From Sulfurifustis variabilis (GTDB lineage Bacteria; Pseudomonadota; Gammaproteobacteria; Acidiferrobacterales; Sulfurifustaceae), in assembly GCF_002355415.1 (NCBI RefSeq), contig NZ_AP014936.1:3881501-3945500 (forward strand): a DNA stretch of 64,000 nucleotides, in the 5' to 3' direction. Every line of letters begins with the position of its first letter. Position 1 is the stretch's first letter. Shown here piece by piece: positions 1 to 64,000 of this stretch. The notes below the pieces were generated by a model. It had not been told where the DNA came from. It was given only the letters and a program-made list of their open reading frames with translations, and searched no databases. A program made the position numbers and the translations under genes.

Positions 1-68
1 GCGTGGAAGTCGCGTGCGATGCCGGCCAGCGCGGTCCGCGGTGGGAGGTCATCGAACGAGTTGGCCAT
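1..68 (-). CDS. mtnB: MtnB-like methylthioribulose-1-phosphate dehydratase, N-terminal fragment
   Basis: This is a partial gene that runs off the left edge of the window. The visible 22 codons begin MANSFDDLPPRTALAGIARD. The pattern of a leucine-rich helix ending in RDFH resembles the N-terminus of class II aldolase-type MtnB, which dehydrates methylthioribulose-1-phosphate in the methionine salvage pathway. The gene lies directly downstream of mtnD on the same strand, 83 bp away, which supports the call because the two enzymes act in one pathway. With so few residues visible the identification rests mainly on context. Confidence 0.55.
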   Translation of the reverse strand, partial: MANSFDDLPPRTALAGIARDFH

Positions 69-151
69 CTAGGGCGGGACGGCCGTGGTAGCCCGCAGTT
101 GCACGCGAAGACCGATTGGCCGCTGCCGCTTGATCGGGTTCGTACGCGGTT

Positions 152-691
152 CTAGGCGATCGCGCGCTGGCGTTCCGTGTACACCGGCGCCCATCCGGAC
201 GTGTCGATGAAGTAACGCACGGCCTTGATGCGCTTGGAGTCGCGCATCTCGAACCAGTGCTCGGCGTTGGCGGGCACATTGATGTAGTCGCCGGCCGAGA
301 CCTCGAGGAGGAACTGACCGCCGTCGGGCTCGACGAAGCCGAAGAACCCGCGGCCCGCGACGATATAGCGCACCTCGTCGTCCGTATGGAAATGCACCTT
401 GTCGAACTTCGCGAGCATGTCCGCGAGGCCCGGGACGTCCTCGTGGATGACGATGAGGTCGCGCGTCGTATAGCCCTTCGTGCGCTGAAGCTCCTCGAAC
501 CGGTTTTGCACGAAACCGAGCAGCTCTTCCTTTTCCGCGTCGCTCAGGGCCTTCTTCTCCAGCAGCGCGCGCGCCCGGGCGCCGCCCGGGGCGGGCCAGG
601 CGTTGAGCGCGATGCCCAATCGGGCGAGGCGGCCTTGAATGCGCTCGAAGTCGGTGGTCTCGGTGCCGTCGGAAGCGATGATGCGGGCCAT
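152..691 (-). CDS. mtnD: Acireductone dioxygenase
   Basis: A 179-residue cupin protein. It oxidises the acireductone intermediate of methionine salvage to the 2-oxo precursor of methionine and formate, in the cytoplasm, using a bound divalent metal. The metal ligands are visible as the motif H100-F-H102-x3-E106 (sequence VHFHTDDEVRY) and H145 (AEHWF), and length is typical of the family. A good ribosome-binding site (GGAGGAGAGGAG) precedes the ATG. It is followed on the same strand by the mtnB fragment, so the two are probably co-transcribed. Fe versus Ni loading, which changes the products, cannot be read from sequence. Confidence 0.93.
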   Translation of the reverse strand: MARIIASDGTETTDFERIQGRLARLGIALNAWPAPGGARARALLEKKALSDAEKEELLGFVQNRFEELQRTKGYTTRDLIVIHEDVPGLADMLAKFDKVHFHTDDEVRYIVAGRGFFGFVEPDGGQFLLEVSAGDYINVPANAEHWFEMRDSKRIKAVRYFIDTSGWAPVYTERQRAIA

Positions 692-713
692 GGTCTACTC
701 CTCTCCTCCGATG

Positions 714-730
714 CGCCCCGACCCGGGGCG
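714..730 (-). other. GC-rich inverted repeat between rhlB and mtnD
   Basis: CGCCCCG and CGGGGCG flank a 3-base loop, giving a perfect 7-bp stem between the rhlB stop and the mtnD ribosome-binding site. No T-run follows on the minus strand, so it is not a convincing intrinsic terminator. It could be a weak transcription attenuator or a 3'-end stabiliser. Confidence 0.35.
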
Positions 731-741
731 AACACAGATAG

Positions 742-2178
742 TTACCCGACCGCGGGTGTCTCGAATCCGCGTCGGGCAAGGGCGCGCCGACGTGGCCGCT
801 CCGCCGCCGGCGGGATGTCCGGCTCGGGCTGCCTGGCGGGCTCCCTGGGCTCCACTTTCGCGAACGGCGCCGCTGCGGGCGCCCGATCGCGGGGCGGCCG
901 TTCCCGCCGTCCGCCGCGTTCACGCGCCCCGCGCTCGGTCCGATCGCGCCGAGGACCGCGCCGCTCCTCGCGCTCGCGCCGCTCGCCGCGCGCGGGCGGC
1001 GACAGGGTCGGCAGCAGCTCGGGCGTGATCTTGCCGACCGGCAGCTTGTGCCCGATATACGCCTCGATGTCGGGGAGCGCAAACACGTAGCGTTCGCACG
1101 CGAAGCTCACCGCGTCGCCGCTCTTCCCGGCGCGCGCCGTGCGACCGATGCGATGCACGTAGTCTTCGGCGTTTTGCGGGAGGTCGAAGTTGAAGACGTG
1201 GGAGACGTCGGGGATGTGCAGGCCTCGCGCCGCGACGTCGGTCGCCACCATGATCGGCAGCCGACCCTCCATGAAGTCCTGCAGCAGTCGCAGGCGCATA
1301 TTCTGGGGAACGTCGCCCGAGAGTACCTCGGCCAGGAAACCGTTCGCCTTCAACCAGCCGACCAGGCGGTCCGCCATGTCCTTCGTGTTGACGAACACCA
1401 GGCTGCGCGTCGGGTCCATGTGCCGCAGCAGTCCGACGAGGAGCGGGATCTTCTCCTCGAGCGCCGTGTGATACAGGACCTGCTCGACCTTGTCGGCGGT
1501 GCGCTTGTCCGGCTCGATGCGGATGAACTGCGGGTTGTTCATGTGCTCGTAGGCGAGCTCCGTCACGCGGTAGGAAAGCGTCGCCGAGAACAGCATGTTG
1601 AGGCGCTTGTCGGGATCCGGCATCCGGCGCAGCAGAAAGCGGATGTCCTTGATGAAGCCGAGATCGAACATGCGGTCGGCCTCGTCGAGCACCATGACCT
1701 GGATCGCCCGCAGGTCGAACACATGCTGCTTGAAATAGTCGATGATGCGTCCAGGCGTCCCGATCAGCACGTCCACGCCGGCCTGGAGGTCCTGCCGCTG
1801 CTGTTCGTAGCCCGTGCCCCCGAATACGAGGCAGAGCTTGAGCCCCGCCTGCGCGCCGAGCGCCTCCGCGTCCTTGTGGATCTGCACGGCGAGCTCGCGC
1901 GTGGGCGCGAGCACGATCGCACGCGGCTGCGTCCCCGTGCGCTCCGGCGCTGCCGGCATCGTGAGCAGACGGTTGAACAGCGCGAGCAGGAACGCCGCGG
2001 TCTTTCCGGTCCCCGTCTGCGCCTGCCCGGCGACGTCCTGGCCCGCGAGGGCGAGCGGGAGGGTCTGGGCCTGGATCGGGGTACAGTATTCGAACCCCGC
2101 CTGACGCACCCCCTGCATCAGCGGCTCGGGCAGATTGAGGCGGGAGAAGGTCTGGTCGGTAAGGTGATGTTCGCTCAT
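742..2178 (-). CDS. rhlB: DEAD-box ATP-dependent RNA helicase RhlB
   Basis: A DEAD-box helicase that unwinds structured RNA, in many gammaproteobacteria as a partner of the degradosome. The reading gives [19 protein letters not shown], then the Q-motif region (CTPIQ), motif I AQTGTGKT, motif II DEAD, SAT and the [10 protein letters not shown] motif of domain 2. After about residue 390 there is an Arg/Glu-rich low-complexity tail typical of RNA-binding extensions. I chose the ATG at 2178, matching the conserved MSxxHLT start of RhlB. An in-frame ATG at 2193 is possible. The divergent trxA-rho neighbours reproduce the E. coli rhlB-trxA-rho order, which separates this call from the paralogue RhlE. 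Confidence 0.9.
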
Positions 2179-2245
2179 TCGCTTCGCGCACAAAGCATAT
2201 CAATATGGTAGTGGCATTAACAGATCAGCCGCGCGCCAAGTCCCC

Positions 2246-2274
2246 TTGCATCAGGCCGGCTATTTCGCTCAAAT
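2246..2274 (+). promoter_or_regulatory. Candidate sigma-70 promoter of trxA
   Basis: TTGCAT (2246-2251) and TCAAAT (2269-2274) are separated by 17 bp in the rhlB-trxA divergent gap. The -35 matches well and the -10 only moderately. It lies about 78 bp upstream of the trxA ATG. This is a motif match only. Confidence 0.4.
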
Positions 2275-2351
2275 AGCGCGGTCCAACGATAACTTCACGC
2301 GACCCCAGCCTCGGCCGCTTCAGGCCGGTTCCAACGACGGAGACGCACCCC

Positions 2352-2678
2352 ATGAGTCAAGGCATTGTCACCGTGACGGACGACAGTTTCGAGGAAGAGG
2401 TGCTGAAGAGCTCCGGTCCGGTGCTGGTCGATTACTGGGCCGAGTGGTGCGGACCCTGCAAGATGATTGCGCCGGTCCTGGAAGAGATCGCCCGCGACTA
2501 TGCCGGGCGGGTGAAGATCGCGAAGCTCAATATCGACGAGAACCCCTCCACTCCGCCCAAGTACGGCATCCGTGGCATCCCTACCCTGATGCTGTTCAAG
2601 AACGGCGCGGTCGAGGCGACCAAGGTCGGCGCCGTCTCCAAGTCGCAACTCTCCGCCTTTCTCGACGGCAACCTCTAG
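2352..2678 (+). CDS. trxA: Thioredoxin 1
   Basis: A 108-residue cytoplasmic thioredoxin that reduces protein disulfides using electrons from thioredoxin reductase. The active site WCGPC is at residues 32-36, and the cis-proline (GIPT) is at residue 77. The buried Asp (LVDYWA) is at residue 27. Length and residues are those of canonical TrxA, with no fusion or extra domain. It is divergent from rhlB and followed by rho 185 bp downstream, a conserved gammaproteobacterial order. Confidence 0.97.
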
Positions 2679-2691
2679 CCCTTCGCCGTGG

Positions 2692-2709
2692 GCAAGCGCC
2701 GACGCTTGC
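2692..2709 (+). other. Perfect hairpin downstream of trxA
   Basis: GCAAGCG-CCGA-CGCTTGC forms a 7-bp perfect stem with a tetraloop 13 bases after the trxA stop codon. There is no U-tract after it, so it may be a pause or attenuation site, or a 3'-end stabiliser between trxA and the rho leader, rather than a classic terminator. Confidence 0.4.
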
Positions 2710-2826
2710 ACTGGACGACCCGCCGAACTGGTGTTAATGTTTTTGATGAAAGCGGCAACGCTTCCCTTAACACGTCCTACTCCTTTCTGACCCTTTGCTT
2801 CGTCCCCCCGCTTCCGGCGGCGGGTT

Positions 2827-2852
2827 GCTTCAGGACCCGTGTGCCTGAAAGC
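2827..2852 (+). promoter_or_regulatory. Rho leader hairpin next to the ribosome-binding site
   Basis: TTCAGG (2829-2834) pairs with CCTGAA (2844-2849), with extra pairing outside through one bulge. The hairpin lies just upstream of the GGTGGAG ribosome-binding site of rho. Rho is known to autoregulate through its leader in E. coli. A regulatory role here is inferred from position only. Confidence 0.35.
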
Positions 2853-2863
2853 GGTGGAGTCCT

Positions 2864-4135
2864 ATGATCCCGACCCTGATGAACCTCTCTGAGCTCAAGA
2901 AGAAGCCCGCGACCGAGCTCGCCGAGATGGCGAGCCACCTCGACCTCGAAGGCGGCAGCCGCCTGCGCAAGCAAGACCTGATCTTCGCCATCCTCAAGGC
3001 CCAGGCCAAGAAGGGCGAGGACATTGTCGGCGAGGGCGTGGTCGAGATACTGCAGGACGGTTTCGGCTTCCTGCGTTCGGCGGACGCCAGCTACCTTGCG
3101 GGCCCCGACGACATTTACGTCTCCCCTTCCCAGATACGCCGCTTCAACCTGCGCACGGGCGACACCGTCAAGGGCTACATCCGTCCGCCCAAGGAGTCGG
3201 AGCGGTATTTCGCGCTGCTCAAGGTCGAGGAGATCAATTTCCAGTCGCCCGAGGAGGCCAAGAACAAGGTCCTCTTCGAGAACCTGACGCCGCTGCACCC
3301 GCAGGAGCGCATGAAGCTCGAGCGCGACAACGCGTCGAGCGAGAACCTGACCTCGCGCGTGATCGACCTGGTCGCGCCGATCGGCAAAGGGCAGCGCGGT
3401 CTCGTCGTTTCGCCGCCGAAGGCCGGCAAGACGGTGATGCTCCAGAACATCGCCCATTCGATCACGGCGAACAACCCGGACGTCTACCTCATCGTGCTGC
3501 TCATCGACGAGCGCCCGGAGGAAGTCACCGAGATGCAGCGCTCCGTGCGCGGCGAGGTGATCAGCTCGACCTTCGACGAGCCGGCGAGCCGGCACGTCCA
3601 GGTGGCCGAGATGGTGATCGAGAAAGCCAAGCGCCTGGTCGAGCACAAGAAGGATGTCGTCATCCTGCTCGATTCCATCACGCGCCTCGCGCGCGCCTAC
3701 AACACGGTCGTGCCCGCTTCCGGCAAGGTGCTCACGGGCGGCGTAGACGCGAACGCCCTGCAGAAGCCCAAGCGCTTCTTCGGCGCGGCGCGCAACATCG
3801 AGGAGGGCGGCAGCCTCACCATCATCGCGACCGCCCTGATCGACACCGGCTCGAAAATGGACGACGTGATCTACGAGGAGTTCAAGGGCACCGGCAACAT
3901 GGAGATTCATCTGGACCGCCGCCTGGCCGAGAAGCGCAGCTACCCTTCGATCAACATCAACCGCTCGGGCACGCGGCGCGAAGAGCTGCTTCTCGATCCG
4001 GTGGAGCTGCAGAAGATCTGGATTCTCAGAAAGCTGTTGCACCAGATGGACGAGCTCGAGGCGTCCGAATTCCTGCTCGAGAAGCTGCGCGCGACCAAGA
4101 ACAATGCCGAGTTCTTCGACTCGATGAAGCGGTAA
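2864..4135 (+). CDS. rho: Transcription termination factor Rho
   Basis: A 423-residue homohexameric RNA-dependent ATPase and helicase that terminates transcription. Its domains in order are an N-terminal helical Rho_N domain (residues 5-48), a cold-shock-like RNA-binding domain with RNP1 motif DGFGFLR (65-71) and [10 protein letters not shown], and a RecA-type ATPase with P-loop PPKAGKT (184-190). The sequence is very close to the E. coli protein. I chose the ATG at 2864 because GGTGGAG lies 5 bases upstream. The internal ATG at 2879 matches the E. coli start (MNLxEL) but has no ribosome-binding site. Confidence 0.97.
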
Positions 4136-4215
4136 GCAAGGCCCTCCTCTGCCGCCGGGCATACCGGCGCACTTCCGCTTCCCCGGCCGGTCTTACAGTT
4201 TCAGAGTCGGCCGCC

Positions 4216-5031
4216 ATGAAACGCATACCGCCGTTCCTCTTCGCCTTCATCGGTATCGCCGCCGCACACGCCGCCGAGGCGGAGGTCTGGGTGCGCGCCG
4301 AGCACCGCGGCGGGGAGGTCGTCTACCACTACGAAGTGCGTAACCGCGATGCGGGCAGGCTCGATCACTTCGCGCTCGGCTGCGACTGCCGTCGGCCCGC
4401 CCAGCCTGCCCTCGCCGCTCAGCTGGGCGTGCTCCCCGGAGCGACGACCCTCTCGGGCGACGACTATCTCGGACAGGTGCTCGCGGTGCCTCCGGGGGCG
4501 GTGACCGCACCGCCCGGGTGGCACGCGACCCTTCGGGTTCCGCCCGGGGAAAGGCGCTACTGGATCGAGTGGCGCACCTCCGATCAGGCCGCGGCCGTCC
4601 CCGCAAACCAGGGTTTGAAAGGGTTCTCGGTCGCTTTGCCGATGACGGATCGGGGTTTTCTTTCCGGCACCTTTCTTCTCGCCGACACGGCCGGGGAGCG
4701 GGTACGTAACGGACAGGTCCGGCCTTCCGATACCCGTCCACCCCACCTGTCGGTGCAGCTGCACCTCCGAGGCGCGGGCAATCCGGAGGGGTCGCTCTCC
4801 GTTGCAACGGACGTGAGCGTGAGCGACGACATCGATCCGGAGCCCGCCGTGCACCTCGAATCGTTTGCACGCGAGGGGTTGAAAGAGGGTGAGTCGGGGA
4901 TCGGCCGCCTCTCGGTGACCTACCGGGCGACCGACGCCTCCGGAAACGTCAGCCGGGAGACGGCCGAAATCGCCCTGCCGGGTGCCCTTGCCGGCGTGGT
5001 TCGCTTGCCGGAAGGCGGGATTCTGCCCTAG
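4216..5031 (+). CDS. Secreted hypothetical protein with an Ig-like C-terminus
   Basis: A 271-residue protein that I cannot assign to a named family. It has a cleavable signal peptide ([20 protein letters not shown]). The rest is rich in predicted beta strands and has a Cys pair (CDC near residue 57). The C-terminus (VSDDIDPEP...[13 protein letters not shown]) resembles HYR/Ig-like repeats of extracellular proteins. It is therefore probably exported to the periplasm or cell surface. It stands alone between rho and rpmE, with 80 bp after rho and 43 bp before rpmE. No catalytic motif is visible. Confidence 0.7.
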
Positions 5032-5074
5032 ACTACGCGCCCCTGACCGACCCACGCCCCCTCAGAGGTTAGCC

Positions 5075-5278
5075 ATGAAGGCCGGCATTCACCCGGACTA
5101 TAAAGAGATCACTGTCACCTGCGCCTGCGGGAACAGCTTCAAGACCCGCTCCACGGTCGGCCGCGACATGCACGTGGAAGTCTGCGCCAACTGCCATCCG
5201 TTCTACACGGGTAAACAGAAGATCATGGATACCGAGGGCCGGGTCGAGAAGTTCCGCCAGAAGTACGCCAAGAAGTAG
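5075..5278 (+). CDS. rpmE: 50S ribosomal protein L31, zinc-binding form
   Basis: A 67-residue large-subunit ribosomal protein. It is the zinc-containing (C+) form, with four Cys ligands at positions 16, 18, 37 and 40 (CAC and CANC). In many bacteria this form is replaced by a Cys-less paralogue under zinc limitation, and none is seen in this window. The ATG at 5075 follows an AGAGG ribosome-binding site. A strong intrinsic terminator follows, but it lies inside the next gene. Confidence 0.96.
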
Positions 5279-5279
5279 C

Positions 5280-6038
5280 TTGGCCCGCGGTCCGAACCCG
5301 AGGGCGCTCCGATGGAGCGCCCTTTTCGTTTGGGCCCTGGCCCTCGCCTCTACGGCCTGGGCGGACGGCGAGACGGTCCGGGTCGCCCGGGTACTGGACG
5401 GAGACAGCCTGCTGCTCAGCGACGGCCGCCAGGTCCGTCTGATCGGCATCAACACACCGGAGTTCGGCCGTGATGGCGCCGCGCACCAGCCGGGCGCGGT
5501 CGAGGCGCGGGCGCGGACCGCGGCGCTTGCCGAGGGTCGCGAGATCGTTCTGGTCTTCGACGCGGAGCGGAAAGACCGCCACGGCCGCAGTCTCGCCTAC
5601 GTCGTGCTGGAGGGCGGCCGGGAGCTGCAGGAATACCTCCTCGCCGAGGGTCTCGCGTGGTACGTGGCGATCCCCCCGAACCTCGCCCGGCTGTCCCGGT
5701 ATCGGGAGCTCGAGCGGGCTGCGCGCGAAGCGCGCCGGGGCGTCTGGAGCGACCCGTCCTATCGCGCGGTCCCGGCTGTGCGACTGGCGCCGGGCGACAC
5801 CGGGTTCCGACGCATCGAAGGCCGGGTCGAGCGGGTTCGCTATACGAAGCGGTTCGTACGCCTCGAACTGGGTGGCCGTACGAGCATCGTCGTGCCCCGC
5901 GAAGACTGGCGGTATTTCCCGCGCGCCCCGGAGACCTACGTGGGCCGCCGGCTGGTGGCCAGGGGCTGGGTGGGGGAGTATAAGGGTCTGCTGCGGTTGC
6001 GCATCTCGCACCCGGCAATGATCGAAGTCCTGCACTGA
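5280..6038 (+). CDS. Secreted staphylococcal-nuclease-like (TNase) protein
   Basis: A 252-residue protein with a signal peptide (hydrophobic WSALFVWALALAS, predicted cleavage after AWA) and a thermonuclease (SNase) domain at about residues 30-155. The domain contains VLDGDS, RLIGINTPE and KDRHGRSLAYV, which hold the acidic calcium-site residues and the two catalytic arginines of the family. It should be a periplasmic or extracellular DNA/RNA nuclease. Residues 165-252 form a second beta-rich segment (RxIEGRVERVRYTKRF) as in other proteobacterial SNase proteins. The only in-frame start that keeps the signal peptide is TTG at 5280, one base after the rpmE stop. The start of the gene contains the rpmE terminator. 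The stop overlaps the next ATG (TGATG). Confidence 0.82.
   Translation: MARGPNPRALRWSALFVWALALASTAWADGETVRVARVLDGDSLLLSDGRQVRLIGINTPEFGRDGAAHQPGAVEARARTAALAEGREIVLVFDAERKDRHGRSLAYVVLEGGRELQEYLLAEGLAWYVAIPPNLARLSRYRELERAAREARRGVWSDPSYRAVPAVRLAPGDTGFRRIEGRVERVRYTKRFVRLELGGRTSIVVPREDWRYFPRAPETYVGRRLVARGWVGEYKGLLRLRISHPAMIEVLH
5302..5331 (+). terminator. Rho-independent terminator of rpmE, inside the nuclease signal-peptide codons
   Basis: GGGCGCTCC-GAT-GGAGCGCCC is a perfect 9-bp stem followed by TTTTCGTTT. It starts 23 bases after the rpmE stop. It is also protein-coding: the same bases encode RALRWSALFVW of the nuclease signal peptide. Transcription reaching the nuclease and protease genes would need read-through or an internal promoter. 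Confidence 0.85.
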
Positions 6039-7468
6039 TGCGTACGCTCGCTTTACTGGTCTTGTCCGTAGCCCTTGCCGGTTGCGCCACGAACCCGGTC
6101 AGCGGCTCCCCTGACTTCGTCCTGCTCTCCGAGAATCAGGAGATCGAGCTCGGGCGGGCGAACGACCCGAAGATACGGGCCCAGTTCGGGCTCTACGATG
6201 ACCCCGAGCTTCAGGCCTACGTGCAGCGGGTCGGCGAGCGGCTGGCCGCCCAGAGCCATCGGCCGGACCTGATCTATCGGTTCGCCGTCCTGGACAGTCC
6301 GGACGTGAACGCGTTTGCCCTGCCGGGCGGCTACATCTACATCACGCGCGGAATCCTCGCCTACCTGCAGTCCGAGGCGGAGCTGGCGGCGGTCCTCGGG
6401 CACGAGATCGGCCATGTGACCGCCCGGCACAGCGTCAAGCAGTACAGCGCCGCGACGGCGGCGAGCGTGGCGGCCGCGATCTTTCTGCGGACGCAGGCGG
6501 GGCAGGACCTCTTCAACATCATCGGGAACGCGCTGATCAGCGGCTATGGGCGGGAGCACGAGCTCGAGTCGGACCGGCTGGGGGCGGAGTATCTGGCGCG
6601 CAGCGGCTACAACCCGAATGCCATGATCGAGGTGGTCGGGGTGCTCAAGAACCAGGAGGAGTTCGAGAAGGAGCGGGCGAAAGCCGAAGGGCGGGAGCCG
6701 CGCATCTATCATGGCGTTTTCGCGACGCACCCGAGCGCGGACACGCGGCTGCAGGAGGTGGTCGCCGAGGCGCGCAGGCATGCCGTGACCGACCAGCCGC
6801 GCCTCGGGCGCGACGAGTATCTGAAGCACCTGGACGGTCTCGTCTTCGGCGACAGCGCGAAAAGCGGGGTCCGGCACGGGGCGAGCTTCTATCACCGGGA
6901 GATGAATTTCGCCGTCACGTTTCCGGAGGGATGGCGGGTGGAAAACAGCCCGAGCGCGGTGACGGCTTTCGACGCGGGGCGGGACGCGGTTGTGCAGATG
7001 CGGGCCGAAGACCTGAACAAGCGCGGGACACCGCGCGACTATATGAAGACGCGCCTCAAGCTCGACGACATGAAGGACGAAAAGCCGGTACCGGGAATCG
7101 GTCTGCCTTCCCATAGCGGGATCGCCCGCCTCAGCACCCCGTTCGGCCGGCGCGACGCCCGCGTGGCGGTGGTCTTCCAGGGGAACCGCGCGTTCACGTT
7201 CTTCGGCGCGAGCAAGAAGGATCTGTCGGCGCACGATCCCGTGATCCTCGCGGTGGCCGCCAGCCTGCACCCCCTCACCGCGGAGGAGCAGCGGATCGCG
7301 GAGGGGCTGCGCATCCGGGTGGTGACGGCGGGGCCGAGGGACACCTTCGCCGGGCTGGCGAAGCGCTCGCCGGTCACGAACTACGCGGAATCCGTGCTTC
7401 GCCTCATCAACGATCGCTTCCCGGACGGGGAGCCGCGGAAGGGCGAGCTCGTCAAGATCATCGAATAA
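6038..7468 (+). CDS. M48-family zinc metalloprotease lipoprotein
   Basis: A 476-residue lipoprotein with lipobox LAGC (lipidated Cys16) and an M48 peptidase domain. The zinc motif HEIGH is at residues 122-126, and the third ligand region EHELESD is at 173-179. The C-terminus (NYAESVLRLIND...GELVKI) is characteristic of BepA/YfgC-like or Loi-type M48 proteins that act on outer-membrane proteins in the periplasm. Unlike BepA there is no clear TPR array. Instead a beta-rich domain with MNFAVTFPEGW (about residues 290-390) is present. The start overlaps the nuclease stop by one base, so the two are translationally coupled. Confidence 0.85.
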   Translation: MRTLALLVLSVALAGCATNPVSGSPDFVLLSENQEIELGRANDPKIRAQFGLYDDPELQAYVQRVGERLAAQSHRPDLIYRFAVLDSPDVNAFALPGGYIYITRGILAYLQSEAELAAVLGHEIGHVTARHSVKQYSAATAASVAAAIFLRTQAGQDLFNIIGNALISGYGREHELESDRLGAEYLARSGYNPNAMIEVVGVLKNQEEFEKERAKAEGREPRIYHGVFATHPSADTRLQEVVAEARRHAVTDQPRLGRDEYLKHLDGLVFGDSAKSGVRHGASFYHREMNFAVTFPEGWRVENSPSAVTAFDAGRDAVVQMRAEDLNKRGTPRDYMKTRLKLDDMKDEKPVPGIGLPSHSGIARLSTPFGRRDARVAVVFQGNRAFTFFGASKKDLSAHDPVILAVAASLHPLTAEEQRIAEGLRIRVVTAGPRDTFAGLAKRSPVTNYAESVLRLINDRFPDGEPRKGELVKIIE

Positions 7469-7470
7469 AC

Positions 7471-7483
7471 TACGTATAACGTA
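7471..7483. promoter_or_regulatory. Small palindrome upstream of malic enzyme
   Basis: TACGT-ATA-ACGTA is a perfect 13-bp dyad in the 29-bp gap before the malic enzyme start. It could be an operator or chance. Nothing links it to a known regulator. Confidence 0.25.
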
Positions 7484-7497
7484 TTCAAGAGAGAACA

Positions 7498-8751
<1,254 letters not shown>

Positions 8752-8928
8752 GCGCCGGGCGGCGCACCTAACCGGTACGGCGAGCGGCCGGGCCCGTGCC
8801 CCGGACGCGCCTGCCGCACGGCGGCGGGTCGCGCGGCAGGGACCTGCGGGGGCGGCTGCCTGCCGGTTGCCGACGCGGGGCTTTTTGAGCAACCTTCCTG
8901 AGACGAACCAACCACCGGGGATGGCGCC

Positions 8929-9855
8929 ATGAAGAAGATCACGATCGTCGGGTCGGGACGGGTGGGGGAATCGACTGCCCACAACCTCGCCAAGGCCGAG
9001 CTCTGCCGTGAAATCATGCTCATCGATATCAAAGAGGGCATGCCGCAGGGAACGGCGCTCGACATCCAGGAGTCGGCCCCGATCTTCGAGTTCGACACCA
9101 AGCTCTCGGGCTCGAACGACCTCGCCGCCATGGCGGATTCGCAGATGGTGATCGTCACAGCCGGCGTGCCGCGCAAGCCGGGCATGTCGCGGTCGGACGT
9201 GCTCGACACCAATCTCGCGGTGATCGACGGCATCGTCGACGCGATGCTCAAGGTCGCGCCGCAGGCGATGCTGCTCATGGTCACCAACCCGGTGGACGTA
9301 CTGACCTACGCGGTCGCGAAGCGCTCGCGGTGGCCGCGCAACCGCGTTTTCGGCATGGCCGGGGTGCTCGACTCCGCGCGCATGGCGAGCTTCATCGCGA
9401 TGGAGACCGGCTTCTCGGTGAAGGACATCTCCGCCATGGTGCTCGGGGGTCACGGCGACACGATGGTTCCGATGACGCGCTACACCACGATCAACGGAAT
9501 CCCGATCGCCCATTTCATGAGCGATGACAGGATCGAGCGGATCGTGAAACGAACGCGCGAAGGCGGCGCCGAGATTCTCTCGCTGCGCAAGACCGGCAGT
9601 GCCTACGACGCGCCCGCCGCGGCGGTCGCCTCGATGGTCGACGCCATCAGCCGCAATCGCCGCCAGATCCTCCCGGCGGTCGCGATGCTCGAGGGCGAAT
9701 ACGGGCTCGAGGACATCTGCATGGGCGTGCCGGTCGTGTTCGGGGAGCGGGGGCTCGAACGCGTGATCGAGCTGCCCCTGAGCGACGCCGAGGCCGAGGA
9801 GTTCCGCCGCTCGGCGGAGCACGTGCGCGCCGACCTCGCGCGCCTGCGCGGCTGA
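8929..9855 (+). CDS. mdh: Malate dehydrogenase, LDH-like type
   Basis: A 308-residue NAD-dependent malate dehydrogenase of the tetrameric, lactate-dehydrogenase-like class, acting in the TCA cycle. The Rossmann motif GSGRVG is at the N-terminus, and PRKPGMSR carries the two arginines that bind the dicarboxylate. The catalytic His lies in GGHGDTM. The arginine in PRKPG favours malate over lactate. The 177-bp upstream gap is GC-rich without a clear promoter. The stop lies one base before the TTG start of prmB. Confidence 0.93.
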   Translation: MKKITIVGSGRVGESTAHNLAKAELCREIMLIDIKEGMPQGTALDIQESAPIFEFDTKLSGSNDLAAMADSQMVIVTAGVPRKPGMSRSDVLDTNLAVIDGIVDAMLKVAPQAMLLMVTNPVDVLTYAVAKRSRWPRNRVFGMAGVLDSARMASFIAMETGFSVKDISAMVLGGHGDTMVPMTRYTTINGIPIAHFMSDDRIERIVKRTREGGAEILSLRKTGSAYDAPAAAVASMVDAISRNRRQILPAVAMLEGEYGLEDICMGVPVVFGERGLERVIELPLSDAEAEEFRRSAEHVRADLARLRG

Positions 9856-9856
9856 A

Positions 9857-10780
9857 TTGTCCCCGGGCACGCCGCGGACCGTAGCCGACTGGATCGGCTG
9901 GGTCGAAGCGCGCTTTCTCGATGCCGGCCTCCACTTCGGCCACGGCACCGAGAGTGCGCTCGACGAGGCGGCCTGGCTCGTCGGTTCGGCCCTGGATCTC
10001 GCGCCCGATGAGCTCGAGGGCGCGCTGGGGCGGTACCCGACCACGGCACAACGCGCGCGCATCGAGGCGCTCGCCGCGGAACGCGTCGCGAAGCGCACGC
10101 CCCTCGCGTATCTGCTCAAGGAGGCGTGGTTCGCGGGCCGGCGTTACTACGTGGACGAGCGTGTCATCGTTCCGCGCTCGCACCTCGCCGAGTTCATCGG
10201 CGAGCGCTTTCAGCCGTGGATCGCGGCCGAACGCGTTCGCCGGGTGCTCGATCTCTGCACCGGCAGCGGCTGCATCGCGATCGCGGTCGCCCATGCCTTC
10301 CCGGACGCGCGCGTGGACGCGGTCGATATCTCCCCCGACGCGCTGGCGGTGGCCGCCGTCAACGTCGAGCGTCACCGCGTCGGCGATCGGGTCGCGCTTG
10401 TCCGCTCCGACCTGTACGCCGCGCTCGCCGGTCGGCGCTACGACGTGATCGTCTCGAACCCGCCCTACGTCCCCGCCTGGGAGATGCGGGAGCTGCCGGC
10501 GGAGTACCGGCATGAGCCGCGGATCGCGCTCGAGTCCGGCGACACCGGCCTGGAGACGGTGCTGCGGTTGCTCGCCGAAGCGCCGGAACACCTGGAGGCC
10601 GGCGGCATCCTGATCGCGGAGGTGGGCAACAGCTGCACCGCCCTGCAGGCGGCGTTGCCGGAGGTGCCGTTTCTCTGGCTTACGACGAAGAGCGGGGACG
10701 AGAGCGTGTTTTTGCTGACGGCGAAAGACCTCGCCGTCCACCGCGAAGCCTTCGCCCGGGCGACCGGGCGACCGGGCTAG
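9857..10780 (+). CDS. prmB: Ribosomal protein L3 N5-glutamine methyltransferase PrmB
   Basis: A 307-residue SAM-dependent methyltransferase that modifies a glutamine of ribosomal protein L3. The SAM motif LDLCTGSGCIAI is at residues 131-142 and the catalytic NPPY is at 201-204. The segment WFAGRRYYVDERVIVPRS distinguishes PrmB from the release-factor enzyme PrmC. The only plausible start is TTG at 9857, one base after the mdh stop, and the resulting length matches E. coli PrmB. The TAG stop shares the tetranucleotide CTAG with the convergent acyl-CoA ligase gene. Confidence 0.9.
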   Translation: MSPGTPRTVADWIGWVEARFLDAGLHFGHGTESALDEAAWLVGSALDLAPDELEGALGRYPTTAQRARIEALAAERVAKRTPLAYLLKEAWFAGRRYYVDERVIVPRSHLAEFIGERFQPWIAAERVRRVLDLCTGSGCIAIAVAHAFPDARVDAVDISPDALAVAAVNVERHRVGDRVALVRSDLYAALAGRRYDVIVSNPPYVPAWEMRELPAEYRHEPRIALESGDTGLETVLRLLAEAPEHLEAGGILIAEVGNSCTALQAALPEVPFLWLTTKSGDESVFLLTAKDLAVHREAFARATGRPG

Positions 10781-12474
10781 GTCCCGCCCGCCGTCCGGAG
10801 ATCGCGCCGGTACATCGCCTCGATCTCGGCGCGGAAGCGCCGTTCGATCTCGCCGCGCTTCACCTTCATGGTCGGCGTGAGCAGGCCGTTTTCGATGCTC
10901 CATGGCCCGACGATCCGCGCGACGTGGTGGATGCGCGTATAGCCGGGAAAGCCGTGGAGCTGGCGGTTGGCCCGCTCGCACAGCTCCGCCTCGCTCTCGA
11001 CGGAGCTCACTGCGATCAGCCCGAGCTTGGGGCGACCCTCGCCCACGAGCATCACCTGCTCGAACGCCGGGTCCATGAGGATCGCCTGCTCGACATCGGT
11101 CGGCGATACCTTCTCGCCGTTCGAAAGAACGATCACGTCCTTCAGGCGCCCGGTAATGTAGAAGCGCCCGTCGCGCACGCGCCCGAGGTCGCCGGTATGG
11201 AACCAGCCGTCCTTGTCGATGACGGCCGCGGTCGCCTCGGGCTTGTTCCAGTAGCCGAGCATCAGGTTCGGGCCGCGCGCGAGTATCTCGCCGCTCTCGT
11301 CGAGGCGCATCTCGATTCCCTCGAGCGGTCGGCCGATCGACGCGGGGTCGTTATCGTGCTCGCGGTTGGCGCACAGTATCGGCGCGGTTTCCGTTAGGCC
11401 GTAGCCTTGAATGATGGGCAGGCCCAGACCGATGAAGACGCGCGCGAGATCCGGCGAAAACGCGGCGCCGCCGACGATAATGAGGCGGATGCGACCGCCG
11501 AGGCGGTGATACAGCTTCTTGGCGACGAGCGCCCGCAGCACCGGCCACAGCAGCCGGTCCATGGCGCCCGCCTTGCCCTGAAACCGCCGCCAGCCGACCT
11601 CGACCGACTTGTCGAACAGCCGCCGCTTCGGCGAACCGGCTGGCATCTGCTCCTGCATCCGCCCCCAGATGCGCTCGAAGATACGCGGGACGGCGATCAG
11701 CACCGTCGGCTGCTGCTCGCGGATATCGTCGGCCAGCACCGAGATCCCGCGCGCGTACACCGTCTGGCCGCCGCAGCAGATGGCGGTGTAGTAGCCGCAG
11801 GTGCGCTCGAACATGTGCGACAGCGGCAGGAAGGACACGAAACGATCGGAGGCGCGCGACGGAATCGCTTTCATCGCCGCGAGTACGTTGCTCAGGATGT
11901 TCTTGTGCGAGAGCATCACACCCTTCGGCCGTCCCGTCGTGCCCGACGTGTAGACGAGCGTCACGAGATCGTCGGCCCGCGCGGGCGAGCGTGCGGGCGC
12001 CGCTCCCTCGGGCGGCAGCCAGTGCTGCAGTGCGAGGGCCCGCGTGTCGTCGGGGGGAATGGCGTTGAGACAGACCACGCGCTCGATTGTCTTCGCCTGT
12101 TCGCGCATCGCGGGCCAGATGGCGCCGTTCTCGAGAAAAAGCACGCGCGCGCCCGCATCGTTGATGCAGAACGCCATGTTCTCCGGGCGGTCGTCGAAGT
12201 AGAGCGGCACGGTCACGAGGCCGAGCCCGATCGCCGCCTGATCGAACAGGACCCATTCCGTGCGGTTGCGCAGGCAGACGGCGACGCGGTCGCCCGGCCG
12301 CAGGTTTTCCTTGCGGAGCGCCGCCTGCCACCGTCCCACTTCGCGCCCCACTTCGCCCCAGGTCATGTCGACCCAGTTCTCGCCGGTGTACTGGCGATAC
12401 GCGGGTGCATCCGGCGTCTCCGCGATGCGCGCCAGAAACAGGTCGGACAGATTCGAGTCGTCGGTGAGCTTCAT
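10777..12474 (-). CDS. Long-chain acyl-CoA synthetase (AMP-forming)
   Basis: A 565-residue AMP-forming ligase that activates fatty acids to acyl-CoA for beta-oxidation. It carries the P-loop LVYTSGTTGRPKG, the adenine-site motif GYGLTE, the hinge region TGDLGRVRDGRFYITGR and the C-terminal catalytic lysine segment. I chose the ATG at 12474 (MKLTDDSNLSDLF), just after fadL. The open frame continues to 12729, but that part overlaps fadL and has no family similarity. No strong ribosome-binding site is visible. It closes the fadE-fadI-fadJ-fadL-fadD block, and its stop overlaps the prmB stop. Confidence 0.9.
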   Translation of the reverse strand: MKLTDDSNLSDLFLARIAETPDAPAYRQYTGENWVDMTWGEVGREVGRWQAALRKENLRPGDRVAVCLRNRTEWVLFDQAAIGLGLVTVPLYFDDRPENMAFCINDAGARVLFLENGAIWPAMREQAKTIERVVCLNAIPPDDTRALALQHWLPPEGAAPARSPARADDLVTLVYTSGTTGRPKGVMLSHKNILSNVLAAMKAIPSRASDRFVSFLPLSHMFERTCGYYTAICCGGQTVYARGISVLADDIREQQPTVLIAVPRIFERIWGRMQEQMPAGSPKRRLFDKSVEVGWRRFQGKAGAMDRLLWPVLRALVAKKLYHRLGGRIRLIIVGGAAFSPDLARVFIGLGLPIIQGYGLTETAPILCANREHDNDPASIGRPLEGIEMRLDESGEILARGPNLMLGYWNKPEATAAVIDKDGWFHTGDLGRVRDGRFYITGRLKDVIVLSNGEKVSPTDVEQAILMDPAFEQVMLVGEGRPKLGLIAVSSVESEAELCERANRQLHGFPGYTRIHHVARIVGPWSIENGLLTPTMKVKRGEIERRFRAEIEAMYRRDLRTAGGT

Positions 12475-12487
12475 GGGAGAATGAAGT

Positions 12488-12512
12488 TGACCGGGGCGAA
12501 TCGCCCCGGTCA
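12488..12512 (-). terminator. Perfect inverted repeat between fadL and the acyl-CoA ligase gene
   Basis: TGACCGGGGCGA and TCGCCCCGGTCA are exact complements around one central base, a very stable hairpin just after the fadL stop. On the minus strand it is followed by ACTTCATT, only a weak U-tract. It may be an attenuator or partial terminator that lowers ligase expression relative to fadL, or an mRNA stabiliser. Confidence 0.5.
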
Positions 12513-12524
12513 TGTTGTGCGGCG

Positions 12525-13877
12525 TCAGAAGTTCCAGCGCGCCTGGGCGCTCAGGATGGTGGTGCTTGCCTCGTACTCGCCAACGAGATTGCCACGGAAT
12601 CGATTCTCGTCCGTCGCCGCCAAAGTTGCGCTCTTGTTCACCTTCGCGTCCTCGATGCCGATGTATGTAAAAGCCGCATCGAAGCTCAAGCGCTCGGAGA
12701 CCTTGTAACCTATCCCGAGAGAAATCCAACGACGATCCTCGTCAGGCAAGCGCGGCGTACGGACATCGGCGCTTGGGGTTGGCGTCTTGTCGAGCGCCAC
12801 ACCTGCGCGATAAATCCACGCACCGCCAGGGCTGTAGATTACGCCCGCCGAGTAACGGTTAACGTCCTCGAGATCAAGGGTAACTACCGAGTCTTGTTGA
12901 TTGCTGTCGAATTCGATGCGCAACTCGGGCAGGTCACTCCAGTAGGTACGAGTAATGTCGGCCATGATCGCCCAAGCCGGATTAAGCTGCGTAAACGCAC
13001 TGAGCGAGAGGGTCGCTGGCAACGTAACGTCCGACGAGGCGCCCGAATCGACGAGCCCGAGAGTGGACAAGGGCAGTACGGCTGCCGCACTGGCTGGAAC
13101 CGTTATGTCGAAATCGCCTTCGACTGTGAAATCGAGCTTCGAGCGATAGTGGAGACCCAGGCGCGTGTTGTCCCGAACCTGCCACAGTAATCCAAGGTTG
13201 TAGCCCCAAGCATCGTCATCTGCCTCCACTTTGGCTTTTCCGTCATTCCCTGCCGGAGCCCCGCAGAAGCCGCCGCAAATGGTGCCGAAATCGACTGCTT
13301 GGGATAGTTCCGCGTCCAGCCTCTGCCAGTTGAGGCCAGCTCCGATAGAAAATATTTCATTGACGGTGTAGGCGATTGCAGGGTTGATATTGATCGTCCT
13401 GATCTCCGAGCGGTCCGCGTGATAGCGGCCCACCCAGTCGTTCTCATAGTCGGTAGCGAGACCAAAGGGCGCGTTGATGCCGATGCCGGTGCTGATTCCG
13501 TTACCGTACTGGTGCGAGAGATAGAGGTTGGGCACGAACGCCGACTCACCGGCATCTCCGCCGTCGCTGCCCGTGATCGGCGAGGGAATGGCCGTGCTCG
13601 CACTCCCGTTGAACTCGAGCGAAGGCTGTATGAAATGCCCGCCTACGACAAGCTGCGTGCCGGTCAGACGCGTGAGGCCGGCCGGGTTGTACCAGACCGT
13701 GCTCGCGTCCTCGGCGATGGCGGCGCCGCCGGCGAAGGCGTTGCCGAGACCGGCCGGGCTGTTCTCGGCAAGTTGGAAGAAGGCGGCGCGGACGGGGGCG
13801 GCGACGAACACGAGCGTTGCGGCGGTACCGGCGAGGATGGCGCGCGCGTACCGCGTTCGCGAAATGGTGGTTCGCAT
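12525..13877 (-). CDS. fadL: FadL/OmpP1-family outer-membrane fatty acid transporter
   Basis: A 450-residue outer-membrane beta-barrel of the FadL/TodX family that takes up long-chain fatty acids or other hydrophobic compounds. The signal peptide ends around VRAAFFQ. The family hatch and plug signature follows (AENSPAGLGNAFAGGAAIAEDASTVWYNPAGL). The C-terminus ends in a terminal Phe (QARWNF), as required for barrel insertion. It sits within the beta-oxidation block between fadJ and the ligase, consistent with uptake followed by activation. A second FadL-like gene lies at 24230-25459. Confidence 0.92.
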   Translation of the reverse strand: MRTTISRTRYARAILAGTAATLVFVAAPVRAAFFQLAENSPAGLGNAFAGGAAIAEDASTVWYNPAGLTRLTGTQLVVGGHFIQPSLEFNGSASTAIPSPITGSDGGDAGESAFVPNLYLSHQYGNGISTGIGINAPFGLATDYENDWVGRYHADRSEIRTININPAIAYTVNEIFSIGAGLNWQRLDAELSQAVDFGTICGGFCGAPAGNDGKAKVEADDDAWGYNLGLLWQVRDNTRLGLHYRSKLDFTVEGDFDITVPASAAAVLPLSTLGLVDSGASSDVTLPATLSLSAFTQLNPAWAIMADITRTYWSDLPELRIEFDSNQQDSVVTLDLEDVNRYSAGVIYSPGGAWIYRAGVALDKTPTPSADVRTPRLPDEDRRWISLGIGYKVSERLSFDAAFTYIGIEDAKVNKSATLAATDENRFRGNLVGEYEASTTILSAQARWNF

Positions 13878-13979
13878 GAGACCTCTCCTGTTGGTTCTTG
13901 TTTACGGCGTCGACCGGCGCTCATGCGCCGCCATCGTCGCCGGATCAATCTAACCCCGGGCTCCCGGCCGTGCAAACAC

Positions 13980-16088
13980 TCAACGCGCGCGCAGCTCCGG
14001 TCGCGACCAGCCGGCGTCCGGCGTGAAGCGATCGCCGTACTCCTGGGACAGCCGGTACAGGCTGTGGCCGATGCCCGTCTCCCCGAGGCTCTCGACGTAC
14101 CGCATCGGGCCGCCGAGATACGGCGCGAAGCCGGTGCCGTAGACCATGCCCGCGTCCACGGCGTCCGGGTCCTTCACGACGCCTTCGCGCAGGCAGGCCA
14201 TCGCCTCGTTCAAGAGCCTGAGGATGAGCCGCTCGGTGACGGGAACGTGTCCCCGCCGCTCCTTCCCGCGACGAGCGTGCTTCGACCTCCCCTTGCCCGT
14301 GTACCGGTAGAACCCCTCGCCGCTCTTCTTGCCGAGCCGTCCCTGTTCGACCAGCTCCCGCAGCCGGGCGGGTACGTCGATGTGGAGCGGGCCCGAGAGC
14401 ATCTCGGCGACCGAAAGGCAGATATCGAGTCCCACCGTGTCCGACAGCTCGATCGGCCCCATCGGCATCCCGAACTCGACCGCGGCCCGATCGACCTCCT
14501 CGGGCGCCACGCCTTCCTCGACCAGGATCACGGCCTCGAGGAGATACGGCATCAGGATGCGGTTCACCAGAAAGCCGGGGCTGCTCTTGACGTCGAGCGG
14601 AAGGCGGTCGATGGCGGCGGTCCAGGCGCGCGCCCGGTCGAGCGCCGCCTCCGCACTCTGCTCGCCGCGCACGATCTCGACGAGCTGCATCTTTTCGACC
14701 GGGTTGAAGAAATGCAGGCCCACGAGCCGCGTGGGGTCGCGCAGCCCCTGGGCGAGGACCTCGAGCGGAATGCTCGAGGTGTTGGTGGCGAAGAGCGCGG
14801 TCGCGGGCGCGCGTTCCTCGATCATTCGGAAGAGCGCCTGCTTGGGTTCGATCTTCTCGACGATCGCCTCGATCACGAGTTCCGCCCGGCGCAGGCCGTG
14901 GCCCGCGAGGTCGGGCATCAGCCGGTCCATCGTCTCCTGCACCTGACGCGGGTCCTTGAGCCGCTTCTTGCAGAAAGCGCTGGCCCGCGCCATGGCACGG
15001 GCAAGTATCTCGGGCTTCTGATCCTGCAGGGTCACGACGAACCCCTTCGATGCGGCCCACATGGCGATGTCGGCCCCCATGGTCCCTGCCCCGACGACGT
15101 GCACACGCCGGATGTCGTGGGGGTGCTCGCGCCCGGCGCGCTTGAGCGCCTCGCCGAGCAGGAACACGTGCACCAGGTTTCGGCTCGTACGGCCCACGAG
15201 AAGCTCGCCGAGCGACTCGGCCTCGCGCTCTTGCGAGGCGTTCGATCTCCAGAGCTCGAGGATGCGGTACGGGGCCGGATAGTGATCGGGGTTCACCCTC
15301 GCGCGCACACGCTTCTCGAGCAGGCGCGACACCCAGGGGCGCACGGCCCCCAATCCGAGGAGGCCGTTGTAGCGCGCCGGCCGGCGCGGGGGCGGCCGCT
15401 TCTCCAGAAAGGACTGTCCGGCCTGGAGGAGATGACGCTCGGGGACCACGTCGTCGACGAGCCCGAGGCGGCGCGCCTCGCGCGCCGAGACCGTGCGGCC
15501 GGTGAGCATGAGATCGAGAGCCGCGAGATGGCCGATGAGCCGCGGGGCGCGGACGGTGCCGGCAAATCCCGGATGGATGCCGAGCTTCACCTCGGGCAGC
15601 CCGAGACGCGTCGCCGCGTCTTCGCGCCCGATGCGATACCGGCACGCGAGTGCGAGCTCGAGCCCCCCGCCGAGGCAGTAGCCGTGGATCAGGGCCACCG
15701 ACGGGTAGGGCAACGCCTCCAGACGGTTGAAGATCTCCTGCGCAAGACGGGCAAGCCCTGCCGCCTGGGACGCGTCGCTCAAATGCTCGAACTCGCGGAC
15801 GTCGGCGCCCACGACGAATCCGGAGGGCTTTCCGGAACGCAGAATCACTCCGCGCAGCGGCCGCCCGGCGATCTCGCTCAGGACCACGTCGAACTCGCGC
15901 AGCACCTCCTGCGACAGCGTGTTCGCCGACTGGCCCTCGACGTCGAGCGTGAGCAGCGCGAGCTGGCGTTCGGCGTCCGCCGCAACCAGCCGTCCGGCGC
16001 TGTCTACGGCGCCGAGCTCGATGCGCCAGTGCCGGAACGCCGGCGCAGACGCGTCGACCGCGGCCGCGGCTTTCGGTTCGGCGCTCAT
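13980..16088 (-). CDS. Fatty-acid oxidation bifunctional protein (enoyl-CoA hydratase / 3-hydroxyacyl-CoA dehydrogenase)
   Basis: A 702-residue fusion enzyme of the FadB/FadJ type. The N-terminal crotonase domain (about residues 20-200) has GYCLGGGLELALAC and LGLPEVKLGIHPG, holding the two catalytic glutamates. The NAD-binding 3-hydroxyacyl-CoA dehydrogenase domain follows with GAGTMGADIA and FATNTSS, then the C-terminal helical dehydrogenase domain (GEGFYRY). It performs the hydration and second oxidation steps of beta-oxidation. The ATG at 16088 overlaps the thiolase stop as ATGA, so translation is coupled. The open frame extends further upstream but only as shadow of the thiolase gene. Confidence 0.92.
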   Translation of the reverse strand: MSAEPKAAAAVDASAPAFRHWRIELGAVDSAGRLVAADAERQLALLTLDVEGQSANTLSQEVLREFDVVLSEIAGRPLRGVILRSGKPSGFVVGADVREFEHLSDASQAAGLARLAQEIFNRLEALPYPSVALIHGYCLGGGLELALACRYRIGREDAATRLGLPEVKLGIHPGFAGTVRAPRLIGHLAALDLMLTGRTVSAREARRLGLVDDVVPERHLLQAGQSFLEKRPPPRRPARYNGLLGLGAVRPWVSRLLEKRVRARVNPDHYPAPYRILELWRSNASQEREAESLGELLVGRTSRNLVHVFLLGEALKRAGREHPHDIRRVHVVGAGTMGADIAMWAASKGFVVTLQDQKPEILARAMARASAFCKKRLKDPRQVQETMDRLMPDLAGHGLRRAELVIEAIVEKIEPKQALFRMIEERAPATALFATNTSSIPLEVLAQGLRDPTRLVGLHFFNPVEKMQLVEIVRGEQSAEAALDRARAWTAAIDRLPLDVKSSPGFLVNRILMPYLLEAVILVEEGVAPEEVDRAAVEFGMPMGPIELSDTVGLDICLSVAEMLSGPLHIDVPARLRELVEQGRLGKKSGEGFYRYTGKGRSKHARRGKERRGHVPVTERLILRLLNEAMACLREGVVKDPDAVDAGMVYGTGFAPYLGGPMRYVESLGETGIGHSLYRLSQEYGDRFTPDAGWSRPELRAR

Positions 16089-17383
16089 GCGGCCGCTCCC
16101 CCGACGCGCACGAGCATCGCGCCCCCCTGGCCGCCACCGATGCACAACGTCGCTATCCCGAGCCCGCCGCCCTTTCGCTGAAGCGACTTGGCGAGGTGCA
16201 GCACGAGCCGTGCCCCGCTTGCGCCGACCGGGTGGCCGGAGGCGACCGCACCGCCCTCCGGGTTGAGACGTTCGGGGTCCATGGCGCCAAGCGGCCGGTC
16301 CAGTCCGAGCTCCCGCTTCGCGTAGTCCGCGCTGTCCCACGCCGCCTGGCAGGCCAGCACCTGGGCGGCGAAGGCCTCGTTGAGCTCCATCTGAGCGAGG
16401 TCGGCCATCTTGACGCCGCGCGCGGCCAGCAGGCGGGCGACCGCATGCACCGGTCCGAGGCCCATCTGACTCGGATCGACACCGGCCCACGCGTGGCCGA
16501 GCAGCTCGGCCAGAACCGGCAGCCGGTACCGCGCGACCGCTTCCTCGCTCGCGAGCACGACCATGGCCGCGCCGTCGGTCACCTGGGAGCTGTTGCCCGA
16601 AGTGACGGACCCGTACTTGCGATCGAAGACGGGCCTGAGCTTCCCGAGCTGCTCGAGGTCCGTGTCCCGCCGCAGGCCCGTGTCCTCGGTATGGAACTTG
16701 CCGCCCGGCTCGTAGAGCGTCTCGACCTCATCCGCAAGCAGTCCCGCGTCGAACGCCGCGGCGAGCCTCTGGTGACTGCGCAGCGCGTAGGTGTCCTGCG
16801 CCTCGCGGGAGATCGCGAACCGGTGGGCGAGCACCTCGGCCGTCTGGCCCATCGAGAGCTTGACGAGTGGGTCCGTGAGGCCGAGGAGGAGCGTGTACAC
16901 GGGCTGCAGGTGCGACGGCCGAAAGCGCGCGATCGCCTTCATGCGCCCGCCCAGACCCTTCGCGCGCATGACGCCGCCGAGCCACCGCGCCATCGCGACG
17001 TTCCACTGGATCGGCGACCGGCTCATGGCCTCGGTGCCGCCGGCGATCATCAGGTGGGCCTCGCCCAGCGCGATGCGCTCGGCCGCCGTCGCGATCGCCT
17101 GCAGGCCCGAAGCGCAGTTGCGCTGCACGGTCTGCGCGGGGACGTGTCGGCCGCAGCCCAGGCGCAGCGCGATAATGCGCCCGACGTTGGCCTCGTCGGG
17201 CGCCGGGATCACGCAGCCGACGATCACCTCGTCGACCTCGTCCGGCCCGAACGGCATGCGTGCTAGGAGCGGCCGCCCGGCCGCGACCGCGAGATCGGCT
17301 GCGCTGAAGGCACCGGGCTCGCCTCGCACCTTGAGAAAGGGCGTGCGCGCGCCGTCGACCAGGAAAACCGGCTTTGCTGACAT
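16085..17383 (-). CDS. Acetyl-CoA C-acyltransferase (thiolase, FadI type)
   Basis: A 432-residue thiolase that cleaves 3-ketoacyl-CoA to acetyl-CoA and a shortened acyl-CoA. The nucleophilic Cys90 lies in QRNCASG, the His region is GGAVASGHPVGASGARL, and the second Cys is in CIGGGQGGA. The C-terminal motifs and length match FadI and mitochondrial trifunctional beta-type enzymes. It pairs with the adjacent hydratase/dehydrogenase as the beta-oxidation complex, and the ATGA overlap suggests roughly equal synthesis of the two subunits. Confidence 0.92.
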   Translation of the reverse strand: MSAKPVFLVDGARTPFLKVRGEPGAFSAADLAVAAGRPLLARMPFGPDEVDEVIVGCVIPAPDEANVGRIIALRLGCGRHVPAQTVQRNCASGLQAIATAAERIALGEAHLMIAGGTEAMSRSPIQWNVAMARWLGGVMRAKGLGGRMKAIARFRPSHLQPVYTLLLGLTDPLVKLSMGQTAEVLAHRFAISREAQDTYALRSHQRLAAAFDAGLLADEVETLYEPGGKFHTEDTGLRRDTDLEQLGKLRPVFDRKYGSVTSGNSSQVTDGAAMVVLASEEAVARYRLPVLAELLGHAWAGVDPSQMGLGPVHAVARLLAARGVKMADLAQMELNEAFAAQVLACQAAWDSADYAKRELGLDRPLGAMDPERLNPEGGAVASGHPVGASGARLVLHLAKSLQRKGGGLGIATLCIGGGQGGAMLVRVGGAAA

Positions 17384-17407
17384 GTCTCCTCCTGTCCGCT
17401 TGCGCCG

Positions 17408-19822
17408 TCAGAACTGCGACGGCGCGAAGGCATCCACCATGATGACGGCCCGGCGCGCGATCCGGGCCTCGCGCACGAGGTTCGCCTCCTCCTCGGAAAT
17501 CAGACCCTGGGCGCGAGCCGCCTCGAGCACGGCGTCCGGGTTGAGAACCCCTTCGCCCTCACCGACCCCCTGGAGTTTACGCTCGATCGACTCCGCGGCG
17601 ACCACCAGAGGCAGCGCGTGCTCGATTCGGCCCACCGCCGATTCGCGATCGCCAGGCACGAATATGCCCGCGGTGAGACGGTCGCGCGCGGCGGAGGGCG
17701 CGAGCAGAAGCCGGCCCACGTCGGCGCCGAGTCGGTCCGAGGGCGGCCTGGCGCGCGGTCCGAACGGGAAGATCACGAGGCGCGCGATGGCGGCGACGAG
17801 ACGGCTCGGAAAATTGCGCAGCAGCCCGACGAGCGCCTGCTCCGTCCGGTAAATCGTGTCCTCGCAAGCCCAGGCGAGCAAAGGCAGGTCCTCTGCCGGC
17901 CGGCCGTGGTCCTCGAAACGCTTGACGGCGGCGGACCCGAGATACAGCAGGCTCAGCGCGTCGGCGAGCCGACCCGAGAGTTTCTCGCGCCGTTTGAGCG
18001 AGCCGCCGAGCGTGGCGATCGCGAGCTCGGAGGCGAAGGCGAAGGCGGCGCTCAGCCGATGAAGCTGCCCGGCATAGCGGCGCGCCGGTCCGCGCACGGC
18101 GATGAAGGCGAGGCGGCCGCCGGTGAGCGAAAGCCACAACGCCCGCGCGAACCGGCTGATGAAGAAACCGATGTGGCCGAAGAGCGCGCGGTCGAAGTCG
18201 ACGCGACCGCGCTCGGTATCCGCGCTCGCGACCGCCTGCACTTCTTTGAAAAGATAAGGGTGACATCGGATGGCACCCTGTCCATATATGATGAGCGAGC
18301 GCGTGAGGATGTTCGCGCCCTCGACCGTGATGCTGATCGGCAGCCCCTGATAGCCTCGGCCCATGAAGTTACGCGGTCCGAGACAGATGCCCGAACCGCC
18401 CTGGATGTCCATCGCGTCGTTGACCACCAGGCGCATGCGCTCGGTCAGATGGTATTTGACGATCGCCGAGACCACCGCCGGCTGCTCGCCGAGGTCGATT
18501 CCCGCAACCGTCAGCGTGCGCGCGGCATCCATGAGATAGGTCTGGCCCGCGATGCGCGCGAGCACCTCCTCCACACCCTCGAATCGGCCGATCGGCACCT
18601 TGAACTGCCTGCGTACGCGCGCGTAGGCGCCGGTCGCGCGCGAGGCGAGCTTCCCGGAACCGGTGCTGAGCGCCGGCAGCGAGATGCCGCGGCCGACCGC
18701 GAGCCGCTCGACGAGCATGCGCCAGCCCTGGCCGATGTAGTCCTTGCCGCCGATGATCCATTCGAGCGGCACGAACACGTCGCGGCCGCTGTTCGGGCCG
18801 TTCTGGAAAGGAATGTCGAGCGGATTGTGCCGCTCGCCGATCACGACCCCCGGCGTCGTCGTCGGGATGAGCGCGAGCGTGATACCGCGTTCGACCTCGC
18901 CGCCGAGCAGGCGCTCGGGATCGTAGAGCTTGAAGGCGAGACCGAGCACGGTCGCCACCGGGCCGAGGGTGATGTAGCGCTTTTCCCAGGTGAGCCGGAT
19001 GCCGATCACCTCCCGACCTTCGAACTGCCCGCGCGCCACGATGCCGTAGTCGGGCATCGCGCTCGCGTCGCTGCCCGCCTCCGGGCCCGTCAAGGCGAAG
19101 CACGGGATCTCCTCGCCGCGGGCCAGGCGCGGCAGGTAGTAGTCCTTCTGCGCGTCGGTGCCGTAGTGCAGCAGCAGTTCCGCCGGGCCGAGCGAGTTGG
19201 GGACCATGACGGTGACGGCGGCGGTGACGCTCCGGCTGGCGAGCTTCATCACCACCTCCGAGTGCGCGAGGGCGGAGAACTCGAGGCCGTCGTAACGCTT
19301 CGGAATGATCATGCCGAAAAAGCGGTGGCGCTTGAGGAAGGCCCAGACCTCGGGCGGGAGGTCCCGCCGGACGTGGGTGATGTCCCAGTCGTCGACCAGG
19401 CGGCAGAGCTCCTCGACCGGTCCGTCGAGGAACGCACGTTCCTCCGGCGTGAGCTTTGGCGGCGGCACCGAGAGCAACCGCTTCCAGTGCGGCCGGCCGC
19501 CGAAAAGCTCCCCTTCCCACCATACCGTTCCCGCCTCGAGCGCTTCTCGCTCGGTCGAGGACATCGGCGGGACCACCTTGCGAAAGCGGGGATACAGACG
19601 GTCGCTGATCAGGCGCCGGCGAACAGGAGGAACCGCGAAGATCGCCCCGATGACCAGCAGCACAACCCACGCTATCGCCAGGGGGACGCTCAAGGACGCC
19701 TGGCTGACGGTGACGACGCCGAGGGCCAGCGCGACGATCAGAAGCCAGACGGTGAGGGGCGCATTCGCAAAGGCGAGAACCCAGGCCCCGATGATCGTCA
19801 GCGCAATGTATGCGTATGCCAC
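17408..19822 (-). CDS. fadE: Acyl-CoA dehydrogenase FadE
   Basis: An 804-residue FadE-type acyl-CoA dehydrogenase catalysing the first, FAD-dependent step of beta-oxidation. The N-terminus has two hydrophobic segments (residues 2-62) that should anchor it to the membrane. The dehydrogenase domain follows with ALTGPEAGSDA, QGWRMLVERLAVGRG and DIQGGSGICLGPRNFMGRGYQ. A long C-terminal region specific to FadE ends the protein. It is the first gene of the block transcribed toward the left and lies 24 bp before the thiolase start. The 232-bp gap to the divergent ketosynthase gene must carry promoters for both directions. Confidence 0.94.
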   Translation of the reverse strand: MAYAYIALTIIGAWVLAFANAPLTVWLLIVALALGVVTVSQASLSVPLAIAWVVLLVIGAIFAVPPVRRRLISDRLYPRFRKVVPPMSSTEREALEAGTVWWEGELFGGRPHWKRLLSVPPPKLTPEERAFLDGPVEELCRLVDDWDITHVRRDLPPEVWAFLKRHRFFGMIIPKRYDGLEFSALAHSEVVMKLASRSVTAAVTVMVPNSLGPAELLLHYGTDAQKDYYLPRLARGEEIPCFALTGPEAGSDASAMPDYGIVARGQFEGREVIGIRLTWEKRYITLGPVATVLGLAFKLYDPERLLGGEVERGITLALIPTTTPGVVIGERHNPLDIPFQNGPNSGRDVFVPLEWIIGGKDYIGQGWRMLVERLAVGRGISLPALSTGSGKLASRATGAYARVRRQFKVPIGRFEGVEEVLARIAGQTYLMDAARTLTVAGIDLGEQPAVVSAIVKYHLTERMRLVVNDAMDIQGGSGICLGPRNFMGRGYQGLPISITVEGANILTRSLIIYGQGAIRCHPYLFKEVQAVASADTERGRVDFDRALFGHIGFFISRFARALWLSLTGGRLAFIAVRGPARRYAGQLHRLSAAFAFASELAIATLGGSLKRREKLSGRLADALSLLYLGSAAVKRFEDHGRPAEDLPLLAWACEDTIYRTEQALVGLLRNFPSRLVAAIARLVIFPFGPRARPPSDRLGADVGRLLLAPSAARDRLTAGIFVPGDRESAVGRIEHALPLVVAAESIERKLQGVGEGEGVLNPDAVLEAARAQGLISEEEANLVREARIARRAVIMVDAFAPSQF

Positions 19823-20054
19823 GGCTGCTCCCCAAAGCCCTTTGGAATCGACCCTGTTCGGTCAATCGCCGGCGGGTATCCTCCTTAGACGACTTTAATG
19901 CAATCCCTCAACGAAATCTAAGCATCTGAAATTACGGGCCGAAGGAATGGGGGTATATCTTTTCAATGCTTTGAATCTATGATCAGCAACCGATTGAGGG
20001 AATGCCCGCATGGCCGGCGTAAGCCGCGACCGGGCGGGTCGCGGGAGCAAAATC

Positions 20055-21089
20055 ATGTACATGCACAGCGTTGGCCACTCGCGGATCATCAGCACGGGGA
20101 TGTATCTCCCGCCGGAGCGGCTCTCTTCGAGAGAGCTCATGGAGATGTTCCGATCGCGGGAGCGATTTGGACTCCCCTACGAGTGGCTCGAGCGCACCAC
20201 CGGCATCCGCGAGCGGCGCTTCGCGCCGCCCGATTTCAAATCCTCGGAGATGGCCGTCGCGGCGGCCCGCGAGGCGCTGGAACTCGGCGAGGTCTCGCCG
20301 TCCCAGATCGACGCGATCATTTACTGCGGGGTGCTCCGCGACCACGTCGAGCCCGCCACGGCACACGTGGTCCAGGACAAGATCGGCGCGCGCAATGCCA
20401 TCGCCTTCGACGTCTCGAACGCCTGCCTCGGGTTCATGAACGGCATGCATTTGATGGACGCGCTGATCGCCACCGGCCAGGCCAGGCGGGGTCTCGTCGT
20501 AACGGGCGAGCGAGGCAACCACTACATCCGCAAGGCGCTCCGGGTGCTTGCGGAACTGCCGGACAACGGCGATTTCAGCGACCTGGCCGCCGCCCTCACC
20601 CTGGGTGACGCAGGGGCCGCGGCCGTCATGGGTCCCAAGCTCGACCCGGAGACCGGCATCAAGGGCTTCGTTGTACAGTCGCAGGGACAGCACAACGGGC
20701 TGTGCGTGTGCGGGGACAACGGTGAGGACACGCATCTGGTCACCAAAATCACGGAGATCGTGAGGGAGACCACGAGGCTGGTGGGCCCGTTGTACCAGGC
20801 CCTCATGCATGAGCACCTCGGGTGGCAACCCTCGGAGCTGAGTCGCTATATCCCCCATCAGGTCGGATTGCGCTCCGTGCGCAAGCACGCCGAGGTGGCC
20901 CAAGTCCCGCTGGAAATCATCCCGATTACGGTCGATTACCTCGGAAACATCATTTCGGCCACCATACCTGTAAATATCTCGTTGTTAATGAAGGATAAAA
21001 AGCTAACCAACGGGGAAAGGATCTATCTTTCCGGGACGGGCAGCGGGATCAGCATCGCCCAGGCCGCCATGGTATGGGACGCCGCCTGA
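20055..21089 (+). CDS. Beta-ketoacyl-ACP synthase III-like ketosynthase
   Basis: A 344-residue thiolase-fold condensing enzyme resembling FabH. The complete catalytic triad is present: Cys124 (SNACLGF), His268 (YIPHQVG) and Asn298 (LGNIISATIP). It should condense an acyl-CoA or acyl starter with malonyl-ACP or another acyl thioester. It is not next to other fatty-acid synthesis genes, so a specialised product such as a signal or lipid is as likely as housekeeping FabH activity. I preferred the ATG at 20055 (GGGAGC upstream, family-like N-terminus). An ATG at 20010 with GAGGG is also possible. A membrane regulator gene follows 100 bp downstream. Confidence 0.82.
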   Translation: MYMHSVGHSRIISTGMYLPPERLSSRELMEMFRSRERFGLPYEWLERTTGIRERRFAPPDFKSSEMAVAAAREALELGEVSPSQIDAIIYCGVLRDHVEPATAHVVQDKIGARNAIAFDVSNACLGFMNGMHLMDALIATGQARRGLVVTGERGNHYIRKALRVLAELPDNGDFSDLAAALTLGDAGAAAVMGPKLDPETGIKGFVVQSQGQHNGLCVCGDNGEDTHLVTKITEIVRETTRLVGPLYQALMHEHLGWQPSELSRYIPHQVGLRSVRKHAEVAQVPLEIIPITVDYLGNIISATIPVNISLLMKDKKLTNGERIYLSGTGSGISIAQAAMVWDAA

Positions 21090-21107
21090 CCCTAGCCCGA
21101 CCCCTGG

Positions 21108-21124
21108 TTGGCACGATTTCTGAA
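21108..21124 (+). promoter_or_regulatory. Sigma-54-like -24/-12 element upstream of the membrane regulator
   Basis: TTGGCACG is a perfect -24 half, followed by four bases and CTGAA at the place of the -12 half (consensus TTGCW). The GG is present but the -12 GC is GA. The start codon lies 66 bases downstream. It is either a weak or diverged sigma-54 promoter or chance. Confidence 0.35.
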
Positions 21125-21189
21125 ATACTTCGGGACATCTGCTACTTCTTGTAAACAAGGCTTGAAAACGGCGAGGGAACGGAACCCCC

Positions 21190-23745
21190 ATGGAACACAA
21201 CTGGATACTGTTGAGCCTGCCCGCGGTCATCGCCCTCGGGATGAAGATCATTCTGATGGTCTACGCGGGGTACTCCACCATCCGTACCAGGCAGACCCGG
21301 GTCTTCCTTCTCCTGCTCTTTGTCCTGGCCGTCCACAACGTCACCGAGATCATGGTGTTCTTTCATGGACGAGAGGGCATACCGCTTTTCGACGCGTTCG
21401 CGTACTTCGCCGTCGCCACGGTCGCGCTCGCGGTCTTCGTGCACGTTGCGCTTTCGCTCGCTCTGGACAACGACCCCGTCCGGCGGCCGCGCGGCTATTC
21501 CTGGGCACTCGTCGGGCTCTACGGTTACATGGTCGTGCTCGAGGTCCTGCTCCTCGGCACCGACCTGCTGATCACCGGCTTCGCGCCGCTGGGGTACAGC
21601 TACTACCGGCTTCCCGGCCCGCTTTACATACTATTTGAGTTCTACGCCGTTTCGGCCTTCGTCGCGGTCATCACGCTGCTCATCTACGGCTCCATGAGGC
21701 AGCAGTTGCGGCAGCGTCGCCTCCAGTGCCAGTACATGCTGCTCGGCACGTCGCCGATGGCGCTGCTGGTCGTGGCGAACATCGTCCTGATGCACTACGG
21801 CAGCAACTGGCTCAACACCCCGGTCACGTTCCCGATTGCGGCGACCTTCTTCCTGGCCGTGACGACGTACGCGGTTCATCAGCATCGCCTGTTCGACATC
21901 CAGTTCTTCATCCCGTGGTCGAAGATCCGGAAGCGCAAGACCGCGTTCTACGGCCGCATCCGCTCGATGATCGCGGAGATTGCCGACCTCGTTTCGGTCA
22001 ACCAGGCAATCGAGCGTCTGGCGGAAACCCTTCGTTGCCCCGTTGCGCTTCTGGGCGGGCCGCGCCCGGTCCTCGCCGCCGCGGGAGCGAGGCAGATGGC
22101 CGGGATTTCGATCGATCGTCTGCGCCACATCGATCACATCGTGGTCGCGAACGAGATCGCCGACAGCCGTCCGGACACCTACGCGCTCATGCGCCAGCAC
22201 GGGATCGCCGCCATCGTGCCTTTCTACCCGCACAGCCAGAATGCCTCCAGCTGGCTGCTGCTCGGCGATTCCTTCAGCGAGCACGTTTACACGCCGCTCG
22301 ACTTCCGCCTGGTTGAAGAGCTGTTCGACAAGATGGCGGAGCTGTTTCTCGACAAGCTCCTCACCATGCGGACGCAGCTCGCCGACGCACAGCGCCAGAT
22401 CGAAACGCTGGAACATCGCCTGCAGACGCTGGAAGCGGCACTGGCGTCGACCCGGCAGCGCGTCGATATGCTGAGTCAGGAAAACACCCGGCTGCTGCGC
22501 GAGCAGCCGGCCGACAGCCTGCTCGAGGCTGCCGCCCGCACTCGCACCATGTCGGCCGTTACCTTGCTTGGGCGCGACAAGGAGATGCTCAAGCGTCTGC
22601 GCAGCCACTTCCCGCAGATGGAGCATTTCGCCGGCCCGGAGTCGGCGAGCTTCCGACGCCAACCGCCTGCCGACCTGCTGATATGCGGTTTGGATTCGGA
22701 ATCGTCCGCGCTCGAGCGACGGCTGCTCGCCGTACTGACGAGCGAGAGCAGACCAAGGGCGGTTCTCTTCTACGGCGATCGCGCGCGCGATTTCGCCTTC
22801 GAACAGCGTCAGGAGCTCCGGTCTGTGCCCGTGGAGGTCTTGCCCCCGCATACGAGCGACGAGGCACTGGCTCGCAAGGCCCAGGCGCTGATCGAGCTCG
22901 GTCACGCCGTCCACGCGACCGGAACGGACTACCCGCTGATGGGCAGGAGCGCGGCCTTCGAGGCGCTGATGGGAGAGGCGAGACGCGCGGCCGGCCTGCT
23001 CGATCCGGTGTTCATCAAGAGCGACGACGCGGGTGAGGCGATCGCCCTCGCCCACTACATGCATCGCCACGGAGACAGCCGCCATGCTTTCGTCACCGTG
23101 CGCGTGGCGCTGCTGGGCGACGAACCCGAGAGCGGCATCGAAGCCCTGCGCGGCTTGATCGATCAGGCGCGCGGGGGGACGTTGATGATCGACAACCTCT
23201 GCGCCCTGCCGAACGCGTTATGGGACGAGATCGTGAGCCGGACCGAAGGACTTTCGCAGGTCAGACTGGTCGCGGCGGGCCGGCCGGAGAGCGGCCGGAG
23301 TCCGGAGCAGCTGATGCGGCCCTTCCGCCCCCTCCTGCTGGAGATCCCGGGCTTGCGCGACCGCCGTGGCGACATTCCGCTGATGGTTCACTTCTTTACC
23401 CTGCAGTTCAATCTGCAGAGCCGCACGCCGCGGTACCTGACGCAGTCCGAGACGGACGAGCTCCTGGGCAGTCAGTTCCCCGTCGACCTGTCCGCGCTCC
23501 GGGCCGCGATATATGCGCGGCTCATGTCGGCGGAGAGAACGCCCTCGAGCGAGCCCGAGGTCGAGCTCGCCAAGCAGGACCGCTCGCTGGACGAATACGT
23601 GGCGGAGTTCGAGGCGAGGTTGATCGAGCAAACGCTCAAGCGCTGCGGCGGAAACAAGTCGAAGGCCGCCCGGCTCCTGGGGCTTCGCCCCAACACGCTG
23701 CACTACAAGCTGGAACGGTACGGGTTGTCGGGGCGGAAAAGCTAG
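21190..23745 (+). CDS. Membrane-anchored regulator with degenerate NtrC-like AAA+ domain and Fis-type HTH
   Basis: An 851-residue multidomain protein that I cannot assign to a named family. Residues 8-230 contain about seven hydrophobic segments like the N-terminus of some sensor kinases. Residues 272-390 resemble a GAF domain. Residues 393-437 are a coiled coil. Residues 455-570 look like a pseudo-receiver. Residues 581-760 align with sigma-54 activators (PLMGRSAAFEALM; GGTLMIDNL; LRDRRGDIPLMVHFF), but the Walker A is replaced by SDDAGEA at 611-617, the GAFTGA loop is missing and the Walker B Glu is Asn669. The end (800-848) is a Fis-type helix-turn-helix (GGNKSKAARLLGL). It probably binds DNA from the membrane without ATP-driven sigma-54 activation. 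Confidence 0.78.
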   Translation: MEHNWILLSLPAVIALGMKIILMVYAGYSTIRTRQTRVFLLLLFVLAVHNVTEIMVFFHGREGIPLFDAFAYFAVATVALAVFVHVALSLALDNDPVRRPRGYSWALVGLYGYMVVLEVLLLGTDLLITGFAPLGYSYYRLPGPLYILFEFYAVSAFVAVITLLIYGSMRQQLRQRRLQCQYMLLGTSPMALLVVANIVLMHYGSNWLNTPVTFPIAATFFLAVTTYAVHQHRLFDIQFFIPWSKIRKRKTAFYGRIRSMIAEIADLVSVNQAIERLAETLRCPVALLGGPRPVLAAAGARQMAGISIDRLRHIDHIVVANEIADSRPDTYALMRQHGIAAIVPFYPHSQNASSWLLLGDSFSEHVYTPLDFRLVEELFDKMAELFLDKLLTMRTQLADAQRQIETLEHRLQTLEAALASTRQRVDMLSQENTRLLREQPADSLLEAAARTRTMSAVTLLGRDKEMLKRLRSHFPQMEHFAGPESASFRRQPPADLLICGLDSESSALERRLLAVLTSESRPRAVLFYGDRARDFAFEQRQELRSVPVEVLPPHTSDEALARKAQALIELGHAVHATGTDYPLMGRSAAFEALMGEARRAAGLLDPVFIKSDDAGEAIALAHYMHRHGDSRHAFVTVRVALLGDEPESGIEALRGLIDQARGGTLMIDNLCALPNALWDEIVSRTEGLSQVRLVAAGRPESGRSPEQLMRPFRPLLLEIPGLRDRRGDIPLMVHFFTLQFNLQSRTPRYLTQSETDELLGSQFPVDLSALRAAIYARLMSAERTPSSEPEVELAKQDRSLDEYVAEFEARLIEQTLKRCGGNKSKAARLLGLRPNTLHYKLERYGLSGRKS

Positions 23746-24098
23746 AGCCCGCCCGTGCTGACGGAGCCAGGACCGACGGCCCGGCCGGCGACGACGTCCG
23801 GGTGCGTCCGGTAGGAGAAAGCGGCGCCGGCGATGGCACACGCCAGGTTTTCCCCCCACGCCTGCACCTGCGGGCGAAAACCCACGTCGCACCAGTACCG
23901 TTCGCCGCCCTCGAAGCAGCCGCACAGGAAATGCACGCCCTTGGGCAGCAGGGACATCGCGGCGGCAACGTCCCTCGTGTAGGGCAAACAGCCGCCGGGG
24001 CCGTTCGGGTGCGCCAGGAACCGCTCGATCAGCATGTCGCCCTTCACCCCCGGGTGACGCAGCTGGCGCAGGACCTCCTCGCGATATTCGGAATTCAT
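23742..24098 (-). CDS. Hypothetical protein, 118 residues
   Basis: I do not recognise this protein. It has host-like codon use with strong G/C in third positions, no signal peptide and no membrane segment. The centre contains HFLCGCFEGGERYWCDVG, in which three cysteines could bind a metal. It is convergent with the membrane regulator and shares the CTAG stop tetranucleotide with it. Upstream of the ATG is GAGCGAG, a modest ribosome-binding site. The good codon use argues that it is a real gene. Confidence 0.65.
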   Translation of the reverse strand: MNSEYREEVLRQLRHPGVKGDMLIERFLAHPNGPGGCLPYTRDVAAAMSLLPKGVHFLCGCFEGGERYWCDVGFRPQVQAWGENLACAIAGAAFSYRTHPDVVAGRAVGPGSVSTGGL

Positions 24099-24229
24099 CG
24101 GGCTCGCTCTCGCAGGCTTCGATCGGGGCCTACTTTGTTATAGCTCACGCCGCCGCAGTTTGCGGGGTGTCCGCCTCTCGGCTATCACTTAGGACACGCG
24201 GAAAGAAATCGCGGCGAGGGGAAGAATCC

Positions 24230-25459
24230 GTGAAAGTGTTGATCGGGGTTGCGCTTTTGCTCGGCGCGACGGCGTCCCACTATACCTATGCGAGCTACAA
24301 CTCACTACCCCGGTCCAATGCCGCCGCACTGGGCATGGCCGATGCGAACGTGGCCTTGGCAGACGGCCCTTCGGCGCAGATCATCAATCCGGCGAACCTG
24401 CTGGGCCCCGATACCCCTGCTTCCGGCTGGGAGGCCGGTGCGCTCTTCGGGCGTGTCGACATGGACCTGGCCCCGGACGCCCGGCTCCCGAACACCCTTT
24501 CTGCCGAAACGGGCTATCCCGTCATTCCGTTCCTGGCGCTCGGCTTTGCCCGTTCCGAACGGCTCGCGGTCGGTTTCGCGGTCGACTCGCCTTTCGGGGT
24601 GGCGCTCGAGTGGCCCGACCATGCGTTCGAAACCAACCTCGGACCGCCGGGGGCGCAGGATGTCGCCCGCGAGGCGGAGATCACGGTGGTGCGCGCCGGA
24701 CCGGCGATAGCCTGGCGGGCCGGCGATCGTCTCGACCTCGGTGCGCGCGTGTTTTACCAGTACGTCGAGGCACGCGATGTGAGCGACATCGGCGGTGCCG
24801 AAGGCGACGGCCGTTCGATCGGGGCGCAGCTCGGTCTTGTTTATCGTTCGGGCGGCTACGCGCTCGGTGCCGCGTACACCCACCGCACGCATACGGAGAT
24901 CGATGGGCAGACGAGACGTATCGGCGAACCTTCGGAAATGCACGGCAGGGCGGACATCCACGTGCCGGCCCGGCTGCAGGTCGGCGTAGCGCTCGAGGTG
25001 CGCCCGAACATGTGGTGGGAGGTCGATCTCGACTGGCTCGGCTGGTCGTACATCGACGAGTTGACCATCGTTCGCGACGACGGAAGCATTCTCAATTTTG
25101 GCCGCAACGCTCGCCATTTCGACGATGCCCTGTCCGTCAGAACGGGTGCGCGCTGGAAGATCAGGGGCGACCGGGTCGTCTACGCAGGCATCGCCTACGA
25201 CCCCTCGCCGGTCGATGAGCGCGACGCGGCGCCGACGATCAATAATCTTTCGATGACGCGGGTCGGGTTCGGGATGGGTTTCCTCTTGCGGAGCGGCTTG
25301 CGGCTCGATCTCGCCTACCAGTACGTGCGTGGACATTCGCGACGGGTCACCGACACCGTCCAGGACGACATCCCGGGGCTCGGCGACACGGGCCTGTTCG
25401 AGGGCACGTATCGAAGCGAGAGCCACGTCCTGGGCGTGACGCTCGGCGGGTCCTTCTGA
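24230..25459 (+). CDS. FadL/OmpP1-like outer-membrane protein (second copy)
   Basis: A 409-residue putative outer-membrane beta-barrel of the FadL family. It has a short signal peptide (VKVLIGVALLLGATAS) and the signature segment NAAALGMADANVALADGPSAQIINPANL, which corresponds to the family NPAxL plug motif. Alternating beta strands follow, and the C-terminal Phe is in LGGSF. I chose the GTG at 24230 because AGGGGAAG lies just upstream; the frame opens earlier at 24167. It is clearly diverged from the fadL at 12525-13877. Its position after a ketosynthase and a regulator suggests export or uptake of a hydrophobic compound, which is inference. Confidence 0.82.
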   Translation: MKVLIGVALLLGATASHYTYASYNSLPRSNAAALGMADANVALADGPSAQIINPANLLGPDTPASGWEAGALFGRVDMDLAPDARLPNTLSAETGYPVIPFLALGFARSERLAVGFAVDSPFGVALEWPDHAFETNLGPPGAQDVAREAEITVVRAGPAIAWRAGDRLDLGARVFYQYVEARDVSDIGGAEGDGRSIGAQLGLVYRSGGYALGAAYTHRTHTEIDGQTRRIGEPSEMHGRADIHVPARLQVGVALEVRPNMWWEVDLDWLGWSYIDELTIVRDDGSILNFGRNARHFDDALSVRTGARWKIRGDRVVYAGIAYDPSPVDERDAAPTINNLSMTRVGFGMGFLLRSGLRLDLAYQYVRGHSRRVTDTVQDDIPGLGDTGLFEGTYRSESHVLGVTLGGSF

Positions 25460-25466
25460 CGCTGAG

Positions 25467-25631
25467 TCAGATCTCGACCATCTCGAAGTCGCTTTTCGCC
25501 GCGCCGCACTCAGGGCACTTCCAGTTCTCCGGAATATCCTCCCAGGGGGTACCCGGCGCGATGCCCTCCTCGGGCAAGCCCTTGTCCTCCTCGTAGATAA
25601 AACCGCACACGACGCACATGTAGGCCTTCAT
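25467..25631 (-). CDS. Rubredoxin
   Basis: A 54-residue rubredoxin, a small electron carrier with one iron bound by four cysteines at positions 6, 9, 39 and 42 (CVVCG and CPECG). It also has the conserved aromatic and acidic core ([18 protein letters not shown]). AGGA precedes the ATG at 25631. It is convergent with the FadL-like gene, only 7 bp away, and divergent from hemH. Possible partners include oxygen or peroxide detoxification enzymes or alkane oxidation, none of which is adjacent. Confidence 0.95.
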
Positions 25632-25796
25632 CGATCCTCGCATCAAGAGTGACTCCGGCCCGTCGCGCCGGATTCCGAACAAATGGTACCGGGAAAGCGC
25701 CGCGGAAAAGGGCGGCGCCGGCATTCTCCCATCCCAGGCGAAATGGTGAAACCGGAACTGCAGCGGTAGAATCACCGGTTTTCCGGCCGGCAGCGA

Positions 25797-26828
25797 ATGG
25801 ACCGTCGTCCCGCGGTGGTGTTGCTCAATCTGGGAGGACCCGATTCCCTCGGGGCGGTGCGGCCGTTCCTGTACAACCTCTTCGCCGACCCGGACATCTT
25901 CAAGTTTCCGCTCGGCGCGGTGCTGCAGAAACCGCTGGCCGCGCTGATCGCCTGGAGGCGGGCGCCCGAGGCCGCCAAAGGCTACGCGGCGATCGGCGGC
26001 AAGTCGCCGCTGCTCGAGAACACCCTCGTTCAGGCGCAGGCCCTGCAGCACGCCCTTGCCGACGAGGAAGACAAGCTGGCGCGTGTCGCGGGAACCCGCC
26101 GCGCGCTCCCGGCCGGATCGGACAACGCCCCGCTTGCCGACGTGCACGTCTGTATGCGCTACTGGCACCCGATGGCGCCCGAGGTCGTCGGCCGGCTGAA
26201 GGCCGCGGGGTACACGCGCGTCGTCCTGCTGCCCCTCTACCCGCAATATTCCGTCACCACCACGGGCAGCTCGTACAACGATTTTCGTCGCGCGTGCGAG
26301 CGGGCTTCGTACCGTCCCGAGCTCCGCCTGATCCGCGAGTGGTACGACGACGCGGACTATCATCAGGCGATCGTCGACTCGATCGAGAACGAGATGTCCC
26401 GCTTTCCTGTCCCGGATCCCGAGCGCATCGAGCTGCTCTTTTCGGCGCACGGCTTGCCGAAAAAAGTCGTGGACGCGGGCGATCCCTATCGGGACCACAT
26501 CGAAGCCACGTACGCGGCGGTACGCTCGCGTCTCGGCTGGCCGCACGTCGCCCTCTGCTATCAGAGTCGCGTCGGACCGCTCGAATGGCTGCGGCCGTAC
26601 ACCGACGATGTCATCCGCGAAAAGGCGGCCGCGGGCACGAAGCAGATGCTCGTCTATCCGATTGCGTTCGTCTCGGACCATGTCGAGACGCTGTTCGAGC
26701 TCGGTATCACGTATGCCGAGCTCGCGCGCAAGCGCGGCATCGCGCACTACCGTGTCGCGCCCGCGCTCAATGCCCACCCGCTTCTCATTCGCGCGCTTGC
26801 GCGGCGAGTGCGCGAGGCGCTCGCCTGA
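25797..26828 (+). CDS. hemH: Ferrochelatase
   Basis: A 343-residue ferrochelatase that inserts Fe2+ into protoporphyrin IX in the last step of haem synthesis. The N-terminal LLNLGGPDS, the central [11 protein letters not shown] and the catalytic-His segment LLFSAHGLP are all present, with [12 protein letters not shown] carrying the conserved acidic residues. It is the first gene of a compact run hemH-thiD-thiE-hemL and its stop overlaps the thiD start (TGATG). Haem supply fits a genome region that encodes cytochromes with dozens of haems. Confidence 0.96.
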
Positions 26829-27637
26829 TGCGAACGGCTCCTCCGGTCGTCCTTGTCTTCGGCGGCAGCGATCCGACCGGCGGCGCCGGCCTCCCTGCCG
26901 ACATCCTGGCGATCGCCAGCATGGGCTGCCACCCGGCGCCGGTCGTCACGGCAATCACCGCGCAGGACACGACAGGCATCAAGGAGTTCATGTCGCTCCC
27001 GCCCGAGCTCGTGATCGCGCAGGCGCGCGCCATTCTCGAGGACATGCCGGTCGCCGCGCTCAAGACCGGGATGATGGGCAACTCCGCGATCGCAAGCGCG
27101 ATCGCGAGCATTGCGGACGATTACCCGGACATCCCCCTCATCGTCGATCCGGTGGCGAGCTCCGGTCGTGGCGATCCGCTCAGCGAGGAGCCCCTGGACG
27201 AGGCGCTGCGCGTGCTGCTGCTGCCGCGGGCGCTGCTCCTGACGCCCAACAGCGAGGAGGCGCGCCGCCTCGCGCCCGACGCCGATACCCTCGATGCCTG
27301 CGCGCAGGAACTGCTCTCGCTCGGGAGCGAGTATGTGCTGATCACCGGGACGCACGAGCGCACGCCCCAAGTGCATCATCGGCTCTACGGAAACAAGCGC
27401 CTGCTCGACACCTTCACCTTCGAACGGCTTCCGCAGACGTATCACGGCTCCGGCTGCACGCTGGCTGCCGCCTGCGCGGCCGTGCTCGCGCACGGCCTCG
27501 ATCCCGCGAACGCCATCACCCAGGCCCTGCACTACACGTGGAGCACCCTGAAGCACGGTTACCGGCTGGGGATGGGCCAGCACATCCCCGACCGGCTCTA
27601 TTGGGGGCGCGTGACGGACCTGTCTCGGCTGAAATGA
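26828..27637 (+). CDS. thiD: Hydroxymethylpyrimidine/phosphomethylpyrimidine kinase
   Basis: A 269-residue ribokinase-fold enzyme that phosphorylates HMP and HMP-phosphate to HMP-PP for thiamine synthesis. Motifs seen are [16 protein letters not shown] near the N-terminus, [18 protein letters not shown] and the anion-hole motif [11 protein letters not shown] with the catalytic Asp replaced by Cys210 in GSGC, as is usual for ThiD. ATGA overlap joins it to thiE downstream. No TPP riboswitch is seen upstream of hemH. Confidence 0.95.
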
Positions 27638-28293
27638 CCCGCCCCCCGATCCGCGGGCTCTACGCCATCGCGGATACCGACGTGATCTCCGTGCAACGGC
27701 TCACCGAGGCGGTGGCGCAGGCAATTGCGGGCGGGGCGAGGCTCGTGCAGTACAGAAACAAGACGGGCCCGGCCGACGAGCGCGAACGCCTGGCGCAAAG
27801 CCTTGCGACCGTCTGCCGCCAACACGATGTGCTCTACGTCGTCAACGACGACGCCGATCTCGCGGCGGCGGTCGGTGCCGACGGAGTCCACGTCGGCCGC
27901 GACGATGCCCCGATCGCGAAAGTGCGCGAGCGGCTCGGGCCGCGAAGGCTCGTCGGGGTCTCGTGCTACAACGACTTGGGGCTTGCCGTCCAGGCCGAGG
28001 CGGCAGGGGCGGATTACGTCGCGTTCGGCAGCTTCTTCCCCTCGCCGACGAAGCCGCAGGCGGTGCGCGCCGACATCGACCTGCTGCGGCGGGCCCGCTC
28101 GCGTCTGCGTGTGCCCGTGGTTGCGATCGGCGGCATCACGCCCGAAAATGGCGCGCGCCTGGTCGCCGCCGGCGCCGACGCGCTCGCGGTGATCACGGGC
28201 GTTTTCGCGCAATCCGACATCGAAGCGGCGGCCCGCCGTTACGCGCAACTGTTCGAGCAGCGAACCGATGAAACCAAGCACAGCCCGACCTGA
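27634..28293 (+). CDS. thiE: Thiamine phosphate synthase
   Basis: A 219-residue TIM-barrel enzyme that joins HMP-PP and the thiazole phosphate into thiamine phosphate. Typical motifs are QYRNKT (pyrophosphate binding), [33 protein letters not shown] and [10 protein letters not shown]. It begins in a 4-base ATGA overlap with thiD and its 3' end overlaps hemL by 26 bp, so the four genes are tightly coupled although they serve haem and thiamine pathways. Confidence 0.95.
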
Positions 28294-29566
28294 GTCCGCG
28301 CGACTTTTCGACGCCGCGCGACGTTCCATCGCCGGCGGCGTCAATTCCGCCGTGCGCGCCTTCAAGGGCGTGGGCGGCGATCCGGTGTTCTTCGAGCGGG
28401 GGCAGGGCGCGTACCTGTGGGACGTCGACGGCCGCCGTTATATCGATTACGTCGGCTCCTGGGGACCGATGATCGTCGGTCACGCACACCCGGCCGTCGT
28501 AGAGGCCGTGCAGGAAGCGGCCGCTCGCGGACTGAGCTTCGGCGCGCCCACCGCGATCGAGACGGAGATGGCCGAGCTGATCCGTGCGTTCGTGCCGTCG
28601 ATCGAGAAGGTGCGCATGGTCAGCTCAGGCACCGAAGCGACCATGAGCGCCATCCGGCTCGCGCGCGGTTACACGGGGCGGGACCGCATCATCAAGTTCG
28701 AAGGCTGCTATCACGGCAGTGGCGACTCCCTGCTGGTGAAGGCCGGCTCCAGCGCGCTGACGCTCGGCGTGCCGTCGTCGCCCGGCGTACCCGCCGCGTT
28801 GGCGAACCTGACGCTCAATCTCGAGTACAACAACCTCGCGCAGGTGGCGGAGGCTTTCGCGCGCCACGCCGACGAGATCGCCTGCGTGATCGTCGAGCCG
28901 GTCGCCGGCAACATGAACTGCGTGCCCCCGATTCCCGGTTTCCTGCAAGGTTTGAGGGAGCTGTGCACCCGCCACGGCGCGCTCCTCGTCTTCGACGAGG
29001 TGATGACCGGCTTCCGGGTCGCACTCGGTGGCGCGCAGGGCCTCTACGGCGTAACGCCCGACCTGACGACGCTCGGCAAGGTGATCGGCGGGGGTCTGCC
29101 GGTGGGGGCGTTCGGCGGGCGCGCGGACATCATGGACCGGATCACCCCGGACGGGGCCATCTTCCATGCGGGCACGCTTTCCGGCTGCCCGGTGGCGATG
29201 GCGGCGGGCATCGCTACATTGCGCCAGATCGGCAAGCCCGGATTCTTCGAGGCGCTGGCGGCGAAATCGCGTACTCTCACCGAAGGTTTGCTCGGTGCGG
29301 CGCGCCGCGCCGGCGTGCCGTTGAGTACGCAGTCCGTGGGCGGCATGTTCGGCTTCTTCTTCACCGCCGAGCCCGCGGTCACCCGGTTCGCGCAGGTGAC
29401 CGCTTGCGACATCGACCGGTTCCGACGCTTCTTCCACGCCATGCTCGACGAAGGCGTTTACCTGGCGCCCTCGGCGTACGAGGCGGGGTTCGTCTCCGCC
29501 GCGCACTCGGACGTCGACCTCGAGACGACCGTGCAGGCCGCCCGAAGGGCCTTCTCCCGGCTGTAA
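28268..29566 (+). CDS. hemL: Glutamate-1-semialdehyde 2,1-aminomutase
   Basis: A 432-residue PLP enzyme converting glutamate-1-semialdehyde to 5-aminolevulinate in the C5 haem pathway. The PLP lysine is K271 ([18 protein letters not shown]), [16 protein letters not shown] binds the phosphate, and [10 protein letters not shown] holds the conserved Asp. It overlaps the end of thiE. Its stop codon sits at the edge of a strong minus-strand terminator, and no good plus-strand terminator follows. Confidence 0.96.
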
Positions 29567-29593
29567 AAAAAGCGGGCCGGTTTGACCGGCCCG
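29564..29593 (-). terminator. Rho-independent terminator of the small sigma-54 gene
   Basis: CGGGCCGGT (29573-29581) and ACCGGCCCG (29585-29593) form a perfect 9-bp stem. On the minus strand a run of seven T follows directly. The T-run overlaps the hemL stop codon. Orientation fits the small gene at 29624-29860. The hairpin itself could also slow plus-strand transcription leaving hemL. Confidence 0.88.
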
Positions 29594-29623
29594 TCGCACC
29601 CCGCACGGCAATCCCGTGCAGCT

Positions 29624-29860
29624 TTAACTCACCAGAATGTTCTCGGACGCGAAACGGACGATCGCGGCCTGCGGATGCATCGCCTCGTCGTTAAGGGCGA
29701 TATCCACGCCGAGAATGGCGACCACATCGTTATGGTCCCGCACGAACGGCAGCTCCTCGCGCAGGTAGCCGTAGTGGGTCTCGTTCATGTAAACGACGTT
29801 CGGGCGCTCTCCGTGGTTGCGCTCGTAACTGCTCACCAATGTAACGATGTGGCTCAGCAT
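29624..29860 (-). CDS. Small conserved-looking hypothetical protein, 78 residues
   Basis: I do not recognise this protein. It is a 78-residue, probably cytoplasmic protein without a signal peptide, starting MLSHIVTLVSSYERNHGERP and containing VVYMNETHYGYLREEL. It is certainly expressed in a designed way: GAGGAG lies before the ATG, a perfect sigma-54 promoter motif lies about 63 bp upstream and a strong terminator follows the stop. So it is a single-gene transcription unit under an enhancer-binding protein. Confidence 0.8.
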   Translation of the reverse strand: MLSHIVTLVSSYERNHGERPNVVYMNETHYGYLREELPFVRDHNDVVAILGVDIALNDEAMHPQAAIVRFASENILVS

Positions 29861-29922
29861 ATCGTGCTCCTCTGCCGTCGTTCCGGCTCCGCCGGTGCGG
29901 CCTTTCTCTTTGCCATAGAAGG

Positions 29923-29938
29923 AGCAATACTCGTGCCA
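29923..29938 (-). promoter_or_regulatory. Sigma-54 promoter with perfect consensus
   Basis: On the minus strand the sequence is TGGCACG-AGTA-TTGCT, an exact match to the sigma-54 -24/-12 consensus with correct GG-GC spacing. The predicted start is near 29912, giving a leader of about 52 bases before the 78-residue gene. A 13-bp palindrome ATAAA-TGC-TTTAT at 29970-29982 lies upstream and could be an activator or IHF site. Confidence 0.8.
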
Positions 29939-30074
29939 CGGGTATCGAACACAAACAACTAATTGAGGTATAAAGCATTTATTCGGGACGCACTACCGGA
30001 AAGGGGGTCTAAGGGCTGCCGCGCATTGCGTGCCCCGGCTGCCCCCGGGCGTCAGCTGGCCTGGGCCATCAACG

Positions 30075-30098
30075 AAAAAGGGGGCGCTTGGCGCCCCC
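30075..30098 (-). terminator. Rho-independent terminator of cytochrome c4
   Basis: GGGGGCGC-TTG-GCGCCCCC is a perfect 8-bp stem at 30080-30098. On the minus strand five T residues follow (30079-30075). It lies 29 bp after the stop of the cytochrome c4 gene. A short T-run on the plus strand makes it possibly bidirectional. Confidence 0.85.
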
Positions 30099-30127
30099 TT
30101 TCCCGTCCGCCCGTCTCCGACAGGCGG

Positions 30128-30745
30128 TCAGTGGAGGCCCGCCATGTACTCGGAAACGGCCTTGATCTCCGCTTCCGACATGCGGAAGGCGATTCGGGTC
30201 ATCATCTCGTCGTCGTTGGAGCGCTTGCTCGACTTGAATGCCAGCAATTGCTTTTCCGTGTACGACGCCGTTTGTCCCGTCACTCGCGGAAATCGCGGCG
30301 GAATGCCGTGGCCCGAAGGCCCATGGCAGCTCATGCAGGCCGAGACACCGGTTTTCGCGTTGCCGCCGCGGTAGATGCGCTCCCCCTTCTCGGCGAGCTC
30401 CTTGTTGGCCGCTGCGCCCGGCTTGATCTTCTGGGCCGCGTAGTACGCCGCCAGGTCCTTCATGTCCTTCTCGCTGAGCGGCGCCGCCATACCCGACATC
30501 AGCGGGTCGGTTCGCTTGCCGGACTTGAAGTCGGCAAGCTGCTTGACCAGGTATTCGGGTATCTGGCCCGCGAGCTTCGGCCAGCTGGGGTCTGCTCCCC
30601 CGTTGCCGTCGACGCCGTGACAGGCGGCACATGCCCCCGCTTTGGCCTTGCCCGCCGCGACGTCACCCTCGAACTTGGCCTGTGCAATGCCCGCCGCGAG
30701 CGCGAAGGCGACACCGAAGAATACGGAGATACGAACTGGAAACAT
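30128..30745 (-). CDS. Dihaem cytochrome c4
   Basis: A 205-residue periplasmic electron carrier with signal peptide (MFPVRISVFFGVAFALAAGIAQ) and two homologous c-type haem domains. The haem-binding motifs are CAACH (39-43) and CMSCH (137-141), and a Met ligand is likely in each domain (M86 region and the MTRIAFRM region). Cytochrome c4 usually donates electrons to a terminal oxidase. It may link the respiratory chain to the multihaem locus further downstream. It has its own sigma-70 promoter and terminator, so it is monocistronic. Confidence 0.94.
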   Translation of the reverse strand: MFPVRISVFFGVAFALAAGIAQAKFEGDVAAGKAKAGACAACHGVDGNGGADPSWPKLAGQIPEYLVKQLADFKSGKRTDPLMSGMAAPLSEKDMKDLAAYYAAQKIKPGAAANKELAEKGERIYRGGNAKTGVSACMSCHGPSGHGIPPRFPRVTGQTASYTEKQLLAFKSSKRSNDDEMMTRIAFRMSEAEIKAVSEYMAGLH

Positions 30746-30789
30746 CCTAAATCCCCCAGAAACAGCGGGCGCCGCCCAAGAAGCCCCGC

Positions 30790-30818
30790 CTTATACCAAG
30801 AGCCTCCGGGTGGGTCAA
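30790..30818 (-). promoter_or_regulatory. Sigma-70 promoter of cytochrome c4
   Basis: On the minus strand TTGACC (30818-30813) and TATAAG (30795-30790) are separated by exactly 17 bp. The -35 has five and the -10 five matches to consensus. The start would be near 30783, about 38 bases before the ATG. Confidence 0.8.
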
Positions 30819-30857
30819 TTTTGAGGGCGCCAGCGCGGCAAGGGCAGGAAGCGGGAC

Positions 30858-30895
30858 AAAAAAAGCCCCGGAAACAAGGGGAGAGAGTCCGGGGC
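30858..30895 (-). terminator. Rho-independent terminator downstream of polA
   Basis: GCCCCGGA and TCCGGGGC form an 8-bp stem with a 15-base loop, followed on the minus strand by seven T residues. It ends either the polA transcript or the candidate small RNA. Confidence 0.82.
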
Positions 30896-30976
30896 CGAAC
30901 AACGTCCCGGAATTTTGGTTCCGGGACTTCCCCGCTCAGGGAGGAGGAGCGGGGAGAACGATCTTCCAACCGTTCA
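30858..30976 (-). ncRNA. Candidate structured small RNA downstream of polA
   Basis: Read on the minus strand, the segment contains four consecutive inverted repeats: GAACG/CGTTC (30956-30975), CCCCGCTC/GAGCGGGG (30930-30954), GTCCCGGAA/TTCCGGGAC (30904-30927) and GCCCCGGA/TCCGGGGC (30865-30895). The last ends in seven T residues (30864-30858). In E. coli and Pseudomonas, small RNAs (Spot 42, ErsA) are encoded next to polA, so the position is suggestive. I could not find a convincing promoter of its own, so it may instead be the processed 3' end of the polA mRNA. The 5' end is a guess. Confidence 0.45.
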
Positions 30977-31036
30977 TCGTCTATGACCGGGCCGCTCCTG
31001 GATGGTTCGGGCGGATCGAAAATCGGTTCAGCCCTT

Positions 31037-33811
31037 TTAATGGGCCTCGTCCCAGTTGGCTCCCACACCCACGTCCACCACGAGGGGAACCTCGAGCGTG
31101 GCCACGGTGGCCATGGCGTCACGGACCCGCTCGATGGCAGTTTCGACGAACCCCTCGGCGACCTCGAACACCAGTTCGTCATGGACCTGCATGATCATGC
31201 GCACCGGCGCGCGGCTCTCGGTTATCCAGCGATCGACCGCCAGCATGGCGCGCTTGATCAGGTCCGCGGCGGTACCCTGCATCGGCGCGTTGATGGCCGC
31301 CCGCTCGGCGCCTTGCCGGCGAGAGACGTTCGGGGCGTTGATGTCGGGCAGATGGAGACGGCGTCCGAAGAGCGTTTCCACGTACCCCCGCGTGCGCGCC
31401 TGCTCCCGCGTCCGGTCCATGAAGGCCTTCACGCCCGGATAACGCGCGAAGTAAAGGTCGACATATTGCTGTGCCGCCGCACGATCGATCTTGAGCTGTC
31501 GCGACAGCCCGAAGGCCGACATGCCGTAGATCAGACCGAAGTTGATCGCCTTCGCCGCACGCCGCATCTCGTCCGGTACCTGGTCGGGCGGCAGCCCGAA
31601 CACCTCGGCGGCGGTGGCCCGGTGGATGTCCTGTCCGGCGGCGAACGCCTGGATCAGGCCCGGGTCGCCGGAGAGATGCGCCATGATGCGCAGCTCGATC
31701 TGCGAGTAATCGGCCGAGACGATGCGGTAGCCCGGTTCGGGAACGAAGGCCTGGCGGATGCGCCGGCCTTCGGCCGTGCGGACGGGAATGTTCTGGAGGT
31801 TGGGATCCGACGACGACAGCCGCCCCGTTGCGGCGACCGCCTGGTGATAGCAGGTGTGCACGCGGCCGGTAGCGGGATTGATCATCTCGGGGAGCTTGTC
31901 GGTATAGGTCGACTTGAGCTTCGCGAGGCTCCGGTACTCCAGGATGAGGCGCGGCAGCGGGTAGTCGAGCGCCAGCTCGGCGAGCACGTCCTCTCCGGTC
32001 GAGGGCTGGCCGGTCGGCGTCTTGCGCAGCACCGGAAGCGCGAGCTTCCGGAACAGGATCTCCTGGATCTGCTTCGGGGAGTCGAGGTTGAAGGGTTGCC
32101 CGGCGGCGGAGTGCGCTTCCCGCTCGATCTCGAGCATACGGTGCGCGAGCTCGCCGCTCTGGCGCCGCAGCATTTCGACGTCGATGCGCACGCCGTTTCG
32201 TTCCATTCGTGAAAGCACGGCGACCAGCGGGAGCTCGAGCTCGCGGAAGAGCGTCACGAGCGCCCGGTTCTGCTCGAGACGCGGCCAGAGACACGCGTGC
32301 AGCCGCAGGGTCAGGTCGGCGTCCTCGCCGGCATAAGCGGCGGCCTGTTCGATCGCCACTTCACGGAAGTTGATCTGCGCCTTTCCCTTGCCTGCGACGT
32401 CCTCGTACTTGACCGTCTTGTAGCCGAGGTACTTGAGGGCGAGGCTCTCCATGTCGTGACGCGACGCCGTCGAGTCGAGCACGTACGACTCGAGCATCGT
32501 ATCGTAAGCGACGCCGCGCAGCGCGATGCCGCAGTTCGCCAGTACGGTCGTGGCGTACTTGAGGTTGTGCCCCACCTTGCTCCGGCGCTCGTCTTCGAGC
32601 AGCGGCTTCAGCCGCGCGAGCACCGCGTCGCGGTCGAGCTGCTCCGGCGCGCCGGGGTAAGCGTGCGCGAGCGGGACGTAGGCGCCTTCGCCCGCTCGAA
32701 CGGTAAAGGCAATGCCGACCAGCTCGGCGCGCGGCGCGTCGGGGCTCGTCGCCTCGGTCCCGAGCGCGAAGAGCTCGGCGCCGGCGAGACGTTCGAGCCA
32801 GCGTTCCAGCGCCGCTTGGTCGAGCACGGTCTCGTACGACGCTCGTTCGCCCGGGACCGTCGTCGACGCCGGGGGATTGACGCCGCCGAGCTCGGCGAGC
32901 CAGGTCCTGAACTCGAGCCGCGAGTAGAGCTCGCGCAGGCGGGCGGTGTCCGGCGGCAGTCGCTTCAAGTCACGGGGACCGAGCGCGAGGGGGACGTCGC
33001 ACTTGATGGTCGCGAGCTCGCGCGCGAGCGGCAGCACGGGCAGGGCGGCGCGCAGGCTGTCGCCGACCTTGCCCGGAATCCCGGCGGCGCCGGCGATGAC
33101 GGCCTCGAGCGAGCCGTGCTCCGCGAGCCACCTGGCGGCGGTCTTCGGACCGACACCGGGCACCCCGGGGATGTTGTCGACCGAATCGCCGACGAGCGCC
33201 AGGAAGTCGATGATGCGCTCGGGCGGCACGCCGAACTTCTCGATGACCTTCGCGCGATCGTAGACCGTTCCGGTCATCGTGTTGACCAGCGTCACGTGAC
33301 CGTCCACGAGCTGCGTCATGTCCTTGTCGCCGGTCGACACCAGCGTGCTCATGCCCTGCGACGCGGCGAGCCGGGCGAGCGTTCCGATGACGTCGTCCGC
33401 CTCCACGTTGTCGATCTGCAGCAGGGGGAAGCCCAGGGCTCGCACGATCTCGTGAATCGGCTCGATCTGGGCCGAGAGGGCGTCGGGCATGGGCGGCCGG
33501 TTCGCCTTGTACTCGGGGTACACGTCGTCGCGGAACGTCCTGCCCTTGGCGTCGAACACGACCGCGACGTACGCGGGGTCGTAATCGGCGAGCAGCTTGC
33601 GCAGCATATTCGTAACGCCGTACACCGCCCCGGTCGCTTCGCCGCGGGAGTTGGTGAGGCTCGGCATGGCGTGGAAGGCGCGGTACAGATAAGATGACCC
33701 GTCGACCAGGACCAGCGTGTTCGCGCCGTCGGCCCGACGAGGCGTATCGGCGGGCTCGGGCTTGCGCGCCGGGGCCGGTGCGCCGTCAGATTGAGGTTTT
33801 TTCCGTGGCAT
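31037..33811 (-). CDS. polA: DNA polymerase I with degenerate proofreading site
   Basis: A 924-residue DNA polymerase I for repair and Okazaki-fragment processing. It has a 5'-3' exonuclease domain (about residues 32-300; VEADDVIGTLA, GVPGVGPKTA), a 3'-5' exonuclease-like domain (about 325-525) and a polymerase domain (SADYSQIELRI, QVHDELVFEV). Compared with E. coli, the proofreading residues D355 and D424 correspond here to Gly351 (FALGTEA) and Ala420 (LKYATTV). E357 and D501 equivalents (E353, D497) remain. Loss of these metal-binding aspartates should abolish or strongly reduce proofreading. The N-terminus is about 25-30 residues longer than in E. coli. Confidence 0.96.
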   Translation of the reverse strand: MPRKKPQSDGAPAPARKPEPADTPRRADGANTLVLVDGSSYLYRAFHAMPSLTNSRGEATGAVYGVTNMLRKLLADYDPAYVAVVFDAKGRTFRDDVYPEYKANRPPMPDALSAQIEPIHEIVRALGFPLLQIDNVEADDVIGTLARLAASQGMSTLVSTGDKDMTQLVDGHVTLVNTMTGTVYDRAKVIEKFGVPPERIIDFLALVGDSVDNIPGVPGVGPKTAARWLAEHGSLEAVIAGAAGIPGKVGDSLRAALPVLPLARELATIKCDVPLALGPRDLKRLPPDTARLRELYSRLEFRTWLAELGGVNPPASTTVPGERASYETVLDQAALERWLERLAGAELFALGTEATSPDAPRAELVGIAFTVRAGEGAYVPLAHAYPGAPEQLDRDAVLARLKPLLEDERRSKVGHNLKYATTVLANCGIALRGVAYDTMLESYVLDSTASRHDMESLALKYLGYKTVKYEDVAGKGKAQINFREVAIEQAAAYAGEDADLTLRLHACLWPRLEQNRALVTLFRELELPLVAVLSRMERNGVRIDVEMLRRQSGELAHRMLEIEREAHSAAGQPFNLDSPKQIQEILFRKLALPVLRKTPTGQPSTGEDVLAELALDYPLPRLILEYRSLAKLKSTYTDKLPEMINPATGRVHTCYHQAVAATGRLSSSDPNLQNIPVRTAEGRRIRQAFVPEPGYRIVSADYSQIELRIMAHLSGDPGLIQAFAAGQDIHRATAAEVFGLPPDQVPDEMRRAAKAINFGLIYGMSAFGLSRQLKIDRAAAQQYVDLYFARYPGVKAFMDRTREQARTRGYVETLFGRRLHLPDINAPNVSRRQGAERAAINAPMQGTAADLIKRAMLAVDRWITESRAPVRMIMQVHDELVFEVAEGFVETAIERVRDAMATVATLEVPLVVDVGVGANWDEAH

Positions 33812-33864
33812 CAGGTACGTGTCCGGCCGCGATCCGCGACCGTGCGGTGCGCTAGATAGCTCTT

Positions 33865-34602
33865 ATGGATGATCCGACCCCGCCGACCGACTCGCGCGCC
33901 AACCTGCGCACTCCGCTCATGCCTTCGGGCATCATGGCCCGCGAGTCCTGGAAGATCTTCCGGATCATGGCCGAGTTCGTGGAGGGATTCGAGCGGCTTT
34001 CGCAGATCCAGCCCTCGGTGAGCGTCTTCGGCTCTTCGCGCACGCCGCCCGGTCACCCCTATTATGCCCTGACCGAGGAGATCGGGCGAAAGCTGTCCGA
34101 CGCGGGCTTCGCGGTGGTGAGCGGCGGAGGGCCGGGCCTCATGGAGGCGGCGAACAAGGGCGCGTTCGCCGGCCGGAGCCCGAGCGTCGGGCTGAACATC
34201 CACCTGCCTCACGAGCAGGCGGCCAATCCCTTCCACAACGTCACGCTCACCTTCCAGCACTTCTTCGCGCGCAAGGTGATGTTCGTGAAGTACGCGAAAG
34301 CGTACGTCGTGTTGCCGGGGGGCTTCGGCACACTCGACGAGCTCGTCGAGGCGCTGACGCTGGTCCAGACGGGGAAGAGCGTGCGCATGCCGATCATCCT
34401 CGTGCACCGGCCGTTCTGGAGCGGATTGATCGACTGGTTCAGCCGGACGCTCGTCGCCGAAGGCGTCATCAGTGGCGAGGACCTGAGCCTGTTCGCCGTG
34501 GTCGACACCGCGGACGAGGTGCTCGATGCCATCTTCCGCTTCTACGAGCGCGTGGGATTCGAGCCGTCGGAGGAAGAACAGGAGATCAAGCTGAACCTAT
34601 GA
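33865..34602 (+). CDS. LOG-family (TIGR00730) Rossmann-fold protein
   Basis: A 245-residue protein with the lysine-decarboxylase-like/LOG signature: FGSSRTPPGHPYY, SGGGPGLMEAANKGA and the catalytic PGGFGTLDELVE. Characterised members are nucleoside 5'-monophosphate phosphoribohydrolases that release a free base (cytokinin activation in some hosts) or act in nucleotide housekeeping. The first ~45 residues are an extension. It is divergent from polA with only 53 bp between the starts, and its stop overlaps the next ATG (ATGA). Confidence 0.88.
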   Translation: MDDPTPPTDSRANLRTPLMPSGIMARESWKIFRIMAEFVEGFERLSQIQPSVSVFGSSRTPPGHPYYALTEEIGRKLSDAGFAVVSGGGPGLMEAANKGAFAGRSPSVGLNIHLPHEQAANPFHNVTLTFQHFFARKVMFVKYAKAYVVLPGGFGTLDELVEALTLVQTGKSVRMPIILVHRPFWSGLIDWFSRTLVAEGVISGEDLSLFAVVDTADEVLDAIFRFYERVGFEPSEEEQEIKLNL

Positions 34603-34976
34603 ACACCAAGACGTCTGCCGTCGTCCTCGCCGTGTTGCTGCTCGGCGGCCTCGCCGCAGCCCCGCCCCTCCCCGGCGCCGAACGCCCGGCACCTCCGCCG
34701 GCCGCGGTGCCCGAGCCCCCGCCACCGCCCGAGCAGTACGACCCGCCCGATCTTCCGGGCGCCGAAGTCGACGAGCTCGAGCCGGAGGTCACCATTACCA
34801 CCCGTGGCACGGAGATTCACGAAGAGTACCGGCTGAACGGCCAGCTCTACATGGTGAAAGTGACGCCCGCCAAGGGCCGGCCGTATTACCTGATATACGA
34901 CGAGGTCGGACGAGCCCGGCGCAGCGATCTCGAGCCGGACATCATGGTCCCGAACTGGGTCATCAAACGGTTCTGA
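34599..34976 (+). CDS. DUF2782 family exported protein
   Basis: A 125-residue protein with a signal peptide (MNTKTSAVVLAVLLLGGLAAA), a Pro-rich linker (residues 30-52) and a conserved C-terminal domain (VTITTRGTEIHEEYRLNGQL ... YYLIYDEVG ... VPNWVIKRF). This matches DUF2782, a family of unknown function found in gammaproteobacteria, often near polA as here. It overlaps the LOG gene by 4 bases, so the two are co-translated. Confidence 0.85.
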   Translation: MNTKTSAVVLAVLLLGGLAAAPPLPGAERPAPPPAAVPEPPPPPEQYDPPDLPGAEVDELEPEVTITTRGTEIHEEYRLNGQLYMVKVTPAKGRPYYLIYDEVGRARRSDLEPDIMVPNWVIKRF

Positions 34977-35040
34977 GGTTCGGACCGACTCTCCGCGCTG
35001 CGCAGTCAGGCCGGCGGAAACCGCGCTGTCGGCGGCCCGT

Positions 35041-35046
35041 TATAAT
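35041..35046 (+). promoter_or_regulatory. Consensus -10 box adjacent to a start codon
   Basis: TATAAT lies 6 bases before the ATG at 35053. If it acts as a -10 element, the transcript would begin at or next to the A of the ATG, giving a leaderless mRNA. The -35 is poor, and no ribosome-binding site is seen before the gene. Confidence 0.4.
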
Positions 35047-35052
35047 GGCGCG

Positions 35053-35994
35053 ATGCGGCAGGTAAACGTCTACTACGGGCCGGCGCTGGCGCGCTACGGT
35101 TTCGGCGAAGGCCACCCCTTCGGCCCCGATCGCCTGGACGCCTTCTGGGCGGAAACGGTCAGGCTAGGCCTCGATCGGCGCGTGACGGTCGCCGAACCCG
35201 CCGCTTGCGAGGAACAGGAGCTCCTGGCCTTCCACACTCGCGAGCACGTGGAGCGGGTCCGGACGCAGTCGCGGACGGGCACCGGCTATCTCGATTACGG
35301 CGACACGCCGGCATTCCCGGGCGTCTACGAGGCCGCCTGCTACGTCGTCGGTTCGACGCTCGACGCCGGCCGGCGCGCCGTCTCGGGGGAAGCACCGCGC
35401 GCGTTCGTGCCGATCGGCGGCCTGCATCACGCGCGCCGGGACGGCGCCGCCGGTTTCTGCGTGTTCAACGATGCCGGGGTGCTGATCGAGGTCCTTCGGC
35501 GGGACCACGGCATCCGGCGCATCGCCTATGTCGACATCGATGCACACCATGGCGACGGCGTGTATTACGGTTTCGAATCCGATCCGGACATCTGCATAGC
35601 GGACACCCACGAGGACGGCCGTTTCCTCTACCCGGGGACCGGCGGAGCCGAAGAGACGGGAACGGGCGCGGCTCGCGGCACCAAGCTGAACGTCCCGCTG
35701 CCACCGGGCGCGGACGACGCGGCGTTCCTGCGCGCGTGGCCCGGACTGGAAGACTTCGTTCGCGCCAGCCGCCCGGAGATCGTCCTGCTCCAGGCGGGCG
35801 CAGACAGCATCGACGGCGATCCGATCACCCACATGCGGCTGACTCCGCGCGCGCACGCGCACGCCGCCGAGCGTCTGTGCCGGCTCGCGGAGGATTGCTG
35901 CGACGGGCGCCTGGTCGCCATGGGCGGCGGCGGCTACAACCGGGCCAATCTCGCCGCGGCGTGGAACGCCGTGGTCCAGGCCATGCTCGCCTGA
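35053..35994 (+). CDS. Histone deacetylase-like (AcuC/HDAC superfamily) amidohydrolase
   Basis: A 313-residue zinc-dependent deacetylase of the arginase/HDAC fold. The catalytic His pair is in GGLHHARRDGAAGFCVFND, zinc ligands lie in YVDIDAHHGDGV and the later QAGADSI, and the C-terminal MGGGGYN closes the pocket. Bacterial relatives deacetylate acetylpolyamines, acetoin-pathway targets or small amides. The substrate cannot be read from sequence. It lies between DUF2782 and a TRAP substrate-binding protein. Confidence 0.9.
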   Translation: MRQVNVYYGPALARYGFGEGHPFGPDRLDAFWAETVRLGLDRRVTVAEPAACEEQELLAFHTREHVERVRTQSRTGTGYLDYGDTPAFPGVYEAACYVVGSTLDAGRRAVSGEAPRAFVPIGGLHHARRDGAAGFCVFNDAGVLIEVLRRDHGIRRIAYVDIDAHHGDGVYYGFESDPDICIADTHEDGRFLYPGTGGAEETGTGAARGTKLNVPLPPGADDAAFLRAWPGLEDFVRASRPEIVLLQAGADSIDGDPITHMRLTPRAHAHAAERLCRLAEDCCDGRLVAMGGGGYNRANLAAAWNAVVQAMLA

Positions 35995-36026
35995 CCCGAC
36001 AATAAGCGATTAAACGAGGAGGACCC

Positions 36027-37133
36027 ATGGAAAGACGCGACTTCATGCGCCTCGCGGGCGTCGCCGCGCTGGCCGGCGCGGCCGCGGCCTGCGATCGTCG
36101 CGAAGAGCCGGCCAGCACGCAGGAGGCGTCGAAACCCGCCACCAAACTCCGCTGGAAGCTCACCACCGCGTGGCCTCCCAATTTTCCGATCTTCCACGAC
36201 GGCGTGACGCGGTTCGCACGAGAGGTCGAGGCGATGAGCGGCGGCCGACTGCATATCGACGTCTACGGCGGTGGGGAGCTTGTCCCGCCGCTCGAGACGT
36301 TCAACGCGGTTTCGCAGGGCACCGTGCAGATGGGCCACGCGGCGGCGTACTACTGGGCCGGCAAGGTGCCGGCGGCGCAGTTCTTCACCACCGTGCCGTT
36401 CGGCATGAACGCGCAGGGCGTGGCCGCCTGGCTGACCTCGGGCGGCGGCCTTTCGCTCTGGGAAGAGATCTACAAGCCGTTCAACCTGGTTCCGATCCCG
36501 ATGGGCAACACCGGCGTGCAGATGGGCGGCTGGTTCAACAAGCGCATCGGGCGCCTCGAGGACCTGAAGGGCTTGCGGATAAGGACGCCCGGGCTCGGCG
36601 GGCGCGTGATGGCGAGCGCGGGTGCCAATCCGGTGCTGCTTCCCGGTGCGGAGATCTACACCGCCCTCGAGCGCAGCACGATCGACGCCGCGGAGTGGGT
36701 CGGTCCCTATCACGACGAGCGCATGGGGCTGTATCGCGCGGCGAAGTACTACTACTACCCAGGATGGCAGGAGCCGGGCCCCGTGCTCGAGCTGCTGGTG
36801 AACAGCGAAGCGTGGGCGAAGTTGCCGGACGACCTCCGGCTGATCGTGCGTGCGGCCGCCGCAACCGTGCACAACTGGATCTTTGCCGAATTCGAGGCGA
36901 AGAACCACGAGGCGCTGCAGCTGTTGACGACCAAGTACAAGGTTCAGATCGTTCCGTTTCCGGTCGAGGTCCTGCGCGCGCTGCGCAGCCATGCAAAGGC
37001 GGTGCTGGAAGACGAGGCGGCCAAACACGCCGACTTCAAACGGGTGTACGAAGCGTACGCCTCTTTCCAGTCGCGCCACGAAGCGTGGAGCACGCTGTCC
37101 GAAGCCGCCTACATGGAGGCGCTGAAGAGCTAG
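36027..37133 (+). CDS. TRAP transporter substrate-binding protein (DctP family)
   Basis: A 368-residue periplasmic binding protein of a TRAP transporter. The N-terminus MERRDFMRLAG looks like a twin-arginine signal, and the Cys in AAAACD may be lipidated. The DctP fold follows with WPPNFPIFHDGVTRFA, LEDLKGLRIRTPGLGG (the arginine that clamps the substrate carboxylate) and ALERSTIDAAEWVGPYHDE. The last motif is typical of members binding 2-oxo acids and similar organic anions. GAGGAGG precedes the ATG. The membrane subunits are encoded on the opposite strand, tail to tail with this gene. Confidence 0.93.
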   Translation: MERRDFMRLAGVAALAGAAAACDRREEPASTQEASKPATKLRWKLTTAWPPNFPIFHDGVTRFAREVEAMSGGRLHIDVYGGGELVPPLETFNAVSQGTVQMGHAAAYYWAGKVPAAQFFTTVPFGMNAQGVAAWLTSGGGLSLWEEIYKPFNLVPIPMGNTGVQMGGWFNKRIGRLEDLKGLRIRTPGLGGRVMASAGANPVLLPGAEIYTALERSTIDAAEWVGPYHDERMGLYRAAKYYYYPGWQEPGPVLELLVNSEAWAKLPDDLRLIVRAAAATVHNWIFAEFEAKNHEALQLLTTKYKVQIVPFPVEVLRALRSHAKAVLEDEAAKHADFKRVYEAYASFQSRHEAWSTLSEAAYMEALKS

Positions 37134-37136
37134 GCG

Positions 37137-38462
37137 TCACAGTCCCTGCAGCCGGTCCACGAGGTCCGGGAGCCAGCGCGCGAGCGCCGGGAAGACCAGC
37201 AGCGCCAGCAGCGTAACGAGCTGCAGTCCCACGAAGGGAAGCACACCGCGGTAGATCTGGCTCATCCGGATCTCGCCTGGCGCGGCCGCCTTGAGATAGA
37301 AGAGCGAGAAGCCGAAGGGCGGGGTAAGGAACGAGGTCTGCAGGTTCACGGCGAGCAGCACCGCGAACCACAGCGGATCCACCCCGAGGTGCTGCGCGAT
37401 GGGCGCGAGCACCGGCACGACGATGAACAGGATTTCGAGAAAATCGAGGAAGAATCCGAGCACGAACACGAGCGTCATGCTCACGGCGAGGAACCCCCAT
37501 GCCTCGCCGGGCAGCCCCGACATCAACCGGTGCACCAGGGCGTCCCCGCCGAGCCCGCGAAACACCAGACCGAAGGCGGTCGCGCCGACCAGTATGACGA
37601 AGACCATGCTGGTGAGGCGCATCGTCGAGCGCATTGTCTCGGTGAGGTTCGTTGCCGTGAGGCGGCGATGGCCGGCGGCGAGCAGCGTCGCCCCGAGCGC
37701 TCCGAGCGCCGCCGACTCCGTCGGCGAAGCGACGCCGAAGAAGATCGATCCCAGGACGGCCAGAACCAGCCCGGCCGGAGGAATGAGCGAGAGCAGCACG
37801 CGCCGGCCGAGACCGTGCGCGGGCGCGCGCAGGCGGGCCGGATCGATCGGCGGCCCGGCCGCGGGACGGAGCGCCGTGTAGGCCGCCACGTAGACGACGA
37901 AGAGCCCCACGAGCAGCAGCCCGGGCAGCAGCGCCCCGGCGAACAGGCGGCCGACCGGCACGCCGACGGCATCCCCGAGCAGGACCAAAACGACGCTCGG
38001 TGGGATGAGCTGGCCGAGGGTGCCGGCAGCCGCGATCGTTCCGGTCGAGAGCTCGGGCTCGTAGCCGTGCTTCAGCATCGCCGGCAGGGCGATCACCGCC
38101 ATCGTGACCACGGTCGCGCCGACGATCCCCGTCGTGGCGGCAAGGAGCGCCCCCACCGCCACGATCGAGATCGTGAGGCCCCCGCGCATGCCCCCGAACA
38201 GGAGGCCCATCGTCTCGAGCAGGTCCTCGGCGATACCCGACTTCTCGAGCATCACACCCATGAACACGAACAAGGGCACCGCGAGGAGCGTGTAGTTCGT
38301 CATCACCCCCCAGATACGCAGCGGCAGCAGGTTGAAGAACTCGACCCCGAGAGCGGGAATCCCGAACAGGAGCGCCACCGCGCCGAGCGTGAAGGCGACC
38401 GGGTAGCCGAAGAGGAGCAGCGCCACCAGGGCGCCGAACATGACGAGCGCGAGCCACTCCAT
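37137..38462 (-). CDS. TRAP transporter large permease (DctM)
   Basis: A 441-residue inner-membrane protein with about twelve hydrophobic segments, the large subunit that forms the Na+-coupled transport channel. DctM features include LFGYPVAFTLGA, VPLFVFMGVMLEKSG, GGMRGGLTISIVAVGALLAATTG and NLQTSFLTPPFGFSLFYLK. I chose the ATG at 38462 (MEWLALVMFGALV); longer frames upstream overlap dctQ without family similarity. It follows the dctQ gene by 5 bp and ends 3 bp from the stop of the convergent binding-protein gene. Confidence 0.93.
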   Translation of the reverse strand: MEWLALVMFGALVALLLFGYPVAFTLGAVALLFGIPALGVEFFNLLPLRIWGVMTNYTLLAVPLFVFMGVMLEKSGIAEDLLETMGLLFGGMRGGLTISIVAVGALLAATTGIVGATVVTMAVIALPAMLKHGYEPELSTGTIAAAGTLGQLIPPSVVLVLLGDAVGVPVGRLFAGALLPGLLLVGLFVVYVAAYTALRPAAGPPIDPARLRAPAHGLGRRVLLSLIPPAGLVLAVLGSIFFGVASPTESAALGALGATLLAAGHRRLTATNLTETMRSTMRLTSMVFVILVGATAFGLVFRGLGGDALVHRLMSGLPGEAWGFLAVSMTLVFVLGFFLDFLEILFIVVPVLAPIAQHLGVDPLWFAVLLAVNLQTSFLTPPFGFSLFYLKAAAPGEIRMSQIYRGVLPFVGLQLVTLLALLVFPALARWLPDLVDRLQGL

Positions 38463-38467
38463 GCGGT

Positions 38468-39001
38468 TTATCCGCGCCGTTCGCTGAGCGCGGCCAGAGC
38501 CCGTGCGGCCTGTGCGACCCCCTCGAGCGCCAACAGCGCGAAGCCGAGCGGGATCGCGCTCTTCAGAACGTATCGGTACGGCAGGCCGCCGACGTCGGGT
38601 GAGCCCTCCCCGTAGACAAACGCCTGATAGGCGAACGGCACGGAAGTCCAGACGATCAGGACGCAGAGGGGCAACAGGAAGAGGAGCGCGCCAAGGAGGT
38701 CGATCCAGGCGCGCGTGTGCGGCACGAGACGCTGGTACACGATGTCCACGCGAACGTGCCCGTCGTATTTGAGCGTGTAGGCGGCGCCGAGCAGGAAGAG
38801 GAGCGCGTACAGATGCCACGCGAGTTCCTGCAGAGCGATCGACCCGCTATGGAACACGTAGCGCATGGCCACGTCGTAGCAGACGACGGCGACCAGCAGC
38901 AGGGCGAGCCAGGCGACGGCGCGGCCGGTGTATTCGGCGACGAGCGAGAGGCGGTTTGCGAGGCGCAGCAGGCGCGAGCGGCGCCGGGCGTAATCAGGCA
39001 C
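38468..39001 (-). CDS. TRAP transporter small permease (DctQ)
   Basis: A 177-residue protein with four hydrophobic segments, the small membrane subunit of the TRAP transporter. Family features are VVCYDVAMRYVF, QELAWHLYALLFLLGAAYTLKYDGHVRVDI and the C-terminal segment. It starts inside the last codons of the diguanylate cyclase gene (8-base overlap) and lies 5 bp before dctM, so the cyclase and transporter may share a transcript. Confidence 0.9.
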   Translation of the reverse strand: MPDYARRRSRLLRLANRLSLVAEYTGRAVAWLALLLVAVVCYDVAMRYVFHSGSIALQELAWHLYALLFLLGAAYTLKYDGHVRVDIVYQRLVPHTRAWIDLLGALLFLLPLCVLIVWTSVPFAYQAFVYGEGSPDVGGLPYRYVLKSAIPLGFALLALEGVAQAARALAALSERRG

Positions 39002-39788
39002 GCGAGGCGCTGCGCGCGGGGATTTTTTCGGTCACCACCAAGTTGCGTCCGCCGGCCTTCGCCTGGTAGAGGGCCCGGTCCACGCGCGAAAGGAGCTGCT
39101 CGAGGTCCTCGCCCTTCTGGAACTGCGTGAGGCCGATCGAGATCGTCACGGACGTCTGTTTGCCGCCGAGCTCGAACGGCCAGGCGCCCACCGCGGAGCG
39201 CATGCGCTCGGCGATCTTGCGTCCCTGCGCGAGCGTGGTATGAGGCAGCACGACCAGGAACTCCTCTCCGCCGTAACGGCCGACCTTGTCCGGCATCCGG
39301 AGGGATTCGGAAAGCACCGAGGCGATCTCGGACAGCACCTTGTCCCCGGCCTCGTGGCCGTATGTGTCGTTGACCTGCTTGAAATGGTCGATGTCCGCCA
39401 TCGCGACCGCCAGCGGGTTCCCGTAGCGCTCCGCCTGCGCCATCGCGTCGAGGACGCTCACGGTGATGCCGCGGCGGTTCATGATCCGCGTCAGCGGGTC
39501 GGTGATGGCGAGCTGGCCCAGGTCCTCGGCGCGCCGCTCGGCCTGTACGCGCTTTTCATACTCGCGGCGCAGCGGCTTGAGTACCAGCCAGTAGATCGGT
39601 GCGGCGATGAGGGCGGCGAGGAGCAGCGCGTCGAGGACGAAGTCCGACGCGGACTGCGGGAGACGCCCGAAGGCGGACAGGCTCGCCGTAATCACGAGCT
39701 CGGCGAGAAACGCGATGCCAACGATGGCCGCGGTCGCCCAGACCGCCGTCATCGCCTTGTTCTTTGCTTGCTCCAAACCACTCCCCAC
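38994..39788 (-). CDS. Membrane diguanylate cyclase (GGDEF)
   Basis: A 264-residue enzyme that makes cyclic di-GMP from two GTP. Two hydrophobic segments (about 14-36 and 51-72) anchor it, with a short coiled-coil linker (74-90). The GGDEF domain follows with the active motif GGEEF at 173-177. The inhibitory-site motif RMPD at 164-167 lies five residues upstream, so product feedback is expected. It is separated from the PilZ gene by uvrD. A candidate promoter overlaps the uvrD stop. Confidence 0.93.
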   Translation of the reverse strand: MGSGLEQAKNKAMTAVWATAAIVGIAFLAELVITASLSAFGRLPQSASDFVLDALLLAALIAAPIYWLVLKPLRREYEKRVQAERRAEDLGQLAITDPLTRIMNRRGITVSVLDAMAQAERYGNPLAVAMADIDHFKQVNDTYGHEAGDKVLSEIASVLSESLRMPDKVGRYGGEEFLVVLPHTTLAQGRKIAERMRSAVGAWPFELGGKQTSVTISIGLTQFQKGEDLEQLLSRVDRALYQAKAGGRNLVVTEKIPARSASRA

Positions 39789-39841
39789 CAGCGGCGTGCG
39801 GCTTCCGGCCGCGCAATCCGTCCCTACGAAACGTTGCCTTA

Positions 39842-39868
39842 ACTATAGACCATGCACGGGAACGTCAA
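39842..39868 (-). promoter_or_regulatory. Candidate promoter of the diguanylate cyclase gene
   Basis: On the minus strand TTGACG (39868-39863) and TATAGT (39847-39842) are both close to consensus, but the spacer is only 15 bp. The -35 overlaps the uvrD stop codon. The leader to the ATG would be about 47 bases. Confidence 0.45.
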
Positions 39869-42033
39869 ATGGATTCCAGTCTCGCGTACGCGAGGACCAG
39901 CCACTTCGCGCCGGCCCCCTCGAAGTTGACCTGCACGCGGGCATGGGTTCCCGCGCCCTCGTAGCCGGTCACGACTCCCTCGCCGAACGTGTCGTGGCGC
40001 ACGCGGCTGCCCAGGCGCATCCCGGGCGGAGCGGCCGCGCCCTCGGCGTGAAACGGGGCCGGGCGACCGGGCTCCGTGCCGGCGCGCAGGACCGGCTGCG
40101 GGCGAATCTCCTGGATCAGCTCCCGGTCGATCTCGCCGAGAAACCGGGAAGGGCTCGTATAGTGCTCATTGCCGTGCAGCCGGCGCGACTCCGCCTGCGT
40201 CAGGACCAGGCGCTGCCGCGCCCGGGTCATGCCCACGTAGCAGAGACGACGCTCCTCCTCGAGGCGCCCCGGCTCCTCGAGCGAGCGCTGGTGCGGAAAC
40301 AGGCCCTCCTCGAGACCCGTGAGGAACACCAGGGGAAACTCCAGACCTTTGGCCGAGTGCAGGCTCATGAGCTGCACGCTGTCCTCCCAGGCCTCGGCCT
40401 CGCCTTCGCCGGCCTCCAATGCCGCGTGGGCGAGGAAGGCCGAAAGGGGATCGAGCCCCTCGGACTCGTCGTGTACGTAGTTCCGGGCGGCGGTGACCAG
40501 CTCCTCCAGGTTTTCGACCCGCGCCTCGCCTTTCTCGCCCTTTTCCTTTTGGTAGTGCGCCATGAGACCGCTTCGATCGATCACATGCTCCACCTGGTCT
40601 CCGAGCCCCAGCCCGGCCGTCTCGCCGGCCAGCCGCTCGATCAGTTCCTGGAAACCGCGCAGCGCCGAGACCGCCCTCGCCGGCAGGCCGGCGTTGGCGA
40701 CGAGCGCCTGCGCCGTCTCCCAGAGCGAACGGTCGGCCGTCCTGGCCGCCTCGCGCAGGGTCTCGAGCGTCTTCAGCCCGACGCCGCGCGTCGGCACGTT
40801 GGCCACGCGCTCGAACGAGCTGTCGTCGTGGCGCGAGGCGATGAGACGCAGGTACGCGAGCGCGTCCTTGATCTCCGCGCGCTCGAAGAAGCGCAGGCCC
40901 CCGTAAACCCGGTACGGGATACCGGCGTTGATCAGCGTCTCCTCGAATACGCGCGACTGGGCGTTGCTGCGGTAGAGCACGGCGACTTCGCTGCGCCGAC
41001 CGCCCTTCGCGACCCAGTCCTCGATGCGATCGACGACGAAACGCGCCTCCTCGAGGTCGCTGTAGGCGGTGAAAAGATAGATGGGCTCGCCCGCCCCGTC
41101 CGCCGTCCACAGCTCCTTTCCGAGACGGTCGCTGTTGTGGCCGATGACGCTGTTCGCCGCCTTCAGGATGTTGCCGGTCGAACGGTAGTTCTGCTCCAGC
41201 CGGATCACCTGCGTACCCGGATGGTCGTGCTCGAAACGCAGAATGTTCTCGACCTTGGCGCCGCGCCAGCCGTAGATCGACTGGTCGTCGTCGCCGACGA
41301 CGAAGAGGTTCCGGTGGCCCGCGGCGAACAGCTCGAGCCAGGCATACTGGATGTGGTTCGTGTCCTGGAACTCGTCGACCAGCACGTGGCGGAAGCGCGC
41401 CTGATAGTGGGCGCGCAAGGGCTCGCATTCGCGCATGATCTCGTAGGCGCGCAGCAGGAGCTCCGCGAAATCGACGAGTCCCGCCCGCCGGCACGTCTCC
41501 TCGTACGCCTTGTAAACGCGCAGATACTCGCGATTCTGCGGATCGTGGGGCTCGCGCAGGTGCGCCGCCCGCCGTCCTTCTTCTTTATGGTGGTTGATGA
41601 ACCACTGTGCCTGGCGCGGCGGGTAGTACGCCTCGTCCAGGTTCAGGCCCTTCATCACCCGCCGGATCAGGCGATACTGATCCTCACCGTCGAGTATCTG
41701 GAAGCCCTGGGGAAGCCCGGCTTCGCGCCAGTGGGACCGCAGCAGCCGGTGCGAGAGCCCGTGGAAAGTCCCGACCCAGAGACCGCCCACGGGGCAGTTG
41801 AGCATGCGCTCGATGCGCGCGCGCATTTCGGCCGCGGCCTTGTTGGTGAAGGTCACCGCCATGATGGCGTGCGGCGAGAGGCCCTCGACGGCGACCAGCC
41901 ATGCCACGCGGTGCGTGAGCACGCGCGTCTTGCCGCTGCCCGCGCCGGCGAGCACGAGCAGCGGGCCCGGGCCGGCGGTCACGGCCCGGCGCTGCGCCTC
42001 ATTGAGATCGTTGAGGAGGTGGGAGACATCCAT
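39865..42033 (-). CDS. uvrD: DNA helicase II UvrD
   Basis: A 722-residue superfamily 1 helicase for nucleotide-excision and mismatch repair. The start MDVSHLLNDLNEAQRRAV matches E. coli UvrD. Motif I LAGAGSGKT, motif Ia FTNKAAAEM, VDEFQDTN, VGDDDQSIYGWRGA, LEQNYRS, LMSLHSAKGLEFP and YVGMTRARQ are all present, and a C-terminal Tudor-like segment (SRVRHDTFGEGVV) ends the protein. I chose the ATG at 42033; the frame opens at a TTG at 42048. The start codon overlaps a perfect palindrome. Confidence 0.95.
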   Translation of the reverse strand: MDVSHLLNDLNEAQRRAVTAGPGPLLVLAGAGSGKTRVLTHRVAWLVAVEGLSPHAIMAVTFTNKAAAEMRARIERMLNCPVGGLWVGTFHGLSHRLLRSHWREAGLPQGFQILDGEDQYRLIRRVMKGLNLDEAYYPPRQAQWFINHHKEEGRRAAHLREPHDPQNREYLRVYKAYEETCRRAGLVDFAELLLRAYEIMRECEPLRAHYQARFRHVLVDEFQDTNHIQYAWLELFAAGHRNLFVVGDDDQSIYGWRGAKVENILRFEHDHPGTQVIRLEQNYRSTGNILKAANSVIGHNSDRLGKELWTADGAGEPIYLFTAYSDLEEARFVVDRIEDWVAKGGRRSEVAVLYRSNAQSRVFEETLINAGIPYRVYGGLRFFERAEIKDALAYLRLIASRHDDSSFERVANVPTRGVGLKTLETLREAARTADRSLWETAQALVANAGLPARAVSALRGFQELIERLAGETAGLGLGDQVEHVIDRSGLMAHYQKEKGEKGEARVENLEELVTAARNYVHDESEGLDPLSAFLAHAALEAGEGEAEAWEDSVQLMSLHSAKGLEFPLVFLTGLEEGLFPHQRSLEEPGRLEEERRLCYVGMTRARQRLVLTQAESRRLHGNEHYTSPSRFLGEIDRELIQEIRPQPVLRAGTEPGRPAPFHAEGAAAPPGMRLGSRVRHDTFGEGVVTGYEGAGTHARVQVNFEGAGAKWLVLAYARLESI

Positions 42034-42049
42034 TGCGGCAGGCCGCAAT
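42032..42049 (-). promoter_or_regulatory. Palindrome at the uvrD start
   Basis: ATTGCGGC-AG-GCCGCAAT is a perfect 8-bp dyad that includes the start codon region. A TATGAT -10-like hexamer overlaps its upstream edge. It could be an operator or an RNA hairpin that limits translation. It does not resemble a LexA box. Confidence 0.4.
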
Positions 42050-42109
42050 CATAACAGGGGCGAGGCCGCGAGCGACCTAAGCCGTCTTTTCTTCAGGGAA
42101 AAAACCAAT

Positions 42110-42115
42110 TATAAA
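42110..42115 (+). promoter_or_regulatory. Candidate -10 box of the PilZ gene
   Basis: TATAAA lies in an AT-rich stretch 71 bp before the PilZ start. The hexamer 17 bp upstream (TTTTCT) is a poor -35. AT content is unusual for this GC-rich region, which is the main support. Confidence 0.35.
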
Positions 42116-42186
42116 GGCATAAACATCCGTTAACCGCCGCAGCGAGGACCACCGCGCGGACAGCCAGGAAGGTCGGGGAGGAGAGG

Positions 42187-42522
42187 ATGAAAACCGAGCG
42201 ACGAGACACGCCGCGCATTCCGATAGCGCTCGAGGCGGTCCTCAACTTCAACACCCAGAACTATCAGCAATCCGTTACGCGCGACATCAGCCTCGACGGT
42301 TGCTTCGTGGAGACGGCGGCGCAGCCGCCCGCCAAGAAGGGACCGATGGAGCTGGCGATCAAGCTCCCGACCGAGGGAACCCAGAAATTTCACCGCTTTC
42401 AGGCCCAGGTAGTGCGGATCACGCCCACAGGTGCGGCGCTCCTGTTCGACAAGGTGGACACGGACGCGTACGCCGCGCTCCTGGATCTCGTGTTCTCCCG
42501 TCAGGGTCGCGGCCTCTGGTAG
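42187..42522 (+). CDS. PilZ-domain cyclic di-GMP-binding protein
   Basis: A 111-residue single-domain PilZ protein. The cyclic di-GMP-binding motifs are R6-x3-R10 (RRDTPR) and D33-x-S35-x2-G38 (DISLDG), at the usual spacing. Such proteins change motility, secretion or polysaccharide synthesis on ligand binding. GGGGAGGAGAGG lies before the ATG. It is divergent from uvrD and convergent with the TPR gene of the cytochrome locus. Confidence 0.92.
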   Translation: MKTERRDTPRIPIALEAVLNFNTQNYQQSVTRDISLDGCFVETAAQPPAKKGPMELAIKLPTEGTQKFHRFQAQVVRITPTGAALLFDKVDTDAYAALLDLVFSRQGRGLW

Positions 42523-42556
42523 CTCGTCCGGTCGACCCGCACCTTTTTCCGCCTTC

Positions 42557-43147
42557 CTACCCGTCGCTCAGGGTGACGCCCGCCCGGGCGATGGCCTCCT
42601 CGAACAGCGAGCGATACGGTTCTTCCGGCTGCAACGCCAGCTGCTGACGCCAGATTCGCAATGCGCCATCGGCGTCACCGAGGCGCGCGCGGATGACGCC
42701 TTGATGCAGGCGAGCGAGCGTGCCGAGCCGCGGGGAATGCGCCACGGCGACGTCATACAGGTCATACGCCGTTTCGAGCTCGTTAGGGTCGCTTCCCTGC
42801 CCGAGCAGCGATGCGCGCGCGAAGGCGATCTCGCCGTCCTGCGGATGCTGGAGCGCCAGGCGCTCGAGGAGCTGAAGGCCGTCGGCCCGCTGCCCGAGCT
42901 CGGCGTAGGTCCGCGCGAGCGCGATCTGCGAGCCGATGTCTGCGGACCCGGCCGGGGCATCGCCGGCCGGCGATGCATCGGCGCCGCTCTGGGCCTCTGG
43001 CCCGTTCCAGCCGGCGACGACGTCGTGCAGTTCGGGCAGATCGATACGCAGCCACGCGAGCGCGACGGCAAGCGCGGCGAGCACCGCCGCGGAGCCCAGC
43101 AACGCCGACAGCCAGCGCGGCCGGCGGTCGCGCAGGAAGAGATGCAT
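42557..43147 (-). CDS. Membrane-anchored TPR protein, cytochrome-locus copy 2
   Basis: A 196-residue protein with one N-terminal membrane segment (WLSALLGSAAVLAALAVALAW) and a TPR-like region (about residues 75-190) resembling the C-terminal part of CcmI/NrfG cytochrome c assembly factors. It is clearly paralogous to the protein at 50418-51062; both share ELGxRADGL, DGEIAFARAxLLG and LARLHQGxxRARLGD. I chose the ATG at 43147 because AAGGAGG lies 5 bases upstream. It lies 181 bp after the beta-barrel gene and may have its own promoter. Role in multihaem cytochrome maturation is inference. Confidence 0.8.
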   Translation of the reverse strand: MHLFLRDRRPRWLSALLGSAAVLAALAVALAWLRIDLPELHDVVAGWNGPEAQSGADASPAGDAPAGSADIGSQIALARTYAELGQRADGLQLLERLALQHPQDGEIAFARASLLGQGSDPNELETAYDLYDVAVAHSPRLGTLARLHQGVIRARLGDADGALRIWRQQLALQPEEPYRSLFEEAIARAGVTLSDG

Positions 43148-43328
43148 GGAACCTCCTTCGGGGTCGGAGACGAGACGATGCGCACAAGCACCGCCGCAGC
43201 ATCCATATATAAAGAAATGTGCGGGTCGCGCGTAGCCCGGTCGGCCCCGCATCGGACGACCGCGTCCTCGGCTCCGACGGGCGCGCCCGAAACGACCCCG
43301 CTCCCTTTTCGGTCCCCGGCGCGGCGGC
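43148..43328. other. Intergenic gap between the beta-barrel gene and the TPR gene
   Basis: The gap is mostly GC-rich, with one AT-rich island (TTTCTTTATATATGG on the minus strand, about 43203-43217) that may hold a -10 region for the TPR gene. No clear terminator is seen after the beta-barrel stop. Confidence 0.3.
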
Positions 43329-45455
43329 TTAAAAGTCCCAGCGATATCCCACGATGAAGAAGTCGCGTACCGAGTCCTCGTCCTGCAAGGGTCCGGTCGT
43401 CTCCTGCCGCTCCTGGCTGTACTCGAACTCCAGCGCGACGTTCTCGCGCCAGAAGTAATCGAGCTTCAGCGCCGGCGTCAACCGGTTCCGGGACACGTCG
43501 TCCGCGCGGTCCTCGGTGTAGTAGCGCACGGAGAGATCCGCGCGCCAGCGCCCGAACGGCACGCGATGGGTCAACGCAAACGAGTCTGCGTCGAACGCAT
43601 CGCTGTCGGTATGCGCCACGCCGAACACGGTGATCGCGCTCTTCGCGAAAAGACCGGTGCCGATGAGCTTGCCGGCATAGGTCCAGGCCGTACCGGTCCC
43701 CGGCGAAGCGGGCTGCGTGCCGCTGGCCGGCGTGCCGAGCTGCTTGGTGGCGGTCACGTCCAGGCCCGCCTGGAGCCGCTCCGTGAGGGGGTGCAGGAAG
43801 CCGCCGGACACGACTTTGGCGGTATCGGTGCGATCGCGCGCGTCGGCACGGATCTGCTCCTCCGTCCTGGTTTCCAGCAGCGTGTCGATCGACTCGGTGG
43901 TCTCGCCGATCAGCGCGTTGCTCGCCTGCAGCGGCGGCACCCGGCGGTAGTCGTACAGCAGGTTGTACGTCGTGCCGCCCTCGCTGGTCCAGTTCCCCTG
44001 GAGGAGCAGGATGTTGAGCTCCTTGTAGGAGGTCTCGTAGTCCACGAGCGCGAACACCGAGCTGCCGTTGCTGAAGTAGCGCACCTCGGTTCCGACCGCC
44101 TCCCGGTCGGTGAGGCCGTCGATCTCCTGTTTGAAGTAGTACAGGTTCGTCCCGAGGGCGCCGCTTTCGCTGCCAAGGTCCACGCTGAAGGCGTAGAACG
44201 AACGGTCGGAGTCGCGCGCAATCTTGTCCACGGGCTCGCCGGCGACCAGGTTAACCCCGATACGCGGGGTGAAATGGTAGCTGAAGAGCCCGCCGTCGAA
44301 GCGCGTCAGCACGCCGCTCGTGCTCGGCTGCCGGCCCAGCCGCACGGCGTAGCCGAGCTGACGGTCCTTGACCTCGCCATAGGCATTGACGACGCGCGAA
44401 TCGTCTTCGTGCTCCAGGCGGTCGTAGTTGTAGTGGGCGCTGAGCACTGCCCGGTTGTCATAGCGCTCGTCGCGCATGCGGGCGTTCACGTCGATCACGT
44501 TCACGAGCGTCGACTCGTCAGTGAAAGTGAGGGTCTCCTCTTCGCCGATCGTCGGACCGGTCTTCAGGGTCGTGTCGACCTTGCTGTTGCCCCGGTAGTA
44601 CTGCTGAGAGAACGTCCCGAACAATTCCGTGCGCCGTTTCTCTTCGCGCCGTTTCGGCTCGCGCAGCTTCACGGCAGCGCCGGGCTCGAGGTTCGCCAGC
44701 CGCTGCCGGACCCGATCGGCGCCCTCGCCTTCCGGGTAGAGCTTGAGGTAGAGCTTGTATTCGACCCGGGCGAGATCGGGCTGCTTGTTGCGCTCCCGCG
44801 CGAGACCGAGGAGCTCCAGCGCTTCCGGGGCCCGCGGGTGGCCGGGCACCGCCAGCACGCGGGTGAAGATCCGGATCGCGTCGACCGGACGGCCGGCGCC
44901 CAGCGCGGCGCGGCCCTCCGCCATCAGCTTCCCGACCTCGTCCGTCGACGGCGCGGGCTCGGCGGCGGGGCGCCGCGCGGGCGCCGTCGGCTGGACGGGC
45001 CGCTCCCCGGCGACGGCCTGCTCCTTTGCATCGGCAACGGCGATCCAAACGTCGGGGTAAAGCGACTTCAGCGCCCGGCGCGCCTTCTCGGCCTCCGCCC
45101 GGGTCGGGAAGAAGCCAAGGCGCAGGCGGTGCCAGATCTTGCCCTTTTGGCGGGTTTCCGTGCGGTACAGGCGGTAGCCGTCATACGGCGCGGGGAGGGG
45201 TTTCACCGGAAGCGCCGCACTCGGCGACGAGGCCAGGTTGAGCGCGTACGCGATATCCGCTCGCGGCTTCGCGGGCGTTGCCCGCGGAGCGGACGGCGGC
45301 ACGGGGGCTGCCTTGGCCGGCGCGCCGATCGCGCGCTCGTGCTCCGCCTCTGAGACCTCCGTCGCCCAGGCGAGCGGGTAGTGTGCCAACAGGCGCTCCT
45401 TGACCGATTCGGCCTGTTCGAACGAGTCGAAGAAGCCGAGGCGCAGGAAATACAC
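43329..45455 (-). CDS. Outer-membrane beta-barrel protein of the cytochrome locus (downstream frame)
   Basis: A 708-residue open frame. It begins inside a SPOR-like repeat (YFLRLGFFDSFEQAESVKERL), has a second SPOR-like repeat (HRLRLGFFPTRAEAEKARRAL, about residue 108), a TPR segment (about 170-265), and then about 430 residues of amphipathic strands ending in GYRWDF with a terminal Phe. The last part looks like an outer-membrane porin comparable to MtrB-type electron-conduit porins. The start is a GTG within the domain and has no good ribosome-binding site. The frame is open upstream to a 10-A run and continues the SPOR domain (RYAVTLQSAFEPLG), so this is very probably the C-terminal part of the gene starting at 46033. 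Confidence 0.82.
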   Translation of the reverse strand: MYFLRLGFFDSFEQAESVKERLLAHYPLAWATEVSEAEHERAIGAPAKAAPVPPSAPRATPAKPRADIAYALNLASSPSAALPVKPLPAPYDGYRLYRTETRQKGKIWHRLRLGFFPTRAEAEKARRALKSLYPDVWIAVADAKEQAVAGERPVQPTAPARRPAAEPAPSTDEVGKLMAEGRAALGAGRPVDAIRIFTRVLAVPGHPRAPEALELLGLARERNKQPDLARVEYKLYLKLYPEGEGADRVRQRLANLEPGAAVKLREPKRREEKRRTELFGTFSQQYYRGNSKVDTTLKTGPTIGEEETLTFTDESTLVNVIDVNARMRDERYDNRAVLSAHYNYDRLEHEDDSRVVNAYGEVKDRQLGYAVRLGRQPSTSGVLTRFDGGLFSYHFTPRIGVNLVAGEPVDKIARDSDRSFYAFSVDLGSESGALGTNLYYFKQEIDGLTDREAVGTEVRYFSNGSSVFALVDYETSYKELNILLLQGNWTSEGGTTYNLLYDYRRVPPLQASNALIGETTESIDTLLETRTEEQIRADARDRTDTAKVVSGGFLHPLTERLQAGLDVTATKQLGTPASGTQPASPGTGTAWTYAGKLIGTGLFAKSAITVFGVAHTDSDAFDADSFALTHRVPFGRWRADLSVRYYTEDRADDVSRNRLTPALKLDYFWRENVALEFEYSQERQETTGPLQDEDSVRDFFIVGYRWDF

Positions 45456-45532
45456 CTGCCGGCCGAAGAGGTCTTCGCTCGCGGTGTAGAGGCGGGCGCC
45501 CGGGACGTCCTTGACGCGCTCCCGGGCCGCCG

Positions 45533-46033
45533 TCAGGTCGCCGAGAGGCTCAAATGCCGATTGGAGCGTGACGGCGTAGCGTTTTTTTTTTCGGCGGCCT
45601 GCCTGGCCGCCCCCGGTTTCCGGAAGATGACGTCGATGCTTCGGTTGTCACGCCCCTGCCTCACGTCGAAATCCATGGGCTGGCCGAAGTTGAACACGAG
45701 CTGCGGGCCCTGCGGTCCGTTCGGCTCGAACGTCACCTCGGTCGCCGGCACCAGCTCCGGCTGGGCCTTGAGCGACTTGTGATCCACCTCGCGCCGTACG
45801 CTGTCGGCCACGTCGAGGACGCGCAGGTATACCACGAGGTTCTTGCCGGACGCCCTGATGTGCTTCTGGTACCGGACCGGTACCGCGAAGTTCACGTGCA
45901 GTACCGCCGCCTCATCGGTCGTCTCCACCTCGAGACTGTCGAGTATCTGGGCTTCCGCGCCGGCCACGAGGCCAAGCCAGAGCACGAACGCCACGCACAA
46001 CTTCTCGAAGTCCGGTCGCATGAGCTTCAGCAT
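45533..46033 (-). CDS. AMIN-like N-terminal part of the beta-barrel protein (upstream frame)
   Basis: A 166-residue open frame with a signal peptide (FVLWLGLVAGAEA) and a beta-rich AMIN-like domain (about residues 30-140; LHVNFAVPVRYQKHIRASG, GQPMDFDVRQGRDNRSIDVI). AMIN domains target periplasmic proteins to the cell envelope. After residue 150 the frame runs into a 10-A tract (AEKKN) and then reads 16 residues without domain character before a stop. A -1 shift or one extra A in the tract joins it in frame to the SPOR/TPR/barrel protein. It follows the 24-haem cytochrome gene by 35 bp. Confidence 0.75.
   Translation of the reverse strand: MLKLMRPDFEKLCVAFVLWLGLVAGAEAQILDSLEVETTDEAAVLHVNFAVPVRYQKHIRASGKNLVVYLRVLDVADSVRREVDHKSLKAQPELVPATEVTFEPNGPQGPQLVFNFGQPMDFDVRQGRDNRSIDVIFRKPGAARQAAEKKNATPSRSNRHLSLSAT
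45582..45591 (-). other. Ten-adenine homopolymer at the frame junction of the beta-barrel gene
   Basis: On the coding strand GCCG is followed by ten A residues and CGC. With 10 A the upstream frame ends soon after in a stop; with 8 or 11 A the two frames form one protein. This is a classic slippery site for RNA polymerase or the ribosome, a possible phase-variation tract, or a sequencing or assembly indel. Confidence 0.85.
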
Positions 46034-46068
46034 TGGTTACTCGACAGTCTCTTTTGGTTGATCCGCCG

Positions 46069-47901
46069 TCAGAAGCCGCCGTCGCTCGCCCGATGCTCGC
46101 CCGAGCGGGACTTCTGGATGGTTGTGAAGGTGTTGTCCGTGTAGATGTGGCAGCTTCCCGCACAGTTGCGCAGCTCGCTCACCGTGTAACGGATCGTGGT
46201 CGGCGTCTCCGTTTTCTTGTGCGGATCGGGCTTGAAACGCGACGCGTGGCACGCGGCGCAATCCGGCTGGTATGCCGCGAAGGGCCAGGTCACGGTCTCG
46301 CTGTTGGCCGTGTGGCAGTCCGTGCAGGTCACGCTCGAGTTGTGCCGGCCGGGAAAGAACGGTGAGGTATGGCTGTAGTTGAGGACAGGAAGCCAGGCGG
46401 TCGTGCCGTGACACGCGTCGCAGGAACGCGTCGTGATGAAGTGCCCCGACGGCTTGCCGGTCGCGTTGGCGCCGTTGTGACAGGTGGCGCACGTGCCCGG
46501 GGTGACGGCGCTGTGACTGAAGTTCGCCGGCACCCAGGCGTTCACCGTGTGGCAGGTGTCGCACGAGGCCGTCGTCACGACGTGATTCGCGGGCTTGTCG
46601 GTCGCGTGGCAGGTGTTGCAGGTGCCCGGGGTGACGGTCGCGTGATCGAACGTCGCGGGAAGCCATGCCGTGGTCCGGTGACACCCATCGCACGACGCGG
46701 TGGTCACCACGTGGTTTGCCGGCTTGTCGGTCGCGTGGCAGGTGTTGCAGGTGCCCGGAGCGACGGTCGCGTGATCGAACGTCGCCGGCAGCCAGGCGTT
46801 CGTGCCATGACACGAGTCGCACGAGGCCGTCGTCACGACGTGATTGGCGGGCTTGTGGGTCGCGTGGCAGGTGTTGCAGGTGCCCGGAGTGACGGTCGTG
46901 TGGCTGAAGTTGGCCGGCAGCCAGGCGTTCGTGCCGTGACACGAGTCGCACGAGGCCGTCGTCACGACGTGATTGGCGGGCTTGTGGGTCGCGTGGCAGG
47001 TGTTGCAGGTGCCCGGAGTGACGGTCGTGTGGCTGAAGTTGGCCGGCAGCCAGGCGTTCGTGCCGTGACACGAGTCGCACGAGGCCGTCGTCACGACGTG
47101 ATTGGCGGACTTGTCCTTCGAGTGGCAGGTGTTGCACGTGCCGGGCGTCACCGTCGCGTGGTCGAACGTCGCCACCGCCCACGTACTCGTCCCGTGACAG
47201 CTGTCGCAGGAGGCGCTGGTCACGATGTGGTTCGCCGGCTTGTCGGTCGCGTGGCAGGTGCTGCACGTGCCGGGCGTCACCGCGGCGTGATCGAATCGGG
47301 CAGGTCGCCACGCGCGCGTGTTGTGACAGGTGTCGCAGGACTGGCTGGTCTGGATGTGGTTGGTTCTCGGGCGATCGGGCAGATGGCAGCTGTTGCAGGC
47401 ACCCGGCGCTACGCCACTGTGATCGTACGTCGCTGGCGTCCAGTAACGCGTCGTATGGCAGCGGTCGCACGAGTCGGTCGTCGTGACGTGGCGCGCGTGC
47501 TTGCCCTTCGCGGTCACGCCGTTGTGGCAGCTTGCGCAACCGCCGGCCGCGACCGCGCTGTGGTCGAAGCGCGCGCCGGCGAAGCGGCGGGTATCGTGGC
47601 ACTGGTCGCACGGCAGACTGGTCGGGATATGGCTGGCGCTCTTCGTCGTGGTCGCGCGTCCGCTTCCCGGTACATGGCAAGCCGCGCACGCGTGCGGCGT
47701 CCCCTTGAACACTCCCCGGCTGTGACAGGTGTCGCAACGCGCCTTGGTGTGGGCGCCGGTGAGCGGAAAGCCGGTCTGGAGGTGGTCGAAGCGGGCGTTG
47801 CGCGTGCTCGGCTGCGCGGCGTCGGCGGACAGCGCGAACAGCGCGAGCGCGGCGGCGAGTACCACGTAGGTGATTCGGCCAAGGCTGCGCGTGGTCTTCA
47901 T
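46069..47901 (-). CDS. Large multihaem c-type cytochrome, 23 CxxCH motifs plus one CxxxCH
   Basis: A 610-residue exported cytochrome with a Sec signal peptide (VVLAAALALFALSADAA) and no lipobox. By eye I count 23 CxxCH motifs and one CAGSCH (CX3CH) near the C-terminus, so up to 24 haems. The core is a 43-residue two-haem module (CDSCHGTNAWLPANFSH, then CNTCHATHKPANHVV) repeated about nine times, two copies being identical in DNA. I chose the ATG at 47901 with GGAGGGAG upstream. It lies between the 21-haem cytochrome and the porin gene, so it probably forms the outer wire of an electron conduit. Cell-surface placement is inference. Confidence 0.93.
   Translation of the reverse strand: MKTTRSLGRITYVVLAAALALFALSADAAQPSTRNARFDHLQTGFPLTGAHTKARCDTCHSRGVFKGTPHACAACHVPGSGRATTTKSASHIPTSLPCDQCHDTRRFAGARFDHSAVAAGGCASCHNGVTAKGKHARHVTTTDSCDRCHTTRYWTPATYDHSGVAPGACNSCHLPDRPRTNHIQTSQSCDTCHNTRAWRPARFDHAAVTPGTCSTCHATDKPANHIVTSASCDSCHGTSTWAVATFDHATVTPGTCNTCHSKDKSANHVVTTASCDSCHGTNAWLPANFSHTTVTPGTCNTCHATHKPANHVVTTASCDSCHGTNAWLPANFSHTTVTPGTCNTCHATHKPANHVVTTASCDSCHGTNAWLPATFDHATVAPGTCNTCHATDKPANHVVTTASCDGCHRTTAWLPATFDHATVTPGTCNTCHATDKPANHVVTTASCDTCHTVNAWVPANFSHSAVTPGTCATCHNGANATGKPSGHFITTRSCDACHGTTAWLPVLNYSHTSPFFPGRHNSSVTCTDCHTANSETVTWPFAAYQPDCAACHASRFKPDPHKKTETPTTIRYTVSELRNCAGSCHIYTDNTFTTIQKSRSGEHRASDGGF
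46811..47068. repeat. Perfect 129-bp tandem duplication in the cytochrome gene
   Basis: Bases 46811-46939 and 46940-47068 appear identical over all 129 positions, followed by about 40 more matching bases of a third unit. The unit encodes 43 residues and two haem sites. The flanking modules are clearly diverged, so the duplication is recent or kept identical by recombination. Confidence 0.9.
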
Positions 47902-47938
47902 GTCTCTCCCTCCGCCTTTCTTGTTACGCATCGGCTTG

Positions 47939-49531
47939 TTAGTGGCGGCGCTTCATCGCGCCCGATCTGATCGTCCCGAAATCCGACGTCACGTGGCAGC
48001 GCTCGCAGTACCGCCCGTACGCGCCGGCGTGCACGTCGTCGCCGTCGTGGCACGCGACGCACGCGCTCGGCGCCTCGACACGGCCTTTCATCGGGCGTTG
48101 GTGGCAGCTCTTGCACGCCAGGCGCTCGTGCCCGCCGTCGAGACGGAAACGCGTGCGCGCATTGTGGTCGAAGCGCCACTGCTTCCAGTCGCGCGCGTTG
48201 TGGCACTCCTCGCAGGCGGGGCCCAGCGTTCGCTTGTGGGCGTCTTCCTTCTCGTGGCACGCGACGCATTGCGTCGAGGCGTCCTTGAACGTCGCGGCGC
48301 GGTGGCACTCCTTGCACTCGAGCTTCGCGTGCCGGCCGAGCAACGGGAACCGCGTGAGGTCATGGTCGAAGCGGGTCGTTTTCCAGGAGCGCTCGTCGTG
48401 ACACTGCTCGCAGCGTTGGCCCTGCTGTCCCCTGTGCTCGTCGTCCTTCTTGTGGCACGCATAACAGGTGGTCGCGAGCTTCTGCTGGTAGAGCGGCCCG
48501 GTATGGCACGCGGTGCATTTTGCCTGGCGGTGCTTGCCGAGCAGCGGATAGTCGGTCGCCCGGTCGTGGTCGAAGGTGATCGCCTTCCACTCCCGCTCCA
48601 CGTGGCAAGTCTCGCATTTCGGACCGAACCGGCCCTTGTGGCCTTTCCTGTCGTCGTCCTTGCGGTGGCAGCTCACGCACGTCTGCCCGAGCTTTTGCCT
48701 GTAGAGGTCGCCCGTGTGGCAGGCCGTACACTTCGCGTCCCGATGGCGCCCGAGCAGCCGGTACTTCGTATCGCGGTCGTGGTCGAAGCGCAGCTGGCGC
48801 CATCCGTCCGCCACGTGGCATGTCTCGCACTTGCGCCCGAACCGGCCCTTATGCCCCTTCCTGTCGTCGTCCTTGCGGTGGCAGCTCACGCAGTCCTTCG
48901 CCGTGTTTTTGTAGCGTTCGCGGACGTGGCAGGCCTTGCACTCGACGTCGTAGTGCTTCCCCTCGAGCGGCCACCCGGTCTTGCTGTGGTCGAATCGGAC
49001 CTCCGCCCAGCGGTTCTCGGTGTGGCAACTGCGGCAGTCCTTGCCCAGCCCGCCCTTGTGGGTGTCGTCCTTTCGATGGCACGCGTAGCAGTCAGATGGC
49101 GCGGCCCGGTGCTTCTGCCCGGCCCGATGACAGTCCCGGCAGGTCACTTCCGGCTTTCCGTGCGCGCCCTTGAGCGCAAAATCGGTCATCGTGTGGTCGA
49201 AACGGCGCTCGTCGAGCTTCACGATGTCCGCCTCCCGACCCTTGTGTTCGGTGTGGCACTTGCTGCAGGTGCTGTCCTCGAGCCGCCCGTGGAAGCCCCG
49301 GTTCCGGGCGACGTCGTCGGCCACCTCCCGGTGATCGTGGCATCCAAGGCAGAGGTCACGCTGGGCGTCGCGCCGGAACGGAACGTGGCACTGCTTGCAC
49401 TCCGTTTCGAGGCGTTCATGACCCTTGATCACTTTTCCGGGCATCACCAGCGAGTCGAGCGGTCCCAGGTCGGCGAAGGCGCCCGTCGCGAGCAGTGCTG
49501 CCAGCCCGGCGATGAACCAGACGATGCGCAT
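47939..49531 (-). CDS. Large multihaem c-type cytochrome with 21 CxxCH motifs
   Basis: A 530-residue exported cytochrome with signal peptide (MRIVWFIAGLAALLATGAFA). By eye I count 21 CxxCH motifs. The repeating unit alternates sites with the pattern FDH...LLGKHxxxKCxACH and CxSCHRKDDDRKGHKGRFG, and it contains many extra His that can serve as distal haem ligands. It is strongly basic (Lys/Arg/His-rich), unlike the Thr/Ala/Asn-rich partner at 46069-47901. It follows the cytochrome b-like gene and may be the periplasmic half of the conduit. Confidence 0.93.
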   Translation of the reverse strand: MRIVWFIAGLAALLATGAFADLGPLDSLVMPGKVIKGHERLETECKQCHVPFRRDAQRDLCLGCHDHREVADDVARNRGFHGRLEDSTCSKCHTEHKGREADIVKLDERRFDHTMTDFALKGAHGKPEVTCRDCHRAGQKHRAAPSDCYACHRKDDTHKGGLGKDCRSCHTENRWAEVRFDHSKTGWPLEGKHYDVECKACHVRERYKNTAKDCVSCHRKDDDRKGHKGRFGRKCETCHVADGWRQLRFDHDRDTKYRLLGRHRDAKCTACHTGDLYRQKLGQTCVSCHRKDDDRKGHKGRFGPKCETCHVEREWKAITFDHDRATDYPLLGKHRQAKCTACHTGPLYQQKLATTCYACHKKDDEHRGQQGQRCEQCHDERSWKTTRFDHDLTRFPLLGRHAKLECKECHRAATFKDASTQCVACHEKEDAHKRTLGPACEECHNARDWKQWRFDHNARTRFRLDGGHERLACKSCHQRPMKGRVEAPSACVACHDGDDVHAGAYGRYCERCHVTSDFGTIRSGAMKRRH

Positions 49532-49545
49532 GTCCGCTTCGCCCC

Positions 49546-50415
49546 TCAGTACATGTGCACGGCGACGACATGGACCACTCCGCTAAACAGCAGGATGACC
49601 ATCAAGGGAACGTGCAGCACGTGCCAGAGCGAGAACAGCCGTTCGTAGGCGCCGAACTGGGCGACGTCCGCGATGGCGCCGAGGTACGCGGCGATCAGGC
49701 CCTTGCCATGGCGGTAGGCGCGCCTCAGTGTGCGGCGATCCCACCCGCGCCGTGCTCCTTGCAGCCGGAGGGCCGAACGAAGCTCGCGCTTCGCATGCCG
49801 GTAATGCAGGCGCACGAGCACCGCCACGACCATGAGCCGCCATACGGCGGGGGCCCGTTCGTAAACGTGCAGCAGGCGCTCCTCGAGCCCGACGAGGCGC
49901 CGCTCGAGCGGGGGATGAAACCGCAGCTTGGAGCGGGCGCTCTCGCCGGACAGGCCGAGACGCGTCTTCACTTCGGCCAGCGTCGCGCGTCGTCCGTACA
50001 GCCCGTGGTGGATCTTCGCGTAAAGGAAGCGCCCGACCAGACCGCTCAGGGCCACGATGGCCATCGCGGCGAAGGCGACGGTGCCGTTGATCGAACCGAA
50101 GTGCAGCCGCGAGTGAAGGAGGATCAGCACCGGACCGGCGATGCCCAGGACCATGTGCCCCCGGAACCAGTGCTTGAGCGGAAGCAGCCGCTGCAGCCAT
50201 CGCAGCCGTTTCGCGATCGGGTAGAGGAGCAGGACGAGCATGGCGATTCCGCCCGCGAGCCCGAGCGTGTAGCCCATGTCGTCGCCGGCGCGGTAGGGGA
50301 TGCGCAACGCGAGCGCCGCAGCGACGGCAACCACCGCGAGAACGACGGGCAGGGCGCGGCGACCGTCCGACCGTCGCCGGCCCTGCGCCATCATGGTCTC
50401 GCTGCTCGCGCCCAT
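49546..50415 (-). CDS. Inner-membrane cytochrome b-like protein
   Basis: A 289-residue membrane protein with about five to six hydrophobic segments (about 22-37, 47-65, 86-102, 110-126, 192-205, 265-288). His residues lie in or at membrane segments in pairs: HWFRGHMVLG, LLHSRLHFG, LWHVLHVPLM and VVHVVAVHMY. This arrangement is like di-haem cytochrome b/ferric reductase folds. It would exchange electrons between the quinone pool, or the divergent flavoprotein, and the periplasmic multihaem cytochrome. It starts 2 bp after the TPR gene and is 14 bp before the 21-haem cytochrome. I could not assign an exact family. Confidence 0.75.
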   Translation of the reverse strand: MGASSETMMAQGRRRSDGRRALPVVLAVVAVAAALALRIPYRAGDDMGYTLGLAGGIAMLVLLLYPIAKRLRWLQRLLPLKHWFRGHMVLGIAGPVLILLHSRLHFGSINGTVAFAAMAIVALSGLVGRFLYAKIHHGLYGRRATLAEVKTRLGLSGESARSKLRFHPPLERRLVGLEERLLHVYERAPAVWRLMVVAVLVRLHYRHAKRELRSALRLQGARRGWDRRTLRRAYRHGKGLIAAYLGAIADVAQFGAYERLFSLWHVLHVPLMVILLFSGVVHVVAVHMY

Positions 50416-50417
50416 GC

Positions 50418-51062
50418 TCAGCCGCCCGTCCCCGCTCGCGCCTGAGCGATCGCGCTCTCAAACAGCGCGCGATGGGCGTCTTCCGGGAAGCGCGCGAGGT
50501 GGGCCTCCCAGATGCGAATCGCGCCCGCCCGGTCGCCGAGACGCGCGCGCACCTCGCCCTGGTGCAGGCGCGCGAGCGGAATCAGTCGTGGGGTGAGTGT
50601 TGCCGCGCGGGCATAGAGATCGAAGGACTGTCGCAGCTCGGCGGCGTTTTCGCCGTGACCGAGGAGGTCAGCCCGCGCGAAAGCGATCTCGCCGTCGTTC
50701 GGACGGGCCTTGGCGAGCCGTTCCAGCACCTTCAGGCCGTCTGCGCGGCGGCCGAGCTCGTTGTAGGTCTGCGCGAGCAGGATCTGGGCGCCGACGTCGT
50801 CCGGATGCGCGGCGGACTTGGCCTCGAGACCGGGAAGGAGCTCTGCGAGGCTCGGTGCGAGAGCGGCGGGCGCCTTGTCGGCCGCGTGCCCCTTGGCAGG
50901 GCCGTCCGGCCGGGACAGGCCGCCCCAGACGTCGGAGAAGACCGGGCGGGAAGAGTTCTCTGAACCGAACCAGGCGGCAGCCGCGCCGACGCCCAGCATG
51001 ATGAGCGCGACAAAAAAAACCGCCAGCCAGCGCGATCGCGGGCCGCGCAGAAGACTTCCCAT
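50418..51062 (-). CDS. Membrane-anchored TPR protein, cytochrome-locus copy 1
   Basis: A 214-residue protein with one N-terminal membrane segment (WLAVFFVALIMLGVGAAAAWF) and a periplasmic TPR-like domain (about residues 85-205; LLAQTYNELGRRADGLKVLE, NDGEIAFARADLLG). It is similar to cytochrome c maturation factor CcmI/NrfG and paralogous to the protein at 42557-43147. It is the first gene of the minus-strand locus, with GGGAG before the ATG and 2 bp to the cytochrome b-like gene. A chaperone role for apocytochromes is inferred from fold and context. Confidence 0.82.
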   Translation of the reverse strand: MGSLLRGPRSRWLAVFFVALIMLGVGAAAAWFGSENSSRPVFSDVWGGLSRPDGPAKGHAADKAPAALAPSLAELLPGLEAKSAAHPDDVGAQILLAQTYNELGRRADGLKVLERLAKARPNDGEIAFARADLLGHGENAAELRQSFDLYARAATLTPRLIPLARLHQGEVRARLGDRAGAIRIWEAHLARFPEDAHRALFESAIAQARAGTGG

Positions 51063-51242
51063 TCGTACTCCCTGAATGCGTCCTTCATCCGGACGCTTTT
51101 ATTAGTTGCTGCGCTCTCGGCGCTTTATGCGTATATAAGTACAAGTCGGCGCAATGCCTAGAGACGTTTCAGAAACAACGGACTGCCGGGTATGCCACTC
51201 CGACGGGCGTCTTAAGGAATCCTTAAGAATCGGACCATTCCA
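51063..51242. promoter_or_regulatory. Divergent promoter region of the electron-transfer locus
   Basis: The 180-bp gap separates the first minus-strand gene of the cytochrome locus from the plus-strand flavoprotein. It has an AT-rich core (51100-51140, containing ATGCGTATATAAGTAC) that should hold promoters, though no perfect -35/-10 pair is visible in either direction. A perfect palindrome lies near the flavoprotein start. Confidence 0.5.
51210..51228. promoter_or_regulatory. Perfect 19-bp palindrome upstream of the flavoprotein gene
   Basis: TCTTAAGGAATCCTTAAGA reads the same on both strands around one central base (9+1+9). It ends 14 bp before the ATG at 51243. The size and symmetry fit a dimeric repressor operator. 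I cannot name the regulator. Confidence 0.6.
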
Positions 51243-52544
51243 ATGAGACTTTTCGAGTCGCCGTACCTGATCTATCTGGTACCCCTCCTGCTCGCGGTCG
51301 CCGTCTACCTGGTGCGCCATCGGCGGCGGGAGCACCTGAACGTCGCGCGACTGACGGAGGCCAGGGAGGCCGGCCTGACCGAGCCTGCGTCCCTTCACCC
51401 CCTCATCGACCCCCTGCGCTGCCTCGGCTCGAACGCGTGCGTGCGCGCGTGTCCGGAGGGCGACGTCCTCGGGATCATCCGCGGCCGCGCCGAGATCATC
51501 GACGCCACCCACTGCATCGGCCACGGCGCCTGCCGGGCGGCCTGTCCGCACGGGGCGATCACGCTCGTCTTCGGGACGGCGAAGCGCGGGGTCGACATTC
51601 CGCTCCTGTCGCCGACGTTCGAGACCAACGTTCCCGGCATCTACATCGCCGGCGAGCTGGGTGGCATGGGTTTGATCCGCAATGCCGTGGAACAGGGGCG
51701 TCAGGCGATCGACGCGATCCGCCGGCAGAAGGGGGCGAACGGCCAGCTCGACGTCGTCATCGTCGGTGCCGGCCCTGCCGGCTTCGCGGCGTCGCTGGCC
51801 GCCCACGCGCACAAGCTGCGCTACGCCACGGTCGAGCAGGAGTCCCTCGGCGGCTGCGTGTTCAGGTACCCGCGCGGCAAGATCGTCATGACCCAGCCGG
51901 CGACGCTGCCGCTCGTCGGCAAGGTGAAGATGCGCGAGACCACCAAGGAGGCGCTCCTCGGCTTCTGGCAGGACGTCGAGAAGCGTACCGGGGTACGGAT
52001 CCGCTACAACGAGCGCATGGACGACATCGTGAAGACAGAGAAGGGTTTCCTGGTTAAAACGACCAAGGGAAGCTACGAGGCGCGCGCCGTGCTCCTCGCC
52101 ATCGGGCGCCGCGGGACGCCACGCAAGCTCGAGGTGCCGGGCGAGGAGCTGCCGAAGGTCGTCTACAGCCTGATCGATCCCGAGCAGTACCGGGGCCAGA
52201 AGGTCCTCGTGGTGGGCGGCGGCGACGCGGCCATCGAGGCGGCGCTGGCCGTCGCCGAGCAGCCGGGCACCGCGGTCGCGCTGTCCTACCGCGGCGAGGC
52301 GTTCGACCGTGCCAAGCCCAGGAACCGGGAGCGGCTCGAAAGCATGTCGAAGGCCGGACGGATGAGGCTGTTGATGAAGTCCAAGGTGCGCGCCATTTCG
52401 GCCGACCGGGTGCAGCTCGACCACGACGGCAAGCCGGTCGAGCTCGGTAACCACGCGGTGATCGTCTGTGCCGGCGGCGTGCTTCCCACGCCGTTCCTGA
52501 AAAAGATCGGGATTACCGTGGAGACGAAGTACGGAACGGCGTAG
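51243..52544 (+). CDS. Membrane-anchored Fe-S flavoprotein oxidoreductase
   Basis: A 433-residue protein with an N-terminal membrane anchor (LIYLVPLLLAVAVYL), a ferredoxin-like domain (about residues 60-105) and a thioredoxin-reductase-like FAD/NAD(P) domain (VVIVGAGPAGFAASLAA; second nucleotide motif VLVVGGGDAAIEAAL). The two cluster motifs CLGSNACVRACP and CIGHGACRAACP each keep three cysteines, with Ser or His in place of the usual second Cys; I recall this pattern from relatives. It could pass electrons between the cytochrome b-like protein and NAD(P)H. It is divergent from the cytochrome operon and convergent with glmS, their stop codons abutting as TAG-CTA. Confidence 0.85.
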   Translation: MRLFESPYLIYLVPLLLAVAVYLVRHRRREHLNVARLTEAREAGLTEPASLHPLIDPLRCLGSNACVRACPEGDVLGIIRGRAEIIDATHCIGHGACRAACPHGAITLVFGTAKRGVDIPLLSPTFETNVPGIYIAGELGGMGLIRNAVEQGRQAIDAIRRQKGANGQLDVVIVGAGPAGFAASLAAHAHKLRYATVEQESLGGCVFRYPRGKIVMTQPATLPLVGKVKMRETTKEALLGFWQDVEKRTGVRIRYNERMDDIVKTEKGFLVKTTKGSYEARAVLLAIGRRGTPRKLEVPGEELPKVVYSLIDPEQYRGQKVLVVGGGDAAIEAALAVAEQPGTAVALSYRGEAFDRAKPRNRERLESMSKAGRMRLLMKSKVRAISADRVQLDHDGKPVELGNHAVIVCAGGVLPTPFLKKIGITVETKYGTA

Positions 52545-54371
52545 CTATTCGACCGTCACCGACTTCGCGAGGTTGCGCGGTTTGTCCACGTCGGTGCCCC
52601 GCATGACCGCGGTGTGGTAGGCGAGCAGCTGAACGGGAATCGCGTGCACGACCGGCGACAGCACGCCGACATGGCGCGGGGTGCGGATCACGTGTACCCC
52701 GGCGCTCTCGCTGAAATGGCTGTCCAGATCGGCGAAGACGTAGAGCTCGCCGCCGCGCGCGCGCACTTCCTGCATGTTCGACTTCACTTTCTCGAGCAGC
52801 GAGTCGTTCGGCGCAATCACCACCACCGGCATGTTCGCGTCGACGAGCGCCAGCGGCCCGTGCTTGAGCTCGCCGGCAGGATAGGCCTCGGCGTGTATGT
52901 AGGAGATCTCCTTGAGCTTCAGCGCTCCCTCGAGCGCGATCGGATAGTGCACGCCGCGCCCCAGGAACAGCGCGTGCTCCTTCGGCGCGAAGCGCTCGGC
53001 CCAGAGCTTGATCTGCGGCTCGAGATTGAGGGCGTGCTGCACGCTGCCGGGCAGATGCCGGAGCGCGTCGAGGTGCGCAGCCTCCGCCGCGTCGCTCAGG
53101 CGCCCCTTGGCCTTGGCCAGGGCGAGGGTCAGCACGAACAAGGCGGCGAGCTGGGTCGTGAACGCCTTGGTCGAGGCGACGCCGATTTCCGCGCCCGCGC
53201 GCGTGTAAAACACCAGCCGTGACGCCCGCGGAATGGCGCTCTCGCGCACGTTGCAGATCGCCAGCTGATGGGGGTGACCCAGCTCCTTGGCCCGCTTGAG
53301 CGCCTCCATCGTGTCGAGCGTCTCTCCCGACTGGGAGATCGTGACGATCAGCTGCCGCGGATTGGGTACCGTGTCGCGGTAGCGGTATTCGCTCGCGATA
53401 TCGACGGTGCAGGGGATCTTCGCGATCGACTCCAGCCAGTAGCGCGCGACGCTGCCCGCGTAGTAGCTCGTGCCGCAGGCGATGATCTGCACGCCTTCGA
53501 CGTCCCGGAAAACGGACGCCGCCTCGCGGCCGAAAAGCGCGGCGTCCACTCCGAGGGTGACGACCGCCTCGATAGTGTCGGACAATGCCTGGGGCTGCTC
53601 GTAAATCTCCTTCTGCATGAAGTGGCCGTAGGGCCCGAGCTCCAGCGAAGCGAGCGAAAGGTCGGACTCGTGCACCTCGCGTTCGACCGGGGCGCCGTCG
53701 CGGTCGTACACGCGTACCGCCGAGCGGGTCAGCTCGGCGACATCGCCCTCCTCGAGGTACATCACCCGGCGCGTCGCGGAGATGACGGCGGAAACGTCTG
53801 ACGCCACGAAGTTCTCGTTCTCGCCGAGGCCGATCAGCAGAGGGCAGCCGACGCGCGCGCAGGTCATGAGATCGGGAGACTTCAGGGAGACGACGGCGAT
53901 CGCGTACGCGCCGACCAGGTCGCGCACGGCCTGCCGGGTGGCCTGGAGCAGGTTGCCCGACTGCGAGAAGTAATAGTGGACGAGGTGCGCTATGACCTCG
54001 GTGTCGGTCTGCGACTCGAAGCCGTAGCCCAGCTTCTCGAGACGTTCGCGCTGCGCGTCGTGGTTCTCGATGATGCCGTTGTGCACGACCGCGATCTCGT
54101 CGTGCGAGACGTGCGGATGCGCGTTCGGCTCGGTGACGCCGCCGTGGGTGGCCCAGCGCGTGTGGCCGATGCCGAGGAGCCCGTTCAGCCCCTCCGTCCT
54201 GGCCGCGCCTTCCATCTCCGCCACGCGCCCGACCCGGCGGACACGCCGGATCCCGCCGTTCAGCACGGCTACGCCCGCGGAGTCGTAACCGCGATATTCG
54301 AGGCGCTTCAGACCCTCGATGAGGATCGGGACCACATTGCGGTTTGCCACCGCGCCGACGATGCCGCACAT
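52545..54371 (-). CDS. glmS: Glutamine--fructose-6-phosphate aminotransferase (isomerizing)
   Basis: A 608-residue enzyme that makes glucosamine-6-phosphate from fructose-6-phosphate and glutamine, the entry to UDP-GlcNAc, peptidoglycan and lipopolysaccharide. The N-terminal Ntn-amidotransferase begins with the catalytic Cys2 ([13 protein letters not shown]), with [11 protein letters not shown]. Two SIS sugar-binding domains follow ([20 protein letters not shown]). The C-terminal end KSVTVE is typical. It lies downstream of glmU on the same strand, 94 bp apart. Confidence 0.96.
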
Positions 54372-54399
54372 AGGGGGTCAGCTCAGCGTTCTAAGTTAT

Positions 54400-54447
54400 A
54401 AGTGATAAGTCGGGGAGCACGTGCGCGTGCACCGCAACTTATCACTT
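54400..54447. repeat. Intergenic inverted repeat between glmU and glmS
   Basis: AAGTGATAAGT (54400-54410) and ACTTATCACTT (54437-54447) are exact 11-bp complements around a GC-rich loop that is itself partly palindromic. A related sequence (AACTTGTCACTTGTCGCTGCG) lies between atpD and atpC near 56832-56852. They may belong to a dispersed intergenic repeat family or act as mRNA stabilisers. Confidence 0.55.
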
Positions 54448-54465
54448 AGCACTCGTCGCTTCGCA

Positions 54466-55836
54466 TCATTTCTTCCTGGTCGGGCGCTTCCAGCCCGGAC
54501 GGGTCTTCTGCTCGGCGCGCGTGAGCGTGAGCTGACCGGCCGGCGCGTCGCGCGTGATGACCGAACCCGCGCCGATCGTGGCGTCCGCGCCGACCGTCAC
54601 CGGCGCCACGAGCGCCGTATTCGAGCCGATGAAGGCCCGGTCCTCGATGACGGTCCGGTGCTTGTTCGCGCCGTCGTAGTTGCAGGTGATCGTACCGGCG
54701 CCGACGTTCACGTCACGCCCGACACGGGCGTCGCCGACGTACGTCAGATGATTGATCTTGCTGCCCTCGCCCACCTCGGCGTTCTTGATTTCGACGAAAT
54801 TCCCGACGTGCGCATGGTCTGCAAGGCGCGTGCCAGGCCTGAGGCGGGCAAACGGGCCGATGCGACATTCGCGCCCCACGCTCGATTCCTCGAGCACCGA
54901 TTGCGGCAGCACGACGGTGCCGGCGCCGATTTCGACGTCGCGCAGGTAGCAGTTGGGGCCGATGCGCGTCCCATCGCCGAGCACCACCCGACCCTCGAGC
55001 ACCACGTTGACGTCGATCTCGACGTCGCGCCCGGCCGCCACGCTTCCGCGCACGTCGAAGCGCGCGGGGTCGCGCACCGTGACGCCCTGCTCCATCAGGG
55101 TGCGCGCCTGATTGTGCTGGTGCACCCGCTCCAGCTGCGCCAGCTCCGCCTTGCTGTTCACGCCTAGCGTCTCCCAGGGGGCCGAGGGCTCGCGGGCGGC
55201 TATCGTCAGCCCGTCGCCCGCGGCCATCCCGATTATATCCGTGAGATAGTACTCGCCCTGCGCGTTGTGGTTCGTGAGGCGCGCGATCCACCCCTTCAGG
55301 CGCGCGGCGGGAGCGGCCATGAAACCGGTATTCACCTCGTGGAGGGCGAGCTCCGCCGCACTCGCGTCCTTGCGTTCGACGATGCGCTCGATGCGCCCGT
55401 TTCCGTCCCGCACGATGCGCCCGTATCCGGCCGGATCGTCCAGCGTCACCGTCAGGAGCGAGACGCCGGAACCGCCCGCCGCCTCCACGAGCGTCTGCAG
55501 GGTTTCGCGGCGGATAAGGGGGACATCGCCGTAGAGCACGAGTACGGTCGCGGCGTCGGGTATGGCGGGCAGGGCCTGTCGGAGCGCATGCCCCGTTCCG
55601 TTCTGCTCCGCTTGCAGTACCCAGCGCACGTCTTCGCCGGGGCACGCCTCCCGCACCCGCTCGCCGCCGTGGCCGTAGACGACGTGGATCGCCCGTGGCG
55701 CCAGGGCGCGAGCGGTCTCGAGGACGTAGTGCAGCAGCGGCCGCCCGGCGAGGTCGTGCAGGACCTTTGGCCGGTCCGAGCGCATGCGGGTGCCCTTGCC
55801 CGCGGCGAGTACGACGATTTCGAGCGGGTGGGGCAT
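54466..55836 (-). CDS. glmU: Bifunctional GlmU (GlcNAc-1-P uridylyltransferase / GlcN-1-P acetyltransferase)
   Basis: A 456-residue bifunctional enzyme that completes UDP-GlcNAc synthesis. The N-terminal uridylyltransferase domain has [17 protein letters not shown]. The C-terminal half is a left-handed beta-helix of hexapeptide repeats ([35 protein letters not shown]). I chose the ATG at 55836 ([15 protein letters not shown]), giving the same length as the E. coli protein. It sits between slyD and glmS on the minus strand. glmU-glmS next to the ATP synthase operon is a common proteobacterial order. Confidence 0.96.
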
Positions 55837-55889
55837 GGACGGGCCTCTCGGGGGGAACAGCTGAATTATAGGAGAGGCCGGAAAAATGT

Positions 55890-56375
55890 TTACTGGAGGA
55901 GCGACCGCCCCTGCGCCGGGCGTCCCGAGACCCGCTCTTCCTCGGTCGCGTCGCGGATCTCCCGCACGGTCACCTCGAAGGCGATGGTTTTTCCGGCGAG
56001 CGGGTGGTTCGCGTCCACCGTAATCCTGCCGTCGCCGACGTCCGTGACCACGAGGTTGATCGTCTCGCCCTTGGCGTTCTGCGCCTCGAACTGGGCGCCC
56101 ACCTGGCGTAGCTCCGGCGGCGCGTTCTCGATGTCGTCCGTGAACGTCTGCTTCGGATCGTGGCCGCCGAACGCCTCCTCCGGAGCCAGCCTGACGGTGA
56201 CCGAGTCGCCGACCTCGCGTCCCTCGAGCGCCTGCTCGATTTTCGGGAAAAGATCGCTCGCGCCGCCGTGCACGTACTCGACCGGCAGGTCGTTGATCTC
56301 GACGATCTCCCCGCCCTGGTCCCTGATGCGGTACGTGATCGAGACGACCTTGTGCTTTTCGACGACGGCGTTCAT
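55890..56375 (-). CDS. FKBP-type peptidyl-prolyl isomerase, SlyD-like
   Basis: A 161-residue FKBP-type prolyl isomerase with an inserted IF (chaperone) domain, as in SlyD. The FKBP part has [16 protein letters not shown] and [22 protein letters not shown]; the insert follows ([19 protein letters not shown]), then [18 protein letters not shown]. The His/Cys-rich metal-binding tail of E. coli SlyD is missing, so nickel storage is not expected. It lies 2 bp after atpC, so it may be co-transcribed with the ATP synthase operon. Confidence 0.9.
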
Positions 56376-56377
56376 CG

Positions 56378-56800
56378 CTATTTCTTCGCCCGCTCGCGCA
56401 GCTTCCGGATGGCGCGCAGCTGCGCCAGAGCGTCGGCCAGCTCGGCCTGCGCGCGCGCATAGTCGATGTCGGCCTGGCGGTTCCTGAGCGCCTCCTCGGC
56501 GCGCTCCTTGGCCTTGAGCGCCGCCGCTTCGTCGAGATCGCGGGCGCGCGCCGCGGTGTCGGCCAGCACCGTCACCACGTGCGGCTGCACCTCGAGCATG
56601 CCGCCCGACACGTAGAACTCGAGCTCCTCGGTCTGCGTCTTCACGCGTATCTCTCCGGGGCGCAGCCGAGCGAGCATCGGCGAGTGCCGCGAAAGTATGC
56701 CGACTTCACCCTCCACGAGCGGCGCGACCACGAGCTCGGCCGTACCGGAGTAGATACTCCGCTCGGCGCTTACGATGTCGACGTGCATGGTCATGGCCAT
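56378..56800 (-). CDS. atpC: F1Fo ATP synthase subunit epsilon
   Basis: A 140-residue F1 epsilon subunit with the N-terminal beta-sandwich ([51 protein letters not shown]) and a C-terminal two-helix domain that inhibits ATP hydrolysis. The start MAMT matches the E. coli protein. It is the last gene of the atp operon, 55 bp after atpD. Confidence 0.96.
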
Positions 56801-56855
56801 ATCAGTAGACCGGTAAGTAGATTGCCGCTGATGAACTTGTCACTTGTCGCTGCGT

Positions 56856-59160
<2,305 letters not shown>

Positions 59161-59169
59161 GGGTGTGCC

Positions 59170-60711
59170 TTACCAGGTGTGGCTTGCCTTGAAGGTCTCG
59201 ATCGCCTGACGCAGCGCCGTGGCGATCTCGTCGCTGTAGGCCGGCTCGGCATCGATGCGAGCCAGCAGGCCGGCGTGCTCGTTCTTCATATACAGATGCA
59301 GCGCATCCTCGAACGCGCGCACCTTCTTTACGTCGACGTCGTCGAGAAAGCCCTCGTTCACGGCGAACAGCGATACGGCCATTTGGGCAACGGTCATCGG
59401 CGAGTACTGCGGCTGCTTCATGATCTCCATGATACGCGCGCCGCGATCCAGTTGCTTGCGCGTCGTCGGATCGAGATCCGAGGCGAACTGCGCGAAGGCC
59501 GCGAGCTCGCGGTACTGCGCGAGCGCGAGGCGCACGCCGCCGCCGAGCTTCTTCACGATCTTGGTCTGCGCGGCGCCGCCCACGCGCGAGACCGAGAGTC
59601 CCGCGTTAATCGCGGGGCGCATGCCGGCGTTGAAAAGGTCGGTGTCGAGATAGATCTGCCCGTCGGTGATCGAGATCACGTTGGTCGGCACGAACGCGGA
59701 GACGTCGCCCGCCTGGGTCTCGATGATGGGAAGGGCAGTGAGCGAACCCGTCTTGCCCTTGACCGCGCCGTTCGTGAGCTTCTCGACGTAGTCGCCGTTC
59801 ACGCGCGCCGCGCGCTCGAGCAGGCGCGAGTGCAGGTAAAAAACGTCACCGGGATAGGCTTCGCGCCCGGGTGGACGGCGCAGCAACAGCGAGATCTGGC
59901 GGTACGCCCAGGCCTGCTTGGTCAAATCGTCGTAGACGATGAGCGCGTCCTGGCCGCTGTCGCGGAAGTACTCGCCCATGGCGCACCCGGCGTACGGCGC
60001 GATGTACTGCATCGCGGCGGACTCGGCGGCCGTCGCCGCGACGACGATCGTGTGGTCGAGCGCCCCGTACTCCTCGAGCTTGCGCACCACGCCGGCGACC
60101 GAGGAGGCCTTCTGGCCGACCGCGACGTAGATACACACGACGCCGGTGCCCTTCTGGTTGATGATGGCGTCGATCGCGAGCGCGGTCTTGCCGGTCTGGC
60201 GGTCGCCGATGATGAGCTCGCGCTGCCCGCGCCCGATCGGGACCATCGCGTCGATCGACTTCAGGCCCGTCTGCACCGGCTGGCTCACCGACTGGCGCGC
60301 GATCACGCCGGGGGCGATCTTCTCGACCGGCGAGGTGCGGCCGGTCTCGATCGGCCCCTTGCCGTCGATGGGCGTGCCGAGCGCGTCGACCACGCGCCCG
60401 ACGAGCTCGGGTCCGACCGGCACCTCCAGGATACGCCCGGTGGTGCGCACGCGGTCGCCTTCGGTGATGTGCTTGTACTCGCCCATGACCACGGCGCCGA
60501 CCGAGTCGCGCTCGAGGTTGAAGGCGAGCCCGAAGGTATTGCCGGGGAACTCGATCATCTCGCCCTGCATGACGTCGGCCAGGCCGTGGATGCGCGCGAT
60601 GCCGTCGGTCAGTCCGACGACGGTGCCCTCCGTACGGGCCTGGGTGGCCGCCTCGAACTTCTCGATGCGGGCGCGGATGAGGTCGCTGATCTCGCTGGGG
60701 TTGAGTGCCAT
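59170..60711 (-). CDS. atpA: F1Fo ATP synthase subunit alpha
   Basis: A 513-residue non-catalytic nucleotide-binding subunit of F1. The N-terminus [20 protein letters not shown], the P-loop [15 protein letters not shown] near residue 170 and the arginine-finger region ([17 protein letters not shown]) are present. Length is the same as E. coli AtpA. It lies 15 bp after atpH. Confidence 0.98.
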
Positions 60712-60726
60712 GGTTGCGCTTCCGAT

Positions 60727-61263
60727 TTATTCGCTGAGCTGGGCGGCAAGGGCGGCGAGTCGGCCCCGCACGGAGCCGTCGATGACGAGATCGCCCGCCC
60801 GAATCTCGAGCCCGCCGATGAGAGCGGGGTCGACCGTGACGGCGAGGTCCACCTCGCGGCCGAAACGGCGCTTGAGCGCCGCGAGGAGCATGTCCTGCTG
60901 CTTCGCCTCCAGGGGAAAGGCGGTGCGCACGTCGACCGCCACGCGCCCTTCGGCCTCGGCGCGCATGGCCTCGTACAGCTCCCGGATCTCGGGAACGAGC
61001 GAAAGGCGGCGGTAGTCGACCAGCAGGTGCACGAAGTTGCGGCCCTCCGTGTCGAGCTGCTCGCCGAGCACGTCGAGCAGCAACGCCACGAGACGCTCGC
61101 GCGCGAGGCGCGGGTCCCGGGCGAGCGCCGCGACCTGCGGGTCGGCCACAACCGCCTCGAGCGTCGCGAGCGCTTCCGACCAGCGCGCGTACTGGTTTCG
61201 AGCGCGCGCCAGCTCGAAGACGGCTTCGGCGTAGGGGCGTGCCGTGGTGCGGGTCTCGGCCAT
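60727..61263 (-). CDS. atpH: F1Fo ATP synthase subunit delta
   Basis: A 178-residue peripheral-stalk subunit that joins F1 to subunit b. The N-terminal helical domain begins TTARPYAEAVFELARARNQ, and the C-terminal segment ends with DPALIGGLEIRAGDLVIDGSVRGRLAAL, the typical delta/OSCP signature. It lies 4 bp after atpF. Confidence 0.96.
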   Translation of the reverse strand: MAETRTTARPYAEAVFELARARNQYARWSEALATLEAVVADPQVAALARDPRLARERLVALLLDVLGEQLDTEGRNFVHLLVDYRRLSLVPEIRELYEAMRAEAEGRVAVDVRTAFPLEAKQQDMLLAALKRRFGREVDLAVTVDPALIGGLEIRAGDLVIDGSVRGRLAALAAQLSE

Positions 61264-61267
61264 GCGC

Positions 61268-61738
61268 CTAGAGTTGCTTCACCACCGCCTCGAGCAGGCG
61301 GGCATGCGCCTTCGGATCTATCTCCTTCTCGAGTATGCGGGCGGCTCCGGCCACCGCGAGCTCGGCGAGACGCTCGCGCAGCATCTCGCGCGCGCGGTTG
61401 GTCTCCTGCTCGATGTCGCCGCGCGCCGCGTGCACGATGCGCTCGGCCTCGACACGCGCGGCGCCCTTGGCCTCGTCGGTCACCTCGGCGGCGCGCTTCT
61501 CGGCCAGCCCGATGATCTCCTGTGCATCGGCCTTCGCCTTCTTGAGCATTTCGAGGGCGCGCTTTTCCGCGAGTTCCAGCTCGCGCTTGCCGCGCTCCGC
61601 GGCCGCTAGCCCGTCGGCGATGGTTTTCTGGCGCTCGGCCATCGCGCGCGTGAGCGGCGGCCAGACAAAGCGCATGGTGAACCAGATGAGGAGGATGAAG
61701 ACGAGCGATTGCCCGATCAGAGTGGCGTTGATGTCCAC
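61268..61738 (-). CDS. atpF: F1Fo ATP synthase subunit b
   Basis: A 156-residue subunit of the peripheral stalk. One N-terminal membrane helix (MDINATLIGQSLVFILLIWFT) is followed by a long charged helix (about 35-150) that dimerises. The conserved FVWPPL and ELAxxxA heptads are present. Length is the same as E. coli AtpF. Confidence 0.97.
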   Translation of the reverse strand: MDINATLIGQSLVFILLIWFTMRFVWPPLTRAMAERQKTIADGLAAAERGKRELELAEKRALEMLKKAKADAQEIIGLAEKRAAEVTDEAKGAARVEAERIVHAARGDIEQETNRAREMLRERLAELAVAGAARILEKEIDPKAHARLLEAVVKQL

Positions 61739-61764
61739 GTCCGGCCTCCGGGTTTGATTCTGGG

Positions 61765-63290
<1,526 letters not shown>

Positions 63291-63368
63291 CGCCAGATCA
63301 TGCGGTGAGGAACGGTAGACGCCGCAACCGCTCCGCGCCGCCCGGCGAGACCCGCTTAAGGCGCGCGC

Positions 63369-63397
63369 AGTATAAGGAGGGCCCGCGACAGCGTCAA
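63369..63397 (-). promoter_or_regulatory. Sigma-70 promoter of the atp operon
   Basis: On the minus strand TTGACG (63397-63392) and TATACT (63374-63369) are separated by exactly 17 bp, five of six matches in each box. An AT-rich stretch (63398-63420, ACCTTATTTAATAGGTACAT on the minus strand) lies directly upstream and resembles an UP element. This predicts strong constitutive expression of the ATP synthase. Confidence 0.85.
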
Positions 63398-63443
63398 ATG
63401 TACCTATTAAATAAGGTTATGCGATGCGCGCGATAGCTCGCGC

Positions 63444-63956
63444 CTATGCCCGGCCGGTGATGTTGTGCTGGAAGATTGCCTTGTGCACGTCGCCCACGCT
63501 CACGATGCCTACGAGCTTGCCGTTGTCGGCAACCGGCAACCGCCGAAGGCGATGCCGGAACATCATCGAGGCGGCCTTGAGGACAGGCATCGTGGGTTCC
63601 ACGGCGTAGACGCGGGTGGTCATGAGGTTCTGGACTTTGAGGTTCACCACGTCCTTGTAGTCGCGCTCGAAAGCCTCGAAGTCGGCCACCTCGGGGTTAC
63701 CCATGAAGTCCTGCAGGTCGGGAAACATCCCCCAGAGAATATCCTTTTCCGAGATCATCCCGACGATCCTGCCGTCGTCGTCCACCACCGGCATGCCGCT
63801 GATCTTGTTGAAGCACATCACCATGGCGACCTCCCGGATGAGGCTGTCCGGGTGGGCGGTTTTCACGGCGGTTGTCATGATGTCTTTGACGAGCACGGGT
63901 GGGAGGTCCGAATAGTTGAGGCCGGCAGTATAGGATTCGCGGTCCGAGAGGGTCAA
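63444..63956 (-). CDS. CBS-domain pair protein
   Basis: A 170-residue protein made of two CBS domains (about residues 22-80 and 108-165), which usually bind adenosyl nucleotides and act as energy sensors. Typical segments are DIMTTAVKTAHPDSLIREVA, GMPVVDDDGRIVGMISEKDIL and RRLPVADNGKLVGIVSVGDV. No catalytic domain is attached. The longest frame starts at TTG 63956, which overlaps the stop of the upstream gene as TTGA. A GTG 63 bases later or an ATG 78 bases later are possible alternatives. Its position directly upstream of the atp operon suggests energy-related control, which is inference. Confidence 0.85.
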   Translation of the reverse strand: MTLSDRESYTAGLNYSDLPPVLVKDIMTTAVKTAHPDSLIREVAMVMCFNKISGMPVVDDDGRIVGMISEKDILWGMFPDLQDFMGNPEVADFEAFERDYKDVVNLKVQNLMTTRVYAVEPTMPVLKAASMMFRHRLRRLPVADNGKLVGIVSVGDVHKAIFQHNITGRA

Positions 63957-64000
63957 CGAATGTCCAGGAGCCGGAGCAGCGCCCTCACCGCCTCGTCCAC
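63953..64000 (-). CDS. C-terminal end of an unidentified gene
   Basis: Only the last 15 codons are inside the window (VDEAVRALLRLLDIR, then TGA). The stop overlaps the TTG start of the CBS gene, which suggests an operon. Too little is visible to name the product. Confidence 0.45.
   Translation of the reverse strand: MDEAVRALLRLLDIR

Follow-up and report, generated by a model that had tools for sequence, protein, structure and literature searches.

The genome of Sulfurifustis variabilis skN76, a sulfur-oxidising bacterium from a lake, carries a locus that encodes two multihaem cytochromes, a small inner-membrane protein, a predicted outer-membrane barrel, two TPR proteins and an Fe-S flavoprotein. 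We analysed it within a window of 64,000 nucleotides, the whole stretch of DNA under study. The first gene of the cytochrome operon specifies a 214-aa TPR protein (50418..51062, minus strand) in which an N-terminal membrane anchor can be recognised by eye. On the same strand follow the inner-membrane protein (289 aa, 49546..50415), a 530-aa c-type cytochrome (47939..49531), a 620-aa cytochrome (46069..47931), a 166-aa segment with a signal-like start (45533..46033), the open frame of the barrel (43329..45590) and a second TPR protein of 231 aa (42557..43252). The two TPR proteins are paralogues with 44-53% identity, as the preliminary description of the locus had stated; a TPR protein lies near the inner-membrane protein in 7 of 62 other distinct stretches. 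The flavoprotein (433 aa, 51243..52544, plus strand) is divergent from the cytochrome operon, and a promoter and terminator scan of positions 50950-51400 returned two terminator-like sites and no promoter-like site. The gene name glmS was assigned by eye.

By its gene content and gene order, and by the homologous clusters found in other genomes, the locus is a PCC3 cluster, a type already described by He et al. in 2017. The accessible texts on PCC3 (PMC5566968, PMC10734462) describe the same conserved gene set: an inner-membrane protein with one SGXXG and two WX3HX13H motifs, a 21-haem periplasmic cytochrome, a second cytochrome and a barrel. What skN76 has in addition is the Fe-S flavoprotein, which the searched PCC3 texts do not name, together with SPOR and TPR segments in the porin, the two TPR proteins and a break in the porin frame. 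No break interrupts the remaining genes of the locus.

Related loci were compared throughout. Matches G026 and G039 from one search, and G013 and G039 from another, were left out of the longer stretches fetched. L001 and L077 are one contig, counted once in the cytochrome tallies and tblastn frame checks and twice in two protein alignments.

Two multihaem cytochromes

The 530-aa cytochrome contains 21 CxxCH motifs in seven trihaem, cytochrome c7-like modules, and the 620-aa protein, rich in Thr and Ala, contains 23 CxxCH and one CX3CH. Motif counting thus bears out both the two multihaem genes and the roughly 45 haem sites of the preliminary description: together the cytochromes have 45, with about 90 haem-binding cysteines, and neither has a cysteine outside its haem motifs. 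Every other stop-to-stop frame of at least 60 aa in the window contains two CxxCH at most, which argues that these genes are real and not chance frames. The density of 25.2 residues per haem (21 in 530 aa) and 27.0 (23 CxxCH in 620 aa) falls within the 22-39 residues per haem of PCC3 cytochromes. Haem spacing in the 620-aa protein is mostly 24 alternating with 19, a two-haem unit of about 43 residues. The family PF03264 (Cytochrom_NNT) has no match in the genome. The 21-haem cytochrome is predicted to be a periplasmic wire and the 23-24-haem cytochrome to lie at the cell surface.

The trihaem module is also the unit by which the wire varies. Among 48 complete ORFs outside the window, the first cytochrome after the inner-membrane protein has 21 haems in 36, 24 in 7, 18 in 4 and 10 in one; the 10-haem case (L122) follows a weak inner-membrane match and is probably not PCC3. 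Across the PCC3 loci this cytochrome has a length of 6, 7 or 8 modules. Chains of trihaem modules also make up the cytochrome c7 polymers, of which Geobacter GSU1996 is an example, whereas the chains described here comprise six to eight modules and belong to a porin-cytochrome cluster.

The inner-membrane protein

The inner-membrane protein, previously described as cytochrome b-like, has the motifs W83-x3-H87-x13-H101, S124GxxG (S124, G125, G128) and W264-x3-H268-x13-H282, which are those that the accessible text of He et al. (PMC5566968) gives for the PCC3 protein of about 300 aa. In 56 aligned sequences (one contig counted twice) H87, H101, H268 and H282 are identical in all 56, and W83, W264 and SGxxG are kept in at least 95%. 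The protein is predicted to hold two b-haems.

Its fold is less clearly defined. PCC3 proteins of this kind have five transmembrane helices, and the AlphaFold2 model is weak (pLDDT 63), with the last helix merged. A fold search with this model placed cytochrome b561 at rank 21-22 (Z 8.6, rmsd 3.5-4.0, about 140 residues), tied with unrelated helical proteins, and a PDB sequence search gave zero matches. In the accessible text of their paper, He et al. noted that two HX13H haem-ligand pairs are shared with NADPH oxidases and ferric reductases. No Pfam family, the ferric reductase-like domain (FRD) included, matches the window protein at E<=0.01, and three homologues have no FRD match at E<=5; HX13H pairs are present.

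The predicted barrel porin

An AlphaFold2 model that used three sequences (mean pLDDT 69, with low values in the N-terminal part) suggests that the frame at 43329..45590 folds into two SPOR-like domains and a TPR bundle followed by an outer-membrane barrel of about 22 strands. The PDB fold matches listed for the barrel are outer-membrane barrels, as the preliminary description had assumed; the best is 4frt_B (Z 19.4, rmsd 5.0, 279 residues), and chain B of the Mtr complex 6r2q appears at rank 49 (Z 15.2, rmsd 7.4, 335 aligned). A PDB sequence search with the porin gave zero matches. The barrel also recurs with the cluster: a barrel ORF is present in 40 of 63 stretches outside the window, many of which reach a contig end. 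On both points, the modelled fold and the recurrence of the gene, the trans-envelope reading of the preliminary description is not contradicted. A homologous barrel frame with a porin-like model is thus encoded within the cluster in skN76, with its frame broken upstream of SPOR.

One of the SPOR segments passes the Pfam threshold (PF05036, 42.9 bits against a gathering score of 21). Of 41 porins, 21 match SPOR and 19 match TPR_16 at E<=0.001, and the TPR region has near-invariant columns. The preliminary description had read barrel, AMIN, SPOR and TPR as a single protein fixed to the cell wall by its SPOR and AMIN modules. Barrel, SPOR and TPR stand, and the proposal of wall anchoring is half borne out, through SPOR and TPR; the single ORF is not confirmed, since the 166-aa ORF stops in its own frame and the frames differ. 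The AMIN identity of the 166-aa segment was rejected: Pfam AMIN (PF11741) has no match in the window protein, and hmmscan of 30 such segments gave one weak match (E 0.045). Our searches found no literature joining PCC3, porin and SPOR domain.

An MtrB-family porin was also considered and rejected, as no sequence anywhere in the genome matches PF11854 (MtrB/PioB) at E<=0.001; a control search of 14 named genomes gave a match in one, below the cut-off, and the power of this test is modest. The locus resembles MtrCAB and MtoAB in combining a barrel with predicted periplasmic and surface cytochromes and in the 6r2q chain B fold match, but differs from them in its porin family, in having 21 and 24 haems as against 10, and in the approximately 22 strands of the model and the SPOR and TPR segments.

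A frame break at a run of ten adenines

The 166-aa ORF and the SPOR-TPR-barrel frame are in different frames and overlap where the coding strand has ten consecutive A (45582..45591, minus strand); the 3.96-Mb genome contains just one further A10/T10 run. The first start in the barrel frame is a GTG at 45455, within the SPOR segment and with no signal peptide. The frame change may be a sequencing error or a real break, and because the porin frame is broken PCC3 may be off in the sequenced strain.

If the frameshift were true, the exported barrel would not be made and the locus in skN76 would be a broken remnant. The position of the break and the missing signal-peptide start are consistent with this, as is a related genome, G030, which also breaks, in its SPOR segment at a T9 run. 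We nevertheless consider a remnant unlikely: the barrel frame is open over 753 codons without an internal stop, and the other genes are intact. Residual errors in PacBio assemblies are usually homopolymer indels. The skN76 assembly was built from PacBio RS II reads and no other read type, according to the accessible text of PMC5024460, and He et al., in the accessible text of PMC5566968, attributed a comparable break at an A run in Leptothrix ochracea to sequencing error.

The same run could instead act as a switch that toggles the porin on and off when DNA polymerase, RNA polymerase or the ribosome slips on it. The break coincides exactly with one of the genome's two A10 runs, and the run provides three AAA lysine codons in a row, whereas in nine genes within or next to the locus (run included) AAA encodes 23 of 156 lysines. 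Breaks also occur in G030 and in the published L. ochracea, and N-terminal breaks affect 4 of 41 porins (window, L125, L069, L119; scored by eye) against 3 frame changes in 142 tblastn checks of the inner-membrane protein, flavoprotein and barrel parts (window excluded), two figures obtained by different methods. Draft-genome error would account for the same counts, however, and two of the four porins break at a site lacking a homopolymer. At the junction, none of the other fetched loci reaches eight consecutive A; in L109 an A8 occurs within the SPOR segment, where the frame is open. We consider a switch very improbable. As a family trait, a conserved programmed frameshift is rejected, because no A8 or longer run is seen at the junction of any other fetched locus and because, judged by eye, the upstream segment is a separate gene with a signal-like start in close relatives (e.g. 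L067, L068, L073, L123) and is fused in frame in others.

A flavoprotein partner of the inner-membrane protein

The divergent Fe-S flavoprotein of the preliminary description is confirmed. It has an N-terminal membrane anchor (by eye), a YpdA/TrxB-like FAD/NAD(P)H domain and two Fe-S motifs: C60-x2-S63-x2-C66-x3-C70P, and C91-x2-H94-x2-C97-x3-C101P, in which an invariant His replaces a Cys. Among named families it is closest to the bacillithiol disulfide reductase YpdA, and the best PDB sequence matches are 7a76 and 7a7b. Unlike YpdA, the flavoprotein has the anchor and the Fe-S motifs, and it scores 166.2 bits with TIGR04018, under the curated cut-off of 339.9.

This flavoprotein is a near-constant partner of the PCC3 inner-membrane protein. 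In 369 genomes of the class, the flavoprotein is found in 42 (E<=1e-60) and the inner-membrane protein in 42 (E<=1e-10), with 40 genomes common to both (hypergeometric P 1.1e-48); the thresholds are unequal and were picked after the locus table was inspected, and the searches scored only the best few candidates per genome. At these thresholds G153 and G233 have the flavoprotein alone, and G094 and G246 the inner-membrane protein alone; the flavoprotein gene of G090 has an internal stop. Five genomes have two copies, each with two flavoproteins and two inner-membrane proteins. The two genes are divergent neighbours no more than 3 kb apart in 35 of the 45 pairs; in 5 they are on separate contigs, and in 5 they are otherwise placed. 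In a phylum sample the flavoprotein is present in 4 of 299 genomes, which also hold the only strong inner-membrane matches; two of these four (the window's own and G141) belong to the class sample as well. The distances of the two proteins correlate across 42 loci (r 0.77, with 0 of 2000 permutations as high), a value to which shared descent contributes in part and that has no unlinked control gene beside it.

The PCC3 literature, in the text passages searched, names no such partner, and a search joining PCC3, NADPH, oxidoreductase and multiheme returned He et al. alone. In the accessible text of Hoover et al. (PMC10734462), Table 1 assigns to 41 of 87 genomes a cluster 360, labelled '4Fe-4S ferredoxin iron-sulfur binding domain protein'. 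Cluster 360 may be this flavoprotein, but that table lists haem-motif proteins, whereas the flavoproteins here have CxxCH in 0 of 44.

Co-occurrence is equally compatible with a redox partner and with a maturation factor, and as YpdA is a thiol-disulfide reductase the flavoprotein may have another role. It could be a helper outside the electron path, supplying for example thiol- or haem-reducing power for the roughly 90 haem-binding cysteines; the 214-aa TPR protein of the operon resembles the CcmH/CycH TPR domain weakly (E 2e-4, under the curated cut-off). Against this, no redox CxxC is conserved: in 44 aligned sequences (one contig counted twice) the only common Cys column beyond the Fe-S motifs is C409, a Cys in 25. 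The Fe-S pair also suggests one-electron transfer, and we regard the helper role as quite unlikely.

Electron path and direction

We think it rather probable that the locus encodes a PCC3 trans-envelope electron conduit plus a cytoplasmic partner. In such a conduit, electrons would be exchanged between NAD(P)(H) and the FAD and Fe-S clusters of the membrane-anchored flavoprotein. From there the path would lead over the inner-membrane protein with its two b-haems to the periplasmic wire, whose seven trihaem modules carry 21 haems, and on through the barrel, which its SPOR and TPR segments would keep close to the wall, to the 24-haem surface cytochrome, which would meet an external donor or acceptor. 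The broken porin frame and the weak inner-membrane model count against this. The trans-envelope wire of the preliminary description is supported and matches the published reading of PCC3 (PMC5566968, accessible text), but it is not new. The link to the NAD(P)H pool, previously a guess, gains strong support from the co-occurrence, which suggests the NAD(P)H side as the inner connection of the wire. We infer that the conduit would link the pyridine-nucleotide pool with the cell exterior.

Under the model in the accessible text of He et al. (PMC5566968), the conduit takes electrons up: from Fe(II), reduced sulfur or a surface, through the wire and b-haems, to the quinone pool. The flavoprotein would then be a side branch that forms NAD(P)H with quinol or ferredoxin-type electrons. 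The available text of PMC5024460 describes skN76 as a lithoautotroph, whose CO2 fixation requires electrons; that of PMC10734462 counts 26 complete PCC3 clusters and 11 partial ones among iron oxidisers of the Gallionellaceae; and that of PMC12442390 reports that the inner-membrane gene of one PCC3 was raised in iron-oxidising cells of Sideroxydans sp. CL21, which also speaks against outward flow. By contrast, Sideroxydans ES-1 had both of its PCC3 clusters at lower levels with Fe(II) than with thiosulfate (PMC8788666, accessible text), and the searched PCC3 texts assign no role to a near-constant NAD(P)H-type flavoprotein. They also yielded no functional test of any PCC3 and no biochemistry of any PCC3 part. 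Uptake is possible, though we find it doubtful.

If the flavoprotein feeds the b-haems directly, outward flow to a reductase or electron sink would be favoured on bioenergetic grounds, because outward transfer runs with the membrane potential and inward transfer against it, as in NADPH oxidases and ferric reductases. PCC3 shares with these the two histidine pairs and an FAD/NAD(P)H protein, but the flavoprotein is separate, with Fe-S motifs, and its electrons would go to a 45-haem wire. Tentatively, and with less than even confidence, we suggest that PCC3 may be an NAD(P)H-driven outward reductase and not primarily an iron oxidase: a split NADPH-oxidase-like unit with a module-counted haem wire to an outside acceptor.

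Conclusions

If PCC3 is such an outward reductase, the flavoprotein would be a near-obligate PCC3 subunit that the searchable literature leaves unnamed. The number of trihaem modules, 6, 7 or 8, offers a testable ruler for the width of periplasm that the wire would span. Many iron oxidisers of the Gallionellaceae have PCC3, as do sulfur oxidisers like skN76, and a partner that almost always accompanies the conduit, sometimes on another contig, provides a handle on its electron source or sink.

Identity of the locus

The putative electron-transfer locus at 42557-52544 of the window is, judged by its gene set and gene order, a porin-cytochrome cluster of the PCC3 type described by He et al. (PMC5566968). 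It lies in a genome consisting of a single contig of 3,958,814 bases, that of Sulfurifustis variabilis skN76, which is described as a sulfur-oxidising autotroph of lake sediment (PMC5024460). The locus is flanked by uvrD and glmS (the latter named by eye). The minus strand encodes, in order, a TPR protein, an inner-membrane protein, a 21-haem cytochrome and a second cytochrome with 23 CxxCH motifs and one CX3CH; after these come a segment of 166 aa whose start resembles a signal peptide, the SPOR-TPR-barrel frame and another TPR protein. A flavoprotein is encoded on the plus strand. The motif count of both cytochromes bears out the approximately 45 haem sites of the preliminary description.

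The inner-membrane protein has the motifs published for PCC3, and its four histidines are kept in all 56 aligned sequences (one contig entered twice). The TPR protein encoded upstream of it recurs in just 7 of the 62 other distinct stretches and so is not a constant part of PCC3. The order glmS - flavoprotein - TPR - inner-membrane protein (49546-54371) is retained on a contig from another family of the same order (stretches L077 and L001), and this retention across families suggests vertical descent of the arrangement.

A flavoprotein partner of PCC3

Across the genomes sampled, the flavoprotein is a near-constant partner of PCC3. In the class sample of 369 genomes, the inner-membrane protein was found in 42 (E<=1e-10), the flavoprotein likewise in 42 (E<=1e-60) and both together in 40 (P 1.1e-48), with five genomes (G089, G092, G156, G355 and G371) carrying two copies of each. 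The four mismatches are a weak inner-membrane match with a 10-haem neighbour (G094), an inner-membrane gene adjoined by a piece of the flavoprotein (G246), a genome that is 72% complete (G233) and a match covering only part of the query (G153). In the phylum sample, the flavoprotein occurs in 4 of 299 genomes, which are also the only ones with strong inner-membrane-protein matches; the window's own genome and G141 overlap the class sample, leaving G649 and G552 as new. Three weak inner-membrane matches (E 1.5e-12 to 7.8e-11) lack the flavoprotein.

Divergent neighbours within 3 kb account for 35 of 45 flavoprotein/inner-membrane pairs. Because five pairs are on different contigs, which in draft genomes need not mean a large distance, and five are otherwise placed, the link is more than one of neighbourhood. 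In the text passages of PCC3 papers that the analysis covered, we did not find this partner named.

With a mean identity of 58%, compared with 35% for the inner-membrane protein, the flavoprotein is the more conserved of the two. Its N-terminus is hydrophobic, with basic residues behind it, and the protein further has a pair of Fe-S motifs and an FAD/NAD(P)H domain resembling that of YpdA. The second cysteine of motif 1 is kept in 33 of 44 sequences and is serine in the window; the corresponding position of motif 2 is histidine in 44 of 44 (one contig entered twice). Ferredoxins with unusual cluster motifs were reportedly described by Child et al. in 2018. On the single contig of G090 (stretch L081), the flavoprotein gene beside the PCC3 cluster is interrupted by a stop codon and appears as two pieces set apart.

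Proposed direction of electron flow

The sequences show the genes, their motifs and their co-occurrence; that the flavoprotein exchanges electrons with the b-haems of the inner-membrane protein is our inference. Electrons leaving the cell across the inner membrane follow the membrane potential, and NAD(P)H is strongly reducing. Should the coupling be direct, both would, by our own argument, favour outward flow, as in NADPH oxidases; to reach NAD(P)+ from outside, electrons would have to come from a very strongly reducing donor or be driven by energy from elsewhere. In the proposal of He et al. (PMC5566968), electrons pass between the quinone pool and a donor outside the cell. Expression data point in both directions: in Sideroxydans ES-1, PCC3 expression is reported to be lower with Fe(II) as substrate than with thiosulfate (PMC8788666), and in CL21 one PCC3 inner-membrane gene is reported as higher in iron-oxidising cells (PMC12442390).

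The porin and its frame break

The preliminary description had a single protein with AMIN, SPOR, TPR and barrel segments. SPOR, TPR and barrel are supported; AMIN, placed in the upstream segment, finds no support in a Pfam profile search, and the upstream segment and the SPOR-TPR-barrel part lie in different frames. The 166-aa ORF terminates within its own frame, and reading passes to the SPOR-TPR-barrel frame at a run of ten A (45582-45591). The genome has only one other such run (G000:C1:950049-950058). The first start codon of the SPOR-TPR-barrel frame is a GTG at 45455, within the SPOR segment and without a signal peptide.

In our view a sequencing error is the likeliest cause of the frame change. 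The genome was reportedly assembled from PacBio RS II reads alone (PMC5024460), and He et al. put a break at an A run in the porin of Leptothrix ochracea down to sequencing error (PMC5566968). The change may instead be a true break of the porin gene, or the run may be a switch. The porin frame of G030 (L125) breaks within its SPOR segment, at nine consecutive T; the porins of L069 and L119 also break in the N-terminal part, there without a homopolymer. The barrel ORF was found in 40 of 63 stretches fetched outside the window, and frame changes within the barrel part occur in none of these 40 loci.

An AlphaFold2 model of the porin, built from three sequences only (pLDDT 69), predicts 22 strands from residue 320 onward; residues 216-301 form a TPR bundle of helices, and the part before it is modelled, with low confidence, as SPOR-like folds. 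The PDB fold matches listed are outer-membrane barrels, the best being 4frt_B (Z 19.4, rmsd 5.0, 279 aligned). SPOR and TPR_16 reach E<=0.001 in 21 and 19 of 41 porins, respectively, and many of the nearly invariant alignment columns fall in the TPR region.

Modular length of the predicted haem wire

In the 21-haem cytochrome, predicted to be periplasmic, haem spacings recur as about 17, 18 and 33 residues, forming trihaem modules of about 68 residues; a set of 53 low-threonine ORFs with 18, 21 or 24 CxxCH motifs (one contig entered twice) gives these values as its medians. Among 48 complete first cytochromes, 36 have 21 haems, seven have 24, four have 18 and one, probably not PCC3, has 10. 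As the counts are 18, 21 and 24, the length of the wire varies by whole trihaem modules. The counts given by Hoover et al. (PMC10734462) are 21, 24 and 27 haems.

The second cytochrome, predicted to be at the surface, has 9 to 67 haems across 36 complete ORFs. Outside this count falls a PCC3-type cytochrome ORF that has 133 CxxCH motifs in 4,086 codons (G267:C17:42976-55233; stretch L139, with the start of the cluster also in L104). Its neighbours are a cytochrome with 24 haems and an inner-membrane gene of PCC3 type; 85 was the largest number known to He et al. in 2017 (PMC5566968). In one region of G092 (contig C126, L141), cytochrome ORFs contain 23, 33 and 73 CxxCH motifs, and a further one, truncated where the stretch ends, has no fewer than 37.

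The module counting of the wire, the flavoprotein partner and the porin frame break are additions of the present analysis; the locus itself adds one more example of an already known kind of predicted conduit, PCC3.
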